Assembly: GCF_003443675.1 (NCBI RefSeq)
Contig: NZ_CP031963.1
Span: forward strand, 2,937,501-3,001,500
Source: Aquimarina sp. BL5
GTDB taxonomy: Bacteria > Bacteroidota > Bacteroidia > Flavobacteriales > Flavobacteriaceae
Reading direction: 5' to 3'
DNA length: 64,000 bases
Every line of letters begins with the position of its first letter. The first letter of the stretch is position 1. This document shows positions 1 through 64,000 of this stretch, piece after piece. The notes below the pieces were generated by a model. That model was given only the letters and a program-made list of their open reading frames with translations, made no database searches and was not told where the DNA came from. The translations under genes and the position numbers were made by a program.

Positions 1-167
1 AGCTTCTTTTTGAGGATAATGGCATCGGCTTTAATTCAGAAAAGATGGCTGAGGGTATTGGTTTTAAGAACATCAAAAACCGACTTCATTCTCTATCAGG
101 TAATATGGTCATAGATTCTACTATTGATAGAGGTACTGTAATCAATATAGAAATTCCGGTATCCTAA
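1..167 (+). CDS. sensor histidine kinase, C-terminal end (partial)
   Basis: The reading frame is open from base 3 to a TAA at 165-167; the 5' part lies outside the window. The visible 54 residues are the end of a GHKL ATPase domain: EDNGIGF is the G1/N-box type ATP-lid motif, followed by GIGFKNIKNRLHSLSG, the form typical of NarX/LiaS/DesK-type kinases (HisKA_3 class), and the final beta strand. In this class a LuxR-type response regulator is usually encoded next door, so its partner is probably to the left of the window. Family is clear; the signal sensed cannot be said. Confidence 0.85.
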   Translation, partial: LLFEDNGIGFNSEKMAEGIGFKNIKNRLHSLSGNMVIDSTIDRGTVINIEIPVS

Positions 168-609
168 CAAATAAAAAAATCTTCTAGAGATCTATTAACT
201 ACAAACAGGATAATCTTCGTTTTAATCCTTAGTCATGAACCAATAAAAATAGAGATTGTAAATCCAAATTATCGGATTGTTTAATAATATTTCAGTTGGT
301 CGATAGTAAACTGGACTTGATCTACAGAAACTTTACTTCTATCCAATTCTAAAGAAATATTAAGAGAACCTACACTATTTTTACATCAGAGAAAATAACA
401 AAATAGTGTTGTTAGTATGAAACATAAAATAAGCAACTAAGATTTGCCTCTAGAAAGAAACATATAATACAAACTTAAAAATATTGCCCCCAAAACCTCA
501 CATCGTCATATTACCCAAAAGCTATGCCTCACAGCGTAGCTTTTTAGTATTAACCTAACATCAAAACACCTATTCTACAGAAAAGAATTCTTTTAAATAA
601 AAATACGAT
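168..609. other. intergenic region, no gene seen
   Basis: 442 bases between the kinase end and the M23 peptidase gene. I see no convincing open reading frame on either strand. The only structure is the hairpin at 517-545, listed separately. Confidence 0.6.
517..545. terminator. bidirectional hairpin terminator
   Basis: AAAAGCTATGC (517-527) pairs with GCGTAGCTTTT (534-544), with one G-T pair, a 6-base loop, A-run on one side and T-run on the other. It lies 3' of the kinase on the plus strand and 3' of the M23 peptidase on the minus strand, so it can end both transcripts. Confidence 0.65.
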
Positions 610-1191
610 TTACTCTCTCAACCAAGTATCTGGATCTAAATAAAACATTTTTCGATTTCCTTGTATAATATCAGGATCTCGTAACCACCAATATGGAAAG
701 GGTGTCGTGATGGCATAATGTAAATGTGGTGGTTTACCTACGGCATTACCAGTATTACCTACTGTTCCTAATTTAGTTCCTGACGCTACAGGCTGAAACG
801 GAAATGCATCTACCTCATCCAGATGCGCATAATAATGAAACCGCCACTTAGGACCTAACACCATAACCGTCTTCCCTCCTTTACCACCTTCATACGTATA
901 GATTACTATCCCATAAGTGGCTGAGATCACATCAGTGCCTTTTTCCTTAAAAATATCAATACCCTTATGCGTAATGGAACTTCCCCAAGGATAGGCCCAA
1001 AAGGAATTATCGTCCCAATCCTTAGTCGTAGCTCCTTTTATCGGAATAATCATTTTTTGTGGTAATAGAAACCCTAAACCAATTACTAACATTGGTATTA
1101 ATGTAAATTTTCGAGTTCTTTTATTCCTATACAAAGAACCTATAAGGATTAAAAGTGATGCTAAAAAACGCCTGGTCGTAGTAGTGATCAT
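610..1191 (-). CDS. M23 family (LytM-type) metallopeptidase
   Basis: 193 residues. N-terminal hydrophobic segments (about 9-20 and 32-44) suggest a membrane anchor, followed by a LytM/peptidase M23 domain (about 60-165). The zinc ligands are visible: H75-x3-D79 (HKGID) and the HLH pair at 156-158, with H123 as the expected catalytic histidine. M23 enzymes cut peptidoglycan cross-bridges, so it probably acts in the periplasm; in many flavobacterial annotations this form is simply 'M23 family metallopeptidase'. It lies downstream of two leader-type peptide genes on the same strand, but a terminator at 1245-1277 separates them, so co-transcription is unlikely. Confidence 0.85.
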   Translation of the reverse strand: MITTTTRRFLASLLILIGSLYRNKRTRKFTLIPMLVIGLGFLLPQKMIIPIKGATTKDWDDNSFWAYPWGSSITHKGIDIFKEKGTDVISATYGIVIYTYEGGKGGKTVMVLGPKWRFHYYAHLDEVDAFPFQPVASGTKLGTVGNTGNAVGKPPHLHYAITTPFPYWWLRDPDIIQGNRKMFYLDPDTWLRE

Positions 1192-1244
1192 ATACTAAAT
1201 ATACGATATATACTCCTATATTTTGAAGCTAATAAAACTAGAAG

Positions 1245-1277
1245 AAAAAACGAGGTTCCCCCTTTCAGAAAACCTCG
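1245..1277 (-). terminator. rho-independent terminator after GG-leader-type peptide genes
   Basis: On the minus strand the arms CGAGGTT and AACCTCG (1251-1257 with 1271-1277) flank a 13-base loop and are followed by six T (1245-1250). It sits 13 bases after the stop codon of the 52-residue peptide gene, as expected for the end of that transcript. Confidence 0.75.
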
Positions 1278-1289
1278 CTAACAATTAAT

Positions 1290-1448
1290 CTACAACAAAC
1301 AGTTTCCCATAAAACAGGGAACCGGACACCATTGATTTGTGGTATGAGAATTACCTCCTGTACACCAATAGACATTTCCTTTAGCTTTAATTTGCTGTTG
1401 TTCAGATTTACTTAGCACTCTACCGAAATCTAAAATTGATTTTTTCAT
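1290..1448 (-). CDS. small peptide precursor with GG-type leader, paralog 2
   Basis: 52-residue open reading frame. Its N-terminus MKKSILDFGRVLSKSEQQQI matches the neighbouring 80-residue peptide (MKKSLLNLGKVISKSEQKEI) almost position by position, which is the conserved leader type of Bacteroidota double-glycine natural-product precursors. Here the cleavage site reads AKG rather than GG. The core region, about 27 residues, carries four cysteines (Cys29, 41, 45 and 50) and ends CLL. No maturation enzyme, C39 peptidase or exporter gene lies nearby. Function unknown; bacteriocin, pheromone or modified peptide are all possible. Gene call rests on the shared leader and the terminator directly downstream. 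Confidence 0.75.
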   Translation of the reverse strand: MKKSILDFGRVLSKSEQQQIKAKGNVYWCTGGNSHTTNQWCPVPCFMGNCLL

Positions 1449-1474
1449 GAGTAACTTAATTTAAAATTGTGGAA

Positions 1475-1717
1475 TTAATATTCAGGACAACACATTCCAC
1501 TTTGAACCCTACCAAGACATCTACCACCTGGAAAAGGAGATCCATTAGATGTTCCAGCAGCGGCATATGAACAAACTTCTCCTCTTGAATCCACCCATTC
1601 TACAACATAATTACTAGTACATCCACAAGCCTCGAAACCTCCTCGCATTCCTCCTGAAATTTCTTTCTGTTCGGATTTACTAATTACTTTCCCTAAGTTT
1701 AACAATGATTTTTTCAT
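1475..1717 (-). CDS. small peptide precursor with GG leader, paralog 1
   Basis: 80 residues. Leader MKKSLLNLGKVISKSEQKEI ends in a clear SGG site (residues 21-23), then a core of about 57 residues rich in Gly and Ser with six cysteines, ending CCPEY. The leader and GG site are those of Bacteroidota GG-type peptide precursors, which are normally cut by the C39 domain of an ABC exporter; none is in this window. It is followed 26 bases later by a paralogous precursor and then a terminator, so the two look like a bicistron. Upstream lies a pseudoknot-like element (1745-1777) that also precedes genes at 53.5 and 60.2 kb. Confidence 0.8.
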   Translation of the reverse strand: MKKSLLNLGKVISKSEQKEISGGMRGGFEACGCTSNYVVEWVDSRGEVCSYAAAGTSNGSPFPGGRCLGRVQSGMCCPEY

Positions 1718-1744
1718 AAGTAATAATTTAAAAAATGATTAAGC

Positions 1745-1777
1745 CCTGAACATTTTACGACACTCAAGGTTTGTGTC
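1745..1777 (-). promoter_or_regulatory. pseudoknot-like upstream element, copy A
   Basis: Read on the minus strand: GACAC, then AAA, then CCTTGA, then GTGTC, then a T/A-rich linker containing TAAAATGT, then TCAGG. GACAC pairs with GTGTC, and CCTTGA (one bulged T) pairs with the downstream TCAGG, giving interlocking stems as in an H-type pseudoknot. It ends 28 bases before the start of the 80-residue GG peptide. The same layout with changed stem bases occurs at 53515-53547 and 60253-60287. Whether it acts as RNA or as a DNA operator cannot be told. Confidence 0.5.
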
Positions 1778-2011
1778 CATTCCAATACCCCACATTTGAT
1801 TTATTATTCCCTGTATCACTGTCATTTATATTTAAAAACTCACAGGTCTACATACCATCAATGCAAGAATTGAAAAACATAACAGGGAATTTTTACTTTT
1901 TTTTCAAATTCTTTTTTTAATTACTTTTAGCATATCTAAAAAACATTAGAGATTTCCATACAAAATGCTGGAACAATCAATACAAAAATTTGAGAGGAAA
2001 TCACTATTTAC

Positions 2012-2608
2012 ATGAGTGACAAGAAGTTAAAAAAGATAATAGAACAAGCTATTCAAGGAAATGAATTAGCTTTTGATCATTTCCTTCAAGATGTATTTAA
2101 AAAATTGAAGCCACAACTCTTATCCCTAACTAATTCTGAAGCCGAAGTTCAAGATGTTTTTATAGTTTCAATGCAAAAATTCTGGGAACGATTTATTGTA
2201 AATCAAGAACAATTACCTAAAAATAGCACTGCATATATATATATTATGTGTAAGAATGCCTGGTTAATCTCCAAACGCAATCTTTGGAATTCTTTTACTT
2301 TAAAAGATGATCTAAACCAGTTAAAAGATAAAGAGGAGGTAACTTATGAGAATACACAAGATACTATTAAAGATTTAGAACAAGAGTGGTTACAAAAAAG
2401 AGCGTTATCAGAAGCATTAGAAAGTTTATCTCCTAAATGCAAAACATTGATGGAATCAGAAATAGATCCTGAAATAAAATTAAAAGATTTACAACAACGA
2501 CTCGGATTTCAGAACTATCAAGCTTTAGTACAAGCAAAATACAATTGTAAAAAGAGACTGATTAAAAAGGTTTATGAGATATTTGACCAGTTAATAACAT
2601 ATAAGTAA
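2012..2608 (+). CDS. RNA polymerase sigma-70 family factor (ECF-like)
   Basis: 198 residues. The first half matches the sigma-2 region in shape (AFDHFLQDVFKKLKP, then EAEVQDVFIVSMQKFWERF, the usual 'D.VQEVFI.LW' helix), and the second half (about 130-190) has the sigma-4 layout ALESLSPKCKTLMESEI ... LKDLQQRLGFQNYQALVQAKYNCKKRL. It is diverged, with a long acidic linker between the domains. It is followed one base later by a membrane protein with an anti-sigma-like N-terminus, so the two are a sigma/anti-sigma pair in one transcript. Such pairs next to TPR-CHAT proteins recur in Bacteroidota. Target promoters unknown. Confidence 0.8.
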   Translation: MSDKKLKKIIEQAIQGNELAFDHFLQDVFKKLKPQLLSLTNSEAEVQDVFIVSMQKFWERFIVNQEQLPKNSTAYIYIMCKNAWLISKRNLWNSFTLKDDLNQLKDKEEVTYENTQDTIKDLEQEWLQKRALSEALESLSPKCKTLMESEIDPEIKLKDLQQRLGFQNYQALVQAKYNCKKRLIKKVYEIFDQLITYK

Positions 2609-2609
2609 G

Positions 2610-3362
2610 ATGGAAGAAAGAGACACCGAAGACATATTACTTATTTCAAGATATTTTGACCTTGATCTTTCTGAAGAAGAAATGATCGAATTTGATAAAA
2701 GAATGATCCAGGATCCTTCTTTTAAACTTAAAGTGAAAAAATTCTCAAAAAGCAAAAACCTTGTAAATCAATTTGTTAAAAATAAAAAACAGGAACAACG
2801 AACTAATAAATGGAAGGAACTAATCTCTGACAAACAAACTACTTCTACATCTTATCAAGCTTTTAAATGGATCGGAGGCATTGCAGCTATCTTTGTGATT
2901 CTAATTTCTTCTTGGTATTACATTCATCAATCTAACAATACCGATTTGGATAAATTGACTGATTATGCCTGGAATAGAAAAGTAGGATTTGAGAATTATT
3001 TGGTAAGAAATAACAATGCAGAACCTTCTAAAAAAATAATACTAGAAGCTTATAAATATTTTGAGAAAAAGGAATACGATCTTACAATTCGTACGCTTAA
3101 AAAATATAATACTTCGCAATTATATTATGAAGATGCATTACTCATACGCGCATTATCAAAACATAAAACAGACCATACTACTATTGCGTTGCAAACATTG
3201 GATTCATTAATCAATCTACCATCAAAACGTCTTTACAAAGAAGCATTATGGTATAAAGGTTTGATCTATATGGATATAAAAGATCTAGAATCGGCAAAAA
3301 AATACCTTGATATTCCTAATGACAAAAATTCTGAAATACGATTAAAAGAAACTTCTAATTAA
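2610..3362 (+). CDS. membrane anti-sigma-like protein with periplasmic TPR-like domain
   Basis: 250 residues, starting right after the sigma factor stop. Residues 1-60 (ISRYFDLDLSEEEMIEFDKRMIQDPSFKLKVK) resemble the zinc-free anti-sigma N-terminus common in Bacteroidota ('RYL.GELS.EE...FE.RL..DPE'). One membrane segment follows (about 86-107, WIGGIAAIFVILISSWYYI), then a helical C-terminal part with TPR-like repeats (about 140-240, EAYKYFEKKEYDLTIRTL). This layout would hold the sigma factor at the inner membrane and sense something outside. The last 21 bases overlap the 3' end of the convergent CHAT gene. Function inferred from layout and position only. Confidence 0.65.
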   Translation: MEERDTEDILLISRYFDLDLSEEEMIEFDKRMIQDPSFKLKVKKFSKSKNLVNQFVKNKKQEQRTNKWKELISDKQTTSTSYQAFKWIGGIAAIFVILISSWYYIHQSNNTDLDKLTDYAWNRKVGFENYLVRNNNAEPSKKIILEAYKYFEKKEYDLTIRTLKKYNTSQLYYEDALLIRALSKHKTDHTTIALQTLDSLINLPSKRLYKEALWYKGLIYMDIKDLESAKKYLDIPNDKNSEIRLKETSN

Positions 3363-6300
3363 TTTTTTTCTAAAAATCAATAGTATTGCGATACTAGATA
3401 AACCAATAATAAAATAGAGCATCCAATTGGATGATGCAGGACTATCAATTTCTAAAGGTGAATTATCTCCTAGCACATAAAATGCTCCCCAATACAATGG
3501 ATGATTCGTAAATACATCTGCCGTTTTTATATATTGAATTTTCGCCTGTTGTAATGCACTGGCTTTATCCATTCCATTATTCAGATTCTGATAAAAATTT
3601 TTCATAACATCAGGTGTCGTTTTATCAGGAACTTCCCAACTAGTTAACAAAAGACTCTTAGTGCCAGCATACTGAAATGCGGTACCTAAACTAAGGACAC
3701 CTTCACCTTTGGCTATTTTTCCTACACCTGTATTGCAGGCGGTAAGTACTGTTAAATCAGATGGAATATTCAAAGCGTATAACTCATGACTGTATAGCAA
3801 GTTATCCTCTATCGAATCTTTGGCCTTAGTAAAATAAATCCTAGAATTTCCTGGATTTTCATTGTCCACTTCTCCGTGTAAAGCTAAATGTAATATACTA
3901 TACTGATTAGCATTCTTCTTAAAATTTGATTCTACCGCCTCTGAACCGAAAAAATAATTTCCTTTTACAATATTTGCTATAGCTCTTATTTCATTACGTG
4001 TTCCTGGTAAATCTTCTTTAGAATTTCTAAACTTTTCAAAATCTAATACATCTCCATCTCCAATGTCATCTTCATTAGAAAAAGAAAATGCAAGACACTC
4101 TTTTCGAAGTTGATTTTCTTTTGTTCTTCTGTTATGAGAACGAAATAAAATATTCGCAGAATTGGCATAACTAATTGCATATTCATAAAGCAAATATGGT
4201 AATTCATTCATTACATCTTTTTCGGGTTCAGTAGTCAACATCAAATCAAAATTAAGATACCATAGAGATTCATCTGGAACAATAATTAGATGTTCTCCTC
4301 TAAAATTCTTTCTTATGGGGCTGATAAGTTCGTTATATAGTTGTAATCCTTCTTTTATATATTCATCTGTGTTTTTAAGAGTAATACTTTTTCTGAAGTT
4401 TTCTATTTTTTTATCAAGTTCAGCTATCGATAATTCTTCTACTACAGCAGTATTCTTAGTAATTATAAAGGCATATACTGTATTTTGCTCTACAAAATAT
4501 TCTAAGAACGTTGCGTTTTCGTTCAGTTTATTTTGTATTTCCACAATCGATACTACTTCACTTTCATACTTCAGTTGGTAATATTTAGGATATTCTTTTT
4601 CCAGCACAGTTTTTAATGAATCTTGCTTTCTAGAAATATCGAGAATTTCATTTTCTACCGCAGAAATATTTGTATCCGAATTACTCTTTTCCGTTTTCTG
4701 TTGAGATAATTTAGATGTAGCATCTGCCTTTACTTTTCTCAAGTTCTTTTCTAAAACCAACAGCTCTTTAGGCAAATTAGAATATCCTTTTGCATTCGCT
4801 TCATTCAACAAATCCTTTAAAAAACCAGCTTTACTTTTTTCAGAATAATTAAAAGCGCTGCTGATAGATTCGTTTGTGTTTGGATCCAACAATAACTGTG
4901 TAGAGATATTCCCAAAAAAGACATTCTTTGCATCTCGTGCAAATGTCATCTTGTCCTCCTTGTTAAATTGAGTACGTCTAATCATTTCTATCAATCGACT
5001 AGCTTTTTCGTAGGCAGTGGCACTTTCTTTTAGCATTTGCACATCGTTTTCTTTCTTATGCAGCGTGTTTAACACAAATGCTTTACGTTCTAAAGATGTC
5101 AGTAACCTTGTTGGGCTTAAAAACATATCAAACTCTCCCTGCTCTATTCCAACAATATTATCAGGTTGTTTATTTGCTAAAATTGCCTTTTCTAAATAGT
5201 CTAATGCTTTTTTATATTGTTTTTTAGATATTTCGAAAGTAGCTATAAGGTTATAAGATTCGACTACATAAAAATTATGCTCACCAAAAATTTTTAACCT
5301 AATATCAAGTCCTTTATTCGCATATTCAAATGCTTTTTCATATTGATCAATTTCGTGATACAGCTCGCCTAAATAAGAATAGAAATAAGCTGTTCTAACA
5401 TTATTTTCTCCATAGACTTTTCGTGCTAAAACAAGTGCTTTTTTGATGTAAGACACTCCTTCTTCTCCTCTTATCAATAAACCCTTTAAGCTATATGGTA
5501 AAGCAAGGTTAGGAAAATCATCTCCAAAAGCTTGTAAGCATATCTTTATCGTTTTATCTAAATGAAATAGTGATTTTTCCTTGATTTTTTGAGCATAATA
5601 AATATTCGCAATATTATAATGCATTCGCACCTGATCAGGATGATCTGCCCCCAATTGTAATTCGCTTAAGTGAAGGGATTTTATATAATACTCCAGGGCT
5701 CTATTATATTCGTTTTTGTAATTATACATCAATCCGATATTGTTGTATAAATCAACAAAATAAAAATTATCTGATTTATAAATCTTGTTAGCAATACCCA
5801 AAGCTTTTTCCAGATATGCTAAGGTATCATCATATAATCCTTGCTCGTAAAAAACATTACCAATTTGTCGATAAATTTCTGATATTTCTATAGTTTCCTC
5901 GATACTCGTTTTTCTTCTAATCTCAAGTGCTTTTTCGAAATATTCTAGGGCCTCTTTATACAGTCCTTTATTGGTATAAACCGTTCCCAAATTAAAATAA
6001 GATATTGCAAAATCAAGATGATCTTTTGTTAGGTTTTCTGATCGTAACCGAAAAGCCTTGTTGTAATAATCCAGAGCAATTGCAAAATCAGAACCACTAA
6101 TTCTGTGATAAGTACCTATATTATCTAAGGTGGCAGCTTTCACCTTAGCATTATCAGGTATTCTGGTTTCACTAATTGCTAAAGCTCTTTCCGCATGGTA
6201 AATTGTTTTTTCAAAATTGAAGGTGCTAATATAATTCCCTGATATTTTATTATGACTATCCGCTAATTGACTCCAAGATCTAGTGTTTTTGTATATCGAT

Positions 6301-6485
6301 ATCGCCTTTTCAAAATATATAACTGATTCTTTATAATTTCTATAATACAATAATGAATCTCCTTTTTTATAATAGGAATCAGCTGCAATAGTGTCTTTGG
6401 ATATTTGTGAATACCCTGTTTTGCAAATCAAACAAATAAGTATCAAAAGAGTCCAGCTGAAAACCTGTGTGAGTTTAAGTGTCAT
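3342..6485 (-). CDS. TPR-CHAT protein (caspase-like protease), membrane anchored
   Basis: 1047 residues. N-terminal signal/anchor (TLLILICLICKTGYSQ), about ten TPR units (residues 35-500; repeats of the type ALEYFEKALEIR, YLGELYHEIDQYEKAFEYANKGLDI), a coiled-coil (about 545-640), then a CHAT domain (about 700-990). The catalytic dyad is visible: His870 in LALHGE and Cys917 in LTACNTG, followed by GEGVLSLGTAF and LLTSWEVPD. A C-terminal membrane helix (about 1020-1040) precedes a basic tail. CHAT enzymes are caspase/separase-type cysteine proteases; the TPR part normally senses or recruits. It converges with, and overlaps by 21 bases, the anti-sigma-like gene, hinting at a link between proteolysis and sigma release (inference). 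Confidence 0.9.
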   Translation of the reverse strand: MTLKLTQVFSWTLLILICLICKTGYSQISKDTIAADSYYKKGDSLLYYRNYKESVIYFEKAISIYKNTRSWSQLADSHNKISGNYISTFNFEKTIYHAERALAISETRIPDNAKVKAATLDNIGTYHRISGSDFAIALDYYNKAFRLRSENLTKDHLDFAISYFNLGTVYTNKGLYKEALEYFEKALEIRRKTSIEETIEISEIYRQIGNVFYEQGLYDDTLAYLEKALGIANKIYKSDNFYFVDLYNNIGLMYNYKNEYNRALEYYIKSLHLSELQLGADHPDQVRMHYNIANIYYAQKIKEKSLFHLDKTIKICLQAFGDDFPNLALPYSLKGLLIRGEEGVSYIKKALVLARKVYGENNVRTAYFYSYLGELYHEIDQYEKAFEYANKGLDIRLKIFGEHNFYVVESYNLIATFEISKKQYKKALDYLEKAILANKQPDNIVGIEQGEFDMFLSPTRLLTSLERKAFVLNTLHKKENDVQMLKESATAYEKASRLIEMIRRTQFNKEDKMTFARDAKNVFFGNISTQLLLDPNTNESISSAFNYSEKSKAGFLKDLLNEANAKGYSNLPKELLVLEKNLRKVKADATSKLSQQKTEKSNSDTNISAVENEILDISRKQDSLKTVLEKEYPKYYQLKYESEVVSIVEIQNKLNENATFLEYFVEQNTVYAFIITKNTAVVEELSIAELDKKIENFRKSITLKNTDEYIKEGLQLYNELISPIRKNFRGEHLIIVPDESLWYLNFDLMLTTEPEKDVMNELPYLLYEYAISYANSANILFRSHNRRTKENQLRKECLAFSFSNEDDIGDGDVLDFEKFRNSKEDLPGTRNEIRAIANIVKGNYFFGSEAVESNFKKNANQYSILHLALHGEVDNENPGNSRIYFTKAKDSIEDNLLYSHELYALNIPSDLTVLTACNTGVGKIAKGEGVLSLGTAFQYAGTKSLLLTSWEVPDKTTPDVMKNFYQNLNNGMDKASALQQAKIQYIKTADVFTNHPLYWGAFYVLGDNSPLEIDSPASSNWMLYFIIGLSSIAILLIFRKKLIRSFF

Positions 6486-6656
6486 TTATGAGTTTTAAGA
6501 AATAAAGTAAAAGTAACCAAAATTAAAAGTTCATTTTTTATTTATTAAAACCTTATTATGTATACAAAAAACGGTGTGTCTTCATAAACCTTTTTAAGAG
6601 AAAGATACTTTTTTTAAAAAAATCTTTCTAGTTCATACAAAACCCACACTTTTCTT

Positions 6657-6664
6657 TAAATTTG
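6657..6664 (+). promoter_or_regulatory. predicted -7 box for serS leader
   Basis: TAAATTTG is a perfect match to the Bacteroidota -7 consensus TAnnTTTG. It puts the transcript start near 6671, exactly where the structured leader begins. No clear -33 TTTG is seen at the usual distance. Confidence 0.55.
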
Positions 6665-6670
6665 CTGCTT

Positions 6671-6796
6671 TAACGCGAAAGGGATAGCAGCGGCATCCTT
6701 TTGTTTTTTCCTATGATAACTAGGATTACAAAAACAAAAGATATAGCGGATAGCCCGGCCACGAGGAAACGAGTGGAATCGCCCAAAACAAATCAC
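6671..6796 (+). ncRNA. structured 5' leader RNA of serS (family not identified)
   Basis: About 125 bases between a perfect -7 box and the serS start. It is more GC-rich than its surroundings and full of paired segments: GGAT (6682-6685) with ATCC (6695-6698) around AGCAGCGGC; a long hairpin CTTTTGTTTTT ... AAAAACAAAAG with an inner TCCTA/TAGGA stem closing on TGATAAC; and a third hairpin CCAC-GAGGAAACGA-GTGG (6759-6776) flanked by AGCGGATAGCCCGG and AATCGCCC. I have an impression that similar sequence is common in Flavobacteriaceae but cannot name a family. It could be a leader that controls serS, or an independent small RNA. Confidence 0.55.
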
Positions 6797-8068
6797 ATGT
6801 TACTTGTACAACAAATTATAGCAAACAAAGAGGAGTATATTAAAGCGCTGGCTAAAAGGAATTTTGATGCTGCTCCTATTCTGGAAAAGGTAATTAATCT
6901 GGATGAAGAAAGACGTGCTACTCAGGCAAAACTGGATAATACACTTGCTGATTCTAATAAATTATCCAAAGAAATCGGAATGCTATTTAAAAATGGTGAA
7001 GTAAAAAAAGCTACTATTTTAAAAGAAAAAACAAGTCAACTTAAAGAAAGTTCTAAAGATTTATCGAACAGTTTATCTGGTATCCAAGATGAATTAACAA
7101 ATTTATTATACACAATTCCTAATGTTCCTCATGCTTCTGTTCCTGATGGACAAAGTGAAGATGATAATGAAGAAGTATTTAGAGAAGGAGATATTCCTGT
7201 TCTGGAAGAGGGAGCTTTACCTCATTGGGAATTGGCTAAAAAATATAACATCATTGATTTTGAACTTGGTGTAAAGATTACAGGAGCTGGATTCCCAGTT
7301 TACAAAGGGAAAGGTGCCAGATTACAACGTGCTTTAATCAGTTATTTTCTAGATAAAAACACAGAAGCTGGTTATAAGGAATATCAGGTTCCGCATTTGG
7401 TTAATGAAGCTTCGGGTTATGGTACTGGACAATTACCAGATAAAGAAGGACAAATGTATCATGTTACTGCAGATGATCTTTACCTAATCCCTACGGCCGA
7501 AGTACCAGTTACTAATATGTTTAGAGATGAATTAGTAAATGAAAATGACCTCCCTATTTGTTGTACAGGATATACACCCTGTTTCAGAAGAGAGGCTGGT
7601 TCTTATGGAGCTCACGTTCGTGGATTGAATCGTTTACATCAATTTGACAAAGTAGAAATTGTGCGTATCGAAAAACCAGAAAATTCATATGAAGCATTGG
7701 ACGGAATGGTAGATCATGTAAAAAAGCTTCTTAAAGAATTAAAATTACCATATCGTATCTTACGTCTTTGTGGAGGAGATATCGGATTTACTGCTGCCCT
7801 AACCTATGATTTTGAGGTGTTTTCTACAGCACAGGATCGTTGGTTAGAAATAAGTTCTGTATCTAATTTCGAATCCTACCAAGCTAATCGTCTCAAATTG
7901 AGATTTAAAGACACCAATAGTAAAAATCAGTTGGCGCACACTCTTAACGGTAGTTCATTAGCATTACCAAGAGTATTAGCAGGTATTTTAGAAAACTACC
8001 AAACTCCAAACGGTATCAAAATCCCGGATGTTTTAGTTCCTTACTGTGGATTCGAATACATTGATTAG
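6797..8068 (+). CDS. serS: seryl-tRNA synthetase
   Basis: 423 residues from the ATG at 6797, the usual length of bacterial SerRS; longer frames running back to 6701 would translate the structured leader and are rejected. N-terminal tRNA-binding coiled-coil arm (about 28-105), then the class II catalytic core. Motif 2 is seen as CFRREAGSYG, the active-site TAEVPVTN and FDKVEIV segments follow the family pattern, and motif 3 is NGSSLALPRVLAGILENYQ. Charges tRNA-Ser in the cytoplasm. It begins the conserved serS / TPR protein / DUF4286 / rsmA / mgtE neighbourhood. Confidence 0.97.
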   Translation: MLLVQQIIANKEEYIKALAKRNFDAAPILEKVINLDEERRATQAKLDNTLADSNKLSKEIGMLFKNGEVKKATILKEKTSQLKESSKDLSNSLSGIQDELTNLLYTIPNVPHASVPDGQSEDDNEEVFREGDIPVLEEGALPHWELAKKYNIIDFELGVKITGAGFPVYKGKGARLQRALISYFLDKNTEAGYKEYQVPHLVNEASGYGTGQLPDKEGQMYHVTADDLYLIPTAEVPVTNMFRDELVNENDLPICCTGYTPCFRREAGSYGAHVRGLNRLHQFDKVEIVRIEKPENSYEALDGMVDHVKKLLKELKLPYRILRLCGGDIGFTAALTYDFEVFSTAQDRWLEISSVSNFESYQANRLKLRFKDTNSKNQLAHTLNGSSLALPRVLAGILENYQTPNGIKIPDVLVPYCGFEYID

Positions 8069-8151
8069 TCAATTAGACTACAAATAGTTTAACAGTCCCA
8101 ATAACAAAATATCAAAGCGCATTTTGCTATATTTACAAAAAAACTTGCAAT

Positions 8152-9939
8152 ATGCGCTTTATCGTATTCTATATAGCCTTATTTTTTGCGATCCCAGTGT
8201 TTGGCCAATCCGAGCAGCTGGCAAAGAATTATATGCAGCAAGGTAAATACGAAAAAGCACTTTCTGTATATCAGAAGCTATATAATAAAAACCCCAATCG
8301 CACCAACTATCTTTTAGGGCTAGTGGAATCACACCAGCAATTAGAGCAATTCGATAAGGCAGAAAAAATCCTACAAAAACAAATTGAAAAAAAGCCTAAC
8401 AATGCACAACTACTTGTAGAATTAGGGCATCATTACGAAGTTCAGGAAAATGCTGTAAAAGCAAAAACATATTATGATAAAGCCTTAAAAAAATTTAATG
8501 GCAACAATCTAAATGCAGCATATTCTCTTGGTCAAAGTTTCGAAAAATATAATCTCCTCGATCAGGCAGCTTTAATCTATGAAAAAGGAATGGCTTCTAA
8601 TCCTGGCGCTAATTTTAATGTCCAACTTGCTAAAATATACGGTGAGCAAGGTAAGCTAGAAAAAATGTTTGATAGCTATCTTTCCCTACTTCAGCTACAA
8701 CCTAACTATAAGAATGTTGTTCAGAGAAATTTTAATCAATATATTACAGATGACCCGTTAAACGAAGCCAATGTTATTTTCAGAAAATTACTAATAAAAA
8801 AGCTTCAACAAAATCCAGATATTATTTACAATGAGATGCTTAGCTGGCTTTTTGTGCAGCAAAAAGATTTCAAAAAAGCTTTTGTACAAGAAAAAGCTAT
8901 TTACAAACGTAAAGATGAAGGATTACAAGGTATTATTGGACTCGCTCGAATTGCTATAGGAGCTAAAGATATAAAGTCCGCAACACAAATTTTAGATTAC
9001 ATTCTAGAAGCACCTGCCGGAAATGACTTGAAACTAACCGCTCATAAAATTATTCTGAAAGCCAAAACTGACCTTGCCGACAAGAAAGAATATAAAGCGA
9101 TTAATCAACAATATAACACGATTTTCGAGACGTATGGAAAATCCAGAGAAACTATTGGATTGCAAATTGATTATGCACATTTCCTAGCCTTTAATCAAGA
9201 TAGGAAACAGGAAGCTGCTGATTTTCTTAAACGATTATTAGATAAAGAAAAACTTTCCAGATTTCAATCTTCTAGGGCCAAAATGAAAATTGCAGATATT
9301 CTTGTTTTAGATCAAAAATTTAACCAGGCACTTATTTATTACACCCAAGTACAAAACGCTTTGAAAAATAATTTTCTAGCTCAAGATGCTAGATTCAAAG
9401 TAGCAAAAACAAGTTATTACAAAGGTGATTTTGCATGGGCACAAACGCAATTAGATGTACTGAAATCATCTACCTCTCAGTTAATTGCCAATGACGCAAT
9501 GGAATTGAGTCTTATCATAAGTGACAATTCATTAGAAGATTCAACGCAGACCGCATTAAAGATTTTTGCGAAAGGTGACTTATTAGCTTTTCAGAATAAA
9601 AATCAAGAAGCTATCGCCAAATACGGAGAAATACTTGTCAATCATAAAGGTGAAAAAATTGAGGATGAAACATTTCTACGACAAGCAAAATTGTTCGAAA
9701 AAGAAAAACAGTTTGAAAAAGCGAAAGTAAACTACCTAAAGATTATAGAATTCTACCCTGATGACATTCTTGTTGATGATGCCTATTATTGGCTTGCAGA
9801 ATTATATGTAAATGTGCTACAACAACCGGAAAAGGCTAAAGAATTATACGAGAAACTAATCTTTAATCATGCAGATAGTATTTATTTTGTAGATGCCAGA
9901 AAAAAATACCGAACCTTACGAGGCGATGCCATTAATTAG
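8152..9939 (+). CDS. secreted TPR protein of the serS-rsmA neighbourhood
   Basis: 595 residues with a signal peptide (MRFIVFYIALFFAIPVFGQ) and TPR repeats through most of its length (for example YMQQGKYEKALSVYQKLYNKNP at the start, and FEKAKVNYLKIIEFYPDD near the end). The C-terminal repeats resemble the outer-membrane TPR lipoprotein/YbgF type. It probably acts in the periplasm as a scaffold. It follows serS by 83 bases, and its position between serS and DUF4286-rsmA appears conserved in flavobacteria as I remember them. Exact role not known. Confidence 0.85.
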   Translation: MRFIVFYIALFFAIPVFGQSEQLAKNYMQQGKYEKALSVYQKLYNKNPNRTNYLLGLVESHQQLEQFDKAEKILQKQIEKKPNNAQLLVELGHHYEVQENAVKAKTYYDKALKKFNGNNLNAAYSLGQSFEKYNLLDQAALIYEKGMASNPGANFNVQLAKIYGEQGKLEKMFDSYLSLLQLQPNYKNVVQRNFNQYITDDPLNEANVIFRKLLIKKLQQNPDIIYNEMLSWLFVQQKDFKKAFVQEKAIYKRKDEGLQGIIGLARIAIGAKDIKSATQILDYILEAPAGNDLKLTAHKIILKAKTDLADKKEYKAINQQYNTIFETYGKSRETIGLQIDYAHFLAFNQDRKQEAADFLKRLLDKEKLSRFQSSRAKMKIADILVLDQKFNQALIYYTQVQNALKNNFLAQDARFKVAKTSYYKGDFAWAQTQLDVLKSSTSQLIANDAMELSLIISDNSLEDSTQTALKIFAKGDLLAFQNKNQEAIAKYGEILVNHKGEKIEDETFLRQAKLFEKEKQFEKAKVNYLKIIEFYPDDILVDDAYYWLAELYVNVLQQPEKAKELYEKLIFNHADSIYFVDARKKYRTLRGDAIN

Positions 9940-10292
9940 TAGGTCACGAAGTTGCCAATTTTCTTTTAGTATATCGTGCTATCAGAAAAAATAGCGCTCT
10001 AAAAAAGATGGTGAAAGTAATATCCATGCTTATAGTAATTAGGTTGCTTTCATTATTTTCAATTCTATTTCTTTTACCTAGTGTTTTCGAATATATTGAT
10101 GATATGAGCAATTCATCGTATAAATAAATCTTGTGCATTTACAAAAGTAATCTTATAAAGTAGTAAGTCGAAATAGAAACTTTTTTTGATTCGATACAGA
10201 AAAAAATGTCCATCATTAATCCTAAATTATCTATTTTCAGAAGGAGAACTTCGCTATAGTTTTGTAGTATTATTAATTATAATAAAAAAAAT
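9940..10292. other. intergenic region, no supported gene
   Basis: 353 bases. A 64-codon minus-strand frame (9944-10138) has no recognisable domain, poor composition and no ribosome-binding context, so I do not call it. A -7 box TAGTTTTG at 10257-10264 fits the Bacteroidota consensus and probably serves the monooxygenase gene at 10293. Confidence 0.5.
10257..10264 (+). promoter_or_regulatory. predicted -7 box for ABM gene
   Basis: TAGTTTTG matches TAnnTTTG and lies 28 bases before the ATG at 10293. No convincing -33 element. Confidence 0.45.
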
Positions 10293-10595
10293 ATGAAATT
10301 CGCATTATTAGTAAGACTACAAGCAAAAACAGGAAAAGAGCAAGAAGTAGCAAACTTTATTACAAACGCGCTTCCTTTAGCTATTGATGAACCCGATACG
10401 ATTACTTGGTATGCCATCAAAATTGATTCTTCTACTTTTGGTATCTTTGATACTTTCCCTCACGAAGAAGGAAGACAAGCACATTTAACTGGGAAAATTG
10501 CTAATGCACTTATGGCAAATGCATCTGAATTATTAGCTGAAGAACCTACAATTGAAAAAGTGGAAATATTAGCTTCAAAAAAGCAAATGAGTTAA
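10293..10595 (+). CDS. antibiotic biosynthesis monooxygenase (ABM/YgiN-like) domain protein
   Basis: 100 residues with the compact ferredoxin-like ABM fold pattern: FALLVRLQAKTGKEQEVANFITNALPLA at the start, TWYAIKIDSSTFGIFDTFPHEEGRQAHLTG in the middle and the C-terminal IEKVEIL strand. The His in the RQAH(L)TG stretch is a typical family position. These proteins are small, usually dimeric quinone-type monooxygenases or stress proteins. It lies in an insertion between the serS-TPR and DUF4286-rsmA blocks, just before an AraC-type regulator gene that is frameshifted. The regulator may control it. Confidence 0.85.
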   Translation: MKFALLVRLQAKTGKEQEVANFITNALPLAIDEPDTITWYAIKIDSSTFGIFDTFPHEEGRQAHLTGKIANALMANASELLAEEPTIEKVEILASKKQMS

Positions 10596-10662
10596 TTTTT
10601 AAATCTATAACTGAAGATTAACTTAACCCACTTAATCTTCAGTTATTTAAGTTATTTTCAGA

Positions 10663-11534
10663 GTGAAAAACAAGGCATCAACACTTATCAATGAGACAAA
10701 TGGAGAACTAGCATTTAAGCTATTTTCATTTAGTGATGATAGTAATTTTGACCATATTCAAAGGCATAATTATTATTCTATCATACTTATTCTTATAGGT
10801 GAAGCTCAGTTACAAATAGAACTAGAAAAATATATAATCCCAAATAAAACAGTTATTTGTATTTCTCCATACCAACCCTATTCTTTAAAATCCATCAAAA
10901 ACATTTCTGGAATTGTATTAAATTTTCACTCCGACTTTTTTTGCACCTATAAACATCAAAATGAGATCGAAACAGAAGGAGTATTGTTTCATAGTATTTT
11001 TGGGCGTTGCTTTTTCAATTTATCAAATGAAGAAACACTTCTAAATATTATTACCCAAATGGAATTAGAAATTACACAAGGCAAAATAGGACAACACGAA
11101 TCACTTGTATCTTATTTGAAGATATTTCTTATTTCAATCTTAAGAATAAAAAAATTAGATACAAATAGTGCAAAAATATCATCTAAAGAGAATAGTAAAC
11201 CCCAGATTTTACAATCATTAATATATTCTATCGAAACGAATTACAAAAAAAACATACCCCAAAAGACTATGCTGAAATTCTAAACATTTCTTCTAGTGTT
11301 TTAGGTAAACTTGTTAAAGAATATTTTAACAAAACACTAACCAAACTAATAGCACAGCGAATAGTTGTCGAAGCAAAAAGAGAACTATATCTTACGTCAA
11401 AATCGGTAAAAGAAGTGGCTTTTTTACTCGGATATGAAGATGAATATTATTTCAGTAGATTTTTTAAAAAACAAGTAGGAGTCTCTCCTAATATTTATCG
11501 TAAAACAGTAGGTTTTGCAAAGCAGGAGAGTTAA
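10663..11534 (+). pseudogene. AraC family regulator, frameshifted
   Basis: GTG start. The first frame gives 206 residues of cupin-like sensor domain (for example TVICISPYQPYSLKSIKNISG) and stops at 11283. The DNA-binding part continues in the other frame from about 11253 to the TAA at 11532-11534: DYAEILNISSSVLGKLVKEY, then KSVKEVAFLLGYEDEYYFSR and FFKKQVGVSPNIYRK, a full AraC HTH pair. The break lies in a run of eight A (11245-11252), where nine would restore one frame of about 290 codons. It may be a true inactivation, phase variation by slippage, or a sequencing error. It sits directly after the ABM gene. Confidence 0.85.
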
Positions 11535-11857
11535 TTAAAAACACATAACAACGTATCCTAATTAATTGCTAGGGTATTATATTTAGTATCCTTTTGCTAT
11601 TTTTAGTTGTGCTATTCGTGCAACTAGCCGTGTACAAACAAATAATAACAGTCATAATAATAGTAGTAAATCTTGGTTAAAGGTATTATACACTATTTTA
11701 CAACTTGGAGTCTTAGTTTGTTTTATACATAAATGAGTAAAACATTTTCCTACAAAAAATAAGCAATAGACTCGTGTCATTATAACAAGATGATAACCAT
11801 TATAATTTCGTTTCTTTGCATTTCACAATACTATCAACGATAAATCATACTCTATAA
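11535..11857. other. intergenic region, no gene seen
   Basis: 323 bases between the broken AraC gene and the DUF4286 gene. It is AT-rich, with a weak hairpin (AGTTG ... CAACT near 11603-11625) and no coding frame I can support. It marks the right edge of the accessory insertion. Confidence 0.5.
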
Positions 11858-12166
11858 ATGTACATTTATAACGTTACTATCAACATTGAAGAAACCAAAC
11901 ATGAGCAATGGTTAGACTGGATGAAAAATGAACATATTCCGGATATGCTGGCTACAGGAAAATTCAGTAAGGCTTTAATGAGTAAAGTTCTAGTAGAAGA
12001 AGAAATGGGAGGTCTTACTTATTCTGTCCAATATACTACAGATACTAAAACAACACTCGAAAAATATTACGCTGAGGATGCAGAACGCCTTCGAGCTAAA
12101 ACAAATAAATTTGCAGGACATTTTGTTGCTTTCAGAACAGAATTAGAAATCATTAGCGAACAATAA
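11858..12166 (+). CDS. DUF4286 family protein
   Basis: 102 residues. The start MYIYNVTINIEE and the segment WLDWMKNEHIPDMLATGKF are characteristic of DUF4286, a small dimeric-looking alpha/beta barrel family found beside rsmA in Bacteroidota. Biochemical role unknown. It is followed within 2 bases by a small membrane protein gene and then rsmA, so the three are very probably one operon. Confidence 0.85.
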   Translation: MYIYNVTINIEETKHEQWLDWMKNEHIPDMLATGKFSKALMSKVLVEEEMGGLTYSVQYTTDTKTTLEKYYAEDAERLRAKTNKFAGHFVAFRTELEIISEQ

Positions 12167-12168
12167 AA

Positions 12169-12597
12169 ATGAAACAATACCGACCAACATTTCTATATGC
12201 AATTAAGATTTTTGGTCTTATAGTTGGGGCTGGCTTTTCTATTTTTATAGTTAGTATATTTCTAGATATAGTTACCTTTTTTGTAGAAAGTTCATTTTTC
12301 GAAAAAGTAATATTTATACTTCTTATTATAGCCTTTGTTTTTGCTGCGTTTTTAATCATAAGATCCAATAAGCCAACGATTAGTTTCTATAACGATTATA
12401 TGATTATAGGTCGTCAAGAAGTTACGTACGATCTTATTAAAAATTTCTATCCCGCTAAAGGAGGTTCTGAACCCTATATTGTGACTAAAGATGATTATAA
12501 AATTGATCTTGAAATTTCATGGTTTAGAAAAAAGGATCGTGCTGAAATAGAAAAAATTATTTTAGAAAAAACCCAATCACCCACAAAACAATCATAG
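12169..12597 (+). CDS. small membrane protein, two TM segments
   Basis: 142 residues. Two hydrophobic helices (about 10-33, [24 protein letters not shown], and 44-64, [19 protein letters not shown]) are followed by a soluble C-terminal part of about 75 residues that could be a PH-like/bPH domain ([24 protein letters not shown] pattern). I do not recognise a named family. It sits between the DUF4286 and rsmA genes with gaps of 2 and 1 bases, so is co-transcribed. Confidence 0.65.
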
Positions 12598-12598
12598 G

Positions 12599-13465
12599 AT
12601 GTCTTCCAAATTCAAAAAAAACAAAGCCCAATCCTTAAACTATAAAGGGCACCAAGAAAAGACTGCTGTCCGTGCAAAAAAACATTTAGGCCAGCATTTT
12701 TTAAAAGATGAAGACATTGCAAAAAAAATTGGGGATACCCTAACCTTAAACAACTATACCAATGTAATCGAGATTGGTCCAGGTATGGGTGTACTTACCA
12801 AATACATCCTCCAAAAAGATGTTGACCTAATTGCTATGGATTTAGATACCGAATCTATCGAGTACCTCAACACCAATTTCCCTTTAGAACATCCTGAAAT
12901 CAGAAACGGTAAAGGAACATTTCAGGTTATCGAAGCGGATTTCCTAAAATATGATCTCGACACATTATTTGACAATGAGCAATTTGCAATTACTGGTAAT
13001 TTCCCATATAACATTTCATCTCAAATTGTTTTTAAAACCTTAGAGAAACGTCATAGAATTCCTGAATTTACAGGAATGTTTCAGAAAGAAGTTGCCCAAC
13101 GAATTTGCGAAACATCTGGGAGTAAAACCTACGGTATCTTGTCTGTACTAACTCAGGCATTTTATGATGCCGAATATCTATTCACTGTTCCTCCATCTGT
13201 TTTTAACCCACCACCCAAAGTAGACAGTGGTGTGTTACGTTTAATTAGAAAACCAATACAGGAACTACCTTGTGATGAAAAACTCTTTTACAAAGTAGTA
13301 AAAACTGCTTTTGGACAACGAAGAAAAACATTAAGAAACAGCCTAAAAACTTTCCAATTAATTGATGAAATTAAGGAAATGGACATGTTAAGCAAAAGAC
13401 CAGAACAATTAAATGTTGATCAGTTTATAGAATTAACATTACTTATTGAAAAATCAGTAAATTAA
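12599..13465 (+). CDS. rsmA: 16S rRNA (adenine1518/1519-N6)-dimethyltransferase RsmA
   Basis: 288 residues. After a basic N-terminal extension, [11 protein letters not shown] opens the KsgA/RsmA family; the SAM-binding motif I is [12 protein letters not shown] and the catalytic motif is [10 protein letters not shown], with PPPKVDSGV near the C-terminal domain. It dimethylates two adjacent adenines near the 3' end of 16S rRNA during 30S maturation. The annotated start gives about 25 extra basic residues before the conserved region; a later start is possible but no obvious ATG is better placed. Confidence 0.96.
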
Positions 13466-13507
13466 TTTCATTTAACACCTATCTAAACTGCAATTGATTT
13501 CTTTGGT

Positions 13508-13515
13508 TATCTTTG
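13508..13515 (+). promoter_or_regulatory. predicted -7 box for mgtE
   Basis: TATCTTTG matches TAnnTTTG, 36 bases before the mgtE ATG at 13552. It suggests mgtE has its own promoter despite lying only 86 bases after rsmA. Confidence 0.45.
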
Positions 13516-13551
13516 TGAGCATTTGTAAAGAAATCCATAAACAACTATTTT

Positions 13552-14907
13552 ATGTCATTCGAGATTTCCAATGAGCTTATCGAACAAGTGAAGCACCTCA
13601 TCAATGATGAAGGTGATACTCATTTGCAAGAAATGCTTAAAGAAATCCACTTTGCCGATTTTGCAGAAATAATCGAAGAGCTCAACCTTTATCAAGCTAC
13701 CTACCTAATTAAATTGTTTGATAGTGAGAAAACTTCTGAAGCTCTTATGGAGTTAGAAGAAGATTTTAGAGAACGTATTCTAGACAACCTATCTGTAAAA
13801 GAAATTGCAGAAGAGTTAGAAGAAATGGATACTGATGATGCTGCTGATATTATTGCCGAGCTACCAGAAGATCGTGCTGAAGAGGTAATTGCGGAGATAG
13901 AAGACGAAAAACACGCCGAAGATATAAAAGAGTTACTCTTGTATGAAGAGGATACTGCTGGAGGATTAATGGCTAAAGAGCTGGTTAAAGTAAAAGAAAC
14001 ATGGACAGTTGCAGGATGTGTGCGAGAAATGCGACGTCAAGCAGAAAATGTTACCCGAGTCCACTCTATCTACGTTATAGATAAAGAAGGAAAGTTAAAA
14101 GGAAGATTATCTCTAAAAGATTTACTAACCGCCTCAGCAAAAACACACATTAGCGAAGTTTATATACCTAAAGTTGACTATGTAAATGTCGATACAGAAG
14201 GCGAAGAAGTTGCTAGAATTATGCAGAAGTATGATCTGGAAGCCATCCCAGTTGTAGATCACGAAACTGTTTTGATGGGTCGTATTACGATTGATGACAT
14301 GGTAGATTTCATAAAGGAAGAAGCCGAAAAAGATTATCAGATGGCAGCAGGTATTTCTCAGGATGTAGAGGCTGATGATAATGTTTGGGAGCTTACAAGA
14401 GCACGTTTACCTTGGTTAATATTAGGCTTGTTTGGAGGATTAGGTAGTGTATTTATTATGCAAGATTTTGAGGATGTTATGACCAACCCTAGAATACGCG
14501 ACTTGTTTTTCTACACACCACTTATCGCCGCGATGGCAGGTAATGTAGGCGTACAATCATCAGCAATTATAGTGCAAGGTTTAGCTAATGACAATGTAAA
14601 AGGTAGTCTTTGGAATCGATTATTAAAAGAAGTGGGACTTAGCTTAATTAATGGAGCTGCTCTAGCACTTTTAGTAATATTATTTGGGATTATAATGAGG
14701 TATGAAATTTCATTTAGTCTAACGATTGCTATAGCCCTTATGAGTGTTATTATTGTAGCAGCACTAATTGGTACCTTTGTCCCTATAATTCTTGATAAAA
14801 GAGGAATTGATCCTGCAATTGCAACAGGTCCGTTTATAACAACAAGTAATGATATTTTTGGAATTTTCTTGTTTTTCTATATCGCAAAATTAATCCTTGG
14901 TTTTTAA
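13552..14907 (+). CDS. mgtE: magnesium transporter MgtE
   Basis: 451 residues with the full MgtE layout: acidic superhelical N domain (about 1-130, LAEI/ADIIAELPEDRAEEVI repeats), two CBS domains (about 135-255), a plug helix and five membrane helices (about 285-450). The channel signature GNVGVQSSAIIVQGLA is present and the Asp of the late membrane segment is seen in TTSNDIFGIFLFF. MgtE is a Mg2+-gated Mg2+ channel of the inner membrane, closed by Mg2+ bound between the N and CBS domains. Nothing unusual. Confidence 0.95.
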   Translation: MSFEISNELIEQVKHLINDEGDTHLQEMLKEIHFADFAEIIEELNLYQATYLIKLFDSEKTSEALMELEEDFRERILDNLSVKEIAEELEEMDTDDAADIIAELPEDRAEEVIAEIEDEKHAEDIKELLLYEEDTAGGLMAKELVKVKETWTVAGCVREMRRQAENVTRVHSIYVIDKEGKLKGRLSLKDLLTASAKTHISEVYIPKVDYVNVDTEGEEVARIMQKYDLEAIPVVDHETVLMGRITIDDMVDFIKEEAEKDYQMAAGISQDVEADDNVWELTRARLPWLILGLFGGLGSVFIMQDFEDVMTNPRIRDLFFYTPLIAAMAGNVGVQSSAIIVQGLANDNVKGSLWNRLLKEVGLSLINGAALALLVILFGIIMRYEISFSLTIAIALMSVIIVAALIGTFVPIILDKRGIDPAIATGPFITTSNDIFGIFLFFYIAKLILGF

Positions 14908-14919
14908 TATTTTCATTAA

Positions 14920-14951
14920 CTCTTTTTTGAATATCTATCAAAAAAAAAGAG
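14920..14951. terminator. hairpin terminator after mgtE
   Basis: CTCTTTTTT (14920-14928) can pair with AAAAAAGAG (14943-14951). It is an A/T-rich stem with T-run and A-run, 13 bases after the mgtE stop. Weak but well placed. Confidence 0.4.
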
Positions 14952-14969
14952 CACAGCAATAGGTATATC

Positions 14970-15365
14970 ATGAACGCTAAAATATTCGAATCACATATAA
15001 TAGTACCTCAGTCAGCAATCGATGATATGAACCATGTAAATAACGTTGTCTATCTGCAATGGATACAGGATATTGCCAAACAGCACTGGGAAACTAAAAC
15101 CAATCAAGAAATAAGAAATACCTACGTTTGGGTAGTATTAAATCATTATATAGAGTATCATAACCCTGCACTGAAAAATGATGAGCTAATACTCCAAACA
15201 TGGATTGATCATCATCACGGAGCCAAAAGTGAAAGACATACTAAAATTATAAATACTTCTACCCAAAAAGTAATTGTTACCGCTAAAACCATGTGGTGTT
15301 TACTCCATAAAGAAACGTTAAGGCCTACCAGAATCAATCAAGAAATAAGTACCTTGTTTTCATAA
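14970..15365 (+). CDS. acyl-CoA thioesterase, 4HBT hotdog fold
   Basis: 131 residues. The sequence DDMNHVNNVVYLQWIQDIAKQHW carries the 4-hydroxybenzoyl-CoA thioesterase signature (Asp before NHVNN), and the later AKSERHTKI and VTAKTMWCLL strands complete a single hotdog fold. Such enzymes hydrolyse acyl-CoA or acyl-ACP in the cytoplasm; the substrate is not predictable. A cupin gene follows after 15 bases. Confidence 0.85.
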   Translation: MNAKIFESHIIVPQSAIDDMNHVNNVVYLQWIQDIAKQHWETKTNQEIRNTYVWVVLNHYIEYHNPALKNDELILQTWIDHHHGAKSERHTKIINTSTQKVIVTAKTMWCLLHKETLRPTRINQEISTLFS

Positions 15366-15380
15366 ATTCAATATAAAAAC

Positions 15381-15746
15381 ATGGAAGCGATTAACATTAA
15401 TGATAAACTTTCAAAATTTGAAAAGCATTGGCATCCGCATCGAATTGCAACAGTAGATGACAATCAAGTATATCTGGCAAAAATTAGTGGTGATTTTGTG
15501 TGGCATAAACATGATCAGGAAGATGAACTTTTTCAGGTAGTAAAAGGTACACTTTATATGAAATTTAGAGATAAAACAGTAAAGGTCGAAGCTGGTGAAA
15601 TTATTGTAGTGCCAAAGGGAGTAGAACACTGTCCTACTACAAAAAATAATGAAGAAGTACATCTTCTTTTATTCGAAAAAGCAAGCACTAAACATACAGG
15701 AGAGACCACCACTGAGCGGACTGTTTCTCAATATATTGACATTTAA
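15381..15746 (+). CDS. cupin domain protein
   Basis: 121 residues. Cupin motif 1 is visible in WHKHDQEDELFQVVKGTLYMKF (His, His, Glu ligands) and motif 2 in EIIVVPKGVEHCPTTKNNEE (His ligand), so a metal site is likely intact. Flavobacterial copies are annotated only as cupin domain-containing. Closely spaced after the thioesterase gene, probably the same transcript. Substrate unknown. Confidence 0.85.
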   Translation: MEAININDKLSKFEKHWHPHRIATVDDNQVYLAKISGDFVWHKHDQEDELFQVVKGTLYMKFRDKTVKVEAGEIIVVPKGVEHCPTTKNNEEVHLLLFEKASTKHTGETTTERTVSQYIDI

Positions 15747-15901
15747 TAACTTTTCAAACCTCATTCACCTTAGTACTGATAAGAGGTCAAAATTAGTTAG
15801 ACTTTTCTACAACAATATCAGTTGTTGTTTGAATTTAATGAAAAAGAACATTTATTTCCTGTAAAATCAAATGACAAATGGTATAAAATCAAACTTATGT
15901 T

Positions 15902-16990
15902 ATGAGTCTAGATAGAAGAACCTTTATAAAAAACACAAGTCTATTATTAGGAAGCAGTTTGCTTCCCTACTCCAATTTATTTGCTAGTTCAAGCAAGAAA
16001 CAATTAGGTGTATGTTTAGTTGCGTTAGGTAACTACAGTACTACTGTGCTTGCACCAGCATTACAATTAACAAAACACTGTCGATTAACCGGAATAGTTA
16101 CTGGAACACCTTCTAAAATACCTATCTGGCAGAAAAAATACAATATTCCAGATAAAAACGTGTACAGTTATAATACAATGGATCATATTGCTAACAATCC
16201 GGAGATTGATATATTATATATTGTATTACCCACAGGTCTACACGCCAAATATGCTATTAAGGCTGCCAATACTGGAAAACACGTCTGGTGCGAAAAACCT
16301 ATGGCAAAAACTGAAGAAGAATGCCTTTCTATTATTAAAGCGTGTCAAAAAAATAAGGTGAAACTTTCTATAGGATATAGAATGCAACATGAACCTAATA
16401 CTCAACAAATCATAAAATGGGCTACAACCAAACCCTACGGGGATATTAAAACAGTTTATGCTGAGATAGGTTATAACGTTGGAAATCCGGCAAAAAGTTG
16501 GAGATTGGATTCAGAATTAGGTGGAGGAACTATGTATGATCTAGGAGTATATTCTTTGAATGCTGCTAGATATACTACGGGAGAAGAGCCTATATCCGTT
16601 ATAGCAGAACAAATGACTACTAGACCAAAAATATTTACCGAAACTGATGAGACTACTCATTTTACATTAGAATTTCCATCAGGAGCAGTTGCTCACGGAA
16701 AAACTAGTGTGGGACACGATATGCATAGACTACGAGTAGATAGCGATAATGGATGGTATCAACTGCAACCTTTTTCTATGTATTCTGGTGTACAAGGAGA
16801 GACTAGTGATGGAAAACTACTCAATACTTATATAGAAAATCAACAAGCTAAACAAATGGATGATGATGCACTATCAATACTTAATAATACTAACGTCCTA
16901 GTTCCTGGTGAGGAAGGAATGAAAGATATTAGAATTGTGGAAGCTATTTATAACTCCGCTAAAAGTAATCGTAAAATCAATTTGATATAG
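15902..16990 (+). CDS. Gfo/Idh/MocA family oxidoreductase, secreted by Tat
   Basis: 362 residues. The N-terminus SLDRRTFIKNTSLLLGSSLLPYSNLFA is a twin-arginine signal (RRTFIK). The NAD(P)-binding domain follows (about 33-155), with the family motif GKHVWCEKPMAKTEEE, then the C-terminal alpha/beta domain (GGGTMYDLGVYSLNAARY). Family members oxidise or epimerise sugars and inositols; Tat-exported forms in Bacteroidota act in the periplasm, resembling glucose-fructose oxidoreductase. It stands alone, so the substrate cannot be inferred. Confidence 0.9.
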   Translation: MSLDRRTFIKNTSLLLGSSLLPYSNLFASSSKKQLGVCLVALGNYSTTVLAPALQLTKHCRLTGIVTGTPSKIPIWQKKYNIPDKNVYSYNTMDHIANNPEIDILYIVLPTGLHAKYAIKAANTGKHVWCEKPMAKTEEECLSIIKACQKNKVKLSIGYRMQHEPNTQQIIKWATTKPYGDIKTVYAEIGYNVGNPAKSWRLDSELGGGTMYDLGVYSLNAARYTTGEEPISVIAEQMTTRPKIFTETDETTHFTLEFPSGAVAHGKTSVGHDMHRLRVDSDNGWYQLQPFSMYSGVQGETSDGKLLNTYIENQQAKQMDDDALSILNNTNVLVPGEEGMKDIRIVEAIYNSAKSNRKINLI

Positions 16991-17059
16991 CTATTATCCT
17001 ACAAACTATATTGGTTAATATTCAGGCCTAAAAATGAATATTATTATTTTTGTTCAAGA

Positions 17060-17494
17060 CTACAATTCATCTTTACATGCACGTACAGACTCATAAAAAA
17101 GACGATAATCCGTGCTTGTTACCACATCTCCTTTAGTACTAAGAGTGACAGTACCTTTTTTTGCTATTTCACTATATGGAACTTGTTTTTTTGCATATCC
17201 TTTATAAACAAATTCAAAATAGCTATCTGCTTTCATTTTACTAGGATTGATTAAAAAATCATATAACCCATCTTCGTCAGTATAGGCTTTCATGCAAGTA
17301 TTCTCATCAACCACTAATTTTACAGCAACATACTGCATTTTCTTTTTTCTCTTACCTAGAACTTTACCTGTAAGCAATTCGTCCTCCGTAATGTTTTCAA
17401 TATCTTCATTTCCACTTAAGGTATCGCTTTTTTGCTGAGACTTACAAGAAGCAAGAAGGGTAATAATAAATAATGATAGTAATAATGATCTCAT
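17060..17494 (-). CDS. lipoprotein with carboxypeptidase-like regulatory domain
   Basis: 144 residues. Lipoprotein signal MRSLLLSLFIITLLASCKSQ with lipobox LASC (Cys17). The rest has the beta-sandwich pattern of CarboxypepD_reg-like domains (GKVLGKRKKKMQYVAVKLVVDENTCMKAYTDEDGLYDF ... YFEFVYKGYAKKQV). Such domains are common in outer-membrane-facing proteins of Bacteroidota. Function unknown; it is a single-gene unit transcribed away from the next gene. Confidence 0.65.
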   Translation of the reverse strand: MRSLLLSLFIITLLASCKSQQKSDTLSGNEDIENITEDELLTGKVLGKRKKKMQYVAVKLVVDENTCMKAYTDEDGLYDFLINPSKMKADSYFEFVYKGYAKKQVPYSEIAKKGTVTLSTKGDVVTSTDYRLFYESVRACKDEL

Positions 17495-17911
17495 AGTGTT
17501 TTAATTTTGGGTTTTATTAAAATAATTCAATAAGGTTTAATCGTAATGCTTTCCAATTTCTCGATCAATTTACAAAATAAAACTACTCGTTTCACATAAG
17601 TGATATAGTGTTTTTTTATAATCCACTATCACTAGGTCTTAATTCTACATTAAAACTTTAATGAAATCTTAAAGAAAACCCTCTGGATAGTCGGTTTATT
17701 TAATAGTTTGTAGAGTCAACCACGATTTAACCTTTACCATTCTTAGAAACGATTGCAGTCAATAGCAAGGGAAAAACTACTAAGAATTAAGCAATTAATT
17801 TTTACTGATACTAATTCAAAAACCAAAAAACACGTATAAATACTATGTCTTTTGCTGGTGTAAATTTTATAGTTTTAAGGCACTAAACAATTAGTTTCAA
17901 AATCCAAAATT
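17495..17911. other. divergent intergenic region
   Basis: 417 bases between a minus-strand lipoprotein gene and the plus-strand membrane protein gene, so it should hold two promoters. I see a possible promoter for 17912 (TTTTG near 17850 and TATAGTTTTA near 17868) but nothing exact, and no coding frame. Confidence 0.4.
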
Positions 17912-18694
17912 ATGGCTACTGCAACCGATACAAGTAAAGCCCCTGTAGAGACAACTAAAACAATTTCCCCAAAACCCGAAATTGTTCCAGGAATTTCTAA
18001 AGAAATTATTGATGAGTTAAGCAATGAGATAAATAATATGCTTTCGTTTGCGATTTATAACGGTATCACTATTAATACAGAGGTAAATACTCTTATCCAA
18101 AACAGCTCGGTAGATGATTTGATAAATGCCCACAATTTATTGTGCAAAAATATTGCTCCTGCAACTCCTAAATCCATTGAATACACTAAAAAATTGTATC
18201 GACAAGGGAAAGAAAAAACATTATTCAGTACGCTTCCACTTGTAAGAAATCTAATATTTCTATCACTTTTTTTTCTTGCTGCATTCATTATTACTGGTCT
18301 TTCTCCTGATGTAAACAATGATTCTCTGGATAAAGGAATTATGGATAATCAAGGAATTCCTCTACTTCTAAACCTCGGGTTCTTAACAGCCATCTCTGGT
18401 TTAGGAGTTCTTTTCTACCTACTTAAAAGTGTAAGTGTAGCCGTAAAAAATGGCACTTTAGTACCAGAAGATACTATATACTATATAGCATTAATTGTAT
18501 TAGGTATTATTGCCGGTTTGATTTCTTCAGAGATTATCTCATTTTATCAAAAAGATGCTCAAGACATAAACCTATTTAATAAGGGGTTAATGGCTCTTAT
18601 TGGTGGATTTTCATCAGATGCTATTTTTAGCATTTTACAAGGTATTATCGATAGAATCAAAGCAATTTTCATCCCTTCAAGCTCAGCATCATGA
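17912..18694 (+). CDS. membrane protein paired with GH19 enzyme
   Basis: 260 residues. A soluble, Thr/Pro-rich start (ATATDTSKAPVETTKTISPKP) leads to a helical region and then at least three hydrophobic segments (about 108-130, 148-172, 186-208) and a fourth weaker one near the end. I do not recognise a family. Its stop overlaps the start of the GH19 gene by 4 bases (ATGA), so the two are translated together. A membrane protein before a muralytic enzyme resembles a holin/endolysin order, but its length and multiple domains are not those of a simple phage holin. Confidence 0.65.
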   Translation: MATATDTSKAPVETTKTISPKPEIVPGISKEIIDELSNEINNMLSFAIYNGITINTEVNTLIQNSSVDDLINAHNLLCKNIAPATPKSIEYTKKLYRQGKEKTLFSTLPLVRNLIFLSLFFLAAFIITGLSPDVNNDSLDKGIMDNQGIPLLLNLGFLTAISGLGVLFYLLKSVSVAVKNGTLVPEDTIYYIALIVLGIIAGLISSEIISFYQKDAQDINLFNKGLMALIGGFSSDAIFSILQGIIDRIKAIFIPSSSAS

Positions 18695-19308
18695 TCACAC
18701 AAGAAAATTTCAAGACTTTAATTCCAGATGTAAACTGGAAATACGCCAGTAAGTATGTGTCTTTATTTGATACAGTGTTACCAGAATACGATATTAATAC
18801 TCCACTAAGAAAAGCAAATTTTCTTGCTCAAGTAACTTATGAAAGTGGAGGTTTTAAATTCGTTTCAGAAAACTTAAACTACTCCGCAAAGGCATTATAT
18901 GGAGTTTTTAGAAAATACTTCGCCACTCTAGAAGCTGCAAATATTTATGCGCGACAGCCAGAAAAAATTGCTAATAAAGTATACGCCAACAGAATGGGAA
19001 ATGGAACGGAATCCAGTGGTGATGGATGGAAATATAGAGGAAGAGGTTTGATACAATTAACAGGAAAATCAAACTACCAAGCGCTTTCTAACACTACCAA
19101 ACAGGATTTCATATCAAATCCTGATCAAGTTTCTAATCCAGAGTGGGCATTGACTTCTGCCTGCTGGTATTGGCAGAAAAGAAAGATCAACAAATATGCT
19201 GATGCTGATGATATCCATATGGTCACTAAACTAATTAATGGCGGATATAATGGATTACAAAGCCGACAACATTTCTTAGAAGAGTTTAAAAAACTATATA
19301 CGTTATAA
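18691..19308 (+). CDS. GH19 chitinase-like / lysozyme-type hydrolase
   Basis: 205 residues with the glycoside hydrolase family 19 layout: RKANFLAQVTYESGGFKFVSENLNY contains the catalytic Glu in the first helix, YANRMGNG and KYRGRGLIQLTGKSNYQ form the substrate cleft, and the C-terminal TKLINGGYNGLQSR is conserved. There is no signal peptide, so export would need help, consistent with the preceding membrane protein. Bacterial GH19 members cut chitin or, more often in phage-like forms, peptidoglycan; the second seems more likely here. Starts 4 bases inside the previous gene. Confidence 0.85.
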   Translation: MITQENFKTLIPDVNWKYASKYVSLFDTVLPEYDINTPLRKANFLAQVTYESGGFKFVSENLNYSAKALYGVFRKYFATLEAANIYARQPEKIANKVYANRMGNGTESSGDGWKYRGRGLIQLTGKSNYQALSNTTKQDFISNPDQVSNPEWALTSACWYWQKRKINKYADADDIHMVTKLINGGYNGLQSRQHFLEEFKKLYTL

Positions 19309-19372
19309 TTGTACTTTCATTAAAAACATTTCATCTTTTATTGGTTATTTTTGAAATACCAATAAGTGAATC

Positions 19373-20314
19373 ATGAGAATACTCCACATAGATGCCAATC
19401 ATCCATTACTAATTCAGCAACTAAATAATGTAGGTTTTAAAAACGAAGAAGATTATACTTCTACCAAATCAGAAATTGAATCAAAAATTAAAGAGTATGA
19501 TGGTATTATCATTAGAAGTCGTTTTAAAATTGATAAAGCTTTTTTAGATCAGGCAACAAACCTTAAGTTTATTGGCCGTGTAGGTGCGGGATTAGAGAGT
19601 ATCGACACTGAATATGCAGAAAAAAAAGGAGTTAAACTTTTTTCTGCACCTGAAGGAAATCGTAATGCTGTTGGAGAACACGCGCTAGGAATGATCCTAT
19701 CATTATTCAATAAATTAAACACCGCGGATCATCAGGTAAAAAATGGACAATGGAATCGCGAAGAAAATCGAGGCATAGAACTAGACCTAAAAACAGTTGG
19801 GATTATTGGCTATGGTAATATGGGTAGATCTTTTGCACGTAAACTAAGAGGTTTTGATGTAGAAATTATCTGTTATGACATCAAGTCAGCTATAGAAAAT
19901 AGTGACGCTACTCAAGTAACTTTAGAGGAGCTTTTCGAAAAAACAGATGTACTGAGCTTGCATACACCCTGGACGCCATTAACCGACAAAATGGTTACTA
20001 CAGAGTTTATTAATAAGTTCAAAAAACCTTTCTGGCTTATCAATACCGCAAGAGGAAATAGCGTGGTCACAAAAGATTTGGTAGAAGCGCTAAAATCCGG
20101 AAAAATCTTAGGTGCTGGATTAGACGTCTTAGAATACGAAAAATCTTCTTTTGAGCAACTATTTTCTTCAGAAGTGGAAATGCCAGAGCCTTTAAAAAAA
20201 TTAATAAAAATGGATAATGTTATTCTTAGCCCTCATATCGCTGGTTGGACTATAGAGTCAAAAGAAAAACTTGCCCAAACCATTGTGGATAAAATCAAAG
20301 CCGAATTTTGCTAA
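19373..20314 (+). CDS. 2-hydroxyacid dehydrogenase, phosphoglycerate dehydrogenase-like
   Basis: 313 residues, D-isomer-specific 2-hydroxyacid dehydrogenase fold without the C-terminal ACT domain. The NAD motif is GIIGYGNMGRSFARKL. Catalytic residues appear as Arg in NTARGNSVV, Glu in LDVLEYE and His in SPHIAGWT. It could be SerA (3-phosphoglycerate to 3-phosphohydroxypyruvate) but short SerA-like proteins include glyoxylate reductases, so the substrate is uncertain. Its stop overlaps the next gene start by 7 bases. Confidence 0.85.
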   Translation: MRILHIDANHPLLIQQLNNVGFKNEEDYTSTKSEIESKIKEYDGIIIRSRFKIDKAFLDQATNLKFIGRVGAGLESIDTEYAEKKGVKLFSAPEGNRNAVGEHALGMILSLFNKLNTADHQVKNGQWNREENRGIELDLKTVGIIGYGNMGRSFARKLRGFDVEIICYDIKSAIENSDATQVTLEELFEKTDVLSLHTPWTPLTDKMVTTEFINKFKKPFWLINTARGNSVVTKDLVEALKSGKILGAGLDVLEYEKSSFEQLFSSEVEMPEPLKKLIKMDNVILSPHIAGWTIESKEKLAQTIVDKIKAEFC

Positions 20315-20928
20315 AAGAAGTTTTTATATCGCTCGTCTCTAAATATTCAGTGGATAAAGAATATACCGATTCTTTATGGGATGAAATCGCTAGAAATCAT
20401 AGTAAGAAAAGTAGATATTATCACAACCTTTCGCATTTGGAAAACTTATATCAGAACTTACTTTTGATAAAAGAAGAAATTTTGGATTGGGATATTATTT
20501 TATTTGCAATATTCTATCATGATTTTGTGTACAATGTTTTAAAACAAGATAATGAAGAGAAAAGCGCACAAAAAGCTATAGATATACTTGGTTCATTATC
20601 CATAGATCCTGAAAGAATACAACTTTGTAAGGAGATTATTCTAGCAACAAAAGGACATCAAATTTCGAAGGATAAGGACGTCAATCATTTCACCGATGCC
20701 GACCTTTCTATTTTAGGAAGTTCTTGGGAAGATTATAGAACATATTATACGGACGTGAGGAGAGAATACAAATACTATCCTGATTTTATGTATAACAAAG
20801 GTCGAATTAAAGTGCTTAAAAACTTTCTAGATATGTCCAGAATTTTTAAAACTGACTATTTCTACCATAGGTTAGAAAATCAGGCTAAAAATAATATAAG
20901 GCAAGAAATCCATTTACTCTCTAAATAA
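20308..20928 (+). CDS. HD-domain phosphohydrolase-like protein
   Basis: 206 residues, TTG start overlapping the upstream stop by 7 bases. Metal-binding HD features are visible: [13 protein letters not shown] (His ligand), [11 protein letters not shown] (HD pair) and a later [11 protein letters not shown] (Asp ligand). This matches the 'predicted metal-dependent HD superfamily phosphohydrolase' group (COG4339), whose substrate is not established. Cytoplasmic; translationally linked to the dehydrogenase. Confidence 0.8.
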
Positions 20929-20953
20929 ACTTCAGTTTTATTACATTTATATC

Positions 20954-21370
20954 GTGAGGAAAACCATATTCATCTTCGGGGCATTAGTCTTAGCATTATT
21001 GATACTTTTTCAGTTAAGTACATATAGTCTTGTTTCTGGTAATACTTCCATAGAATTTATTATCGCAGGAATCGCCATTGTCTTTTTTATTATTGGAGTT
21101 ATTATTAATAAAAAAGTATTACATAAACATAAAACTATCACTAAAGAGATCGATCACAAAAAAATAGAAACTTTAGGATTAAGCAAACGTGAATATGAAG
21201 TGTTGTGCGAAATAGCTTTAGGATTATCAAATAAAGAGATTGCAGAAAAGCTTTTTGTTTCAGAAAGCACCATAAAAACTCATGTATCAAACCTATTGGT
21301 GAAACTAGATGCGAAACGCAGAACTCAAGCTATACAAATTGCTAAAGAGTTTCAGATTATCCCTTTGTAA
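20954..21370 (+). CDS. membrane-anchored LuxR-type HTH protein
   Basis: 138 residues, GTG start. Two hydrophobic helices (about 4-25 and 33-51) with a short loop, then a LuxR HTH domain (about 75-135): [46 protein letters not shown]. There is no receiver domain, so it is not a normal response regulator. It resembles a membrane-tethered transcription factor. The next genes (DUF4199, DUF1801, VOC) follow on the same strand and may be its targets; the same order is common in flavobacteria as I recall it. Confidence 0.85.
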
Positions 21371-21484
21371 AAGGTTTTTATAGAGGAGTCCTATACAATT
21401 CGTTTACTTTATACAGATGTGTGAATTTTTTGAAAATATGATAATTTCATACTTTAGTATGAGTGAATTTTTGATTTCAAAAGA

Positions 21485-21492
21485 TACTTTTG
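21485..21492 (+). promoter_or_regulatory. predicted -7 box for the DUF4199 gene
   Basis: TACTTTTG matches TAnnTTTG, 27 bases before the ATG at 21519. No clear -33 element upstream; a small inverted repeat ATAC-TTTA-GTAT lies at about 21450-21460. Confidence 0.4.
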
Positions 21493-21518
21493 ACTTAAAC
21501 TTTTAAATAAACATACAA

Positions 21519-22040
21519 ATGAAAAATACTGTTTTACGTTATGGGATATATGGAGCAATAACCATATCTGTACTATTCCTATTAGCATTGTTTTTAGGTA
21601 AGAATCTATCATACGGCTTGCAAGAGGTTATAGGTTACACCACCATGGTAGTGTCTTTACTTTTTGTCTTCTTTGGAATAAAACACTATCGCGATAAAGA
21701 AAATAACGGAGTCGTATCTTTTGGAAAAGCATTAGCTATAGGCGTGCTCATTTCTCTGTTTGCAGCAATCGCATTCGGGCTTCTGGATGTGATTTATATA
21801 AAATACATAAATCCCGATTTTACTACAGAATACTATGGTCGCATGGTCGAAGAAATATCCAATTCACTTCCTGAAGCAGAATCTAAAATAAAACTAGCCG
21901 AATTAGAAGCTCAGAAAGAAATGTTCTCCAGTCCACTGATGAATTTTTTATTAATGTCGGCTACTGTGCTTATCATAGGATTTATAATTTCACTAATTTC
22001 AGGGCTCATTCTACAACGAAAACCTTCAACTAATAATTAA
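21519..22040 (+). CDS. DUF4199 membrane protein
   Basis: 173 residues with three to four hydrophobic segments (about 8-27, 37-54, 66-90 and 141-164) and a soluble loop between the third and fourth. The GKALAIGVLISLFAAIAFGLLDVIYIKYINPDF pattern is typical of DUF4199, a Bacteroidota membrane family of unknown role. Followed after 11 bases by a DUF1801 gene. Confidence 0.8.
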   Translation: MKNTVLRYGIYGAITISVLFLLALFLGKNLSYGLQEVIGYTTMVVSLLFVFFGIKHYRDKENNGVVSFGKALAIGVLISLFAAIAFGLLDVIYIKYINPDFTTEYYGRMVEEISNSLPEAESKIKLAELEAQKEMFSSPLMNFLLMSATVLIIGFIISLISGLILQRKPSTNN

Positions 22041-22051
22041 AAGCCAACACT

Positions 22052-22510
22052 ATGCAATACAAAGCCAATACACCGGATGAATATATTGAAGTAATTCCTG
22101 AAGAACGCAAAAAGACAATGCAAAACCTGAGACAGGTTATTTTGGACAACTTACCAAAAGGATTTTCTGAAGTAATTAGTTACGGAATGATCGGTTACGT
22201 AGTTCCGCACGAACTATATCCTGATGGATATCATTGCGATCCTAAATTACCTTTACCCTTTATGAATATTGCTTCTCAGAAGAATTTTATTGCCGTGTAT
22301 CACTCTGGGATTTATGCTGATAAAAATTTAATGGATTGGTTTGTAGGAGAATATCCAAAATATGTAAAAACAAAATTAGACATGGGAAAAAGCTGTATTC
22401 GATTTAAAAAAATTGATCAAATACCACTGCAGCTTATTGGAGAATTAGCAACAAAAATGACTCCAAAAAAGTGGATTGAGACTTATGAAGCTAATGTAAA
22501 AAACAAATAA
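22052..22510 (+). CDS. DUF1801 (YdhG/YjbR-like) protein
   Basis: 152 residues; KANTPDEYIEVIPEERKKTMQNLRQVILDNLPKGFSEVISYGMIGYVVPHE is the DUF1801 core (a small alpha/beta fold, iron-chaperone-like in some relatives). The C-terminal CIRFKKIDQIPLQLIGELA is also typical. Cytoplasmic, function unknown. In the DUF4199-DUF1801-VOC cluster. Confidence 0.85.
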   Translation: MQYKANTPDEYIEVIPEERKKTMQNLRQVILDNLPKGFSEVISYGMIGYVVPHELYPDGYHCDPKLPLPFMNIASQKNFIAVYHSGIYADKNLMDWFVGEYPKYVKTKLDMGKSCIRFKKIDQIPLQLIGELATKMTPKKWIETYEANVKNK

Positions 22511-22558
22511 AAACAGTAATATTATTCTTTCTATAAAAAATAACAAACAAAAAAACAG

Positions 22559-22942
22559 ATGAAAAGAGTAACAGGATTAGGTGGTTTTTTTTTCAAAACA
22601 AAAGACCCAAAAACAACAAAAGAATGGTATGGTAAGCATTTAGGATTACCTGTAGATGATTATGGATGTACTTTCTGGTGGAAAGATAAAGATGGAAACG
22701 ATTGTTCTACACAATGGAGCCCGTTTAAAGAAGACACCAACTATTTTTCTCCTAGCAAAAAGGAATTCATGATGAATTTTAGAGTCGAAAATCTAGTAGA
22801 ACTTTTAAAAGTACTAAAAGAAGAAGGAGTAAAAGTAGTTGGCGAAATCGAAGAATACGAATATGGAAAATTCGGATGGATCGTGGATCCCGAAGGCAAC
22901 AAAATCGAACTGTGGGAGCCTATAGACAAGGCATTTTTATAA
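22559..22942 (+). CDS. VOC family (glyoxalase-like) protein
   Basis: 127 residues. Paired beta-alpha-beta modules of the vicinal oxygen chelate fold: GLGGFFFKTKDPKTTKEWYGKHLGLP at the start and KFGWIVDPEGNKIELWEP at the end, with the Glu ligand in IELWEP. Metal-dependent dioxygenase, glyoxalase or resistance roles are all possible. Its 3' end overlaps the convergent hydrolase gene by 6 bases. Confidence 0.85.
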   Translation: MKRVTGLGGFFFKTKDPKTTKEWYGKHLGLPVDDYGCTFWWKDKDGNDCSTQWSPFKEDTNYFSPSKKEFMMNFRVENLVELLKVLKEEGVKVVGEIEEYEYGKFGWIVDPEGNKIELWEPIDKAFL

Positions 22943-23881
22943 GCTTACATCTCCAGACTCTATCTTATCGATCATTGTTTTCCAGATATTATAGTGATCA
23001 CTATCTGCTTCGATAACTTGAACATTTTTTGACCGAAGAAAGTCCAATTCGTAAGCAGTTGGTACACCTACATTTCTATCCTTAGTTCCATAGAAAAAAG
23101 TAATATTAGACAAATTCTTACCTTTCAATAATTGGGTATAGTCGTGTTTCCCAATTGCGGCTTTCAAAAGGTTTTTTGCAGTTCTTATCTGAAAGTATTT
23201 CTTAGGACGATTAGGATTAGGTGGTCGATTCTCATCTGGTATTCTTATTGACTTACCACTTTCTTCAAAAATTGTGTTTACATCTTTGAGCTGATAGACC
23301 GTTTGTAGAGAATCTGCCTTAAACCTGCCTCCAGTAATAATATATTTATCGGCCAAAGATGGATAATTAGCAAGATAATGTGGAATTACAAATGCACTGT
23401 ACGAGTGACCTGCAACTACAACATATTTACCACGATCCTTAAAATATTTGATCGCACGATACATAATTTCTGAAGTATTCGTGGTTTCTTTTTCAGCCAT
23501 ATCCAAAGTAAATTCATGTTTCCAGTTAAAAATCTCTTCATTATAGGTAGTAGCTTGATGAAGATTTACATTGTAATAGTTTTTAAAATTAGGCAAATAT
23601 GCCATAGCAATCTTTCCATTAAACTCATAATCTAATTGATTTTTAGGTCCTCCGTCTCCAAGAATAAGAACCGTATCTTTTTCTATGGAGCCCTCTGCTA
23701 ACCACAACTGAGTAGTGTCTTTAGATAATACTGTTGGAGCATAATTATGTTTTATAGGTTCCTTATACACAGCAACGGTATTTTCCGCAATAGTATTTTT
23801 AGTACTCGTCTTAGAAAATTCGCATCCCAAAACTAAAAAAGTACAAGCCAATCCAAATAAATAAAAAGTGATATGTTTCAT
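22937..23881 (-). CDS. lipoprotein alpha/beta-hydrolase-like
   Basis: 314 residues from the second ATG (MKHITFYLFG); a start 9 bases earlier is also possible. Lipoprotein signal FLVLGCEFS gives a lipid-anchored Cys. The serine nucleophile elbow is seen in VVAGHSYSAFVIPHYLA, and a candidate catalytic His in ADSDHYNIW near the end; LILGDGGPK may be the oxyanion loop. No exact family recognised. It is divergent from a marR gene across two palindromic operator-like sites, so it is a probable MarR target. Confidence 0.7.
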   Translation of the reverse strand: MKHITFYLFGLACTFLVLGCEFSKTSTKNTIAENTVAVYKEPIKHNYAPTVLSKDTTQLWLAEGSIEKDTVLILGDGGPKNQLDYEFNGKIAMAYLPNFKNYYNVNLHQATTYNEEIFNWKHEFTLDMAEKETTNTSEIMYRAIKYFKDRGKYVVVAGHSYSAFVIPHYLANYPSLADKYIITGGRFKADSLQTVYQLKDVNTIFEESGKSIRIPDENRPPNPNRPKKYFQIRTAKNLLKAAIGKHDYTQLLKGKNLSNITFFYGTKDRNVGVPTAYELDFLRSKNVQVIEADSDHYNIWKTMIDKIESGDVSL

Positions 23882-23903
23882 TTTTTTCATTTTTAAGGGT
23901 TAA

Positions 23904-23929
23904 AAAGTATCTTAATATTAAGATACTTT
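23904..23929. promoter_or_regulatory. 26-bp perfect palindrome, candidate MarR operator 1
   Basis: The centre is GTATCTTAATATTAAGATAC (23907-23926), extended on each side by AAA/TTT to 26 bases of perfect symmetry. It lies between the hydrolase gene and marR, close to the hydrolase start, so would control that side. Confidence 0.75.
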
Positions 23930-23944
23930 ACAAATCTATGTAAA

Positions 23945-23964
23945 ATATCTTAATATTGAGATAT
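23945..23964. promoter_or_regulatory. near-palindrome, candidate MarR operator 2
   Basis: ATATCTTAATATTGAGATAT repeats the core of the perfect palindrome with one mismatch. It is 18 bases from the first and 44 bases before the marR ATG at 24009, next to a T-rich -7-like stretch (TATATTTTG), as expected for autoregulation. Confidence 0.7.
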
Positions 23965-24008
23965 ATTTTGTAATTTTATTTCTGAAAAACAAATACTTAC
24001 AATTATAC

Positions 24009-24509
24009 ATGATAGAAAAAGACATCATTGATCATTTAATTTCCGACTGGAACAATCAGCGTCCTGAGCTAGATCCATCTGCAATGGAAATAGTAGGAAG
24101 AGTTATGCAACTTGGCAAAAAGCTAGAAAAAAGTGCCGGTCTAGCTTTGAAAGATAGTGGCATTTATTATACAGATCTTGATGTACTTGCTACATTAAGA
24201 AGATCAGGAAAACCTTATCTATTAACACCCAAACAATTACGAGAATCAGTATTGGTAACATCTGGCGCTATGACAGCTCTATTAGGCAGACTAGAAAAAA
24301 TGGAACTGGTTTATCGTTCTCCGGATCCAAAAGATGGCCGTATTAAGGCCGCCGCTCTAACAAAAAAAGGAGTTGCAATAATTGATAAAGCTATCGAAGT
24401 TCGTTTTGCTGAAGCACGTAAAGCTGTTAGTGGTCTTTCCGAAAAAGAGCAAAAAAAACTGGTACCATTGCTTAAAAAACTATTGTTTTCAGCAACCAGA
24501 GATACCTAA
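24009..24509 (+). CDS. MarR family transcriptional regulator
   Basis: 166 residues. Winged-helix core (about 55-130): LTPKQLRESVLVTSGAMTALLGRLEKMELVYRSPDPKDGRIKAAALTKKG, in which DPKDGR is the MarR wing. The flanking helices form the dimer interface. It is divergent from the alpha/beta-hydrolase lipoprotein gene with two palindromic sites between, so it most likely represses both. The ligand is not known; phenolic or lipophilic compounds are common for the family. Confidence 0.92.
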   Translation: MIEKDIIDHLISDWNNQRPELDPSAMEIVGRVMQLGKKLEKSAGLALKDSGIYYTDLDVLATLRRSGKPYLLTPKQLRESVLVTSGAMTALLGRLEKMELVYRSPDPKDGRIKAAALTKKGVAIIDKAIEVRFAEARKAVSGLSEKEQKKLVPLLKKLLFSATRDT

Positions 24510-24661
24510 TTTTCATTTTTAGGGAGCTTTTGAAAACGTACAAATCATCAAATTAACAAAAGCATATCATTTCTATAGTGTTACATTTTCGGGATCATCC
24601 TGTACAATCATTTTTTTTTGTAACTTTCTACGCATTAATCAATTATATATAAAATATATTT

Positions 24662-25108
24662 ATGAGTGAAGAAAACAACAATTTGGGTGACGATTTAAAA
24701 AAAGGAGCGGAAGATGCCTTAGACGGTGCTAAAGATGCTGCAAAAAAAGCAACAGAAAAAGCAGGTGATTTTGCCGAAGAAGCAAAAGAAACCGCAGAAG
24801 AATTTGTTGAAGAAGTAAAAGAAACATTTGGCAGTGACAATGGCGAAAACAAAAAAGTTCTTGCCGGAATTTTGGGGATTGTATTGGGAGCTTTTGGTGT
24901 TCATAAATTCATTCTAGGTTATAACAAAGAAGGATTTATTTTATTAGGAATTTTTATAGCAGGTTTTATTCTTTCCTGTTTCCTTATCGGATATCTTTTT
25001 GTATGGGTTCCTGGAGTAATTGGATTAATAGAAGGAATTATCTACCTAACCAAATCGGACGATGAATTTTATCAAACCTACCAGGTAGGAAAAAAACCTT
25101 GGTTCTAG
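24662..25108 (+). CDS. TM2 domain protein with charged helical N-terminus
   Basis: 148 residues. The first 60 are an Ala/Lys/Glu-rich helix (KKGAEDALDGAKDAAKKATEKAGDFAEE) resembling late-embryogenesis or apolipoprotein-type amphipathic repeats. A TM2 domain follows (about 65-145): LAGILGIVLGAFGVHKFILGY and the second helix FILSCFLIGYLFVWVPGVIGLIEGIIYL, with the DEF motif. Likely inner membrane. Role unknown. Followed by a strong terminator. Confidence 0.85.
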   Translation: MSEENNNLGDDLKKGAEDALDGAKDAAKKATEKAGDFAEEAKETAEEFVEEVKETFGSDNGENKKVLAGILGIVLGAFGVHKFILGYNKEGFILLGIFIAGFILSCFLIGYLFVWVPGVIGLIEGIIYLTKSDDEFYQTYQVGKKPWF

Positions 25109-25120
25109 AAAATAAATATA

Positions 25121-25151
25121 AAAAAGCTAGAAAGTAACAATCTAGCTTTTT
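25121..25151 (+). terminator. terminator after TM2 gene
   Basis: AAAAAGCTAGA (25121-25131) pairs perfectly with TCTAGCTTTTT (25141-25151) around AAGTAACAA, followed by more T. Confidence 0.85.
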
Positions 25152-25156
25152 TATTT

Positions 25157-25190
25157 TATTTTAATATCGTAATATTGCGATATTAAAATA
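25157..25190. promoter_or_regulatory. ArsR operator, inverted repeat with 13-bp arms
   Basis: TATTTTAATATCG (25157-25169) and CGATATTAAAATA (25178-25190) are perfect inverted arms around an 8-base centre. The site ends 6 bases before the arsR ATG at 25197, so ArsR binding would block the promoter and ribosome-binding region: classic autorepression relieved by metal(loid). Confidence 0.8.
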
Positions 25191-25196
25191 TTAACT

Positions 25197-25520
25197 ATGG
25201 GTATTACCAAAACTCAAATTTTTGATCAAAGACAAAATGAGCTAGCTCAGCTCTTTAAAATACTAGGTCATCCTGCTCGCATTGCCATACTGCAATATAT
25301 AAGTAAACAGGATGCCTGTATCTGCAATGATCTGGTAGAAGAAATTGGGTTAGCACAAGCTACTATATCACAGCACCTTAAAGAATTAAAAAGTATTGGA
25401 TTACTAAAAGGAGAGGTCGAAGGGAAAAGCATGTGCTATTGTATCAATATTGATAAATGGAATAAATTACAGCAAAACTTAAACTCATTTTTTAACACTA
25501 CAAAACAAAATTGTTGTTAG
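25197..25520 (+). CDS. arsR: ArsR family metal(loid)-responsive repressor
   Basis: 107 residues with a winged-helix ArsR/SmtB core: LAQLFKILGHPARIAILQYI, DACICNDLVEEIGLAQATISQHLKELKSIGLL. The CxC pair in CIC lies just before the recognition helix region, and a CC pair ends the protein; these could be an arsenite site like that of other ArsR groups. It heads a four-gene operon with an inverted repeat at its promoter. De-repression by arsenite or a related compound is expected; not tested here. Confidence 0.9.
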   Translation: MGITKTQIFDQRQNELAQLFKILGHPARIAILQYISKQDACICNDLVEEIGLAQATISQHLKELKSIGLLKGEVEGKSMCYCINIDKWNKLQQNLNSFFNTTKQNCC

Positions 25521-25553
25521 AACCAACAAGAAATTAATTATAAAACGAATCTT

Positions 25554-26039
25554 ATGAATACATCAGAATTTATCTCGCTATTGGGAGAACATCAAGATAA
25601 ACCCCTACTCTTTGAATATGCTCCGGGAATGTTAGTAGGTGCTAATTATCATATCACAGAAGTTAAACACGTTTCTATTGACTCTGTAGATTGCGGAGCT
25701 GGAACAGATTCCTGGAAAGAAACGATTATTCAGTTATGGGAAAGTCCAAGTGAACTAGGAAAACGTGACTACTTAAGTGCATACAAAGCGTTGGGTATTC
25801 TTCGTAAAGTTGGAAAAATGACAGCATATAATATGGATGCACCAGTAAAAATTGAATATGGAAATACCATGTTTCACACTGCACATTTACACGTTACAGG
25901 ATTTAATGTAAATGATGGACAATTAATCGTAAAGCTTGCGGTAAACCCTACCGATTGTAAAGCAAAAGAACTTTGCGGTATTCCAGAAACCACTTCTGCT
26001 GAAGCTACTTCTTGTGCACCAGGAAGCGGATGTTGCTAG
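25554..26039 (+). CDS. DUF6428 protein of the ars operon
   Basis: 161 residues. Matches the DUF6428 pattern: PLLFEYAPGMLVGANYHITEVKHV, DCGAGTDSWKETIIQLWES, and a Cys-rich tail (DCKAKELCGIP ... CAPGSGCC). It is usually found next to arsR in Bacteroidota. The tail cysteines suggest thiol-metal(loid) binding, a plausible arsenite buffer (inference). Its stop is one base before the arsN-like start. Confidence 0.75.
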   Translation: MNTSEFISLLGEHQDKPLLFEYAPGMLVGANYHITEVKHVSIDSVDCGAGTDSWKETIIQLWESPSELGKRDYLSAYKALGILRKVGKMTAYNMDAPVKIEYGNTMFHTAHLHVTGFNVNDGQLIVKLAVNPTDCKAKELCGIPETTSAEATSCAPGSGCC

Positions 26040-26537
26040 ATGAATCCCGAAATTGTAATACAGCCTTTTAATCAATCGGATTGGTCACATATTTCTCGAA
26101 TTTATAAGGAAGGAATTGCGACGGGTATGGCTACTTTTGAAACACAAGTACCTGATTGGGATCAATGGGATCAAACTCATACTAGATCTTGCAGATTAAA
26201 AGCAGTTATAAACAACGAAATTGTAGGTTGGGTAGCTTTAGCACCTGCTTCGAAGAGAGATATATATAAAGGTGTTGCAGAAGTTAGCATTTACATAACA
26301 TCAAAATATCACAATTTAGGTATAGGAAAGCTACTTTTGACAAAACTTATTGAGGAAAGCGAGCAAGAAGGATTCTGGACATTGCAGGCCGGAATTTTCA
26401 GTAATAATACGGCTAGCATTAAATTACATACCTCTTTGGGATTCAGGATTGTTGGATATCGGGAAAAGATAGGTAAACTACAAGGAACTTGGTATGACAA
26501 TACCATTCTAGAGCGAAGAAGTAAAAAAATAATATAA
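26040..26537 (+). CDS. arsN: GNAT acetyltransferase, ArsN-like
   Basis: 165 residues. GNAT fold of the phosphinothricin acetyltransferase/ArsN1 type: IYKEGIATGMATFETQVPDWDQWDQTH at the start, VSIYITSKYHNLGIGKLLLTKLIEE carrying the acetyl-CoA binding motif, and GFRIVGYREKIGKLQGTWYDNTILER at the end. ArsN1 enzymes acetylate arsinothricin, the arsenic analogue of phosphinothricin, and such genes sit in ars operons. The placement between DUF6428 and arsC supports the name; substrate not proven. Confidence 0.75.
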   Translation: MNPEIVIQPFNQSDWSHISRIYKEGIATGMATFETQVPDWDQWDQTHTRSCRLKAVINNEIVGWVALAPASKRDIYKGVAEVSIYITSKYHNLGIGKLLLTKLIEESEQEGFWTLQAGIFSNNTASIKLHTSLGFRIVGYREKIGKLQGTWYDNTILERRSKKII

Positions 26538-26555
26538 CCACAAAACATCACAATA

Positions 26556-26978
26556 ATGAACATTTTAGTATTATGCACAGGAAATTCTTGCAGAAGTCAA
26601 ATGGCAGAAGGCTATCTAAAGTATTTTGCTAAAAACGATGCAACCATTTATAGCGCTGGAGTAGAAACTCACGGAGTAAATCCAAGAGCCATTGCTATTA
26701 TGAAAGAGGATGGAATTGATATATCTAATCATACATCCAATAATCTTGAAGAATATCTGAACATAAATTTTGATTATATCCTTACAGTTTGTGATAACGC
26801 AAAAGAAAGATGTCCTTTTTTTCCAGGTAAAGCAGAACGTTTACATTACAACTTTTTTGATCCTTCAAAAGTTGAAGGAACAGAAGAGGAAATTCATGCT
26901 GCTTTTACTAAAACAAGGAATCAAATTAAGGAGTATTGCAATGAATTCATAAATAATAGTATTTTGAAGCTTACTTAG
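26556..26978 (+). CDS. arsC: arsenate reductase, LMW-PTPase (thioredoxin-linked) type
   Basis: 140 residues. The catalytic P-loop CTGNSCRSQMAEG at the N-terminus is that of low-molecular-weight phosphatase arsenate reductases (pI258 type), and the second and third redox cysteines occur as VCDNAKERCPFFPG. Reduces arsenate to arsenite using thioredoxin. It is the last gene of the operon, but no arsenite efflux gene (arsB, acr3) follows; the next gene is convergent mscS. The product therefore has no obvious exit route encoded here. Confidence 0.88.
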   Translation: MNILVLCTGNSCRSQMAEGYLKYFAKNDATIYSAGVETHGVNPRAIAIMKEDGIDISNHTSNNLEEYLNINFDYILTVCDNAKERCPFFPGKAERLHYNFFDPSKVEGTEEEIHAAFTKTRNQIKEYCNEFINNSILKLT

Positions 26979-27000
26979 TCTTTTTTAACTCAAAGACGGC

Positions 27001-28212
27001 TTATTTTTCAATTTTAAACCCTGGTTTAGCATAATTTTCAGGAATATTTGATGGAGGAACTGCAAGGGAGTTGCCATCTCTAACCGCATTATAATGCGGA
27101 GATAAAATTTCTATACCAGCTTGATGCAATTCATTCTTAATATTCTTATGCAATATCGAATAAATAGCCGCTGATTTTTCAGGATTTTTAGTGTATACAT
27201 TCAACTCATAATTCACATAAAAATCATCTAAACTCTTAATCAAAACAAAGGGTACGGGCTCTAACAATATTTGGTCCGTATTCTTTGCTCCTTTCTTTAA
27301 TGCTTCTATTACTTCATTACTAGACACATCATATCCAATGGTAACCGAAGTATGCAAAATAACACCTACATCTTCTGAAGCATTCTTAGTAAAATTAATG
27401 ATATGATTTCCTAAAATTGAAGAATTAGGGATCGTAACGTCTAAATTCTTAATAGTTCGAATCCTTGTTACTAATAAACTTCTCTCTGTTACATCACCTA
27501 TAGTGTTACCTATCTCTACCCTATCTCCTACCTTAAATGGCCTCATATACGTAATCACTACACCTGCAACAATATTAGATATAGCAGAAGTAGAACCTAA
27601 AGAGAATAAAATACCAAAGAAAATCGATAATCCTTTAAAAGCAGGAGAATCAGAACCTGGTATGTACGGAAAAACGATAATAAGTGCAAAAGCAATAATA
27701 AATACCCTTAATAAATTAAAAGTAGGTCTTGCCCAATCTGCATGAAAGCCCTCTAGTCTTACTGCTTCTTTTTCCAGTTCTGCAGTGACATACTTCAAAA
27801 ACCTAATAAGATACTTCGTAACAAAAAAGATTACAACAATAAAAAACAAGTTCGGTATAAAACCTACTAAACCTTCATATAAAAAAAGTAATGGTTTCTT
27901 TATATATCCTAAAACAACATCTGCATATTCTTTTGTTTGTGGTACCAGACTAAACAAAAAAGGAAGATAGAATATTAAAAAAATGAAGATAATCGTAATT
28001 TTTAATAACCGTATTACAAATGAGAGAATATGCCTTTCTCTTCTAGGAGTAATAAACCGAAAGAGTTGAGAAAACTTTGTTTTCCTAAAGAAAATATTAT
28101 TCTCTAATTTGCTTATTTTACTCTGCAACCATTTAAAAAGCCTTTTATTAAGAAATAGAAATAATATAATGCCTAATAATGCAATGGCAAAATAGATGTA
28201 TTGTATCACCAC
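27001..28212 (-). CDS. mechanosensitive ion channel, MscS family
   Basis: 403 residues. Several N-terminal membrane helices (about 5-25, 70-95, 115-140), then the MscS core: pore helix region SNIVAGVVITYMRPFKVGDRVEIGNTIGDV, a beta domain (SLLVTRIRTIKNLDVTIPNSSILGNHIINF) and the alpha/beta C-terminal domain. Located in the inner membrane, it releases solutes under osmotic down-shock. Convergent with the ars operon, only 22 bases between stops. Confidence 0.92.
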   Translation of the reverse strand: MVIQYIYFAIALLGIILFLFLNKRLFKWLQSKISKLENNIFFRKTKFSQLFRFITPRRERHILSFVIRLLKITIIFIFLIFYLPFLFSLVPQTKEYADVVLGYIKKPLLFLYEGLVGFIPNLFFIVVIFFVTKYLIRFLKYVTAELEKEAVRLEGFHADWARPTFNLLRVFIIAFALIIVFPYIPGSDSPAFKGLSIFFGILFSLGSTSAISNIVAGVVITYMRPFKVGDRVEIGNTIGDVTERSLLVTRIRTIKNLDVTIPNSSILGNHIINFTKNASEDVGVILHTSVTIGYDVSSNEVIEALKKGAKNTDQILLEPVPFVLIKSLDDFYVNYELNVYTKNPEKSAAIYSILHKNIKNELHQAGIEILSPHYNAVRDGNSLAVPPSNIPENYAKPGFKIEK

Positions 28213-28324
28213 AGTAAGATATTTTAATCTTCAAATTAGGAAAATATATCAGTATCTAAAAAAAATAAAAGAGGAAAAAAAGGGAATTTTACGATTAACT
28301 ACACAAAACAACTATCAATTACAA

Positions 28325-30133
28325 CTACTTATCACCATTTTTAAAGTATTTCTGCTCCAATTCTGCCTGAAACTCTTCCATAACGGGTTTTACTGTGCTG
28401 TCAGGAAGATCTGCTATACGAATATACATCAGACCATCTACGGCATTATTAAATAATGGATCCACATTAAATGCCACCACTTTTGCATTTTGCTTGATAT
28501 ATTTCTTTATTAAAACAGGGATACGAAGGCTTCCTGGTTCGATTTCATCAATAATCTTATCGAATTTATTGAGATCACTCCTACTCTCATCGAACACAAA
28601 ATCTTTATCAGCATCTTTAAGTTTTACCTTGAATTCCTTTTTCGGCCTAACATACTGAGCCACATATGGATCGTAATAATGAGATTTCATGAACTCAATC
28701 ATTAATGATTTAGAGAAACTACTAAACTTATTACTAATGCTTACTCCACCAATTAAGTATTTGTGATCCGGAAAACGGAGTGTGCAATGTACAATACCTT
28801 TCCAAAGCAAAAACAATGGCATAGGGCGTTGCTGATATTCTTTAATAATAAAAGCTCTTCCCATCTCAATAGATTCACTCATCATTTTATGAAGTTCCGG
28901 TTCGAACCTAAATAAATCTTGCAAATAAAACCCATCAATACCTAGGTTAGCATAGATCTCATTACCCATTCCCATACGATAAGCACCTGCTATCTTTTTA
29001 GCTCCCATATCCCATAAAAACATATGATGATAATAATCATCAAATGGATCCAAATCGATGGATTGATTTGTTCCTTCTCCAATTTCTCGAAAAGTAATTT
29101 CACGTAATCTACCTATTTCGTGCACAACATTCGGAATGTATTCTTTTTTTGCTAGAAAAACTTCGTAATTTTTACTAGTTAATAAACGTTTATCATTGTT
29201 GCGACAATACTCTAATTCGGATTCAATAGAATTAATACTCCCTCCAGAGGCAATTTCCTTTGGAGATTTTGGAAGTTTTAAATTTTGAGGTATGGACTCC
29301 ATCAAGGTTTTTTTCTCATAAGGATTAGCCAACATATAGGTCTTTTTACGTAAAAAATTCGTAAAATCCTCTATATTACCGTACTCTTCCTGATCCTTAA
29401 CAGATACTGGATTACCTATTCTAACCTTTATTACTCTATTCTCTTGCGAAAAAAGTTCACTAGGTAGTTTTGCCGTTCGTAATGTATCATTTATCGATGC
29501 TAGCTTATAAAAAAGTCTACTATTTCTAGCGTGAAAATATATTGGAATTACAGGCACCTTAGCTTTCTTTACCAATCGCATTGCTCCTTTTTCCCAAGGC
29601 TTATCAACGTATTGCTTACCTTCTTTAAAAGTTGAAACTTCGCCAGCAGGGAAAATTCCCAGTGGCATTCCTTCTTTAAGATGCAGAATTGCTTCTCTAA
29701 TTCCTTTAAGACTAGATTTAGCCTCCTTTCTATTTTCGAAAGGATTAACAGGCATAATATAGGGCTTCAAAGGAGTGAAATTATGTAAAAGAAAGTTCGC
29801 TATTATCTTGTAATCAGAACGATGTTCAAACATTAATTTTAGCAACAAAATCCCATCAAGCCCACCAAGAGGATGGTTAGACAATGTAATAAAAGCTCCA
29901 TTTTTAGGTAGTCTTTTAAGATCCTCTGGAGGAATCTCGAAAGTAACTCCGTACATATCTAAAACACTATTTACAAAGTCTTTACCTTCTAAATGACTAA
30001 TACTATCATATTGGCGATTAATCTTTGATAACCTAGTGGTTTTGAGGATCATCCAACCAACAAAAGTGCCAATAAAGCCAAGTTTATCTAGTTTAAGCCC
30101 TTTGGCTACTTCTTTTGAGGTGACTACCGCCAT
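28325..30133 (-). CDS. olsF: bifunctional acyltransferase, ornithine lipid synthase OlsF-like
   Basis: 602 residues in two parts. The N-terminal part (about 40-280) is an OlsA-like lysophospholipid acyltransferase: SNHPLGGLDGILLLKLM holds the His/Asp catalytic motif, GIFPAGEVSTFKEG and VPVIPIYFHARNS follow. The C-terminal part (about 310-520) is OlsB-like, GNAT-fold N-acyltransferase: LREITFREIGEGTNQSIDLDPFDDYYHHMFLWD. This fusion is the layout of OlsF, which makes ornithine lipids from ornithine and two acyl groups without phosphate, in bacteria including Flavobacterium. Membrane-associated. Lies 3' of the aspartokinase gene on the same strand with a 53-base gap. Confidence 0.85.
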   Translation of the reverse strand: MAVVTSKEVAKGLKLDKLGFIGTFVGWMILKTTRLSKINRQYDSISHLEGKDFVNSVLDMYGVTFEIPPEDLKRLPKNGAFITLSNHPLGGLDGILLLKLMFEHRSDYKIIANFLLHNFTPLKPYIMPVNPFENRKEAKSSLKGIREAILHLKEGMPLGIFPAGEVSTFKEGKQYVDKPWEKGAMRLVKKAKVPVIPIYFHARNSRLFYKLASINDTLRTAKLPSELFSQENRVIKVRIGNPVSVKDQEEYGNIEDFTNFLRKKTYMLANPYEKKTLMESIPQNLKLPKSPKEIASGGSINSIESELEYCRNNDKRLLTSKNYEVFLAKKEYIPNVVHEIGRLREITFREIGEGTNQSIDLDPFDDYYHHMFLWDMGAKKIAGAYRMGMGNEIYANLGIDGFYLQDLFRFEPELHKMMSESIEMGRAFIIKEYQQRPMPLFLLWKGIVHCTLRFPDHKYLIGGVSISNKFSSFSKSLMIEFMKSHYYDPYVAQYVRPKKEFKVKLKDADKDFVFDESRSDLNKFDKIIDEIEPGSLRIPVLIKKYIKQNAKVVAFNVDPLFNNAVDGLMYIRIADLPDSTVKPVMEEFQAELEQKYFKNGDK

Positions 30134-30186
30134 TAAATAAGTTTTGTGCTAACTACAAATATAACAAAATCATGCTATAGGACATC

Positions 30187-31440
30187 TTACTGTTTTGCAA
30201 CCATTTGATAAGTTTCTTTTGTACTTTGTTTAAGCAAAATATCCTTGTTTTCTTCTAAAGATTGTATTGCTTCTTCATCAAAGTGTCTAATCGTATATAA
30301 AGAGACACTTTTTTCGTATACAACGCTGAATTTTGCCTTTAAATGTGACAACAATTTTTCGAAGTTATTGAATTTATCATCCAGACAAACAGAAAAGCTT
30401 ATTGCAGAATTCTGGATAAGATCTACTTTTAATTGATAGGTATGGAAAAGACTAAAAATCTCACTTATATTGTCTTCTACAATGAAAGAAAAATCTAACG
30501 AAGAAAGTGACAACAATATTTGATCTTTCTTCACAATGAAACAAGGTATGTGAGGCACTAATCTTTGTCCTTTTTTAACGGAAGTACCATCATCTAATGG
30601 ATTAATAAATGATTTAACATAAAGAGGGATCTCTTTTCGTTGTAACGGTTGTAAGGTTTTTGGATGAATTACCGAAGCCCCATAAAAAGCTAATTCTATA
30701 GCTTCTTCATATGAAATTTGTGAAAGCAACTTCGTGTTCTCAAACACTCTTGGATCTCCATTAAGTACTCCAGGAACATCTTTCCAGATAGATACGCTAT
30801 TGGCATTTGTACAATATGCAAAAATCCCTGCACTATAATCACTACCTTCTCTACCTAATGTGGTAGTAAAATTATTAGTATCAGATGCGATAAATCCTTG
30901 TGTGATCGTCAACCCCTTTTTATTTACTTTTTCGGCAATACTTTGTTGAGTTATCTCCCAATTAACCGTTGCATCCCGATAGATCTCATCCGTCTTAATA
31001 ACTTCTCTAGCATCTAACCAATTATTGACATATCCCTCTAAAGATAGATACTCACTAACTACCGTTGTACCAATTAATTCTCCATAACAAACTATTTGAT
31101 CATATACATAATCATACTGCACGGACTTATTTCTCTTTAATGTGGTTTCCATATCAGAAATAAGTGAATTGACCTTCTCAAACACTGGATGCTGTTTATT
31201 ATCGAAAAGGTCTTTTAGAATTTCAATATGATACTTTTTTATAAAGTCTATAGCGTTTTTAAGTTCTGGATGATTGTTTAAGTAATGACTTACAACAATT
31301 TCTAAAGCATTGGTAGTTTTACCCATTGCAGAAACAATAATCAATATATTAGAATTACCTACCTTCTTTAATACTTCGATTACATTTTTTACTCCTTTAG
31401 CGTCTTTCACAGATGCTCCACCAAACTTAAAAACTTTCAT
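30187..31440 (-). CDS. lysC: aspartate kinase
   Basis: 417 residues. Begins MKVFKFGGASVKDAKGVKNV, the aspartokinase substrate/ATP signature, with the later GREGSDYSAG ATP-binding motif and a C-terminal ACT region (about 300-417). It makes 4-phospho-aspartate, the first step towards lysine, threonine and methionine. This is a monofunctional enzyme with no homoserine dehydrogenase domain. Confidence 0.9.
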   Translation of the reverse strand: MKVFKFGGASVKDAKGVKNVIEVLKKVGNSNILIIVSAMGKTTNALEIVVSHYLNNHPELKNAIDFIKKYHIEILKDLFDNKQHPVFEKVNSLISDMETTLKRNKSVQYDYVYDQIVCYGELIGTTVVSEYLSLEGYVNNWLDAREVIKTDEIYRDATVNWEITQQSIAEKVNKKGLTITQGFIASDTNNFTTTLGREGSDYSAGIFAYCTNANSVSIWKDVPGVLNGDPRVFENTKLLSQISYEEAIELAFYGASVIHPKTLQPLQRKEIPLYVKSFINPLDDGTSVKKGQRLVPHIPCFIVKKDQILLSLSSLDFSFIVEDNISEIFSLFHTYQLKVDLIQNSAISFSVCLDDKFNNFEKLLSHLKAKFSVVYEKSVSLYTIRHFDEEAIQSLEENKDILLKQSTKETYQMVAKQ

Positions 31441-31484
31441 TAATACAATAATTTTATGATGATCTCATATTCAATAGATCAATA

Positions 31485-31964
31485 TTAAATTTTCGAAACG
31501 AATTCGTTTAATCCCTGTTCATCCATTTGTACGACTTGCCATCCTTCCAGAATTTTAGCTCCGCTTTTTAAGTAAAAATCAACCGCTGGTTTATTCCAAT
31601 CTAAAACATTCCATTCAACTCTTTTTACTCCTTTTTCTTTTCCATATAGCATAACTCTTTTATATAGTGCCATTCCTATTCCAGTTCCCCGTTTGGATTC
31701 TCTAACAATTAGATCTTCAAGATGTACTGTTCTTCCTTTCCAGGTAGAAAATCTAAAATAGACCAATGCTAAACCTACAATTTCATCCTTTGTTTCGGCA
31801 ACAAAACAATGAAACAGTGGTTGTGCTCCAAAACCATCTTTGATTAAATCCTGAACTGTTACATCTACAGCATCTGGCTCTTTTTCAAAAATTGCTAATT
31901 CTTCGATAAGTGATAGTACTTGTGGCATATCATCGGCCACAGCATCTCTAATTATATAATCCAT
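31485..31964 (-). CDS. GNAT N-acetyltransferase
   Basis: 159 residues from the ATG at 31964 (MDYIIRDAVADDMPQVL), 6 codons after the longest frame start and much better aligned to the family. Typical GNAT features: YIIRDAVADDMPQVLSLI N-terminal strand/helix, VHLEDLIVRESKRGTGIGMALYKRVM carrying the acetyl-CoA loop R-x-x-G-x-G. It resembles the diamine N-acetyltransferase / SSAT-like group, with a final WNVLDWNKPAVDFYLKSGA. Substrate uncertain. Upstream of lysC on the same strand with a 45-base gap. Confidence 0.85.
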   Translation of the reverse strand: MDYIIRDAVADDMPQVLSLIEELAIFEKEPDAVDVTVQDLIKDGFGAQPLFHCFVAETKDEIVGLALVYFRFSTWKGRTVHLEDLIVRESKRGTGIGMALYKRVMLYGKEKGVKRVEWNVLDWNKPAVDFYLKSGAKILEGWQVVQMDEQGLNEFVSKI

Positions 31965-32089
31965 AGATCTAAAGTTTATCAAAACTATAAAATATGTATT
32001 AGAAACCAGACAATTTTACAATGTTATACCAATCTAATTTCAGTTTTTATAATTCTTAAAAAAGTTTAACAAATTAGAGAAGCGAAAAC

Positions 32090-32119
32090 GTTGTAGTTAT
32101 CTAAAAAATAATACTTTTG
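32090..32119 (+). promoter_or_regulatory. predicted fbp promoter
   Basis: TTG at 32090-32092 and TACTTTTG at 32112-32119 (TAnnTTTG) with 19 bases between, the spacing of the Bacteroidota -33/-7 promoter. The fbp ATG follows at 32141. Confidence 0.55.
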
Positions 32120-32140
32120 CACAAAATCAACATAACCAAG

Positions 32141-33148
32141 ATGGCAAGAAAAAACCAAACCTTAGGAGAGTTTATTATTGAAAATCAAAAGGATTTCCCA
32201 TATGCCAGTGGAGAACTTTCTCGATTAATCAATTCAATTCGTTTGGCAGCAAAAATGGTAAATCACGAAGTGAACAAGGCTGGTTTGGTTGATATTACAG
32301 GAGCGATTGGCGAAACTAATGTACAGGGAGAAGACCAGCAAAAACTAGATGTTCTTGCTAATGAAACCTTTATTAATACACTTACTAATCGAGAAATTGT
32401 TTGTGGAATAGCTTCTGAAGAAAATGACGAATTCATTACCATAAAAGGTCAAAAAAGTGACCATAGAAACAATTACGTTGTTCTTATGGACCCATTAGAT
32501 GGTAGTTCTAATATCGATGTTAATGTTTCGGTTGGGACGATCTTTTCGATTTACCGAAGAGTAACTCCGACAGGAACCCCTGTTACTATGGATGACTTCC
32601 TACAGCCTGGTAATTTACAGGTAGCTGCGGGTTATATTATTTATGGAACTTCGACAATGCTAGTTTACACTACAGGACATGGCGTTAATGGTTTTACGTT
32701 AAACCCCGCTTTAGGAACCTATTATTTATCACATCCTAATATGACATTTCCCGAAGATGGTAACATTTATTCTGTAAATGAGGGTAATTACATTCATTTC
32801 CCACAAGGGATCAAAGACTACATAAAATACTGCCAAGAAGAAAAAGAAGATCGACCATATACTTCTAGATATATTGGGTCTTTAGTAAGTGATATACACC
32901 GTAATATGATTAAAGGTGGAATTTATATGTATCCAAGTACGTCTAAATCTCCTAATGGAAAACTTCGTTTATTATATGAATGTAATCCTATGGCTTTTAT
33001 CGCAGAACAAGCAGGAGGATCAGCCAGTGATGGATTCAGAAGAATTTTAGAGATCAAACCAACGGAATTACATGAGCGTACTCCGTTTATTTGTGGTAGT
33101 AAAAATATGGTAGAAAAAGTAGAATCGTTTATGAAAGTATCGGAATAA
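32141..33148 (+). CDS. fbp: fructose-1,6-bisphosphatase, class I
   Basis: 335 residues from ATG 32141 ([16 protein letters not shown]), 8 codons inside the longest frame, which fits the promoter and the family N-terminus. Metal/phosphate motifs are visible: [22 protein letters not shown] (DPLDGSSN, the class I signature), and GGIYMYP ... [19 protein letters not shown]. Converts fructose-1,6-bisphosphate to fructose-6-phosphate in gluconeogenesis. Confidence 0.95.
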
Positions 33149-33460
33149 TTTAGGCCGAAAACTAACTGCTTTTTTGACCACTTTTTTATGCTTTGAATAA
33201 ATTAACTGAAGGTATTTAACGAAAAAATGAGTCGAAAACCCCTCGAATACTGTTATTTTTATTATTCTTGCACCGTAGATGGTAAAAAATCACAAGAGTT
33301 CTCCCCGCCTAACCAATTTAAGCTCTATGGTTAAATAAAGCTATCTTACTCGTCGTAGAAACAAACAACATTTAACATTATCAGTCCATAACACCTGTTT
33401 TTAATGTTTTTATGTTAAATTTACGTATAGCTCAAAAAAAAAAAACATAAATTAACCAAA
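33149..33460. other. intergenic region before signalling operon
   Basis: 312 bases. A hairpin TAACCA (33309-33314) with TGGTTA (33327-33332) surrounds a 12-base loop, and the run up to the operon ends in a poly-A tract (about 33434-33445). Two -7-like boxes (TATTCTTG near 33264 and TAAATTTA near 33416) are imperfect. No gene called; a short RNA cannot be excluded. Confidence 0.45.
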
Positions 33461-33814
33461 ATGGCGAAAGAAAATAAGGCTGTTGAAGAAAAAGTAGTAA
33501 ACGACCCATCTTCAAAAATAGAAGCAATAAAAAACCTAATCTTCGGAGAGAATATTGCCGCTTACAATTCTGAGTTTGATGCAGTAAAAAAAGATATTTC
33601 TTCTAAAAAAAAGGAGCTTGAAGATTTCATCGAAGATACTCGTAAAGAATTAAATCTAGCAATAGACAACCTCAGTACTGATATTAATATTAGAATCACA
33701 GAATTGGAAGACAATCTTGCAGATAAGGTAGAAATGCTGGATGATAAAAAAGTGGATAGAAAAACATTAGGTGATCTCCTAATCGCAATGGGCGAGAAAA
33801 TCAACAAGAAGTAA
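33461..33814 (+). CDS. coiled-coil protein of the GTPase operon
   Basis: 117 residues, acidic and helical, with a predicted coiled-coil (about 35-100: KKDISSKKKELEDFIEDTRKEL ... RITELEDNLADKVEML). I do not recognise a family; there is no signal peptide or membrane segment. It is the first of four genes with short gaps (17 bases to the next), and its C-terminal half resembles a bZIP-like dimerising rod. Probably a partner or scaffold of the downstream GTPase (inference). Confidence 0.7.
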   Translation: MAKENKAVEEKVVNDPSSKIEAIKNLIFGENIAAYNSEFDAVKKDISSKKKELEDFIEDTRKELNLAIDNLSTDINIRITELEDNLADKVEMLDDKKVDRKTLGDLLIAMGEKINKK

Positions 33815-33831
33815 TCTGTCTATCCTAGATT

Positions 33832-34656
33832 ATGGAAGAGCAGGATAAACTTAAGATTCTTAAAGAACTTCTTCTTACTGAAGAGAAGGAGTATGCAGAT
33901 TCCATTGCAAAAAAAGTCGACGAACTAAGTAAAATAGTTCATCAAAAACAAGAGCTTTCTCATAAGGTTGATCCTATTATAGATGATAAATTAGAACAAT
34001 TTGTTCAGGAAATTCCTAAAACTCTGGGGCCAACTATTACAGAAGCCTTAAAAGAAGAAATCAAAAATTCACAAGATGCTGTTGTCGAAGCGTTGTTTCC
34101 TATTATCGGTAAGATGATAAAGAAATATATCGCTCACGAGATGAAATTATTGAGTGAAAATATTAATAGAAAGACCAGGCAAGCATTTTCTTTTAAAAAT
34201 TGGTTCAAGAGAACCAAAGCCAGAGCACAAGGAATTAGTAGTGGTGACTTAGTCATCACAGATTATGCAAAACCAAGGTTGATCCAAATGTTCGTCATCG
34301 AAAAAGACTCTGGGTTATTGATAGCAGACTACAGCCCATTATCCGAAAACACTGTGGATAAGGATATGGTAGCTGGAATGCTAACTGCAATTAAAAGCTT
34401 TGTAGAAGATGCTTTTCAGGGAGGAAATCAAAACCTCGAAACAATCGAATACGAGTTATATACTATACACGTACAAAATTTTTATTCTTATTATATTGCC
34501 GCTGTTATTTCTGGTGCATATAATATGATGTTTAAAGAGGTATTAGAAGATCAAATTATTAATTTTGCTCAACATAATATTTCAAAAAGAGATTTAGAAA
34601 ATAGTGAGCTTTTCACTAAAAAATTAAAAAAACATTTTGAAGATGAAATTGTCTAA
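33832..34656 (+). CDS. coiled-coil protein with roadblock/longin-like C-terminus
   Basis: 274 residues. Residues 1-120 are helical/coiled-coil (EEKEYADSIAKKVDELSKIVHQKQELSHKVDPIIDDK). A basic linker follows, then a compact alpha/beta domain (about 150-250) whose strands RLIQMFVIEKDSGLLIADYSPL and EYELYTIHVQNFYSYYIAAVISG flank a helix (VAGMLTAIKSFVEDAF), the shape of a roadblock/longin-type domain of the kind that acts with small GTPases such as MglA. I cannot confirm this without a structure search. Its end overlaps the GTPase start by 20 bases. Confidence 0.6.
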   Translation: MEEQDKLKILKELLLTEEKEYADSIAKKVDELSKIVHQKQELSHKVDPIIDDKLEQFVQEIPKTLGPTITEALKEEIKNSQDAVVEALFPIIGKMIKKYIAHEMKLLSENINRKTRQAFSFKNWFKRTKARAQGISSGDLVITDYAKPRLIQMFVIEKDSGLLIADYSPLSENTVDKDMVAGMLTAIKSFVEDAFQGGNQNLETIEYELYTIHVQNFYSYYIAAVISGAYNMMFKEVLEDQIINFAQHNISKRDLENSELFTKKLKKHFEDEIV

Positions 34657-35134
34657 AAAAGTAGTGCTTTTAGGACACTTTGGTGTTGGGAAAACGTCTT
34701 TATTCAGACGCTTTATCGACAACGAATTTTCTGAAGATTATAAAGTAACACTTGGTGTTCAGATAAAAAAGAAAGTAATCGAAATGCCCGATGGACGTGA
34801 ACTATCCATGATTATCTGGGATACCGAAGGTCACTCAGATATAGAAGATACAAGAAAATCTTATCTATTAGGATCCAATGCTTTTATTTATGTATTTGAT
34901 CTAACCAGAATCGACACTTATAAAGATCTTAATAAGGATTTAGCATATCTAACTAAGAATCATCCGAAAGTAAAGATTAAGGTTATAGGTAATAAATTAG
35001 ATTTAGTGAATGAAAAGGAAACTATAACAAAGTTTAAAGAACTAAACATTGTTGTTGATTGTTTAACCAGTGCGAAAACTAATAAAAACGTGCAGGATTT
35101 CTTCTTAGATCTTGCCAAGGAAATAACTGCCTAG
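34637..35134 (+). CDS. Ras-like small GTPase
   Basis: 165 residues with all five G motifs of a Ras-superfamily GTPase: G1 GHFGVGKTSL (residues 13-22), switch I with a Thr in DYKVTLGVQ, G3 WDTEGH (the usual DTAG is DTEG, and the Gln position is His), G4 NKLD and G5 TSAK. Size and spacing are eukaryotic-Rab-like. It starts 20 bases inside the previous gene, with a second in-frame Met (MKLSKK) two codons later, and is followed after 4 bases by a hybrid histidine kinase. No GAP or GEF of a known kind is seen. Confidence 0.85.
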   Translation: MKMKLSKKVVLLGHFGVGKTSLFRRFIDNEFSEDYKVTLGVQIKKKVIEMPDGRELSMIIWDTEGHSDIEDTRKSYLLGSNAFIYVFDLTRIDTYKDLNKDLAYLTKNHPKVKIKVIGNKLDLVNEKETITKFKELNIVVDCLTSAKTNKNVQDFFLDLAKEITA

Positions 35135-35138
35135 TACT

Positions 35139-36677
35139 ATGACATATCAAGAAGAAAGGTTGCTATTTAATCAAAAAACACAATGTACTGTAGTCTATCA
35201 CGATGGAAAAATCAAGGAAACCGATGCCAATGTATTCCAATGGAAAGTAGGAACTTCTATCTATGATGCACATCCTTTTTTTGAAATATTAAAAAGCTTT
35301 ATTGAAGTATTAGAAAAAGAGGAGACTACTTATAATTTTCCTTGTATTCATCTAGAAGATGGTAAAATTGAAAAAATTTGTGATATAACAATAAAGATAA
35401 ACACTCAGGAGGTTGTCATTCTTCTATTCGATTATTCTTCAAAATATCACGAACTTAATAAGATAGCCCAACAGAAAAACGAATCTATTCTTAAGAGTAA
35501 GAAATTAGAACTTAAGAATGAATATCTTCTTGAAAAAGAGAAATTTAAAAATAGTTTTATTTCCAATATAAATCATGAAATTAGAACACCATTAACCGGA
35601 ATTTTAGGATTTATAGAAGTATTAGAAAAAACAAACTTAAATTTTGAGCAAGAAGAATTAGCTAGGATCATAAAGAGGCAAAGTTTACATCTTAATGCCT
35701 TGATTGAGGACATGGTGGATATTGCTAAGATTGAATCCGGTAAAATTAAGATTGTCGAAGAACGATTTCTATTTGTGAATCTTGTAGAGGGTTTTAAAGA
35801 AACTTATGCTAAGCTAGCCGAAGATAAAGGAATACAATTCGAAACCTACATTGATCACAACATCCAAGAATATCTTATCGGAGATAGAACACGTGTGTTT
35901 CAGATTTTAAACAACATTCTTAATAATGCTTTTAAGTTCACTGAAGAAGGCAAAGTAAGTCTTTCGGTAACTAAAAATTATCAACGCACCAATAAATTAA
36001 GCATTAGTTTTAAGATTGAAGATACTGGATTAGGAATACAGGCAGAAAACTTAGAGAATATTTTTGAAAGATTTACACGCTTTAATGAGGACAAACAAAT
36101 TTCAGGCACAGGATTAGGATTAGCAATTGTAAAGGATCTGGTAGATCTACTAAGTGGAGAAATTAAAGTAACGAGTAAACCGGAACACGGAACCACTTTC
36201 GACATCAAACTACCTTTTAAGTTTGAAATTACGAAATCATCTCCCGAAAAGAAAAAGAAAAAATATAGTCTCCCGGAATCCAAAAAGAAATTCAGAGTAC
36301 TACTAGTAGAAGATGAAGAAGCCACTCAGTTTTTAATTATGAAAATTTTGATCACTCACGGAAGTTTCTTTGTCGATGTAGCTATTAATGGAGAAGAAGC
36401 TATCAGCTATCTGGAAAGAAGAAATTATGATCTAGTCTTGATGGATTTAAAATTATCCAAGGTTGATGGATATCAGGCAACCCATATGATAAGAAACAAC
36501 TATGGAGACAAAGTAATTTCTGAAGTACCTATCATTGGTTTTACGGCAAAATCTACTCAAATAGAAAGAGACAAATGTCTTAAATCCGGAATGGATGACT
36601 TTATTGCCAAACCGTTTGAACAAGAAGATTTAATTTACAAAATAGTTAAACAAATAGCTAAAAAAGCCGCTTCATAA
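35139..36677 (+). CDS. hybrid sensor histidine kinase with receiver domain
   Basis: 512 residues. The N-terminal 120 residues form a PAS-like or small sensor domain with no membrane segment, so this is a soluble kinase. HisKA has the phosphorylation site His146 in FISNINHEIRTPLTG; HATPase_c shows N-box (NNILNNAFKFTEEG), G1 DTGLGI and G2 GTGLGLAIVKDLV. A receiver domain (about 385-512) has the acceptor Asp436 in LMDLKLSKVDGY and the DDFIAKPF lysine. It closes the GTPase operon and suggests GTPase signalling coupled to phosphorelay. No histidine phosphotransfer protein is seen here. Confidence 0.9.
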   Translation: MTYQEERLLFNQKTQCTVVYHDGKIKETDANVFQWKVGTSIYDAHPFFEILKSFIEVLEKEETTYNFPCIHLEDGKIEKICDITIKINTQEVVILLFDYSSKYHELNKIAQQKNESILKSKKLELKNEYLLEKEKFKNSFISNINHEIRTPLTGILGFIEVLEKTNLNFEQEELARIIKRQSLHLNALIEDMVDIAKIESGKIKIVEERFLFVNLVEGFKETYAKLAEDKGIQFETYIDHNIQEYLIGDRTRVFQILNNILNNAFKFTEEGKVSLSVTKNYQRTNKLSISFKIEDTGLGIQAENLENIFERFTRFNEDKQISGTGLGLAIVKDLVDLLSGEIKVTSKPEHGTTFDIKLPFKFEITKSSPEKKKKKYSLPESKKKFRVLLVEDEEATQFLIMKILITHGSFFVDVAINGEEAISYLERRNYDLVLMDLKLSKVDGYQATHMIRNNYGDKVISEVPIIGFTAKSTQIERDKCLKSGMDDFIAKPFEQEDLIYKIVKQIAKKAAS

Positions 36678-36690
36678 AAGCGGCTTTTTT
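36661..36690. terminator. terminator of the GTPase/kinase operon
   Basis: AAAAAGCCGC (36661-36670) pairs with GCGGCTTTTT (36680-36689) around a 9-base loop, followed by more T. It overlaps the last codons of the histidine kinase gene and could also serve the convergent TerB-like gene. Confidence 0.85.
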
Positions 36691-36717
36691 TATATAATTC
36701 ATCGAAACGACAAAAAA

Positions 36718-37152
36718 TTATCGGTTCATATTTTTAATTTCATCTGCAAAAGTATCTACGTCTACTTCTTTGTCTACTAAAGAAAGTGCTTTATCTACAA
36801 CATACTTAGCATTATCTGGTCTAAAACCTAGTCCTATACATAACTTTTCTAATAATAAAACTTGATCATCTCCTTTTATATTATCCGCATATACCATTCT
36901 AGCCAAATCAAAAAGTCTTTCTAGTCTTGCATCGTAACTTGTTGGAGGGTTGATAGGACGAGAAGCGTAATCTTTTAATATTTCCTTATAATCATTCTCA
37001 GAAATATTAAGATTTCGAGCTAATCGATCTAAGAAAGCCCTTTCTTCATCCGTTATTATTCCATCACTCATAGCCACTCTAACGATCGCAGCAAAATGAT
37101 CTTGATTTCGTTTTTGAAAACCACTATCAAATAAATCAGATATAGACATCAT
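36718..37152 (-). CDS. TerB-family protein
   Basis: 144 residues. The helical TerB pattern is clear: DHFAAIVRVAMSDGIITDEERAFLDRLARNLNISENDYKEIL, with the Asp/Glu pair (DGIITDEE) that binds metal in the family. TerB-like proteins are tied to tellurite/stress responses but many have no known role. Convergent to the hybrid kinase operon, transcribed alone. Cytoplasmic. Confidence 0.85.
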   Translation of the reverse strand: MMSISDLFDSGFQKRNQDHFAAIVRVAMSDGIITDEERAFLDRLARNLNISENDYKEILKDYASRPINPPTSYDARLERLFDLARMVYADNIKGDDQVLLLEKLCIGLGFRPDNAKYVVDKALSLVDKEVDVDTFADEIKNMNR

Positions 37153-37405
37153 GTACTTTTTTTAATTTGCCGCAAATATAACTAAACTCTGCACCTTTTA
37201 AAATTTAAAACACCAGATTTTTATAATCAAAACCTATTCTCAATATATAGTTTTATTCACTAACCTATTTCCAGAATATCTCAATCATAGAGTAAAGAAG
37301 AATATTTACTTATTGTATTTAAAAAAAGTAGAACAATTACTAATACTTTCAAAAAAGTACGATAAGAAGATTACTTATTATTAACTTTCTGATAATTTTC
37401 AATTT

Positions 37406-38446
37406 TTGTTATCGAAAATGAGTAAACCTCCCTTACTTCAATTTACTGAAAAAGGAATCTACTGTGCACAAGCCAAAGTGTATATTGATCCTTGGAAACC
37501 TGTAGACAAAGCTATCATCACTCACGGACACGCAGATCATAGTAGATGGGGACATAAACAGTATATCACGCATCACACCAATATCCCAATCATAAAGCAT
37601 CGATTAGGAGATATTAAAGTTAGCGGAAAAGAATATGGAGAGGCATTCTTAATAAATAATGTAACGTTTAGTTTCCATCCTGCTGGGCATATCATTGGGA
37701 GCTCACAAATTAGAGTTGAGCATAAAGGAGAAATATGGGTCTTTACGGGAGATTACAAAATTGAAGATGACGGTATTTCTGCTCCATATGAACCAGTAAC
37801 GTGTCATACATTCATCACTGAATGTACTTTTGGATTACCTGCATTCAAATGGACTCCTCAAGAAGAAGTTTTTAAAAATATTAATCAATGGTGGGCAGAA
37901 AACAAGGTGGACGGAAAAACATCTATCCTATTTGGGTATTCTCTAGGAAAAGCGCAACGGCTTTTAAAATATTTAAATCCTGAAATCGGTAAGATTTATA
38001 CACACGGCGCTATAGAGAATATGACTAATGTTATAAGACCTATGATGGATTTTCCAGAAACTACCTTAATCACAAAAGAGACTAAAAAAGAAGATCTTTT
38101 AGGAAATATAGTGATAGCTCCACCAAGCACTCATGGTAGTACTTGGATAAGAAAAATGGTGCCTTATGTAACTGCTTCTGCCAGTGGATGGATGACTTTT
38201 AGAGGAGCACGAAGAAGAAGAGCTATTGATAAAGGATTCGTGCTTTCGGATCATTGTGATTGGGATGGATTATTAACTGCTGTCAAAGAAACTGGTGCTA
38301 CTAAAATTATAAGCACGCACGGATATACAGAAATATTCTCCAAATATCTTCGAGAACTTGGATACGATGCTCGTACAGAAAAAACTCAGTACGAAGGAGA
38401 ACTAACTGAAATGGAATCTAAAAAAGAAAGTGAGGTTATCGAATGA
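37406..38446 (+). CDS. ligase-associated DNA exonuclease (MBL fold)
   Basis: 346 residues. Metallo-beta-lactamase/beta-CASP-like: the HGHADHS motif (zinc His-x-His-x-Asp-His) appears early, with HPAGHIIGSSQI, GDYK and SDHCDWDG as further metal motifs. It matches the ligase-associated exonuclease family and begins the four-gene ligase-associated DNA damage response cassette. Its stop overlaps the ligase start by 4 bases (ATGA). Confidence 0.92.
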   Translation: MLSKMSKPPLLQFTEKGIYCAQAKVYIDPWKPVDKAIITHGHADHSRWGHKQYITHHTNIPIIKHRLGDIKVSGKEYGEAFLINNVTFSFHPAGHIIGSSQIRVEHKGEIWVFTGDYKIEDDGISAPYEPVTCHTFITECTFGLPAFKWTPQEEVFKNINQWWAENKVDGKTSILFGYSLGKAQRLLKYLNPEIGKIYTHGAIENMTNVIRPMMDFPETTLITKETKKEDLLGNIVIAPPSTHGSTWIRKMVPYVTASASGWMTFRGARRRRAIDKGFVLSDHCDWDGLLTAVKETGATKIISTHGYTEIFSKYLRELGYDARTEKTQYEGELTEMESKKESEVIE

Positions 38447-40074
38447 AGTTATTTGCAGACCTCATTAAAACTTTGGATAGCACCAATAAAACCAATGTAA
38501 AGGTAAATGCGTTGGCTTCTTATTTTACGCAAGCACCCGAAAAAGATAAAGTATGGACTATTGCTATTCTTTCTCATCGTAGACCACCAAGACCTGTAAA
38601 TACAACATTGCTCAGAACTTGGGCTTCAGAATTAGCAAACATCCCACTTTGGTTATTTGAAGAGTCTTACCATATTGTTGGTGATCTTGCTGAAACTATT
38701 GCTTTGGTAATTCCAGCATCAAAAGAAAGCTCTATAAAGACACTTACACAATTTCTAGAAGAGATGATAGCCCTTAAGAAGCAATCAGAAGAAGAAAAAA
38801 AGACATATTTACTAAAAAACTGGGAAGTATTAAATTACTATGAGCGTTTTGTATTCACTAAACTAATTACTGGTGGTTTTCGAATTGGAGTCAGTCAAAA
38901 ATTAATGACACGAGCTTTATCTAAAGCTACAAAAATTGATGAAGATATTTTAGCCTATAAACTCATGGGAAACTGGGATCCAAATACCATTTCGTTTCAG
39001 GATCTGGTGTTAGAAGAAAAAGAATCCGACTTCCTTTCGAAACCTTATCCTTTTTATTTGGCTTATGCTGTGGAAAATAATGCTTCAGATTTAGGAAATG
39101 TTGAAGACTGGTATGCAGAACATAAGTGGGATGGAATTAGAGCACAAGTTATCATAAGAAATAATGAACTTTTTGTTTGGAGTCGTGGTGAAGAATTGGT
39201 AACCGACAAATATCCGGAATTTCAAAAATTTTTAGGCGTTATACCTAATGGCACTGTACTAGATGGAGAAATTCTTCCATATCCAAATGGAGAAATCGGG
39301 ACCTTTAATGATTTACAAACCAGAATAGGAAGAAAAATAGTTTCTAAAGCTTTACTCGAAAAAACTCCTGTAATTTTAAAAGCCTATGATATGCTAGAAT
39401 CGCAGGGAAATGATATTAGAAATCTACCCTTTTCTAAACGCCGTGATCTATTGGAAAAATTATTTCAAGAGACCAGTCATTCTCGACTAGATCCAGAATC
39501 CATAATACCACTTCACCTTTCTGAAAAAATGACTTTTAACTCTTGGTCAGCAGTTGCTAGTGAGCGTAATCGATCTAGAGAAGTACGATCTGAAGGATTA
39601 ATGCTAAAAAGAAAGGAATCTCCTTATTTAGTAGGTCGTAAAAAAGGAGATTGGTGGAAATGGAAGGTAGATCCATTAACCATAGATGCAGTATTAACCT
39701 ATGCCATGCGAGGGCATGGTCGAAGATCTAATCTATTTACGGATTACACTTTTGGGCTCTGGAACGATAATAAAACAGAATTAGTCACTTTTGCAAAAGC
39801 ATATTCCGGTCTTACCGATGCCGAGTTTAAAGAGGTTGATAAATTTATAAAGGCAAATACACTAGAACGTTTTGGCCCAGTTAGAAGTGTAACTCCAGAA
39901 TTGGTATTTGAAATTGCTTTTGAAGGAATTGCCTTATCTAAAAGGCACAAAAGTGGAATCGCGACTCGATTTCCCCGTATTTTAAGGTGGAGACAAGACA
40001 AAAAAATTGACGAAGCTAATACATTAGAGGATCTGAAAGTACTAATTCCGAACACTATAAAGGAATCACCATGA
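38443..40074 (+). CDS. ATP-dependent DNA ligase, cassette type
   Basis: 543 residues. N-terminal DNA-binding domain, then the nucleotidyltransferase core: the adenylated lysine is Lys228 in AEHKWDGIRAQV (motif I KWDG), DGEILPYPNG is motif III and EGLMLKRKES motif IV, with a C-terminal OB-fold (KRHKSGIATRFPRILRWR). ATP-dependent ligases of this type sit beside an exonuclease, an Lhr-like helicase and PdeM. Starts 4 bases before the previous stop and overlaps the helicase start by 4 bases. Confidence 0.95.
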   Translation: MKLFADLIKTLDSTNKTNVKVNALASYFTQAPEKDKVWTIAILSHRRPPRPVNTTLLRTWASELANIPLWLFEESYHIVGDLAETIALVIPASKESSIKTLTQFLEEMIALKKQSEEEKKTYLLKNWEVLNYYERFVFTKLITGGFRIGVSQKLMTRALSKATKIDEDILAYKLMGNWDPNTISFQDLVLEEKESDFLSKPYPFYLAYAVENNASDLGNVEDWYAEHKWDGIRAQVIIRNNELFVWSRGEELVTDKYPEFQKFLGVIPNGTVLDGEILPYPNGEIGTFNDLQTRIGRKIVSKALLEKTPVILKAYDMLESQGNDIRNLPFSKRRDLLEKLFQETSHSRLDPESIIPLHLSEKMTFNSWSAVASERNRSREVRSEGLMLKRKESPYLVGRKKGDWWKWKVDPLTIDAVLTYAMRGHGRRSNLFTDYTFGLWNDNKTELVTFAKAYSGLTDAEFKEVDKFIKANTLERFGPVRSVTPELVFEIAFEGIALSKRHKSGIATRFPRILRWRQDKKIDEANTLEDLKVLIPNTIKESP

Positions 40075-42539
40075 CCCAAAAAGAACTCTTCAATATTGCA
40101 GAATCTTGGTTCCAACAACAACAATGGAAATCTTTCCCTTTTCAAAAGCAAAGCTGGAAAGCATTCTTACAAGGAAAGCACGGGTTACTAAATGCCCCAA
40201 CCGGAAGTGGAAAAACCTATTCTTTATGGGTTCCTATTGTTCTAAACTACATAAAACATAACCCTGATTATCAAACGAAACACAAAAAAGGATTAAAAGC
40301 AATATGGATTACACCTTTACGAGCACTTTCGCAAGAAATTAAACAAGCTACAGAAAGGTTTGCGGATGATTTAGGCACACAACTTACTGTCGGAATAAGA
40401 ACTGGGGATACATCCCAAAAAGAAAGAGCTGCGCAAAAACGATCCATGCCAGATTTACTCATTACCACACCCGAGAGTTTACAATTACTTTTAGCATCAA
40501 AGGGATATGACAAAACCTTTAAAGATTGTTCTGCTATTATTATTGATGAGTGGCACGAATTATTAGGAACAAAAAGAGGTATACAGATAGAATTAGCACT
40601 ATCAAGATTAAAAACAGTTTCGAGAGATCTTCGAATTTGGGGGATTTCAGCAACTATTGGAAATCTAGAACAAGCTCGTGAAGTTTTACTTGGGTATCAA
40701 TCAGATGCTTTGCAAAACTCAGTATTGATCAAAGCTACTATTAAAAAGAAGATTAAAGTAAAAAGTATCATTCCTAAAGAAATGGAAACCTTTCCTTGGC
40801 GCGGACATCTGGGCATTCATTTATTGGACGAGGTTATACCTATTATAAAGAGAAGTAAAACAACGTTACTTTTTACCAATACCAGAAGTCAATGCGAAAT
40901 TTGGTTTCAGAAAATATTGCAAAAATATCCAGAGTTTGCAGGAGAAATGGCCATGCATCACGGCAGTATCAATAAAGAAACAAGACTGTGGGTAGAACAG
41001 GCTATCCGTAATGAATCATTAAAAGCTGTAGTATGTACATCAAGTCTAGATCTAGGTGTAGATTTTGCTCCTGTAGAAACCATTATTCAGATTGGAGGTC
41101 CTAAAGGAGTCGCTCGGTTTTTACAACGTGCGGGTCGCAGTGGACATCAACCTGGTAAAACCAGTGTTATTTATTTTTTACCGACACACGCGATAGAGTT
41201 GATAGAAGCATCTGCTTTACAACAAGCAGTAAAACATAATACAGTAGAAGATCGTATTCCCTATTTAAATAGCTTTGATGTACTAGTTCAATATCTTACT
41301 ACATTGGCAGTTTCCGATGGATTTTACCCTAATAAAATTTATCATGAAATTAAAAGCACATTCTGCTATCAAGCGATTTCTGAAGATGATTGGAGGTGGA
41401 TCCTCAATTTTATAACCATTGGTAGTCAAAGCCTCCAAAGCTATGATGAGTATAAGAAAGTAGAAATTCTAGAAGATGGATTATTCAAAGTAAATAATAG
41501 AGGAATTGCAATGCGCCATCGGCTACAGATCGGAACCATTGTTAGTGATGCGGTTTTGACGGTTAAATATCTAAAAGGAGGCTATATCGGCAGTATCGAA
41601 GAATGGTTTATTTCAAAATTAAAACCTGGAGATGTTTTTACCTTTGCAGGAAGAAACCTGGAACTTGTACGAATAAAGGAGATGAAGGTTTTAGTACGTA
41701 AATCTTCAAAAAAAACTTCTAAAGTTCCGAGCTGGATGGGCGGTAGATTGACACTAACATCCCAAATGTCTGAATTATTGCGTAATGAATTATACAAAGT
41801 TTCCTCTACTACTGACGAAAAAAAATCTACTGAACTAAAGGCACTTTCGCATATATTTAAAAAACAGAAAGAAGAAAGTATTATTCCAGGATCCAATGAG
41901 TTTTTGATAGAAACGTTCAAAACACGAGAAGGATATCATGCGATTTTTTACCCTTTTGAAGGTCGATTTGTACATGAAGCATTAGGAAGTTTGTTAGCTT
42001 ACAGGATAAGCCTTTTATCACCAATTTCATTCTCCATAGCATTTAATGACTATGGTTTTGAGCTATTATCTAATCAGGAAATTGATATGCAACAAGTAAT
42101 CGACAATAATCTCTTTACTTCGGATCATATGCATAGTGATCTTCAAAAAAGTTTGAATGCAACAGAAATGGCTAGACGTAAATTTAGAGATATTGCAGTC
42201 ATATCCGGAATGGTTTTTACAGGATATCCAGATAAAATGCTAAAAAGCAAACATCTGCAATCCAGTTCACAATTGTTATTCAACGTATTTAGAGATTACG
42301 AACCTGAAAACCTCTTATATCAACAAGCCTTTATTGAGACTTTTGAACATCAATTAGAAGAAGGAAGATTACAAAAAGCCTTAGAAAGAATAGAAAATCA
42401 ATCTATTATTTGGAAATCCTGTAAAAAAGCAACTCCTTTTTCATTTCCAATTATTACAGATAGACTACGAGAAAAATTATCAAGCGAAAAACTAGAAGAT
42501 CGTATTAAAAAGATGGTAGCTTTGTTATCTAAAAAATAG
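40071..42539 (+). CDS. ligase-associated DEXH helicase, Lhr-like
   Basis: 822 residues. Superfamily 2 helicase: Walker A LNAPTGSGKTYS, motif II IIIDEWHELLGTKRG (DEWH), motif III GISATIGN, then motifs in CTSSLDLGVDFAP and RFLQRAGRSGHQPGK. The C-terminal half is the Lhr-type extension. It is a probable 3'-5' DNA helicase of the ligase-associated damage response; in the cassette it follows the ligase with a 4-base overlap. Confidence 0.95.
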   Translation: MTQKELFNIAESWFQQQQWKSFPFQKQSWKAFLQGKHGLLNAPTGSGKTYSLWVPIVLNYIKHNPDYQTKHKKGLKAIWITPLRALSQEIKQATERFADDLGTQLTVGIRTGDTSQKERAAQKRSMPDLLITTPESLQLLLASKGYDKTFKDCSAIIIDEWHELLGTKRGIQIELALSRLKTVSRDLRIWGISATIGNLEQAREVLLGYQSDALQNSVLIKATIKKKIKVKSIIPKEMETFPWRGHLGIHLLDEVIPIIKRSKTTLLFTNTRSQCEIWFQKILQKYPEFAGEMAMHHGSINKETRLWVEQAIRNESLKAVVCTSSLDLGVDFAPVETIIQIGGPKGVARFLQRAGRSGHQPGKTSVIYFLPTHAIELIEASALQQAVKHNTVEDRIPYLNSFDVLVQYLTTLAVSDGFYPNKIYHEIKSTFCYQAISEDDWRWILNFITIGSQSLQSYDEYKKVEILEDGLFKVNNRGIAMRHRLQIGTIVSDAVLTVKYLKGGYIGSIEEWFISKLKPGDVFTFAGRNLELVRIKEMKVLVRKSSKKTSKVPSWMGGRLTLTSQMSELLRNELYKVSSTTDEKKSTELKALSHIFKKQKEESIIPGSNEFLIETFKTREGYHAIFYPFEGRFVHEALGSLLAYRISLLSPISFSIAFNDYGFELLSNQEIDMQQVIDNNLFTSDHMHSDLQKSLNATEMARRKFRDIAVISGMVFTGYPDKMLKSKHLQSSSQLLFNVFRDYEPENLLYQQAFIETFEHQLEEGRLQKALERIENQSIIWKSCKKATPFSFPIITDRLREKLSSEKLEDRIKKMVALLSKK

Positions 42540-42546
42540 TGAATTA

Positions 42547-43188
42547 TTGAAATCACAAATTATACAGATACAAAATCAAAAATTTACCTTACATCCTACT
42601 GGAGTTATGTTCTGGGAAGAAAAAAGCATGTTATTGATTGCCGATCCACATCTTGGTAAAATATCTCATTTTAGAAAACACGGTAGCGCAGTACCACAAG
42701 AAGCCGTTCTCAAAAACTTTGAACAATTAGATACGGTAATTACTATTTTTAACCCTTCAACTATTTGTTTCTTGGGAGATCTATTCCATAGTTACATTAA
42801 TAATGAATGGGTATTGTTTTCTGATTGGGTTTCTAAAACAAATCCTGAAATTCTTCTTATCGTAGGAAACCACGATATTATCTCGCCTCGTAAATACGAA
42901 GAACTGGATATCAAAATAGGTTCAGAATTGATTCTAGACAACTTTTTACTTAGCCATCATCCTGAAGAAAGAGAAGGACTATTTAATTTTTGTGGTCATA
43001 TTCATCCTGGAGTACTTTTAGGTGGACTAGGTAAACAGCGTCTACGTTTACCATGTTTTTATCAGAAAGAGAATCAACTTATCCTTCCTGCTTTTGGAGA
43101 ATTTACTGGTAATCACACACTAGAACCTACAGAAAAAGTTAAAATATATGCTATCACAAAAAAGGAAGTTATTTTAGTGCATCAATAA
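42547..43188 (+). CDS. pdeM: ligase-associated DNA damage response endonuclease PdeM
   Basis: 213 residues, TTG start 7 bases after the helicase stop. Calcineurin-like metallophosphoesterase: DPHLGK (Asp-x-His), FLGDLFHS (GD), VGNHD (GNHD) and GHIHP (GHxH) are all in order. PdeM is the nuclease partner of the Lhr-ligase-exonuclease set. Completes the four-gene operon. Confidence 0.92.
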   Translation: MKSQIIQIQNQKFTLHPTGVMFWEEKSMLLIADPHLGKISHFRKHGSAVPQEAVLKNFEQLDTVITIFNPSTICFLGDLFHSYINNEWVLFSDWVSKTNPEILLIVGNHDIISPRKYEELDIKIGSELILDNFLLSHHPEEREGLFNFCGHIHPGVLLGGLGKQRLRLPCFYQKENQLILPAFGEFTGNHTLEPTEKVKIYAITKKEVILVHQ

Positions 43189-43197
43189 TAAGATAGC

Positions 43198-44340
43198 ATG
43201 CAAAATCAGAAACATCTCTTCGATCTATCACCAGAAATCACCTATCTCAATGGAGCTTATATGGCTCCACAATTAAAATCTGTTACCGAAATAGGTTTAA
43301 AATCTGTCCAAAGAAAAGCACATCCTAATGAAGTTTTACCAGAAGATTTCTTTACTGAAAAAGAAATTCTAAAACAGCGTTTTGCCACACTCATTGAAGC
43401 TCCTAATTATAAAAATACTGCGATCATTCCATCTGTTTCTTATGGTATTGCAAACGCAGCTAATAATGTTCCTATAAAAAAAGGAGATGAAATCATTCTG
43501 GTTGACGAACAATTTCCTAGTAATGTGTATATCTGGCAAGAAGTTGCCAGAAAAAATGAAGCGACAATCAAAATTGTTAGACCTCCTGTTGAATTAGAAA
43601 ACAGAGGTAAGCGCTGGAATGAAAACATTCTGGAAGCTATCAGTAAAAACACAGTGGTAATTGCCATGCCACATGTGCACTGGGCAGATGGTACTTTATT
43701 TGACCTGAAAGCCATTCGCGAGAAAACCAAAACAGTAAACGCGATGTTAGTCATCGATGGAACTCAAAGTGTAGGTGCTTTCCCTTTTTCTATACAAGAA
43801 ATTGAGCCAGATGCTTTGGTTTGTGGTGGTTATAAATGGTTATTAGGCCCCTATTCTATTGGCCTGGCTTATTACAGTGATGCTTTTAATAATGGAACAC
43901 CAATAGAACATAATTGGATGAACCGGTATAATAGCGAAGACTTTTCTGGACTTACCAAATACGAAGATCGATATCAGGAAAAAGCAGCTCGATATTCTGT
44001 AGGCGAATCAAGTAACTTTGTATTAACTCCGATGATGATAAGAGCCGTCGAGCAATTGATAGAATGGCAACCAAAAAACATTCAGGAATATGGGAAAAAT
44101 ATTTCCAAAAATGCTATACAAAAACTCCGAGAATTAGGGTGTTTTATTGAAGATGACGCATGTAGAGCGCATCATCTATTTGGGATCTACCTTCCTAATC
44201 ATATCAATGTAGAAGAGATTAAGGCAAAATTGAAGGAAGCACAAATTTTCGTATCCTATCGTGGAAATGCAATGCGAGTTTCTTGTAATGTGTATAATAC
44301 CGAAGAAGATTTTGAGAAATTGATCAATTGTTTTGTATAA
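43198..44340 (+). CDS. aminotransferase class V-fold PLP enzyme
   Basis: 380 residues. Class V fold: VDGTQSVGAFPFSIQEIEPDALVCGGYKWLLGPYSIGL contains the PLP aldimine lysine (GGYKWLLG) and the aspartate of the cofactor pocket (VIDGTQS); the substrate channel region PHVHWADGT is typical of the kynureninase/selenocysteine-lyase-like subset. Starts 9 bases after pdeM, so may be co-transcribed with the repair cassette, though a functional link is unclear. Substrate not predicted. Confidence 0.88.
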   Translation: MQNQKHLFDLSPEITYLNGAYMAPQLKSVTEIGLKSVQRKAHPNEVLPEDFFTEKEILKQRFATLIEAPNYKNTAIIPSVSYGIANAANNVPIKKGDEIILVDEQFPSNVYIWQEVARKNEATIKIVRPPVELENRGKRWNENILEAISKNTVVIAMPHVHWADGTLFDLKAIREKTKTVNAMLVIDGTQSVGAFPFSIQEIEPDALVCGGYKWLLGPYSIGLAYYSDAFNNGTPIEHNWMNRYNSEDFSGLTKYEDRYQEKAARYSVGESSNFVLTPMMIRAVEQLIEWQPKNIQEYGKNISKNAIQKLRELGCFIEDDACRAHHLFGIYLPNHINVEEIKAKLKEAQIFVSYRGNAMRVSCNVYNTEEDFEKLINCFV

Positions 44341-44448
44341 ACCTGCGTTCGATATAAGAAAAATCAGGTCGTAAAGACACCAATTCATTCTTTTTGGATT
44401 AATCTGTGTGGGGCTTTTACACTACCTTTAGAAGCGTAAAATAATATC

Positions 44449-45243
44449 ATGAAGAAAATATTAGCGATCCTTAATCTACTATCTGTTGTATTTGTAATTG
44501 GCATAAATTATATTTCACAAACATTACGTTTTAATAATACTACTGTAGGGGAACTCAGCAGTAAATATGACAACCTGTTTACACCTGCAAGCTATGCTTT
44601 TGCAATATGGTTATTAATATTTTCAGGTCTTATTGCTTATTCAATTTATCAAATCCGAAATGCCTTTTTTAAACCAGAAAAAGCAGATCATGTACTACAA
44701 ACAGGATACTGGTTTTTTATTGCAAATCTATTAACCGGTTGTTGGGTTATAGTATTTACATATGAATACTTTGGTTTATCAGTACTTATAATGTTAGGTA
44801 TCGTTTTCTCTCTTAGCAAGATTGTTATCAATACTAAAATGGAACGCTGGGATGCTCCTTTGGGTATTATAGCTTTTGTATGGTGGCCAATATGCCTATT
44901 TCTAGGATGGATTTCTGTGGCTACAATAGCTAATTTTTCTATTTATTTAACCAAGATTAATTGGGGTGGATTTGGTTTAGACGAGATTACCTGGACCATA
45001 ATTATGGTAATTGTAGCCGTTTTGTTAAATCTATTTATGATTGTTAAAAGAAATATGCGAGAATTTGCTTTGGTCGGTGCTTGGGCACTAATAGCAATAT
45101 ATGTAAGACATAGTGGTGCCTATACTTCCATCGCTTACACAGCACTTACAGGTGCCATTATATTAGTACTTGCTGCCAGTGTTCATGGGTTTTTGAATAG
45201 AGCCACTAATCCTGGGAAAAAATTGATGGAGCGATTTAATTAA
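44449..45243 (+). CDS. TspO/tryptophan-rich-sensory-protein-like membrane protein
   Basis: 264 residues, about seven hydrophobic helices (for example 5-24, 47-70, 88-106, 110-128, 143-163, 178-203 and 235-250). FTPASYAFAIWLLIFSGLIAYSIYQIRNAFF matches the flavobacterial tryptophan-rich sensory protein group, loosely related to TspO/MBR. Role unknown; some TspO proteins bind porphyrins. No partner genes in the same strand cluster. Confidence 0.75.
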   Translation: MKKILAILNLLSVVFVIGINYISQTLRFNNTTVGELSSKYDNLFTPASYAFAIWLLIFSGLIAYSIYQIRNAFFKPEKADHVLQTGYWFFIANLLTGCWVIVFTYEYFGLSVLIMLGIVFSLSKIVINTKMERWDAPLGIIAFVWWPICLFLGWISVATIANFSIYLTKINWGGFGLDEITWTIIMVIVAVLLNLFMIVKRNMREFALVGAWALIAIYVRHSGAYTSIAYTALTGAIILVLAASVHGFLNRATNPGKKLMERFN

Positions 45244-45374
45244 GTTGTTGGCCAACTATTTCTCTTTTAACTAGATACGTTGTCAAAATTTAACTTCAAA
45301 ACAGGAAACGATGAAGTTTCTCATCAAAAACTTTAAAAAATAGTTAGTTTTAGTACGTATCACGACATAGAGGG

Positions 45375-45406
45375 TTGTCATAACTAAAAGAATGATAGTA
45401 TATTTG
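45375..45406 (+). promoter_or_regulatory. predicted mfd promoter
   Basis: TTG at 45375-45377 and TATATTTG at 45399-45406 (perfect TAnnTTTG), 21 bases apart. The mfd GTG is at 45424. Confidence 0.55.
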
Positions 45407-45423
45407 TCTAAAATTATTGCTAC

Positions 45424-48400
45424 GTGAGTAAAAATATAATCACGCAAACCTTTGCACAGTCTCTATCTCTTCAGAAACTGAGGAATGCTATTGCCCAGTC
45501 CGAAAGTAAAACGCATCTACAAGGTCTTATCGGATCTTCTTTATCCTTTGTTATTTCATCTGCTTTTGAGCAAGCGGACACCCCTTTTTTGTGTGTTTTT
45601 GATGATAAAGAAGAAGCGGCATATTATCTTAATGATTTAGAACAACAACTCGGAGATAAAAATGTATTGTTTTATCCAGGAAGTTATCGCAGACCCTATC
45701 AGATTGAAGAAACGGATAATGCTAATGTTCTTTTAAGAGCAGAAGTGTTAAACAGAATCAATTCTAGAAAGAAACCTGCCCTAATTATTACCTATCCAGA
45801 TGCTTTATTCGAAAAAGTAGTGACTAGAAAAGAGCTGGAAAAAAATACGCTGAAGATTGCAATTGGAGATACCTTATCATTGGATTTTGTTAATGAAGTA
45901 TTGTTCGAATACCAATTTCAGCGTGTAGATTTTGTTACAGAACCTGGTGAATTTTCCGTTCGTGGTGGTATTGTAGATGTATTCTCTTTCAGTAATGATG
46001 AACCCTATCGTATAGAATTTTTTGGAGATGAAGTAGATAGTATAAGGACCTTCGATGTAGAAACACAATTATCTACAGACCAGATTAAGAAAATTTCTAT
46101 TATCCCAAATGTAGAAAACAAAGCGATGCAAGAAACTCGGGAGAGTTTCCTGAAATATATCGCTTCTAAAACTGTGGTTTTTGCTAAAGATATTGATCTA
46201 CTTTCTGCAAGAATTGACAAAAACTTAGAAAAAGCGAAAGAAGCTTTTAAAACACTGTCTGAAGATATTAAACACGGAACTCCAGAGGAACTTTTTGCTT
46301 CTTCCGCATTAATCAAAAAACAATTACTGGATTTCACCTTAGTCGAAATAGGAAATCGACCACTGACCAAAGCTGATTATGCGATTAAGTTTGACATAAA
46401 GCCGCAACCTTCGTTCAATAAGCAATTTGATTTACTAATCAAAAACCTGAATAAAAACCACGAAGAAGGCTATAAGAATTATATCTTCTGTGTAAGTGAT
46501 CAACAGGCCAAACGTTTTCATGATATTTTTGATGATGCAGACCTAGGTGTAAAACAATATGAAACGATCGTTTTTTCTGCATTTCAAGGGTTTATCGATC
46601 ATGATCGTAAAATAGCTTGCTATACCGATCATCAGATTTTTGAACGATATCACAAGTTTAATCTAAAGAGTGGGTATGCAAAAAAGCAAGCGATCTCGCT
46701 CAAAGAACTTACTAATCTCGAAGTTGGTGACTACGTAACGCATATCGATCACGGAATTGGTAAATTCGGCGGGTTACAAAAAATAGATGTCGAAGGTAAA
46801 AAACAAGAGGCCATCAAACTAATTTATGGAGAAAGAGATGTTTTATACTTGAGTATTCATTCGCTTCATAAGATTTCAAAATTTAATGGTAAAGACGGTA
46901 AGCCTCCACAGATCTATAAGTTAGGTTCCAAAGCTTGGAAAACCTTAAAGCAAAAAACTAAAGCAAGAGTAAAGCATATTGCTTTCAATCTGATTCAATT
47001 ATACGCTAAACGAAAACTACAAAAAGGATTTCAATACAATCCAGATAGTTATTTACAACACGAATTAGAAGCCTCTTTTATTTACGAGGACACACCTGAT
47101 CAAAGTACTGCTACTGAAGCTGTAAAAGCGGATATGGAAAGCGAGCGACCTATGGATCGATTGATTTGTGGGGATGTTGGTTTCGGTAAAACCGAAGTGG
47201 CTATTAGAGCTGCATTTAAAGCAGTTGATAACGGAAAACAAGTTGCGATACTGGTTCCAACAACGATTCTGGCATTTCAGCATGCAAAAACTTTTAGGGA
47301 ACGTCTTAAAGATTTTCCGGTAGTGGTGGATTATGTAAACCGTTTCCGAACAGCAAAACAAAAAAGAGAAACGCTAGAAGATTTAGCTGCCGGTAAAGTT
47401 GATATTATCATAGGAACACACCAATTAGTCAATAAGAATGTAAAATTCAAGGATCTTGGATTATTGGTTATCGATGAAGAACAAAAATTTGGTGTTTCGG
47501 TAAAAGATAAACTGAAAACCATCAAAGAAAATGTAGATACGCTCACCTTAACCGCTACACCTATCCCAAGAACCTTACAATTTAGTTTGATGGCCGCCAG
47601 GGATTTATCTACCATTACCACACCTCCACCCAATCGATATCCTATAGAAACGAATGTAATTCGATTTACAGAAGAAACCATTAGAGATGCTGTAAGTTAT
47701 GAGATACAACGCGGTGGTCAGGTATATTTTATTCATAACCGTATTGAAAATATCAAAGAAGTTGCCGGAATGGTACAGCGTCTAGTTCCGGATGCTAAAG
47801 TCGCTGTAGGTCACGGACAGATGGAAGGAAAAAAACTAGAAAGTCTGATGCTCTCTTTTATGAATGGAGAATTTGATGTATTGATTTCTACTACGATCGT
47901 AGAAAGCGGATTAGATGTACCAAACGCGAATACTATTTTTATAAATAATGCCAATAACTTCGGTCTTTCGGATCTACACCAGATGCGTGGTCGTGTAGGT
48001 CGAAGTAATAAAAAGGCTTTTTGTTATTTCATTACACCACCATATTCTGCGATGACAGACGATGCCAGAAAACGTATCACCGCATTAGAAATGCATTCTG
48101 ACTTAGGTAGTGGATTTAATATCGCTATGAAAGATCTAGAGATTCGGGGTGCAGGAGATTTATTAGGTGGAGAACAGAGTGGGTTTATCAATGAAATTGG
48201 TTTTGATACCTATCAAAAAATACTAAATGAGGCGATTGAAGAGCTCAAAGAAAATGAGTTTGCTGACTTATATGAAGATGATCAAAAGGAAAAAGTATAC
48301 TTAAAAGATACACAGATTGATACTGATTTTGAGTTATTATTCCCAGATGACTATATCAACAATATTACGGAGCGTCTTAATCTGTATACAGAACTCAATG

Positions 48401-48783
48401 AGATTAAAAATGAAGAAGCGCTGCAAGCCTATGAGAAAAGGTTAGTAGATCGTTTTGGAGAAATCCCAGATCAAGCTGTGGATTTATTAAATTCTGTGCG
48501 TATCAAATGGATTGCCACCTCCATTGGTTTAGAAAAGATCATTATGAAACAAGATAAACTGATTGGATATTTTATCAGTGATCAACAATCGAGTTTTTAT
48601 CAAAGTCCTATATTTTCTAGAATATTACAATTTGTACAGAAAAATCCAGACAAATGTAAAATGAAAGAAAAAAATACAAGAAACGGATTGCGATTATTAT
48701 TGACTTTTGAAAACATAGATTCGGTGAATAAAGCATTAAAAGTTTTACAGCCCTTAAAACTCAAAACAGAAGTTGAAGCTTAG
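45424..48783 (+). CDS. mfd: transcription-repair coupling factor Mfd
   Basis: 1119 residues, GTG start. N-terminal UvrB-homology region (about 1-330), RNA polymerase interaction domain (LEVGDYVTHIDHGIGKFGGL), RecG-like translocase with Walker A GDVGFGKTEVA (near residue 582) and the DEEQ box (IDEEQKFGV), and C-terminal TRCF domain. It releases RNA polymerase stalled at lesions and recruits UvrA. Typical length. Confidence 0.97.
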   Translation: MSKNIITQTFAQSLSLQKLRNAIAQSESKTHLQGLIGSSLSFVISSAFEQADTPFLCVFDDKEEAAYYLNDLEQQLGDKNVLFYPGSYRRPYQIEETDNANVLLRAEVLNRINSRKKPALIITYPDALFEKVVTRKELEKNTLKIAIGDTLSLDFVNEVLFEYQFQRVDFVTEPGEFSVRGGIVDVFSFSNDEPYRIEFFGDEVDSIRTFDVETQLSTDQIKKISIIPNVENKAMQETRESFLKYIASKTVVFAKDIDLLSARIDKNLEKAKEAFKTLSEDIKHGTPEELFASSALIKKQLLDFTLVEIGNRPLTKADYAIKFDIKPQPSFNKQFDLLIKNLNKNHEEGYKNYIFCVSDQQAKRFHDIFDDADLGVKQYETIVFSAFQGFIDHDRKIACYTDHQIFERYHKFNLKSGYAKKQAISLKELTNLEVGDYVTHIDHGIGKFGGLQKIDVEGKKQEAIKLIYGERDVLYLSIHSLHKISKFNGKDGKPPQIYKLGSKAWKTLKQKTKARVKHIAFNLIQLYAKRKLQKGFQYNPDSYLQHELEASFIYEDTPDQSTATEAVKADMESERPMDRLICGDVGFGKTEVAIRAAFKAVDNGKQVAILVPTTILAFQHAKTFRERLKDFPVVVDYVNRFRTAKQKRETLEDLAAGKVDIIIGTHQLVNKNVKFKDLGLLVIDEEQKFGVSVKDKLKTIKENVDTLTLTATPIPRTLQFSLMAARDLSTITTPPPNRYPIETNVIRFTEETIRDAVSYEIQRGGQVYFIHNRIENIKEVAGMVQRLVPDAKVAVGHGQMEGKKLESLMLSFMNGEFDVLISTTIVESGLDVPNANTIFINNANNFGLSDLHQMRGRVGRSNKKAFCYFITPPYSAMTDDARKRITALEMHSDLGSGFNIAMKDLEIRGAGDLLGGEQSGFINEIGFDTYQKILNEAIEELKENEFADLYEDDQKEKVYLKDTQIDTDFELLFPDDYINNITERLNLYTELNEIKNEEALQAYEKRLVDRFGEIPDQAVDLLNSVRIKWIATSIGLEKIIMKQDKLIGYFISDQQSSFYQSPIFSRILQFVQKNPDKCKMKEKNTRNGLRLLLTFENIDSVNKALKVLQPLKLKTEVEA

Positions 48784-48980
48784 GAATTCTGATTTGATTA
48801 GAAATTGACAATCTAAAGATTCAGGATAAATCTTTTGTTTTACTTTACAAGTCACCTATTCAATCTACTCTATTTTCAGGGTTATTAGACGTGTTCTTCC
48901 CTTATCTTAATGAAAATCAATGGAGTTTACATACGTTTTGAATTAAATTTACGTTGAGAAGATTGACAATACATTTTTAT

Positions 48981-48988
48981 TAAATTTG
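48981..48988 (+). promoter_or_regulatory. predicted -7 box for heparinase-like gene
   Basis: TAAATTTG, perfect TAnnTTTG, 84 bases before the ATG at 49073, giving a leader of about 75 bases. No well-spaced -33 TTTG. Confidence 0.45.
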
Positions 48989-49072
48989 TTTATCACAAAC
49001 ACTCATATATAAATACTTTTTAAGAATAATCACTGGCACAAGTGAAACTAACTAATTCCCAAAACTGCCAAA

Positions 49073-51598
49073 ATGAAACATTTAAAATTAATATTACTTA
49101 CTGTATGTCTTTTATCTTTAAGCCATTACAGTTTTTCACAAACACATCCTTTTTTAATTATTACTGAAGACATGTATCCTGATCTACAGCAAAAATTTGT
49201 AGGTAACCGACAACCTTTTAAATATATAAGAGATGCAGCTTTCAGTAGATGGGACAATGACTTTAGTGATGGCGATTGGGGCTCCTTGTCCGGTACGTTA
49301 AACTATAATATGCTCTCTTATGTCTTAGAGCCTAATCCTAGTAATAGAGTTCAGTACAAAAATAAAATAATAAGTATCTTAAATACATGGCCTGATCAAG
49401 TTCCTTTTTTAGAAAGAAGAGGAGCCCATGCAAACTATGTAGATGCTGCATCAGCTCAATTCAATGCTATTATAGCATTAGATATTATATATAACGATTT
49501 AACACCAACAGAATTAGCCGCTGCCGAGAGTAATTTAGCTACTGTAGCTACTTGGTACCAAAACAATGAACCTGCTTGGAGGCTATCTTATTATGGGATA
49601 AATTTATTGTATGCCATCTATAAAAACAATACCGCTGAGATAACTAAGTGGAAAGATTTATACGATGCCTATTTATTTAATAAATCGATGATGCAAGATG
49701 GATCTTGGGGGCAATCCCCAGGATATGTATTTGCTAGAATGTTAGATACACGTATGTCAAAAACACACATTAAAGATGTTATGGAATTTACAGGTCTTGG
49801 AAGTTATTATAACGACCCTAGAATGAACTTGCTTTATGAATGGGCCACTACTTTTGCATTAACTCCTTTTGGAGGGTACACTAAATTTGGTGATACAGGT
49901 CTTACAGAAAATAGATTAGCAAACCACTCTGGGATCTATTATGCAGAAAGGCATGGTACTGATGTTGGAGGAATGGCTTATTGGCATCTTGGAAATAAGA
50001 ATCCTGGATCCTTTAATAGTAGTAACCTTTTTATTTATATTCTTAAAGATATTAATAAACCAACTCCTATTATGCCAGTTTCTTTACTACGAGATCAATC
50101 GGGGGCTGCACTTTGGGATAAAACAGATTCTGAAGAAGCATTACAAGGAATATTGTATTGTTTAAAAAATGATCCTGGTCAAGATAATCTTGGTCATGAT
50201 TTAGAAGATGTAAACTCTTTTGATATAACAGCATATGGACAACATATCGTCTTGAATTCAGGAGTAAGATACACTAATGCCGACGGATCAGGCTTTAATT
50301 ATCCTGGATATGCTCCAGATGGAGGTCGTTGGAAAAGAGCTTCTCTCCAAAATACAGTTTTAATAGGTGATGATACACAACATTCCCAAACAGACGGAAA
50401 TGGTTTAATTGATGGACTTGTTGGTGGAAACGTAGAATTTGGAACGACTGATGCTGGACCTGCAATCAATAATGGAACTCATTATAGAACATTACACTTC
50501 ATTCATCCTATTCCTGGAGAATCTAATGGGTACTTTGTAATTTATGATGAAGTAGAACCCACAAACTCTTCAGATGATGTAACCATTAATTTTCAAGCAA
50601 ATGTATTGGATGGAAATACTGTGACTATAACTAATAATCAGGAATACAATTTTCCTATTAATGCTATCATCAATTCTGAAAATCGAGATGAAACAGAAAA
50701 AGGAACTGTTTTCTTTGCCTCCAATCCCAACGTAACTCTTGCTAGTTCGTTTAAAGGTGATTTTGGACAAGGGTTTAAAACAACTCAAAATATTAAAGCG
50801 GTATACCAAGCACCTGCAGATGGCGTCATTCGTGCTACTACTTTAATTTTTCCTGAAGATGGTACACATAGCAAAGGATCTTTATCAAAAATCGCAAATT
50901 CGGATTACAGCGGTATCACTATAACTCATAATGCTAGTTTTATTGATACGTATTTGGGTTCAAAAAATACGATAAGTAATACCTATAATGATGTTACTTT
51001 TAAAGGAAAAACCGCTTTTTTTAGAAAAAAATCCGAAAATACGATTGCCTATTCAGTCACAAATGGCACATCATTTTTAGATACAAGCGCAACTAACGAC
51101 TATGGGTTTACGGCTGCTATGCCTGTGAGTATAGTTATGGAAGAAAACTCTGGAAATATCCATGCTTTTAACACTACTAATATCACTTTTTTTAAAGAGG
51201 ATATAACATCTGTTCAGATAGATGGTATCGAAGTCAATCCTATATTGGCTTCTTCTCATAGCATTGAAGTTTCTGTTCCTAGTGGAAGACATCGTGTCGA
51301 GTTATTTACTAATGGTACGTTATCTATCCCTGATACTAGCACAAAAGACACTAACATAAAATTATATCCTAATCCTACAAGAAATAGTATCACCTTAAAT
51401 ACTGCCGACAATTTGCAGGTTCATCAAGTTATTGTTTCTGATTTGACTGGTAAATTTATTAAGGATTTAGTTTTTGAAGCTAAAGGAACAAATACCTTTA
51501 TTGTAAATATCGAAAACTTGCAAACAGGCATTTACTTTTTCCAAATAAGATACAATGACGGCAAAGGAAGTATCGTGAAGAAAGTAATTATTGAATAA
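49073..51598 (+). CDS. heparinase II/III-like polysaccharide lyase, T9SS secreted
   Basis: 841 residues. Signal peptide (MKHLKLILLTVCLLSLSHYSFSQ), an alpha/alpha-toroid N-terminal region (about 25-330; NYVDAASAQFNAIIALDIIYNDLTPTELAAAE, NNEPAWRLSYYGINLLYAIYK), a beta-sandwich region typical of heparinase II/III-type lyases (about 370-660), and a C-terminal T9SS type A sorting domain (about 760-841, IKLYPNPTRNSITLN ... GIYFFQIRYNDGKGSIVKKVIIE). It is predicted to be exported to the cell surface to cut a uronic-acid polymer such as alginate or a glycosaminoglycan; substrate unknown. No SusCD pair or other CAZyme lies nearby. Confidence 0.75.
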   Translation: MKHLKLILLTVCLLSLSHYSFSQTHPFLIITEDMYPDLQQKFVGNRQPFKYIRDAAFSRWDNDFSDGDWGSLSGTLNYNMLSYVLEPNPSNRVQYKNKIISILNTWPDQVPFLERRGAHANYVDAASAQFNAIIALDIIYNDLTPTELAAAESNLATVATWYQNNEPAWRLSYYGINLLYAIYKNNTAEITKWKDLYDAYLFNKSMMQDGSWGQSPGYVFARMLDTRMSKTHIKDVMEFTGLGSYYNDPRMNLLYEWATTFALTPFGGYTKFGDTGLTENRLANHSGIYYAERHGTDVGGMAYWHLGNKNPGSFNSSNLFIYILKDINKPTPIMPVSLLRDQSGAALWDKTDSEEALQGILYCLKNDPGQDNLGHDLEDVNSFDITAYGQHIVLNSGVRYTNADGSGFNYPGYAPDGGRWKRASLQNTVLIGDDTQHSQTDGNGLIDGLVGGNVEFGTTDAGPAINNGTHYRTLHFIHPIPGESNGYFVIYDEVEPTNSSDDVTINFQANVLDGNTVTITNNQEYNFPINAIINSENRDETEKGTVFFASNPNVTLASSFKGDFGQGFKTTQNIKAVYQAPADGVIRATTLIFPEDGTHSKGSLSKIANSDYSGITITHNASFIDTYLGSKNTISNTYNDVTFKGKTAFFRKKSENTIAYSVTNGTSFLDTSATNDYGFTAAMPVSIVMEENSGNIHAFNTTNITFFKEDITSVQIDGIEVNPILASSHSIEVSVPSGRHRVELFTNGTLSIPDTSTKDTNIKLYPNPTRNSITLNTADNLQVHQVIVSDLTGKFIKDLVFEAKGTNTFIVNIENLQTGIYFFQIRYNDGKGSIVKKVIIE

Positions 51599-51818
51599 AG
51601 GGTTAAAGCTTTACAACTTTTTTATTGTATTCATAGGAGTACTGAAAATTCTCGAATGATGTAAACATTAGTTATGTTTCATTACAATAAATGCTTTTCA
51701 TCGATATAAAAATGTATTTCATCGACAGTTCAACTGATGATGGTCTTTAAAAATTGAGAAAACATTCATTTTATTTTTAACTTTATTTCGAATTATAATG
51801 ACAAAACCAACTTAGATT

Positions 51819-52097
51819 ATGAAAAGAAAAGAAAAATTCAGTTTTTTAAACGAATCTTTAGCAATACAACTAAATAATCATAAACTTTATACTATCAATT
51901 ATTCGAATGTCGAAATAAGATTTGCTGAAGAGTTAGAAAGTTACAAAAATCACCCTGAACTTATCGATATAGAGGAATTTTCCATGAATTATTCATTTGG
52001 TTATCATTATAGTAATAACATCGATGATCTTTATAGCAAAGAAGCTATGTTTATCGAAGTTAAGAGTTATCTGAATAACTTAAAAATGTGTGCATAA
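51819..52097 (+). CDS. small hypothetical protein
   Basis: 92 residues, no membrane segment and no recognised domain. MKRKEKFSFLNESLAIQLNN start; Tyr/Asn-rich middle (YHYSNNIDDLYSKEAMF). Isolated on the plus strand. Coding status supported only by an open frame with sensible composition; low confidence. Confidence 0.4.
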   Translation: MKRKEKFSFLNESLAIQLNNHKLYTINYSNVEIRFAEELESYKNHPELIDIEEFSMNYSFGYHYSNNIDDLYSKEAMFIEVKSYLNNLKMCA

Positions 52098-52435
52098 ATC
52101 ACATGTACATTGCTGTTTCTAATAAAAACAGGTCCATACATTATCATAACTGACACTATTTTTTGTAAAAATATTGCTGAATTAAATAGTAACAACTTCT
52201 ATTAGTTCTACTAGGGATAAAAAGGATTTAAATTTTATGATAAAACAGGCAGTCCAAAAACCACCTGTTTACATTTTTTGTGTTTTGATAATGATTAACC
52301 TATTCATTTTTATCCAGGTAATAGGATTATATCTGCCTTTTGAGAATCTTACCAAAAAAAAATACGAGATAGTATTCAAGTGTAGAGGCTGATCTTATTA
52401 GTATATATGAAACTAATAATAAACACCATTCATTT
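52098..52435. other. intergenic region, no supported gene
   Basis: 338 bases. A 51-codon plus frame (52237-52392) with one hydrophobic helix exists, but it has no known relative and no ribosome-binding site I trust. Nothing else seen. Confidence 0.45.
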
Positions 52436-53488
52436 TCAATCAATGTATAAAAGATCTACTCCAGAATTTTTTGTTTTTATACCTGTTTTAGTCTGTGACC
52501 AAAAAATCCCGTTTCTAAAAGCATAATATATATTACTAGAACTGTTCCCTTCATATACCAATATCACTTGAGTTCCATTAGTAGCAATTCCTGGACGTTG
52601 ATCTGTTTTAGCTAAATCCCTAAATCTCACTTCTACTTTTTGGAAAGTGTTAGGAATTAAGGCATTGCCAAAAGAAGATGTCCACATTTCGTTTTTATCT
52701 GTTCTAATCACAACATGATTCAATCCTCTGGAATCGGTTCTTGAAGTTATGGCAATATCCAAAGCATTACCAGGAGACTGAAATGCAGGAAAAGGAATAC
52801 TAATATTAATGTTTAAGTCCTGAAAGTTTAACCCATCCACACTACGCAAATAATTTAGATGCACACTGCCTATCATAGCCAATAGAAATACTCCATTTTT
52901 TTGTATAATATCAAAATCGTTAAAACTCATGCTTGGAGTCACTGGTCTATTCGTCGTCCAATTAGTACCATCAAATTTGCTCATGAAAATGCGACCAGTA
53001 GATGTTTTTCCTGTATGAAACACATATAATTCTCCATTTTTGGATACCGTTCTAATTAATCCTTTCTCAGATGTTAACGCACCAGGAACTGTTCTTTCTG
53101 TACCGAAATCAGTTCCATTGTTCGAAACCGTATAATAAATTTTACCTGTATTACGACGACCTCTATATACAATAGCTACTCTACTTCCAAATTGAGTGCC
53201 ACTAATATGTGTTTTAGTAAGACCAGCACCAGGAACATATCTACCAGATGTCCAGCTTCCTGTTCCTGGAATGCTATTAGAACTAATAATCTTATCATTT
53301 CCACTGGCTCCGCAATAAAATTGAAATCTATTTGGTAATGCTGTACTCTTTTGTGAGACTGTCGATATTTCTATAGAATCTTCCTCAAAAGAAAGTTCTT
53401 CCTGATTATTGTCACAAGAGGTAACAATCATTATAGATAAAAAAACTACTAATATCTGAAGCAGTTTTGGTATTCTTATTTTTTTCAT
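52436..53488 (-). CDS. beta-propeller-like lipoprotein
   Basis: 350 residues from ATG 53488 (MKKIRIPKLLQILVVFLSIM); the longer frame starts inside the regulatory element and is rejected. Lipobox MIVTSCDNNQ. The mature part repeats short beta-rich units of sialidase/BNR-like type (SRVAIVYRGRRNTGKIYYTVSNNGTDFG; GELYVFHTGKTSTGRIFMSKFDG; TQVILVYEGNSSSNIYYAFRNG), so a surface-exposed propeller is likely. Substrate or partner unknown. The conserved pseudoknot-like element lies 27 bases upstream. Confidence 0.65.
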   Translation of the reverse strand: MKKIRIPKLLQILVVFLSIMIVTSCDNNQEELSFEEDSIEISTVSQKSTALPNRFQFYCGASGNDKIISSNSIPGTGSWTSGRYVPGAGLTKTHISGTQFGSRVAIVYRGRRNTGKIYYTVSNNGTDFGTERTVPGALTSEKGLIRTVSKNGELYVFHTGKTSTGRIFMSKFDGTNWTTNRPVTPSMSFNDFDIIQKNGVFLLAMIGSVHLNYLRSVDGLNFQDLNINISIPFPAFQSPGNALDIAITSRTDSRGLNHVVIRTDKNEMWTSSFGNALIPNTFQKVEVRFRDLAKTDQRPGIATNGTQVILVYEGNSSSNIYYAFRNGIFWSQTKTGIKTKNSGVDLLYID

Positions 53489-53514
53489 TTTATAAAGGTT
53501 TAAAAAAGTTAATA

Positions 53515-53547
53515 CCTGAACATTTAAAGACAATCAGGTTTTTGTCT
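53515..53547 (-). promoter_or_regulatory. pseudoknot-like upstream element, copy B
   Basis: Minus strand: AGACAA, AAA, CCTGA, TTGTCT, TTAAATGT, TCAGG. AGACAA/TTGTCT makes a perfect 6-bp stem and CCTGA/TCAGG a perfect 5-bp stem that interlocks with it, an H-type pseudoknot pattern with a 3-base and an 8-base loop. It is the best-formed of the three copies and ends 27 bases before the lipoprotein start. The flank upstream (to 53612) is shared with copy C. Confidence 0.55.
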
Positions 53548-53612
53548 CCTCTTCGCGAATGAGTTTAATTACTATCAAGTTCCTTATCTAAATTTTTGTT
53601 ACCCACTTAATC
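53548..53612 (-). promoter_or_regulatory. shared upstream block with TTCGCGAA palindrome, copy B
   Basis: Just upstream of the pseudoknot-like element lies CTC-ATTCGCGAA-GAG (minus strand), containing the perfect palindrome TTCGCGAA (53552-53559), then AGTAA, GGAACTT and GGGTAACAAAAA. The same words in the same order occur at 60288-60346. TTCGCGAA is striking in such AT-rich sequence. Probably promoter/operator DNA; no TAnnTTTG box is visible. Confidence 0.5.
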
Positions 53613-53739
53613 AAAAGACATGAGTTTAGATATTAGAATAATTCCTATATTTCTAACTTTAAAAAAAACACAAAACTCCTGAAACCCTATATTATATTGA
53701 AGTGTCGGGTTAATGACGGGTCAAAGTCAAAACAAAAAA

Positions 53740-53770
53740 TTTGAGATTATATCTCTTACAATTAATATTG
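53740..53770 (+). promoter_or_regulatory. predicted promoter of the XRE-type regulator
   Basis: TTTG at 53740-53743 and TAATATTG at 53763-53770 (one mismatch to TAnnTTTG), 19 bases apart. Transcription would start near 53777, which argues against the two upstream in-frame starts at 53741 and 53780 and for the ATG at 53849. Confidence 0.5.
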
Positions 53771-53848
53771 CTGTATCAAATGAAAACAAGTTCTAGTAAT
53801 TCTACTGCAGAGAATACTACTTCAACAGAAACTAAAAACTTAAAGATC

Positions 53849-54691
53849 ATGGAACAGCCAGCATTAGGTATAAAAATATCAGAACTCAGAAAATCAAAAG
53901 GACTTACCCAAGAAGAGTTAGTCGAACAATGTAATATTAGTGTTAGAACCATACAAAGAATTGAAGCCGGAGAGGTTACACCGAGAAGCTATACGATAAA
54001 AACAATTCTATCTGCATTGGATTACGACCTAGAAAAAATTCAAACAGAAGATTCTAAAGTAACAAAAGAATTTAAAAAGATATTCCTACTTGAAATAGAT
54101 GACGAAAAAGAAGCAAGTTTTCTGACAAGACAACTAAACATTGCCTGGATTAGTGGTATCATATATTTTCTGGTTGGTTTTGTAGAAATGATAGTAGATT
54201 ATTACAGAATTGAGGAAAATGAAATGGTAATTGATCAGTGGCTATATATTTTTCTGAAAATAGTTTTAGTAACTTCTATTGTCCTTTTTACTCGTGGTTT
54301 TGTACTTACCGGTAAGATTTTTAAAAACTACTTGCTAAAAATAACTGCGTTCATGTTCATTTTTATTACGATCGTATTCTATGCATTTGACATTATATCC
54401 CTATACGTTGGTGATTTTGATTATCATATTGTTATCGGTGCAGAAGCAATGACCTACGGAATTATAGGAATCTTGTTTGGGATATCTGTTTTAAGGCTTA
54501 AGAATGGGTTAGGAACCATCGCTACAGTTACGGGGATTTTCGAAATCATTACCTACGCATTTATGACAACCGTATTACTATCTATCGTTGGATTGATATT
54601 TCTTACACCTACTATTTTATTAGAAATCATTCTACTTTTTAAAGTCTGCGAGATGATCAAGGCTAAAGAGAAAGCTATACTAGCCGATTAA
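53849..54691 (+). CDS. XRE-type HTH regulator with membrane domain
   Basis: 280 residues from ATG 53849 (MEQPALGIKIS); in-frame starts at 53780 and 53741 remain possible. HTH_3 domain (about 8-62): ISELRKSKGLTQEELVEQCNISVRTIQRIEAGEVTPRSYTIKTIL. Several hydrophobic segments follow (about 97-120, 132-153, 162-185, 195-215 and 225-260), so this is a membrane-bound regulator, with a DNA-binding head in the cytoplasm. A 9-bp-arm inverted repeat follows its stop, then a serine hydrolase gene on the same strand, which may be a target. Confidence 0.8.
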   Translation: MEQPALGIKISELRKSKGLTQEELVEQCNISVRTIQRIEAGEVTPRSYTIKTILSALDYDLEKIQTEDSKVTKEFKKIFLLEIDDEKEASFLTRQLNIAWISGIIYFLVGFVEMIVDYYRIEENEMVIDQWLYIFLKIVLVTSIVLFTRGFVLTGKIFKNYLLKITAFMFIFITIVFYAFDIISLYVGDFDYHIVIGAEAMTYGIIGILFGISVLRLKNGLGTIATVTGIFEIITYAFMTTVLLSIVGLIFLTPTILLEIILLFKVCEMIKAKEKAILAD

Positions 54692-54719
54692 TTTAATTTT
54701 AACTTCTTCATCTACAGAA

Positions 54720-54741
54720 TCATTGAATCCATATTCAATGA
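54720..54741. promoter_or_regulatory. inverted repeat between XRE regulator and serine hydrolase
   Basis: TCATTGAAT and ATTCAATGA are perfect 9-bp arms around CCAT. It lies 28 bases after the regulator stop and 37 bases before the hydrolase start: a candidate operator for the upstream regulator, or a hairpin in the mRNA. Confidence 0.55.
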
Positions 54742-54778
54742 CAGGAAATCATTTGTCAAATCTTAAACGAACATCATA

Positions 54779-55975
54779 ATGAAAAAATGCATTATAATCA
54801 CTTCTGTAATCTTACCAATACTTATGCTAAGCTTCTTCCTTTTTGAACCTATCATGACCTACACAACGGGGTGGAATTCTTTTCCAAACAGTAAAGAATT
54901 AGAGCCTATCTCATATCATAATGATGATACTTCAAAAAAGGCAGATAGTATTTTAAAAGAAATGTTTACGCATCTTAAAACACCTGGATTATCAGTTGCT
55001 ATAGGAATGAACGGAAAGGCAATTTGGTCTAATGCAATTGGTTACCAAGATATTAAAAACGATAAAAAAATAAGTCTTGATACAAAATTCAGAATAGGAA
55101 GCACATCCAAAGCAGTTACTTCCATTGGAGTAGGTTTGCTTTTACAGAAAGGTAAATTAAATCTAAATTCTAAGGTCAAAGAATTCGTACCTTATATAAA
55201 CGAAACACTGGCCGAAATAAAATTAAAACAACTAGCATCACATACCTCAGGAATACGAAATTATGGAACCTGCTTTTGCTTTCCTATATGGGAACATCTC
55301 AACAATGATGAGTATACAACGGTGCAAGAAAGTGTAGGAATATTTAGTGATTCTCCACTGCTGTTTCCTTCTGGAACTGATTTTAGCTATAGTTCTTACA
55401 ACTATACCTTGCTCAGTGCTATGATGGAAGGTGCGTCTGGTAAAGATTTTCTAAGTTTTATGAAAGCCGCAATTTTTAATCCTTTAGGTATTAAACACAT
55501 CAATGGAGAAACATCATCTTTATCACAAGAAAATATTTCAAAATTTTATGAAGTGGATGAAAACATGTATAAAGAAACTTTTAAAGTCAACAATAGTAAT
55601 AAATGGGCTGGAGGCGGATTTGTTGCTACACCAACGGCTCTTGTAAAACTAGGGAATGCCTTTCTAAACTATAATCTTTTAAATAAAGCCACCACTGAAA
55701 CCCTTATAGAACCAGTACAATTAGACACAGGAGAAATCAATAAACAAAACTATGCCATTGGATGGCGTAACAGCTTTACCGAGGAGATGTTTGACAATAA
55801 TCAAAAAGTACAAATCATCCATCACGCAGGAACTGCTGCGGGTTCTACATCTGTATTTATTCTATTTCCGGAATATAATCTATCAATATCTATACTAATG
55901 AATCGAAGTGGCGCCACATCCGACTTATTTACCTACTCATACGAGCTAGCAAAAATATTTATAACCAAAAAATGA
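54779..55975 (+). CDS. serine hydrolase, beta-lactamase/class C type
   Basis: 398 residues. N-terminal membrane anchor or signal (CIIITSVILPILMLSFFLF). The serine nucleophile motif S-x-x-K is S108-T-S-K111 (RIGSTSKAVTS). In place of the usual YSN the sequence reads YSSYN (FSYSSYNYTLL), and the third motif is HHAGTAAG. This is the esterase/penicillin-binding-like group, not necessarily a drug-resistance enzyme. Probably periplasmic. Preceded by a membrane XRE regulator and an inverted repeat. Confidence 0.88.
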   Translation: MKKCIIITSVILPILMLSFFLFEPIMTYTTGWNSFPNSKELEPISYHNDDTSKKADSILKEMFTHLKTPGLSVAIGMNGKAIWSNAIGYQDIKNDKKISLDTKFRIGSTSKAVTSIGVGLLLQKGKLNLNSKVKEFVPYINETLAEIKLKQLASHTSGIRNYGTCFCFPIWEHLNNDEYTTVQESVGIFSDSPLLFPSGTDFSYSSYNYTLLSAMMEGASGKDFLSFMKAAIFNPLGIKHINGETSSLSQENISKFYEVDENMYKETFKVNNSNKWAGGGFVATPTALVKLGNAFLNYNLLNKATTETLIEPVQLDTGEINKQNYAIGWRNSFTEEMFDNNQKVQIIHHAGTAAGSTSVFILFPEYNLSISILMNRSGATSDLFTYSYELAKIFITKK

Positions 55976-56065
55976 AGTGTCATCTCTCACTGTTTAATTG
56001 AACCAGAGCCAATAGGAGTGGCATGTGAAGATCAAAAACCAAAACTTTTATATTAAAAGAATAAA

Positions 56066-56098
56066 AAAGGGTCAGAATCTTAGGATTCTGACCCTTTT
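56066..56098. terminator. bidirectional terminator at end of peptide cassette 1
   Basis: AAAGGGTCAGAATC (56067-56080) pairs with GATTCTGACCCTTT across a TTAG loop, with A and T runs outside. Serves the serine hydrolase on the plus strand and the GG peptide on the minus strand. The following words (AATATT-GAATTAGCCT) recur beside the terminator at 60351-60386. Confidence 0.85.
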
Positions 56099-56135
56099 CA
56101 ATATTTGAATTAGCCTAAAAATTATTCTTCTTTAA

Positions 56136-56306
56136 TTAAAACGGTCCACCAACTGGTCTGCATAAACATCCCGCACAGATGAATGGATGGTCGCACTCGC
56201 TATCTGATTGGCATTCAGAGTTTAAACCTCCTCCTCCATTAACAGATTGTTGTTGTTTTTTGTTTAATTCTTTTACTCCTTGTTGAGTTAAAATTGATTT
56301 TAACAT
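56136..56306 (-). CDS. small peptide precursor with GG leader, paralog 3
   Basis: 56 residues. Leader MLKSILTQQGVKELNKKQQQSV ends in NGGGG, then a 29-residue Cys-rich core (five cysteines: SECQSDSECDHPFICAGCLC) ending CRPVGGPF. Same kind of leader as the peptides at 1.3-1.7 kb and the one at 60.2 kb, but the core differs. It lies 89 bases downstream of the NHL lipoprotein gene on the same strand and ends in a strong terminator, so the pair is likely co-transcribed. No processing or export genes are nearby. Confidence 0.75.
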   Translation of the reverse strand: MLKSILTQQGVKELNKKQQQSVNGGGGLNSECQSDSECDHPFICAGCLCRPVGGPF

Positions 56307-56395
56307 AATAATTTGGTTTTAAGATTAATTTGTATTGTGAGAGTAAGTTACAAAATAAAATAGGAAAATTCCCCTAATTTATTAATGATCTAAAA
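56307..56395 (-). repeat. peptide upstream sequence, intact copy
   Basis: The 89 bases before the 56-residue peptide (minus strand: GGGGAATT, TTTTGTA, then AAATTAATCTTAAAACCAAA before the start) are closely repeated at about 59870-59945 next to the AraC gene, where no peptide start remains. They look like the upstream part of a duplicated cassette. Confidence 0.6.
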
Positions 56396-57316
56396 TTAAT
56401 ACTCAATGCTACTTTCAATAATTCTTAGATTACTTGTACCGGCATCCGAGACATATAAAACTTTACCATTTGAACTTGCCAAAATTCCATTTGGAAAATT
56501 AAACGTAGCTTCAGAAATATCTCCATCATCATTACCCAATGTACTTCCTGCAAATACCTCAACTTCATTTTCTTTGTTAAGATTGACTTTATAAATCTTA
56601 TGCTCTCCCAACTGAGTTGCAAAAAGAAAACCTTTCGCATATGTCAAAAACCCTAAAAAATTAGCATTTGGCCCTCCAGCAGGAAGCTCAGCAATAAAAG
56701 TCAGGTTTCCATCCTTGTATTTATAAATTTTTCTGTCGTTAAAATTTCCTATATACGTATTTCCTCTTCTGTCAAAGGCTATTCCGGCAGGCCCATTAAT
56801 AGGCGCTCCTTCGTATAATTTAGTAATTGTATTGTCTTCTGATAATATATTAATCGTATTGGTATTGTACTCTACAAATAACATATCATTAGTCCCTGGG
56901 ATTCGTTTTATACCAGCAGGAGAAATTGCAGGAATACTATCTAATTGCGTGCCTTCTTCTGAATACTTATAAATTGCGTTTCCAAAATTATCACATACAT
57001 AGACCTCATCATCTTTGTTAATTCCAATTCCATTTGGAGAGACTAAACCATTTGCAAAAACGGTCACTTCTCTAGAAGGAGTCATTTTATACACTGTATT
57101 CCCTACAAAATCTGACCCGTATAAATTTCCCTTACGATCTATAGCTAGCCCATCATAAAAAGCTCCGTCTGTAACCGTTTCTACTGTCGTTGTTATATTG
57201 GGTACTTCTCCCGGTCTGCAGGAAATAAATAATAAGGAAAAAAGAAAAACGGGTATAACCATGGAAGAATACATTGCTTTTTTAAGTGTCAAAAAATAAT
57301 TAACTGTTCGTTTCAT
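56396..57316 (-). CDS. NHL/SMP-30-like beta-propeller lipoprotein, paralog 1
   Basis: 306 residues. Lipobox LLFISCRPG (a start at MYSSMVIPVFLF is also possible). About six propeller blades of NHL/SMP-30/LRE type, each with DRxGNLYGSDFVGNTVYKM- or DDEVYVCDNFGNAIYKYSEEG-like units, ending with YVSDAGTSNLRIIES. It is close in sequence to the T9SS-secreted propeller just upstream, so the two are tandem paralogs with different anchoring: lipid here, T9SS there. Family relatives include gluconolactonases and peptide-amidating lyases; no activity can be claimed. Carries the shared 15-bp motif upstream. Confidence 0.75.
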   Translation of the reverse strand: MKRTVNYFLTLKKAMYSSMVIPVFLFSLLFISCRPGEVPNITTTVETVTDGAFYDGLAIDRKGNLYGSDFVGNTVYKMTPSREVTVFANGLVSPNGIGINKDDEVYVCDNFGNAIYKYSEEGTQLDSIPAISPAGIKRIPGTNDMLFVEYNTNTINILSEDNTITKLYEGAPINGPAGIAFDRRGNTYIGNFNDRKIYKYKDGNLTFIAELPAGGPNANFLGFLTYAKGFLFATQLGEHKIYKVNLNKENEVEVFAGSTLGNDDGDISEATFNFPNGILASSNGKVLYVSDAGTSNLRIIESSIEY

Positions 57317-57341
57317 TTGATGTAATTTTAAAAGTTATGCT

Positions 57342-57384
57342 CAAAATTGAATCAAAAGCGTTTAATAATCGACCGTGTGTATCC
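57342..57384 (-). promoter_or_regulatory. shared 15-bp motif and -7-like box, copy 1
   Basis: Minus strand: GGATACACACGGTCG (57370-57384), then 20 bases, then CAATTTTG (57342-57349), one base off TAnnTTTG. The NHL lipoprotein ATG follows at 57316. Same motif and spacing as copies at 58595, 59795 and 61441. Confidence 0.55.
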
Positions 57385-57423
57385 TGTAAAACCTTTTTTA
57401 ACGAATATTTTCCTAAAGAAGCT

Positions 57424-58548
57424 TTATTTGACTATCTTTTTTGATGTCCTATACGTACCTGATGTTATAAGCACTGTATATATTCCCGAACTCCAAGTGC
57501 TGGTATTTATATTTCTTTCAAAAGCTTTGGTTTCAAATGGATTTGATTCTGAAAAAATTCTTTGCCCAAGCGTATCATATACCGCTACATCAAAACTACT
57601 TTGTTCCAGAAGTACTCCTTTTATCGTTAACATTTCTGTTGATGGATTTGGATATAATAGTAGGGAAAAGTCAGCTTCTTTTAATTCATTGATGCTAAGA
57701 GTTACATCAGAAATTATTCTGAGATTTTTTGTTCCCGCATCACTTACATATATGGTCGCCCCATCTGGGCTAGCCAAAATACCATTAGGAAGATTAAATG
57801 TAGCATCTGCAACATTTCCATCCGCATTCCCAATAGTACTTCCTGCATATATCTCGAGATCATCCACGTTTTGAGGGTTAATCCGATAAACACGATGCTC
57901 TCCCAATTGAGTAGCATATAAAAATCCATTAGCATATGTCAAGAAACCTAAAAAATTGCTATTGATCCCCCCTGAGGGTAATTGCGCTACGTATGTCAAT
58001 ACTCCATTATCGTACTTATGAATTCTTCTATCGTTAAAATTTCCTATAAATATTGTACCACTATCATCAAATGCTATACCAGCCGGGCCATTTAACGGAC
58101 TCCCGGAAAATAGTTGAGTAATTGTCCCATCTGATGCAAGCAAGTTAATGGTATTATTACCGTAACCAACAAAAAGCATATCATCACTGTTCGGCATTTT
58201 TTTTATTCCAGCAGGAGTAAGCGTAGGGTAGCTAGCAAGTTCATCTCCCTGATCATTATATTTTAGTATTCTATTACTTTCATGATCACATATGTAAATT
58301 TCATTATTACTATTCACACCAATTCCGTTAGGTGTGTTTAGACCACTCACAAACGTGCTTACATTACCATTGACATCCAATTTAAAAACCGAATCACCTG
58401 AATAATCAGATCCATATAAATTTCCATTTATATCCAAAGCAAGTCCATCATGGAATAATCCTTCCATAACAGTAGTTACAGTTTGAGAATTTAAGCTAGC
58501 GGTTACTAATAAAAAAAGTAGAGCGTAGAGAGTTTTCATATCATTCAT
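57424..58548 (-). CDS. NHL/SMP-30-like beta-propeller, T9SS secreted, paralog 2
   Basis: 374 residues from ATG 58548 (MNDMKTLYALLFLL); the ATG three codons on (58539) is equally good, and a TTG at 58581 is not, as it would sit in the promoter. Signal peptide, then six NHL/SMP-30-type blades (DINGNLYGSDYSGDSVFKLD, NNEIYICDHESNRILKYNDQ) up to about residue 285, then a T9SS sorting domain (LLYPNPSTEMLTIKGVLL ... SGIYTVLITSGTYRTSKKIVK). Predicted to be exported to the cell surface. Close paralog of the lipoprotein downstream; no peptide gene follows directly. Confidence 0.8.
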   Translation of the reverse strand: MNDMKTLYALLFLLVTASLNSQTVTTVMEGLFHDGLALDINGNLYGSDYSGDSVFKLDVNGNVSTFVSGLNTPNGIGVNSNNEIYICDHESNRILKYNDQGDELASYPTLTPAGIKKMPNSDDMLFVGYGNNTINLLASDGTITQLFSGSPLNGPAGIAFDDSGTIFIGNFNDRRIHKYDNGVLTYVAQLPSGGINSNFLGFLTYANGFLYATQLGEHRVYRINPQNVDDLEIYAGSTIGNADGNVADATFNLPNGILASPDGATIYVSDAGTKNLRIISDVTLSINELKEADFSLLLYPNPSTEMLTIKGVLLEQSSFDVAVYDTLGQRIFSESNPFETKAFERNINTSTWSSGIYTVLITSGTYRTSKKIVK

Positions 58549-58566
58549 AATTTTTAAAATTAACTT

Positions 58567-58609
58567 CGAAACTAATTTCAAAAACTATGATAAACGACCG
58601 TTTGGATAC
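58567..58609 (-). promoter_or_regulatory. shared 15-bp motif and -7-like box, copy 2
   Basis: Minus strand: GTATCCAAACGGTCG (58595-58609), then 20 bases, then TAGTTTCG (58567-58574), one base off TAnnTTTG. It precedes the T9SS-secreted propeller (start at 58548). Same as copies 1, 3 and 4. Confidence 0.6.
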
Positions 58610-58624
58610 AGTAATACTAATTTA

Positions 58625-59743
58625 TTATACTATTCCCATTTTCTTTATATAATTACTTGGGGTATCATTCTTGATCATTTTGAAAGCTTTATTAAAAGTT
58701 GATTTTGAATTAAAACCCGAATCTAATGACAAAGCCAAAATGGTATGATTAAAGTGTTCTCCCTTTTGAATTTTAGAAATAAACTCTTGGACTCTATACT
58801 TATTTATATAATCATAAAAACTACAGTTATGTATATTATTAAGTAACCAAGATACATTGTTCGTAGAAGTATTTAGTTCTTCAGAGAGATCCTTTAATGT
58901 AAGTTCATTATTAAGATATATTTTTTTACGAACCATAAGATCTTCTAAGTTCTTTTTTAGTATTTCTAATTCTTCACCATTCAATCTCCCTTTTTGGGCT
59001 TCTTTTTTCTTTATGAGTGGAACTCTAAATATTTCAGGCTGTTTTAAACTAAAAAAACCTACGATATAAATAAATATGGGAATGGTCATCCAGATTAAAT
59101 GATAGCTGATGAAACGCAACTCTTTAAACCTCATAAAATAGTTAGCATAGCTTATTACCCATAGCATCAAGAAAATTGAAATTCCAAATAAAAAAAACTT
59201 TAGGAAAGTCTGTACTTTCTGCGAATAAGAAAGATTAGCTTTTTCTGCTGTTTTATAAATTCTAAGTAGATGATATGATTTAATCATATACACCAAATTG
59301 CTTATCAAACCAACAGTCTCTACAATGAAATATATAAAGTTAAGAGTTCCTTGTCCAACCAAGATTTTAAATTCTTCTGTGGTATAAAATAATGTCCAAC
59401 TAAAAAACACTATATGAACAAAAGCCGGAATAAAATGATACCACGGAATCTTATAATTTGGAGATTCATAAAAAGTTAATCTTCTTATATAGGTGTAGAA
59501 TAAAGGTCCGAAAACAAAAATCAAAGTATCTACAAACCCTGCAATTCTGGAAAACAAAGGTCCTGAGAATCGTGGGTAAAATATTCTACCTACAAGCATT
59601 AGAGAAGCTATTAACAAAATAAAAGACAAAACCTTATTCGCTGGTTTGTTTTTATTATGAATTAATGAAAGTGTAATAGCAAGAAAAACCCCTTGACTAA
59701 TTCCTAAGACAAATAATAAATCTACTATTCCAAAAGAATTCAT
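58625..59743 (-). CDS. AraC family regulator with membrane sensor domain
   Basis: 372 residues. About seven hydrophobic helices in the first 240 residues (for example 5-27, 37-55, 70-90, 103-122, 132-157, 182-205 and 215-235), giving an integral membrane N-terminus, then an AraC HTH domain (about 270-368): LTLKDLSEELNTSTNNVSWLLNNIHN, YRVQEFISKIQKGEHFNHTILALSLDSGFNSKSTFNKAFK. Membrane AraC proteins of this form are common in Bacteroidota; the sensed signal is unknown. It is itself preceded by the same 15-bp motif as the three propeller genes, so it may regulate itself and them. A partial paralog sits at 63452. Confidence 0.88.
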   Translation of the reverse strand: MNSFGIVDLLFVLGISQGVFLAITLSLIHNKNKPANKVLSFILLIASLMLVGRIFYPRFSGPLFSRIAGFVDTLIFVFGPLFYTYIRRLTFYESPNYKIPWYHFIPAFVHIVFFSWTLFYTTEEFKILVGQGTLNFIYFIVETVGLISNLVYMIKSYHLLRIYKTAEKANLSYSQKVQTFLKFFLFGISIFLMLWVISYANYFMRFKELRFISYHLIWMTIPIFIYIVGFFSLKQPEIFRVPLIKKKEAQKGRLNGEELEILKKNLEDLMVRKKIYLNNELTLKDLSEELNTSTNNVSWLLNNIHNCSFYDYINKYRVQEFISKIQKGEHFNHTILALSLDSGFNSKSTFNKAFKMIKNDTPSNYIKKMGIV

Positions 59744-59766
59744 ATATGCAGTTAAAAGTTATATTT

Positions 59767-59809
59767 CAAATCTAAATAAATTTAGATATATCAGCGACCG
59801 ATTGGGTAC
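59767..59809 (-). promoter_or_regulatory. shared 15-bp motif and -7 box, copy 3
   Basis: Minus strand: GTACCCAATCGGTCG (59795-59809), then 20 bases, then TAGATTTG (59767-59774), a perfect TAnnTTTG box, 24 bases before the AraC ATG at 59743. The perfect -7 box here anchors the spacing in the other three copies. Confidence 0.65.
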
Positions 59810-59869
59810 ACAAATACTTCTTACTATAAACAATCTTATACTATAAAAGTCACAGTTGTTCTTAATTCA

Positions 59870-59945
59870 ACAGTTAATAATTTAGTTTTAAGATTAATTT
59901 ATATTCAACAATAGGATACGTACAAAAGAAGAGAATTCCCCTTTT
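59870..59945 (-). repeat. decayed copy of peptide upstream sequence
   Basis: Aligns with 56305-56376: shared words AATTTNGTTTTAAGATTAATTT and, further up, GGGGAATT with TTTTGTAC. The position that holds the ATG in the intact copy reads CAG here, so no peptide can start. It is left over from a duplicated peptide cassette between the AraC gene and the intact peptide at 60017-60226. Confidence 0.5.
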
Positions 59946-59961
59946 TTAAAGAGTTTTTCAT

Positions 59962-59997
59962 AAAACCTGAAGAATAATAAACGATTCTTCAGGTTTT
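59962..59997 (-). terminator. terminator after the 69-residue peptide gene
   Basis: AAAACCTGAAGAAT (59962-59975) pairs perfectly with ATTCTTCAGGTTTT (59984-59997) around 8 bases, with runs of A/T outside. Ends the minus-strand peptide transcript 19 bases after its stop. Confidence 0.85.
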
Positions 59998-60016
59998 GTT
60001 TTATTTATGATGCTTC

Positions 60017-60226
60017 TTATACTCCGTCACATTGCGCTCCTGCACCACCACAGTTTGAATTCATGTCTTGTAACGCATCAATTAATGTTCCTTCTAGATA
60101 GATATAGCCATTTCCACCTCCCTCAAATCCGCAAGTACATACAAAACGTTGTCCTGCTATAATTACTTTTTGTTTGCTCTTGGTAAGAATTTCTATACCT
60201 TCTAATTTCAAAATGTTTTGTAACAT
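60017..60226 (-). CDS. small peptide precursor, GG-leader-type, paralog 4
   Basis: 69 residues. MLQNILKLEGIEILTKSKQKVI is the same leader type as the other three peptides, though the GG site reads IAGQ. The core (about 43 residues) is Gly-rich with four cysteines (Cys29, 31, 59, 65) and ends NCGGAGAQCDGV. The full pseudoknot-like element and its TTCGCGAA block precede it; a strong terminator follows. No modification or export genes nearby. Secreted peptide of unknown function. Confidence 0.7.
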   Translation of the reverse strand: MLQNILKLEGIEILTKSKQKVIIAGQRFVCTCGFEGGGNGYIYLEGTLIDALQDMNSNCGGAGAQCDGV

Positions 60227-60252
60227 AATTTTTGATTTTAAAAATGATTAAT

Positions 60253-60287
60253 TCCGAACATTTTATAGACAGTCAGGATTTTGTCTA
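60253..60287 (-). promoter_or_regulatory. pseudoknot-like upstream element, copy C
   Basis: Minus strand: TAGACA, AAATCCTGAC, TGTCTA, TAAAATGT, TCGGA. TAGACA/TGTCTA is a perfect 6-bp stem; TCCTGA pairs with TCGGA through a single bulged T. It ends 26 bases before the peptide start. Together with copies A (1745-1777) and B (53515-53547) the stems keep pairing while bases change, but three copies are too few for a covariation test. Confidence 0.5.
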
Positions 60288-60346
60288 CTCTTCGCGAATG
60301 AGGTTTGTTACTTAAAAGTTCCTAATACTATTTTTTGTTACCCATA
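60288..60346 (-). promoter_or_regulatory. shared upstream block with TTCGCGAA palindrome, copy C
   Basis: Same word order as copy B: CTC-ATTCGCGAA-GAG with the palindrome at 60291-60298, then AGTAA, GGAACTT and GGGTAACAAAAA. Lies directly upstream of the pseudoknot-like element of the 69-residue peptide. Confidence 0.5.
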
Positions 60347-60350
60347 ACTA

Positions 60351-60386
60351 AAAAAAGATCGAAATCTTCATGTCTCGATCTTTTTT
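60351..60386 (-). terminator. terminator of the decayed peptide cassette
   Basis: AAAAAAGATCGA (60351-60362) pairs perfectly with TCGATCTTTTTT (60375-60386). It matches the position and flanks (AATATTCGAATTAGCCT) of the terminator at 56066-56098, so it belongs to the broken peptide copy at 60412-60441 and the NHL gene before it. Confidence 0.8.
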
Positions 60387-60411
60387 AATATTCGAATTAG
60401 CCTTACATTAA

Positions 60412-60441
60412 TTAAACAGGTTCACCAATTGGTCTGCACAA
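60412..60441 (-). pseudogene. remnant of a GG peptide C-terminus
   Basis: Minus strand, one frame reads LCRPIGEPV then stop, against LCRPVGGPF stop at the end of the peptide at 56136-56306. Leader and most of the core are missing; the remnant follows the NHL gene stop at 60466 within about 25 bases. With the terminator at 60351-60386 it is the decayed half of an NHL-peptide cassette. Confidence 0.6.
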
Positions 60442-60465
60442 ACTCCTTTACCTTGTAATACAGGA

Positions 60466-61389
60466 TTAATAGGGTTTTAAATCAATTTTACGTAGTCCTC
60501 CGGCTCCCGTATATTCTGAAATATATAACGTTTTTGTTCTTTTATTTGCTGCTATACCATTAGGATTACTAAAAGATGCTTCTAGTAATAGTCCATCTAC
60601 TTGCGCAGCTTCTCCATTACCTGCAATTATTTCAATTTTACCATTCATGGTTACTTTATAAACATAATTTACAGCTATCCCAGTAGCAAAAATAACATCG
60701 TTAATTACAGTGATATAACCGATACCAAAATTCTGAATAACGATATCAGGAATATTCGCTATTAGTGAAATTTCACCATTTTTATCGATTGAATAGATGT
60801 CAGCTGTATAAAAATTTGCCACGATTACATTTCCCTTACTATCTAAATCAATTCCAACTCCTCCTAATAACCTTGGATCGTTCGCATATTCTATCACTTC
60901 ACCTGTAGCAGAAATTTTATGTACTGTTGGTACAGTATAATTAGAAATATAAAGATTGTCCTGTCTATCAATTGTCATACTACTAGGCCAACCATCAATT
61001 GTAGTAATCACTTCTCTTTCTCCTGTAGGTGTAATTTTTAGAACCTGGCCATTAATCGTATTATTTGCATTGTTTACAAATAAATTTCCTTTAGAGTCTT
61101 TTGCTGTACCCATAGGACCAGATAAACCTTGTATTGTGTCTAAGATTCTTCCTCTAGCATCTAACTTAAAAACTCGAGTTCCACTGCCACCAGTATCAAC
61201 GAATCTGCCATACTCTGAAACGTACACATCTCCATTTCTGTCAACAGATACAGCCCCATTCGCTGCAAAATTGCTGACAATTGTTTCTACTTCTAATTTA
61301 GTATCAATACCATCTCCATAACAAGAAATTAGTGCTATTAACACACTGCATAAGGAAATCCATTTGAATGTTCTTTTAAAATGTTTCAT
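60466..61389 (-). CDS. NHL/SMP-30-like beta-propeller lipoprotein, paralog 3
   Basis: 307 residues. Lipobox LISCYGDG. Blades of NHL type (DRNGDVYVSEYGRFVDTGGSGTRVFKLDARG, DSKGNLFVNNANNTINGQVLKITPTG, DRQDNLYISNYTVPTVHKIS), ending LYISEYTGAGGLRKIDL. More distant from the 56-58 kb pair but of the same family. A peptide-gene remnant and terminator follow its stop, the same order as the intact cassette at 56-57 kb. Shared 15-bp motif upstream. Confidence 0.75.
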   Translation of the reverse strand: MKHFKRTFKWISLCSVLIALISCYGDGIDTKLEVETIVSNFAANGAVSVDRNGDVYVSEYGRFVDTGGSGTRVFKLDARGRILDTIQGLSGPMGTAKDSKGNLFVNNANNTINGQVLKITPTGEREVITTIDGWPSSMTIDRQDNLYISNYTVPTVHKISATGEVIEYANDPRLLGGVGIDLDSKGNVIVANFYTADIYSIDKNGEISLIANIPDIVIQNFGIGYITVINDVIFATGIAVNYVYKVTMNGKIEIIAGNGEAAQVDGLLLEASFSNPNGIAANKRTKTLYISEYTGAGGLRKIDLKPY

Positions 61390-61411
61390 AATAATAATTT
61401 TAAAGTTTCTC

Positions 61412-61455
61412 CAATATTAATTCCTAATCACATTACAAATCAACGCTTTGGGCAC
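61412..61455 (-). promoter_or_regulatory. shared 15-bp motif and -7-like box, copy 4
   Basis: Minus strand: GTGCCCAAAGCGTTG (61441-61455), then 21 bases, then TAATATTG (61412-61419), one base off TAnnTTTG. It is the most diverged copy but keeps the position before the third propeller gene (ATG 61389). Confidence 0.5.
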
Positions 61456-61590
61456 ACTAAGACGTTGTTCTCATTTTTATATGTCCACAAATTGTGGATA
61501 TATAAAAACTATAATGATCAAGGAGAAATATTCATCTCTAAAACCAAAAATTACAGGTGTATGTCTACATATTATTTTTGAAGTTTATTA

Positions 61591-62916
61591 CTATTGTTTA
61601 AGTCCCTCTAACTCTACTATGTTTTCACTTGTTAAAAGTTGAAATTTCATATTATTTTCTTCTTCGATAAACTTGAAATAGATCTCATAAGGAAGTGCAA
61701 AAAACTCATTGTTCGATTTTGGATATAGTTTTAGCTTAGGAAAAACATCACTTTCCGTGACAAGCGTATTTCCTGATTTATCAAAAGTTATAGAAAACTC
61801 TCTATTAGTAAGATATGTACCTGTATATTTTGACAATAACTCATCTTCTATAGCTATCTCTTGGGGTATTTTATTATCCCAATGAAGACCTTCAATAATA
61901 TCAATCCCATGAGTCATTATTTCTTTTGTAATAGTATTGGTTATACCTGCACCATTATCACTATTGACAAAGACAATGATTCCGTTTTCACTTTTTGGTA
62001 ATAAAATAAGTGTTGTAACAACACCTGGATCACCTCCATCATGGTTTAAAACCATCTCATCGTTGGGCAACTCATTATAAACAACCCACCCTAAACCTTG
62101 ATTACGTTTTTTATTTATTGCGGAATGTGGTTTTACCATTTCATCATAAATAGATTTTTTCAGTATTGTTTGATTCATGATGGCTTGACCAAACAATGCC
62201 AGATCTTTTACTGTTAGAATCATATCATCTGCTGCATTAATTTTTTCAGTTTTATGGGGCATTTGATGAAGTATCCCTTTACTATTATACCATTTTGCAA
62301 ATCTTGTGGTATCACTATCGTTAATCCAACCCATAGTAGCATCTTTCATCTTTAGAGGTTTAAAAACAAGAGAGTCAACAATTTTTTCTAAACCAATACC
62401 AAATTTACTCTCTACAGCACGTCGTAGATATTCCATTCCTTCTCCAGAATATTGAAATTTTTCTCCAGGTTTAAAATTAAACTGCAACTTTCCATTTTTC
62501 TCATCCCATCGCCAATTCTTAAATCCAGTGGTATGACTTAAGCAATGTCTAGTCGTTATCATTCTAGCAAGACTATCTTCTTTAACATCAGGATCTACAT
62601 AGAACTTATAAAGTGGTTCGTCAAGATCCCAATTCCCTTGTTCTACTAATTTTAGAACCGTAGTGGCTACAACTGGTTTCGTAATACTGGCAATATTGAA
62701 TAAAGTGTTTTGGGGTGCTTTGATCCCTTTTTGATGTTCTCCATATACTTTTACAAACTCTATTTCGCCCTTGTTTATAATACCAACACCAACCGATAGT
62801 GCTTTATATTCTAACAAAAGATTGGGTATAAGTGAATCTAGTTTTACATTATATTTATCTTTACAAGAGGTCATAATAATACCGAGTAGTATGAAAAAGA
62901 ATAATGTTACTCTCAT
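61591..62916 (-). CDS. serine hydrolase lipoprotein, beta-lactamase/class C type
   Basis: 441 residues from ATG 62916 (MRVTLFFFILLGIIMTSCKD), one base after the stop of the upstream gene; longer frames overlap that gene and are rejected. Lipobox IMTSCKD. S77-x-x-K in NIASITKPVVATT is the catalytic serine motif; YSGEGMEYL takes the place of YxN and HDGGDPG is the third motif. A C-terminal domain of about 80 residues (LLSKYTGTYLTN ...) is typical of Bacteroidota serine hydrolases. In an operon with a DUF4440-type gene. Confidence 0.88.
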   Translation of the reverse strand: MRVTLFFFILLGIIMTSCKDKYNVKLDSLIPNLLLEYKALSVGVGIINKGEIEFVKVYGEHQKGIKAPQNTLFNIASITKPVVATTVLKLVEQGNWDLDEPLYKFYVDPDVKEDSLARMITTRHCLSHTTGFKNWRWDEKNGKLQFNFKPGEKFQYSGEGMEYLRRAVESKFGIGLEKIVDSLVFKPLKMKDATMGWINDSDTTRFAKWYNSKGILHQMPHKTEKINAADDMILTVKDLALFGQAIMNQTILKKSIYDEMVKPHSAINKKRNQGLGWVVYNELPNDEMVLNHDGGDPGVVTTLILLPKSENGIIVFVNSDNGAGITNTITKEIMTHGIDIIEGLHWDNKIPQEIAIEDELLSKYTGTYLTNREFSITFDKSGNTLVTESDVFPKLKLYPKSNNEFFALPYEIYFKFIEEENNMKFQLLTSENIVELEGLKQ

Positions 62917-62917
62917 A

Positions 62918-63395
62918 TTATAGGTTCTTATGGTCATAACTAATAGCACGTTTTACAATCCAAATAGTATCTTTTCTTTCCCATATAGTAATGAATTTAG
63001 CCGTCTCTACTTTTTTATCGTCTACATAAAAGTTGTGCGTCCCTTTTTGAAGAGCTCCATAATCTCCTAAAGCGTGAATCGTATGGGAAACTAATCTTCT
63101 AGTAACAGAAAAAGGTTTTGAACATTTATCATTAAATGAGGCTAGTTCCTTTTCTAGAGAAGTGTTTAAACCTGACCGATCATCATAAAATTCTATATCC
63201 TCTGTCAAAATAGTTTTAAAAACTTCTTTATTGCATCCGTTAAACCCTACCTGAAAAAGTAAACTGTCCATTTTTCTTATTTTAAATTCTAAAGAAGAAA
63301 TGTCTTTTTGAGCCATTGTTTTTTTGCGAAAAGAGCATGCTAAAAAGCAGCACAAACATTAATAAAAAAGAGTTTTTGATTTTTGATTTCTTCAT
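62918..63395 (-). pseudogene. DUF4440 (NTF2-like) protein, signal peptide frameshifted
   Basis: The in-frame part (62918-63355) gives an NTF2/DUF4440 domain: SLEFKIRKMDSLLFQVGFNGCNKEVFKTILTEDIEFYDDRSG ... HNFYVDDKKVETAKFITIWERKDTIWIVKRA. Its first codons (MCCFLACSFRKKTMAQK) make no sense as a signal. In the next frame, from ATG 63395, MKKSKIKNSFLLMFVLLFSM is a clear signal peptide running into the same region. The frames meet at seven T on the plus strand (63319-63325); one base fewer would join them as FSQKTMAQKD. Sequencing error or true mutation. Confidence 0.75.
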
Positions 63396-63451
63396 TGATT
63401 TTATTTTTTGATTAATGACTGATTATTCTTATCCACTCTAAAAATAAAGAC

Positions 63452-64000
63452 TTAAATACTGGACATCTTTTTGATATAATTGCTAGGTGTATCTTCTAAT
63501 ATTGTCTTAAAAGCTTTGTTAAAAGTTGATTTAGAATTAAATCCAGAATCAAACGACAATGCTAAAATAGTATGTTGCTCGTGTTCTCCTTTTTGGATCT
63601 TAGCGATGAACTCTTGTAACCTATATTTATTGATGTATTCGTAAAAGTTACACTTATGTATTTTATTTAGAAACCACGATAAATCGTTAGAAGATACTTT
63701 TAGTTCTGCAGCTAGTTTTCTGAGGGTAAGATTTGGATTCAGATAAACTTTATCAACAATTAACAAATGCTCTAATGAACTAGTAAGTGTTTCGATTTTA
63801 TCTTTCCCAAGCCTATCTCTGGTTAGATCTTTTTTGGGATAAAAAATAGGTACTCTAAAAATTTCTGGTTGTTTAAAACTATAAAAACCTACAACATACA
63901 TTATTACAGGAACACATGACCAAACAACGTTGTAATTAAAATATAGGTTATATACACCCATTCCAAAAGTTATGGTAAGATTTAAAAACCAGCAAAACGT
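63452..64000 (-). CDS. AraC family membrane regulator (partial)
   Basis: The frame is open to the right edge of the window, so the N-terminus is missing. The visible 182 residues hold one hydrophobic helix and an AraC HTH domain (LTLRKLAAELKVSSNDLSWFLNKIHKCNFYEYINKY, IQKGEHEQHTILALSFDSGFNSKSTFNKAFK). It is a clear paralog of the regulator at 58625-59743. The DUF4440/serine hydrolase pair follows on the same strand and may be regulated by it. Confidence 0.88.
   Translation of the reverse strand, partial: TFCWFLNLTITFGMGVYNLYFNYNVVWSCVPVIMYVVGFYSFKQPEIFRVPIFYPKKDLTRDRLGKDKIETLTSSLEHLLIVDKVYLNPNLTLRKLAAELKVSSNDLSWFLNKIHKCNFYEYINKYRLQEFIAKIQKGEHEQHTILALSFDSGFNSKSTFNKAFKTILEDTPSNYIKKMSSI

Follow-up and report, generated by a model that had tools for sequence, protein, structure and literature searches.

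A 24-bp promoter element as the predicted binding site of a seven-helix membrane AraC regulator in an Aquimarina propeller cluster

In a 64,000-nucleotide stretch of the Aquimarina sp. BL5 genome (the window), we found a promoter element through which the membrane AraC protein AraC1, together with its paralog AraC2, is predicted to activate its own gene and the adjacent propeller genes from the −33 position. From the sequence comparisons presented here, we consider this reading highly likely. The first-pass annotation had described four minus-strand 15-mers, located 20, 20, 20 and 21 bp upstream of −7-like boxes. All four are real and were read in the sequence with their boxes and exactly this spacing, but the total is five, with a further copy outside the window before a second AraC gene:

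57335..57399, minus strand: site and promoter of propeller 1; 15-mer at 57370-57384, −7-like box CAATTTTG at 57342-57349
58561..58624, minus strand: site and promoter of propeller 2; 15-mer at 58595-58609, −7-like box TAGTTTCG at 58567-58574
59761..59823, minus strand: site and promoter of AraC1; 15-mer at 59795-59809, −7 box TAGATTTG at 59767-59774
61405..61469, minus strand: site and promoter of propeller 3; 15-mer at 61441-61455, −7-like box TAATATTG at 61412-61419
G000:C1:3002128-3002142: fifth site, before the AraC2 gene, about 630 bp beyond the window end

The 15-mer lies within a longer element of about 24 bp, GTnYGA-n-TGTAYCCA-nn-CGGTCGA, whose upstream box and 3'-terminal A it does not include. 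Information is concentrated in the blocks GTnYGA, TGTAYCCA and CGGTCGA, about one helical turn apart; the spacer that follows, up to the −7 box TAnnTTTG, is nearly information-free (0.19 bit per position). CGGTCGA is found at the −33 position, 20 (sometimes 21) bp before the −7 box. An ordinary −33 element reads TTTG; at nearly all sites GTCG or GTTG was observed at its expected position. By its position at or over the −33 element and its constant distance of 20-21 bp to the −7 box, the element corresponds to a class II activator site. The −7 box TAnnTTTG of flavobacterial sigma-A promoters (PMC9723704) is common to the cluster promoters, with six of its six fixed positions present at the AraC1 and AraC2 boxes and five of six at the three propeller boxes; the cluster differs in having the 24-bp element for a −33 region.

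Chance had been judged hard to invoke. This holds for the full element, with its five strong genome sites in one cluster, which likewise speak against a general −33 element; the 15-mer taken by itself, however, is less telling than had been assumed. When up to 3 mismatches were allowed, GTAYCCAAWCGGTCG gave 3 matches in the window against 1.33 expected, a number reached in 18 of 100 shuffles; genome-wide, its 136 matches are no excess over the reversed control, which gave 151, and this search was rejected as proof. At 0-1 mismatch, the whole 6.01 Mb contains only three occurrences of GTAYCCAAWCGGTCG, which together span no more than 6,047 bp; two belong to the window, and the third precedes the second AraC gene. 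The 57370 copy has 3 mismatches to GTAYCCAAWCGGTCG and the 61441 copy is not matched by the pattern; both were accepted because the comparative data, and not the 15-mer pattern, establish them. A short rule, CGGTCG-N20/21-TAnnTTTG, was too weak alone as well (51 matches genus-wide against 40 for the reversed control); all three of its matches in the present genome adjoin AraC genes.

Profile models of the full element were more selective. Model R1, trained within the genus, found five strong sites over the 6.0-Mb genome, all in the AraC/propeller cluster: those of propeller 1 (45.4 bits, E 3.6e-11), propeller 2 (42.7 bits), AraC2 (39.7 bits), AraC1 (39.0 bits) and propeller 3 (33.0 bits), the last being the most divergent of the cluster copies. 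In a held-out test, model R2, whose 14 training sites all come from loci with names other than Aquimarina, placed the same sites at ranks 1 (propeller 2, 39 bits), 2 (AraC1, 27 bits), 3 (propeller 1, 24.9 bits), 4 (AraC2, 21.9 bits) and 6 (propeller 3, 15.9 bits, at the background level of 15.8). Rank 5 was a site directly behind a distant AraC relative. A genome-wide motif search, a check that the first-pass annotation had proposed, confined strong full-element sites to the cluster, and many unrelated copies of the full element without promoter context were not seen. At the level of sequence, the site itself can be regarded as well established, and it is conserved among marine relatives.

The genes concerned encode the following proteins:

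58625..59743, minus strand: AraC1, with an AraC-type DNA-binding domain after seven predicted transmembrane helices
63452..64000, minus strand: AraC2, C-terminal part; AraC1 paralog, 47% identical, with its start and own site beyond the window
56396..57316, minus strand: propeller 1, SGL/NHL type (Pfam SGL 4.6e-13), with a lipoprotein-like signal (by eye)
57424..58581, minus strand: propeller 2, NHL (3.1e-13), with a T9SS C-terminal sorting domain (Pfam Por_Secre_tail 2.1e-14); paralog of propeller 1
60466..61389, minus strand: propeller 3, NHL/SGL type (Pfam NHL 1.2e-06, SGL 1.9e-06), with a lipoprotein-like signal (by eye)
56136..56306, minus strand: pep1, a GG-motif peptide of 56 aa, encoded behind propeller 1

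AraC1 carries the AraC-type double HTH domain of the AraC/XylS family (HTH_18, E 2.4e-11, 44.2 bits against a cut-off of 33.6; HTH_AraC, 25.7 bits, just below the cut-off of 26.6). Its transmembrane part was predicted from hydrophobic stretches and an AlphaFold model (mean pLDDT 85.0) with helices at residues 6-27, 33-55, 62-90, 101-118, 133-170, 176-204 and 214-234 and a C-terminal HTH. By this prediction, DNA-binding and transmembrane parts are united in one chain, as in transmembrane transcription regulators. No structure matched the model at E <= 0.001 in a fold comparison; the matches listed include AraC-type domains, at E 7.7e-3 for the best, and, with weak scores, many receptors of the 7-TM kind. 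A Pfam-type domain search of AraC1 detected neither a kinase nor a receiver family, and PADLOC returned no anti-phage defence match for five proteins. The Asn of the recognition helix was rejected as a sufficient determinant of the site, with 37 loci having the Asn and no site; these loci were picked partly by the pattern GFNSKSTF, which introduces a bias. Other site-less relatives carry Tyr at this position, in the second recognition helix.

The distribution of the element ties it to the AraC subfamily, in line with the first-pass proposal that the AraC protein binds there. Among 66 same-genus genomes it was present in 41 of 41 with the subfamily against 1 of 25 without, and in the 44 genomes that contributed no training sites in 19 of 19 against 1 of 25; these genomes are related and the counts not independent. 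In the sole positive genome without the subfamily, the site lies directly behind an AraC relative of 32% identity, before a lipoprotein gene. The predicted regulon is indeed local: 113 of 116 matches, again from related genomes and not independent, are at most 12 kb from a subfamily gene and on its strand. Sites were also found before unlinked propellers and non-propeller genes, and in several relatives double-glycine-leader peptide genes have their own element upstream. In a clade of AraC proteins at 34-37%, no such site was seen in the 9 upstream regions inspected. In other genera the element is kept between AraC and propeller: of 13 matches, 10 immediately follow an AraC relative, with 8 of the 10 also preceding a propeller, and one is found before an unlinked propeller. 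Even where the AraC relative is distant (27-32%) and its neighbours differ, a site directly follows it.

We strongly infer from these comparisons that AraC binds the element, which would then be the DNA site of both AraC1 and AraC2. CGGTCGA would stand in for the −33 element ahead of a sigma-A-type −7 box, and the bound cytoplasmic AraC domain would recruit RNA polymerase, in a class-II-like manner, to promoters without a good −33 element. In this way AraC would increase production of both itself and the adjacent secreted propellers; a further target in several relatives may be the double-glycine-leader peptide encoded after the propeller, which has its own site there. That the AraC switch controls itself and its neighbours through the element is very probably the case; we further infer that it activates and does not repress, and that its seven-helix domain senses a signal from outside the cell.

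Several observations count against the AraC model: two paralogs share one common site type, the site is missing from many AraC relatives that share the recognition-helix Asn, the region just before the gene gave no match at E 1e-3 for 17 of 62 subfamily genes, the propeller 3 site scores at R2 background, and pep1 has no own site in the window, unlike pep1-like peptides in several relatives. Known GG-leader and lanthipeptide precursor families gave no curated-model match for pep1 or pep2. A Kordia peptide piece near an AraC relative reached 19.9 bits on lant_leader_L1a (cut-off 22).

More speculatively, the locus might be a self-contained cassette in which the seven-helix receptor-AraC fusion senses a cue from its own targets, the GG-leader peptide and/or the surface propeller, forming a one-protein, quorum-like positive loop. 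Being unable to leave the membrane, the regulator would keep its regulon confined to nearby genes. We regard this as a tentative idea with rather low odds of being right.

Among the alternatives, repression fares best, although it appears unlikely: AraC would bind the element and block RNA polymerase at −33 until a signal releases it. Blocking of this kind is also possible for a site that covers the −33 region, and a partly inverted site variant was noticed by eye in the AraC gene's own promoter at four loci (L176, L178, L182 and L204). Against this, GTCG or GTTG in place of the −33 element makes the promoters look activator-dependent. It is improbable that an unlinked regulator reads the element, the AraC genes being merely among its targets. 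One element common to two AraC paralogs would fit such a regulator; the element, however, tracks the AraC subfamily across the 66 genomes, and the 27-32% relatives keep the site in different surroundings. The constant spacing and the last block at −33 could suggest the −33 element of an alternative sigma factor, which is very improbable given a −7 box of the sigma-A kind (PMC9723704), an element extending 24 bp upstream of the −33 position in three blocks, and only five strong genome copies, all in one cluster. Least credible of all are functionless leftovers of gene and promoter duplication: the AraC1 and AraC2 promoters are alike beyond the motif and propellers 1 and 2 are paralogs, but mean identity among the five sites is 47% for spacers against 72% for the motif, and conservation in other genera and before unlinked or non-propeller genes speaks against duplication as a full account, in agreement with the earlier view that simple gene duplication was unlikely.

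In AraC/XylS class II activators of the AraC, RhaS and MarA type, the site adjoins or replaces the −35/−33 element at fixed spacing. AraC1 resembles them in its AraC-type double HTH and its predicted control of itself and adjacent genes, and differs in having a seven-helix membrane sensor instead of a soluble ligand domain, Bacteroidota −33/−7 promoters and a predicted site. Hybrid two-component systems of Bacteroides have an AraC output and likewise place an AraC-type HTH on a membrane sensor; AraC1, unlike them, matched no kinase or receiver family. These systems are mentioned as hybrid forms in a survey of transmembrane transcription regulators, which combine membrane sensor and DNA-binding domain in one chain as AraC1 does (PMC10269533). 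AraC1 is set apart from the surveyed regulators by its AraC-type domain, defined site and nearly all-local regulon, and the term AraC is absent from the main text of the survey (PMC10269533). Open-licence literature, searched by title and start of abstract, held no direct precedent for the motif or its pairing with AraC.

How membrane-tethered regulators act on their promoters is poorly understood (PMC10269533). Our data provide a precise DNA code, open to test, for a group of membrane-anchored AraC regulators. Nearly all predicted targets lie a few kb at most from the regulator gene, and a few natural exceptions are found at other genome positions. This pattern bears on the idea that a membrane-bound regulator needs nearby targets. 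Cys-rich GG-leader peptides and secreted propellers of unknown function would thereby be tied to one regulatory circuit of the Flavobacteriaceae.

The cluster lies in the single-contig, 6.01-Mb genome of Aquimarina sp. BL5 (G000; the window is G000:C1:2937501-3001500) and is transcribed on the minus strand in the order AraC2, DUF4440 protein, beta-lactamase-family (serine hydrolase-like) protein, propeller 3, pep2, AraC1, propeller 2, propeller 1 and pep1:

63452-64000, minus, AraC2 (C-terminal part; start outside the window; 47% identical to AraC1)
60466-61389, minus, propeller 3
60017-60226, minus, pep2 (GG/AG type): MLKSIL/MLQNIL-type leader, GG or AG motif, Cys-containing core
58625-59743, minus, AraC1
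57424-58581, minus, propeller 2
56396-57316, minus, propeller 1
56136-56306, minus, pep1 (GG type): MLKSIL/MLQNIL-type leader, GG or AG motif, Cys-containing core

The first-pass annotation had placed four 15-mers with -7-like boxes ahead of the three propeller genes and AraC1, and reading the window sequence bore these positions out. A fifth site preceded AraC2 just beyond the window (GTGCCCAATCGGTCG, then TAGATTTG after 20 bp). With up to three mismatches the 15-mer showed no excess, neither in G000 (136 matches vs 151 in the control) nor in the window search (3 vs 1.33 expected). At zero or one mismatch, only three matches existed in all of G000; they spanned 6,047 bp, a clustering of about 3e-6 if placement is uniform.

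AraC1 relatives of 43-88% identity comprised 62 genes in 41 of 66 same-genus genomes, leaving out 15 further listed matches of 34-37% identity. We compared 25 loci: the one in G000 and 24 drawn from 23 genomes of relatives. The usual gene 3' of AraC was a propeller, often followed by a GG-type peptide; some AraC genes had another AraC or other genes next. The 15-mer reached at least 8 bits in 59 of 71 regions upstream of AraC and propeller genes, with a matrix trained on the same regions; shuffle controls had a 99th percentile of 6.7 bits and a maximum of 15.4, which was also the opposite-strand maximum. In nearly all of the 59 scoring regions 20 or 21 bp separated the 15-mer from the -7 box downstream; the distance from the 15-mer to the ATG was mostly 44-54 bp. 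Among 28 representatives, information was concentrated in GTnYGA, TGTAYCCA, CGGTCGA and the -7 box, the intervening spacer being silent.

A local regulon had been claimed for the window. In the genome-wide motif search R1, a model built from 54 distinct genus sites, gave five strong sites in G000 (45.4, 42.7, 39.7, 39.0 and 33.0 bits), every one within the cluster. The next-best, at 18.0 bits, lay directly behind a distant AraC relative (27% identical) and ahead of a peptidase S41 family gene. L129 1668-4252 (G000:C1 about 323667-326251) holds a distant (27-28%) AraC relative, then CATTCGGTCGA-N20-TATGTTTG, then a secreted protein of the peptidase S41 family; there is an ortholog in G017 (L160), and this may be another such circuit.

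Across the genus, R1 with stricter filters yielded 116 matches at E 1e-3, the level classified here, and 113 of them were on the same strand as, and at most 12 kb from, an AraC1-subfamily gene. A match stood immediately upstream of 45 of the 62 subfamily genes; 17 had none there at this threshold. All 41 genomes with the subfamily were positive, vs 1 of 25 without; among the 44 genomes without a training site the figures were 19/19 and 1/25 (49 matches, 20 genomes). In the lone exception, G085, the site comes immediately after an AraC relative of 32% identity and precedes a 196-aa lipoprotein-like gene. The remaining two far matches (G028, G013) are on other contigs, where each stands in front of a propeller-2-like gene (46-47%).

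A wider set of 80 AraC-relative loci, unnamed MAGs included, was retrieved and 19 of them were annotated. Thirteen of these, none named Aquimarina, had the AraC-propeller pair. R1 found a site in the AraC-propeller gap in nine of the 13 (E <1e-3) and upstream of AraC in two more (L186, L189); L191 had a weak match (E 0.07) and L194 (Polaribacter) none. No R1 site was found in L170, L188, L192 and L193, where no propeller adjoins, nor, at E <0.05, in the seven loci L196-L202 and the 41 loci L205-L245. A family scan of 249 genomes gave 13 matches at E 1e-3 outside G000, from 11 genomes of other genera. Ten lay directly behind an AraC relative, with a propeller next in eight; the other two followed 30-31% relatives and preceded an S41-domain protein and an esterase. 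Of the rest, one preceded an unlinked propeller and two were without such context. R2, trained on 14 sites from 12 loci not named Aquimarina, ranked the five G000 sites 1, 2, 3, 4 and 6, with rank 5 going to the 325-kb site that follows the distant AraC; the propeller 3 site (rank 6) was no better than background (15.9 vs 15.8 bits). By eye, L176, L178, L182 and L204, not named Aquimarina, carry a partly inverted variant without CGGTCG just upstream in AraC's own promoter, for example GTAYCA-n-TGTACCCA-TGATAC.

Genes bearing sites were AraC genes, secreted propellers and, in some related species, GG-type peptides. The peptides had their own upstream site in seven loci (L071, L074, L076, L077, L079, L139, L140) and possibly in L144, at 130-153 bp from the ATG in the related-species loci. 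Further secreted proteins lay downstream of sites in G015 and G072. In G015 (L075 15187-19597) one site is followed by a 346-aa and then a 1096-aa protein, the latter presumably YD-repeat-like, and another AraC gene adjoins. In the window, pep1 is without a site of its own of the kind seen in relatives, and may be transcribed from the propeller 1 promoter. Neither pep1 nor pep2 matched a curated family; pep1 had six homologs at E <=0.001, and the two carrying names are Aquimarina. A GGGGAATTTTCC-like element, present in several relatives, lies upstream of pep1 (about 56363-56374). A second GGGGAATT copy (about 59932-59942) lies between AraC1 and pep2, followed, by eye, by a similar stretch with no peptide start; it is perhaps the leader of a decayed peptide gene. 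In the Kordia loci L188 and L192, several small GG-motif peptides adjoin AraC relatives, one with a GTGTGAATGTGTACAATCG stretch upstream.

AraC1 was predicted to have seven transmembrane-length helices, then an AraC-type HTH. Among the 80 loci, selected by a pattern overlapping part of the recognition helix and with six not classifiable, all 26 loci with a site had an Asn in this helix, as did 37 without one; the 11 loci with a Tyr all lacked the site, among them Polaribacter, where the gene pair is kept. The ordinary -33 element is TTTG; here the final site block sits at the -33 position, where nearly all sites of alignment A1 have GTCG or GTTG instead. The -7 box fits TAnnTTTG, the sigma-A consensus given in PMC9723704. 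From this sequence pattern, the final block in place of a -33 element combined with a sigma-A-type -7 box, we infer that an AraC1-type regulator would act by class-II-like activation at these promoters.
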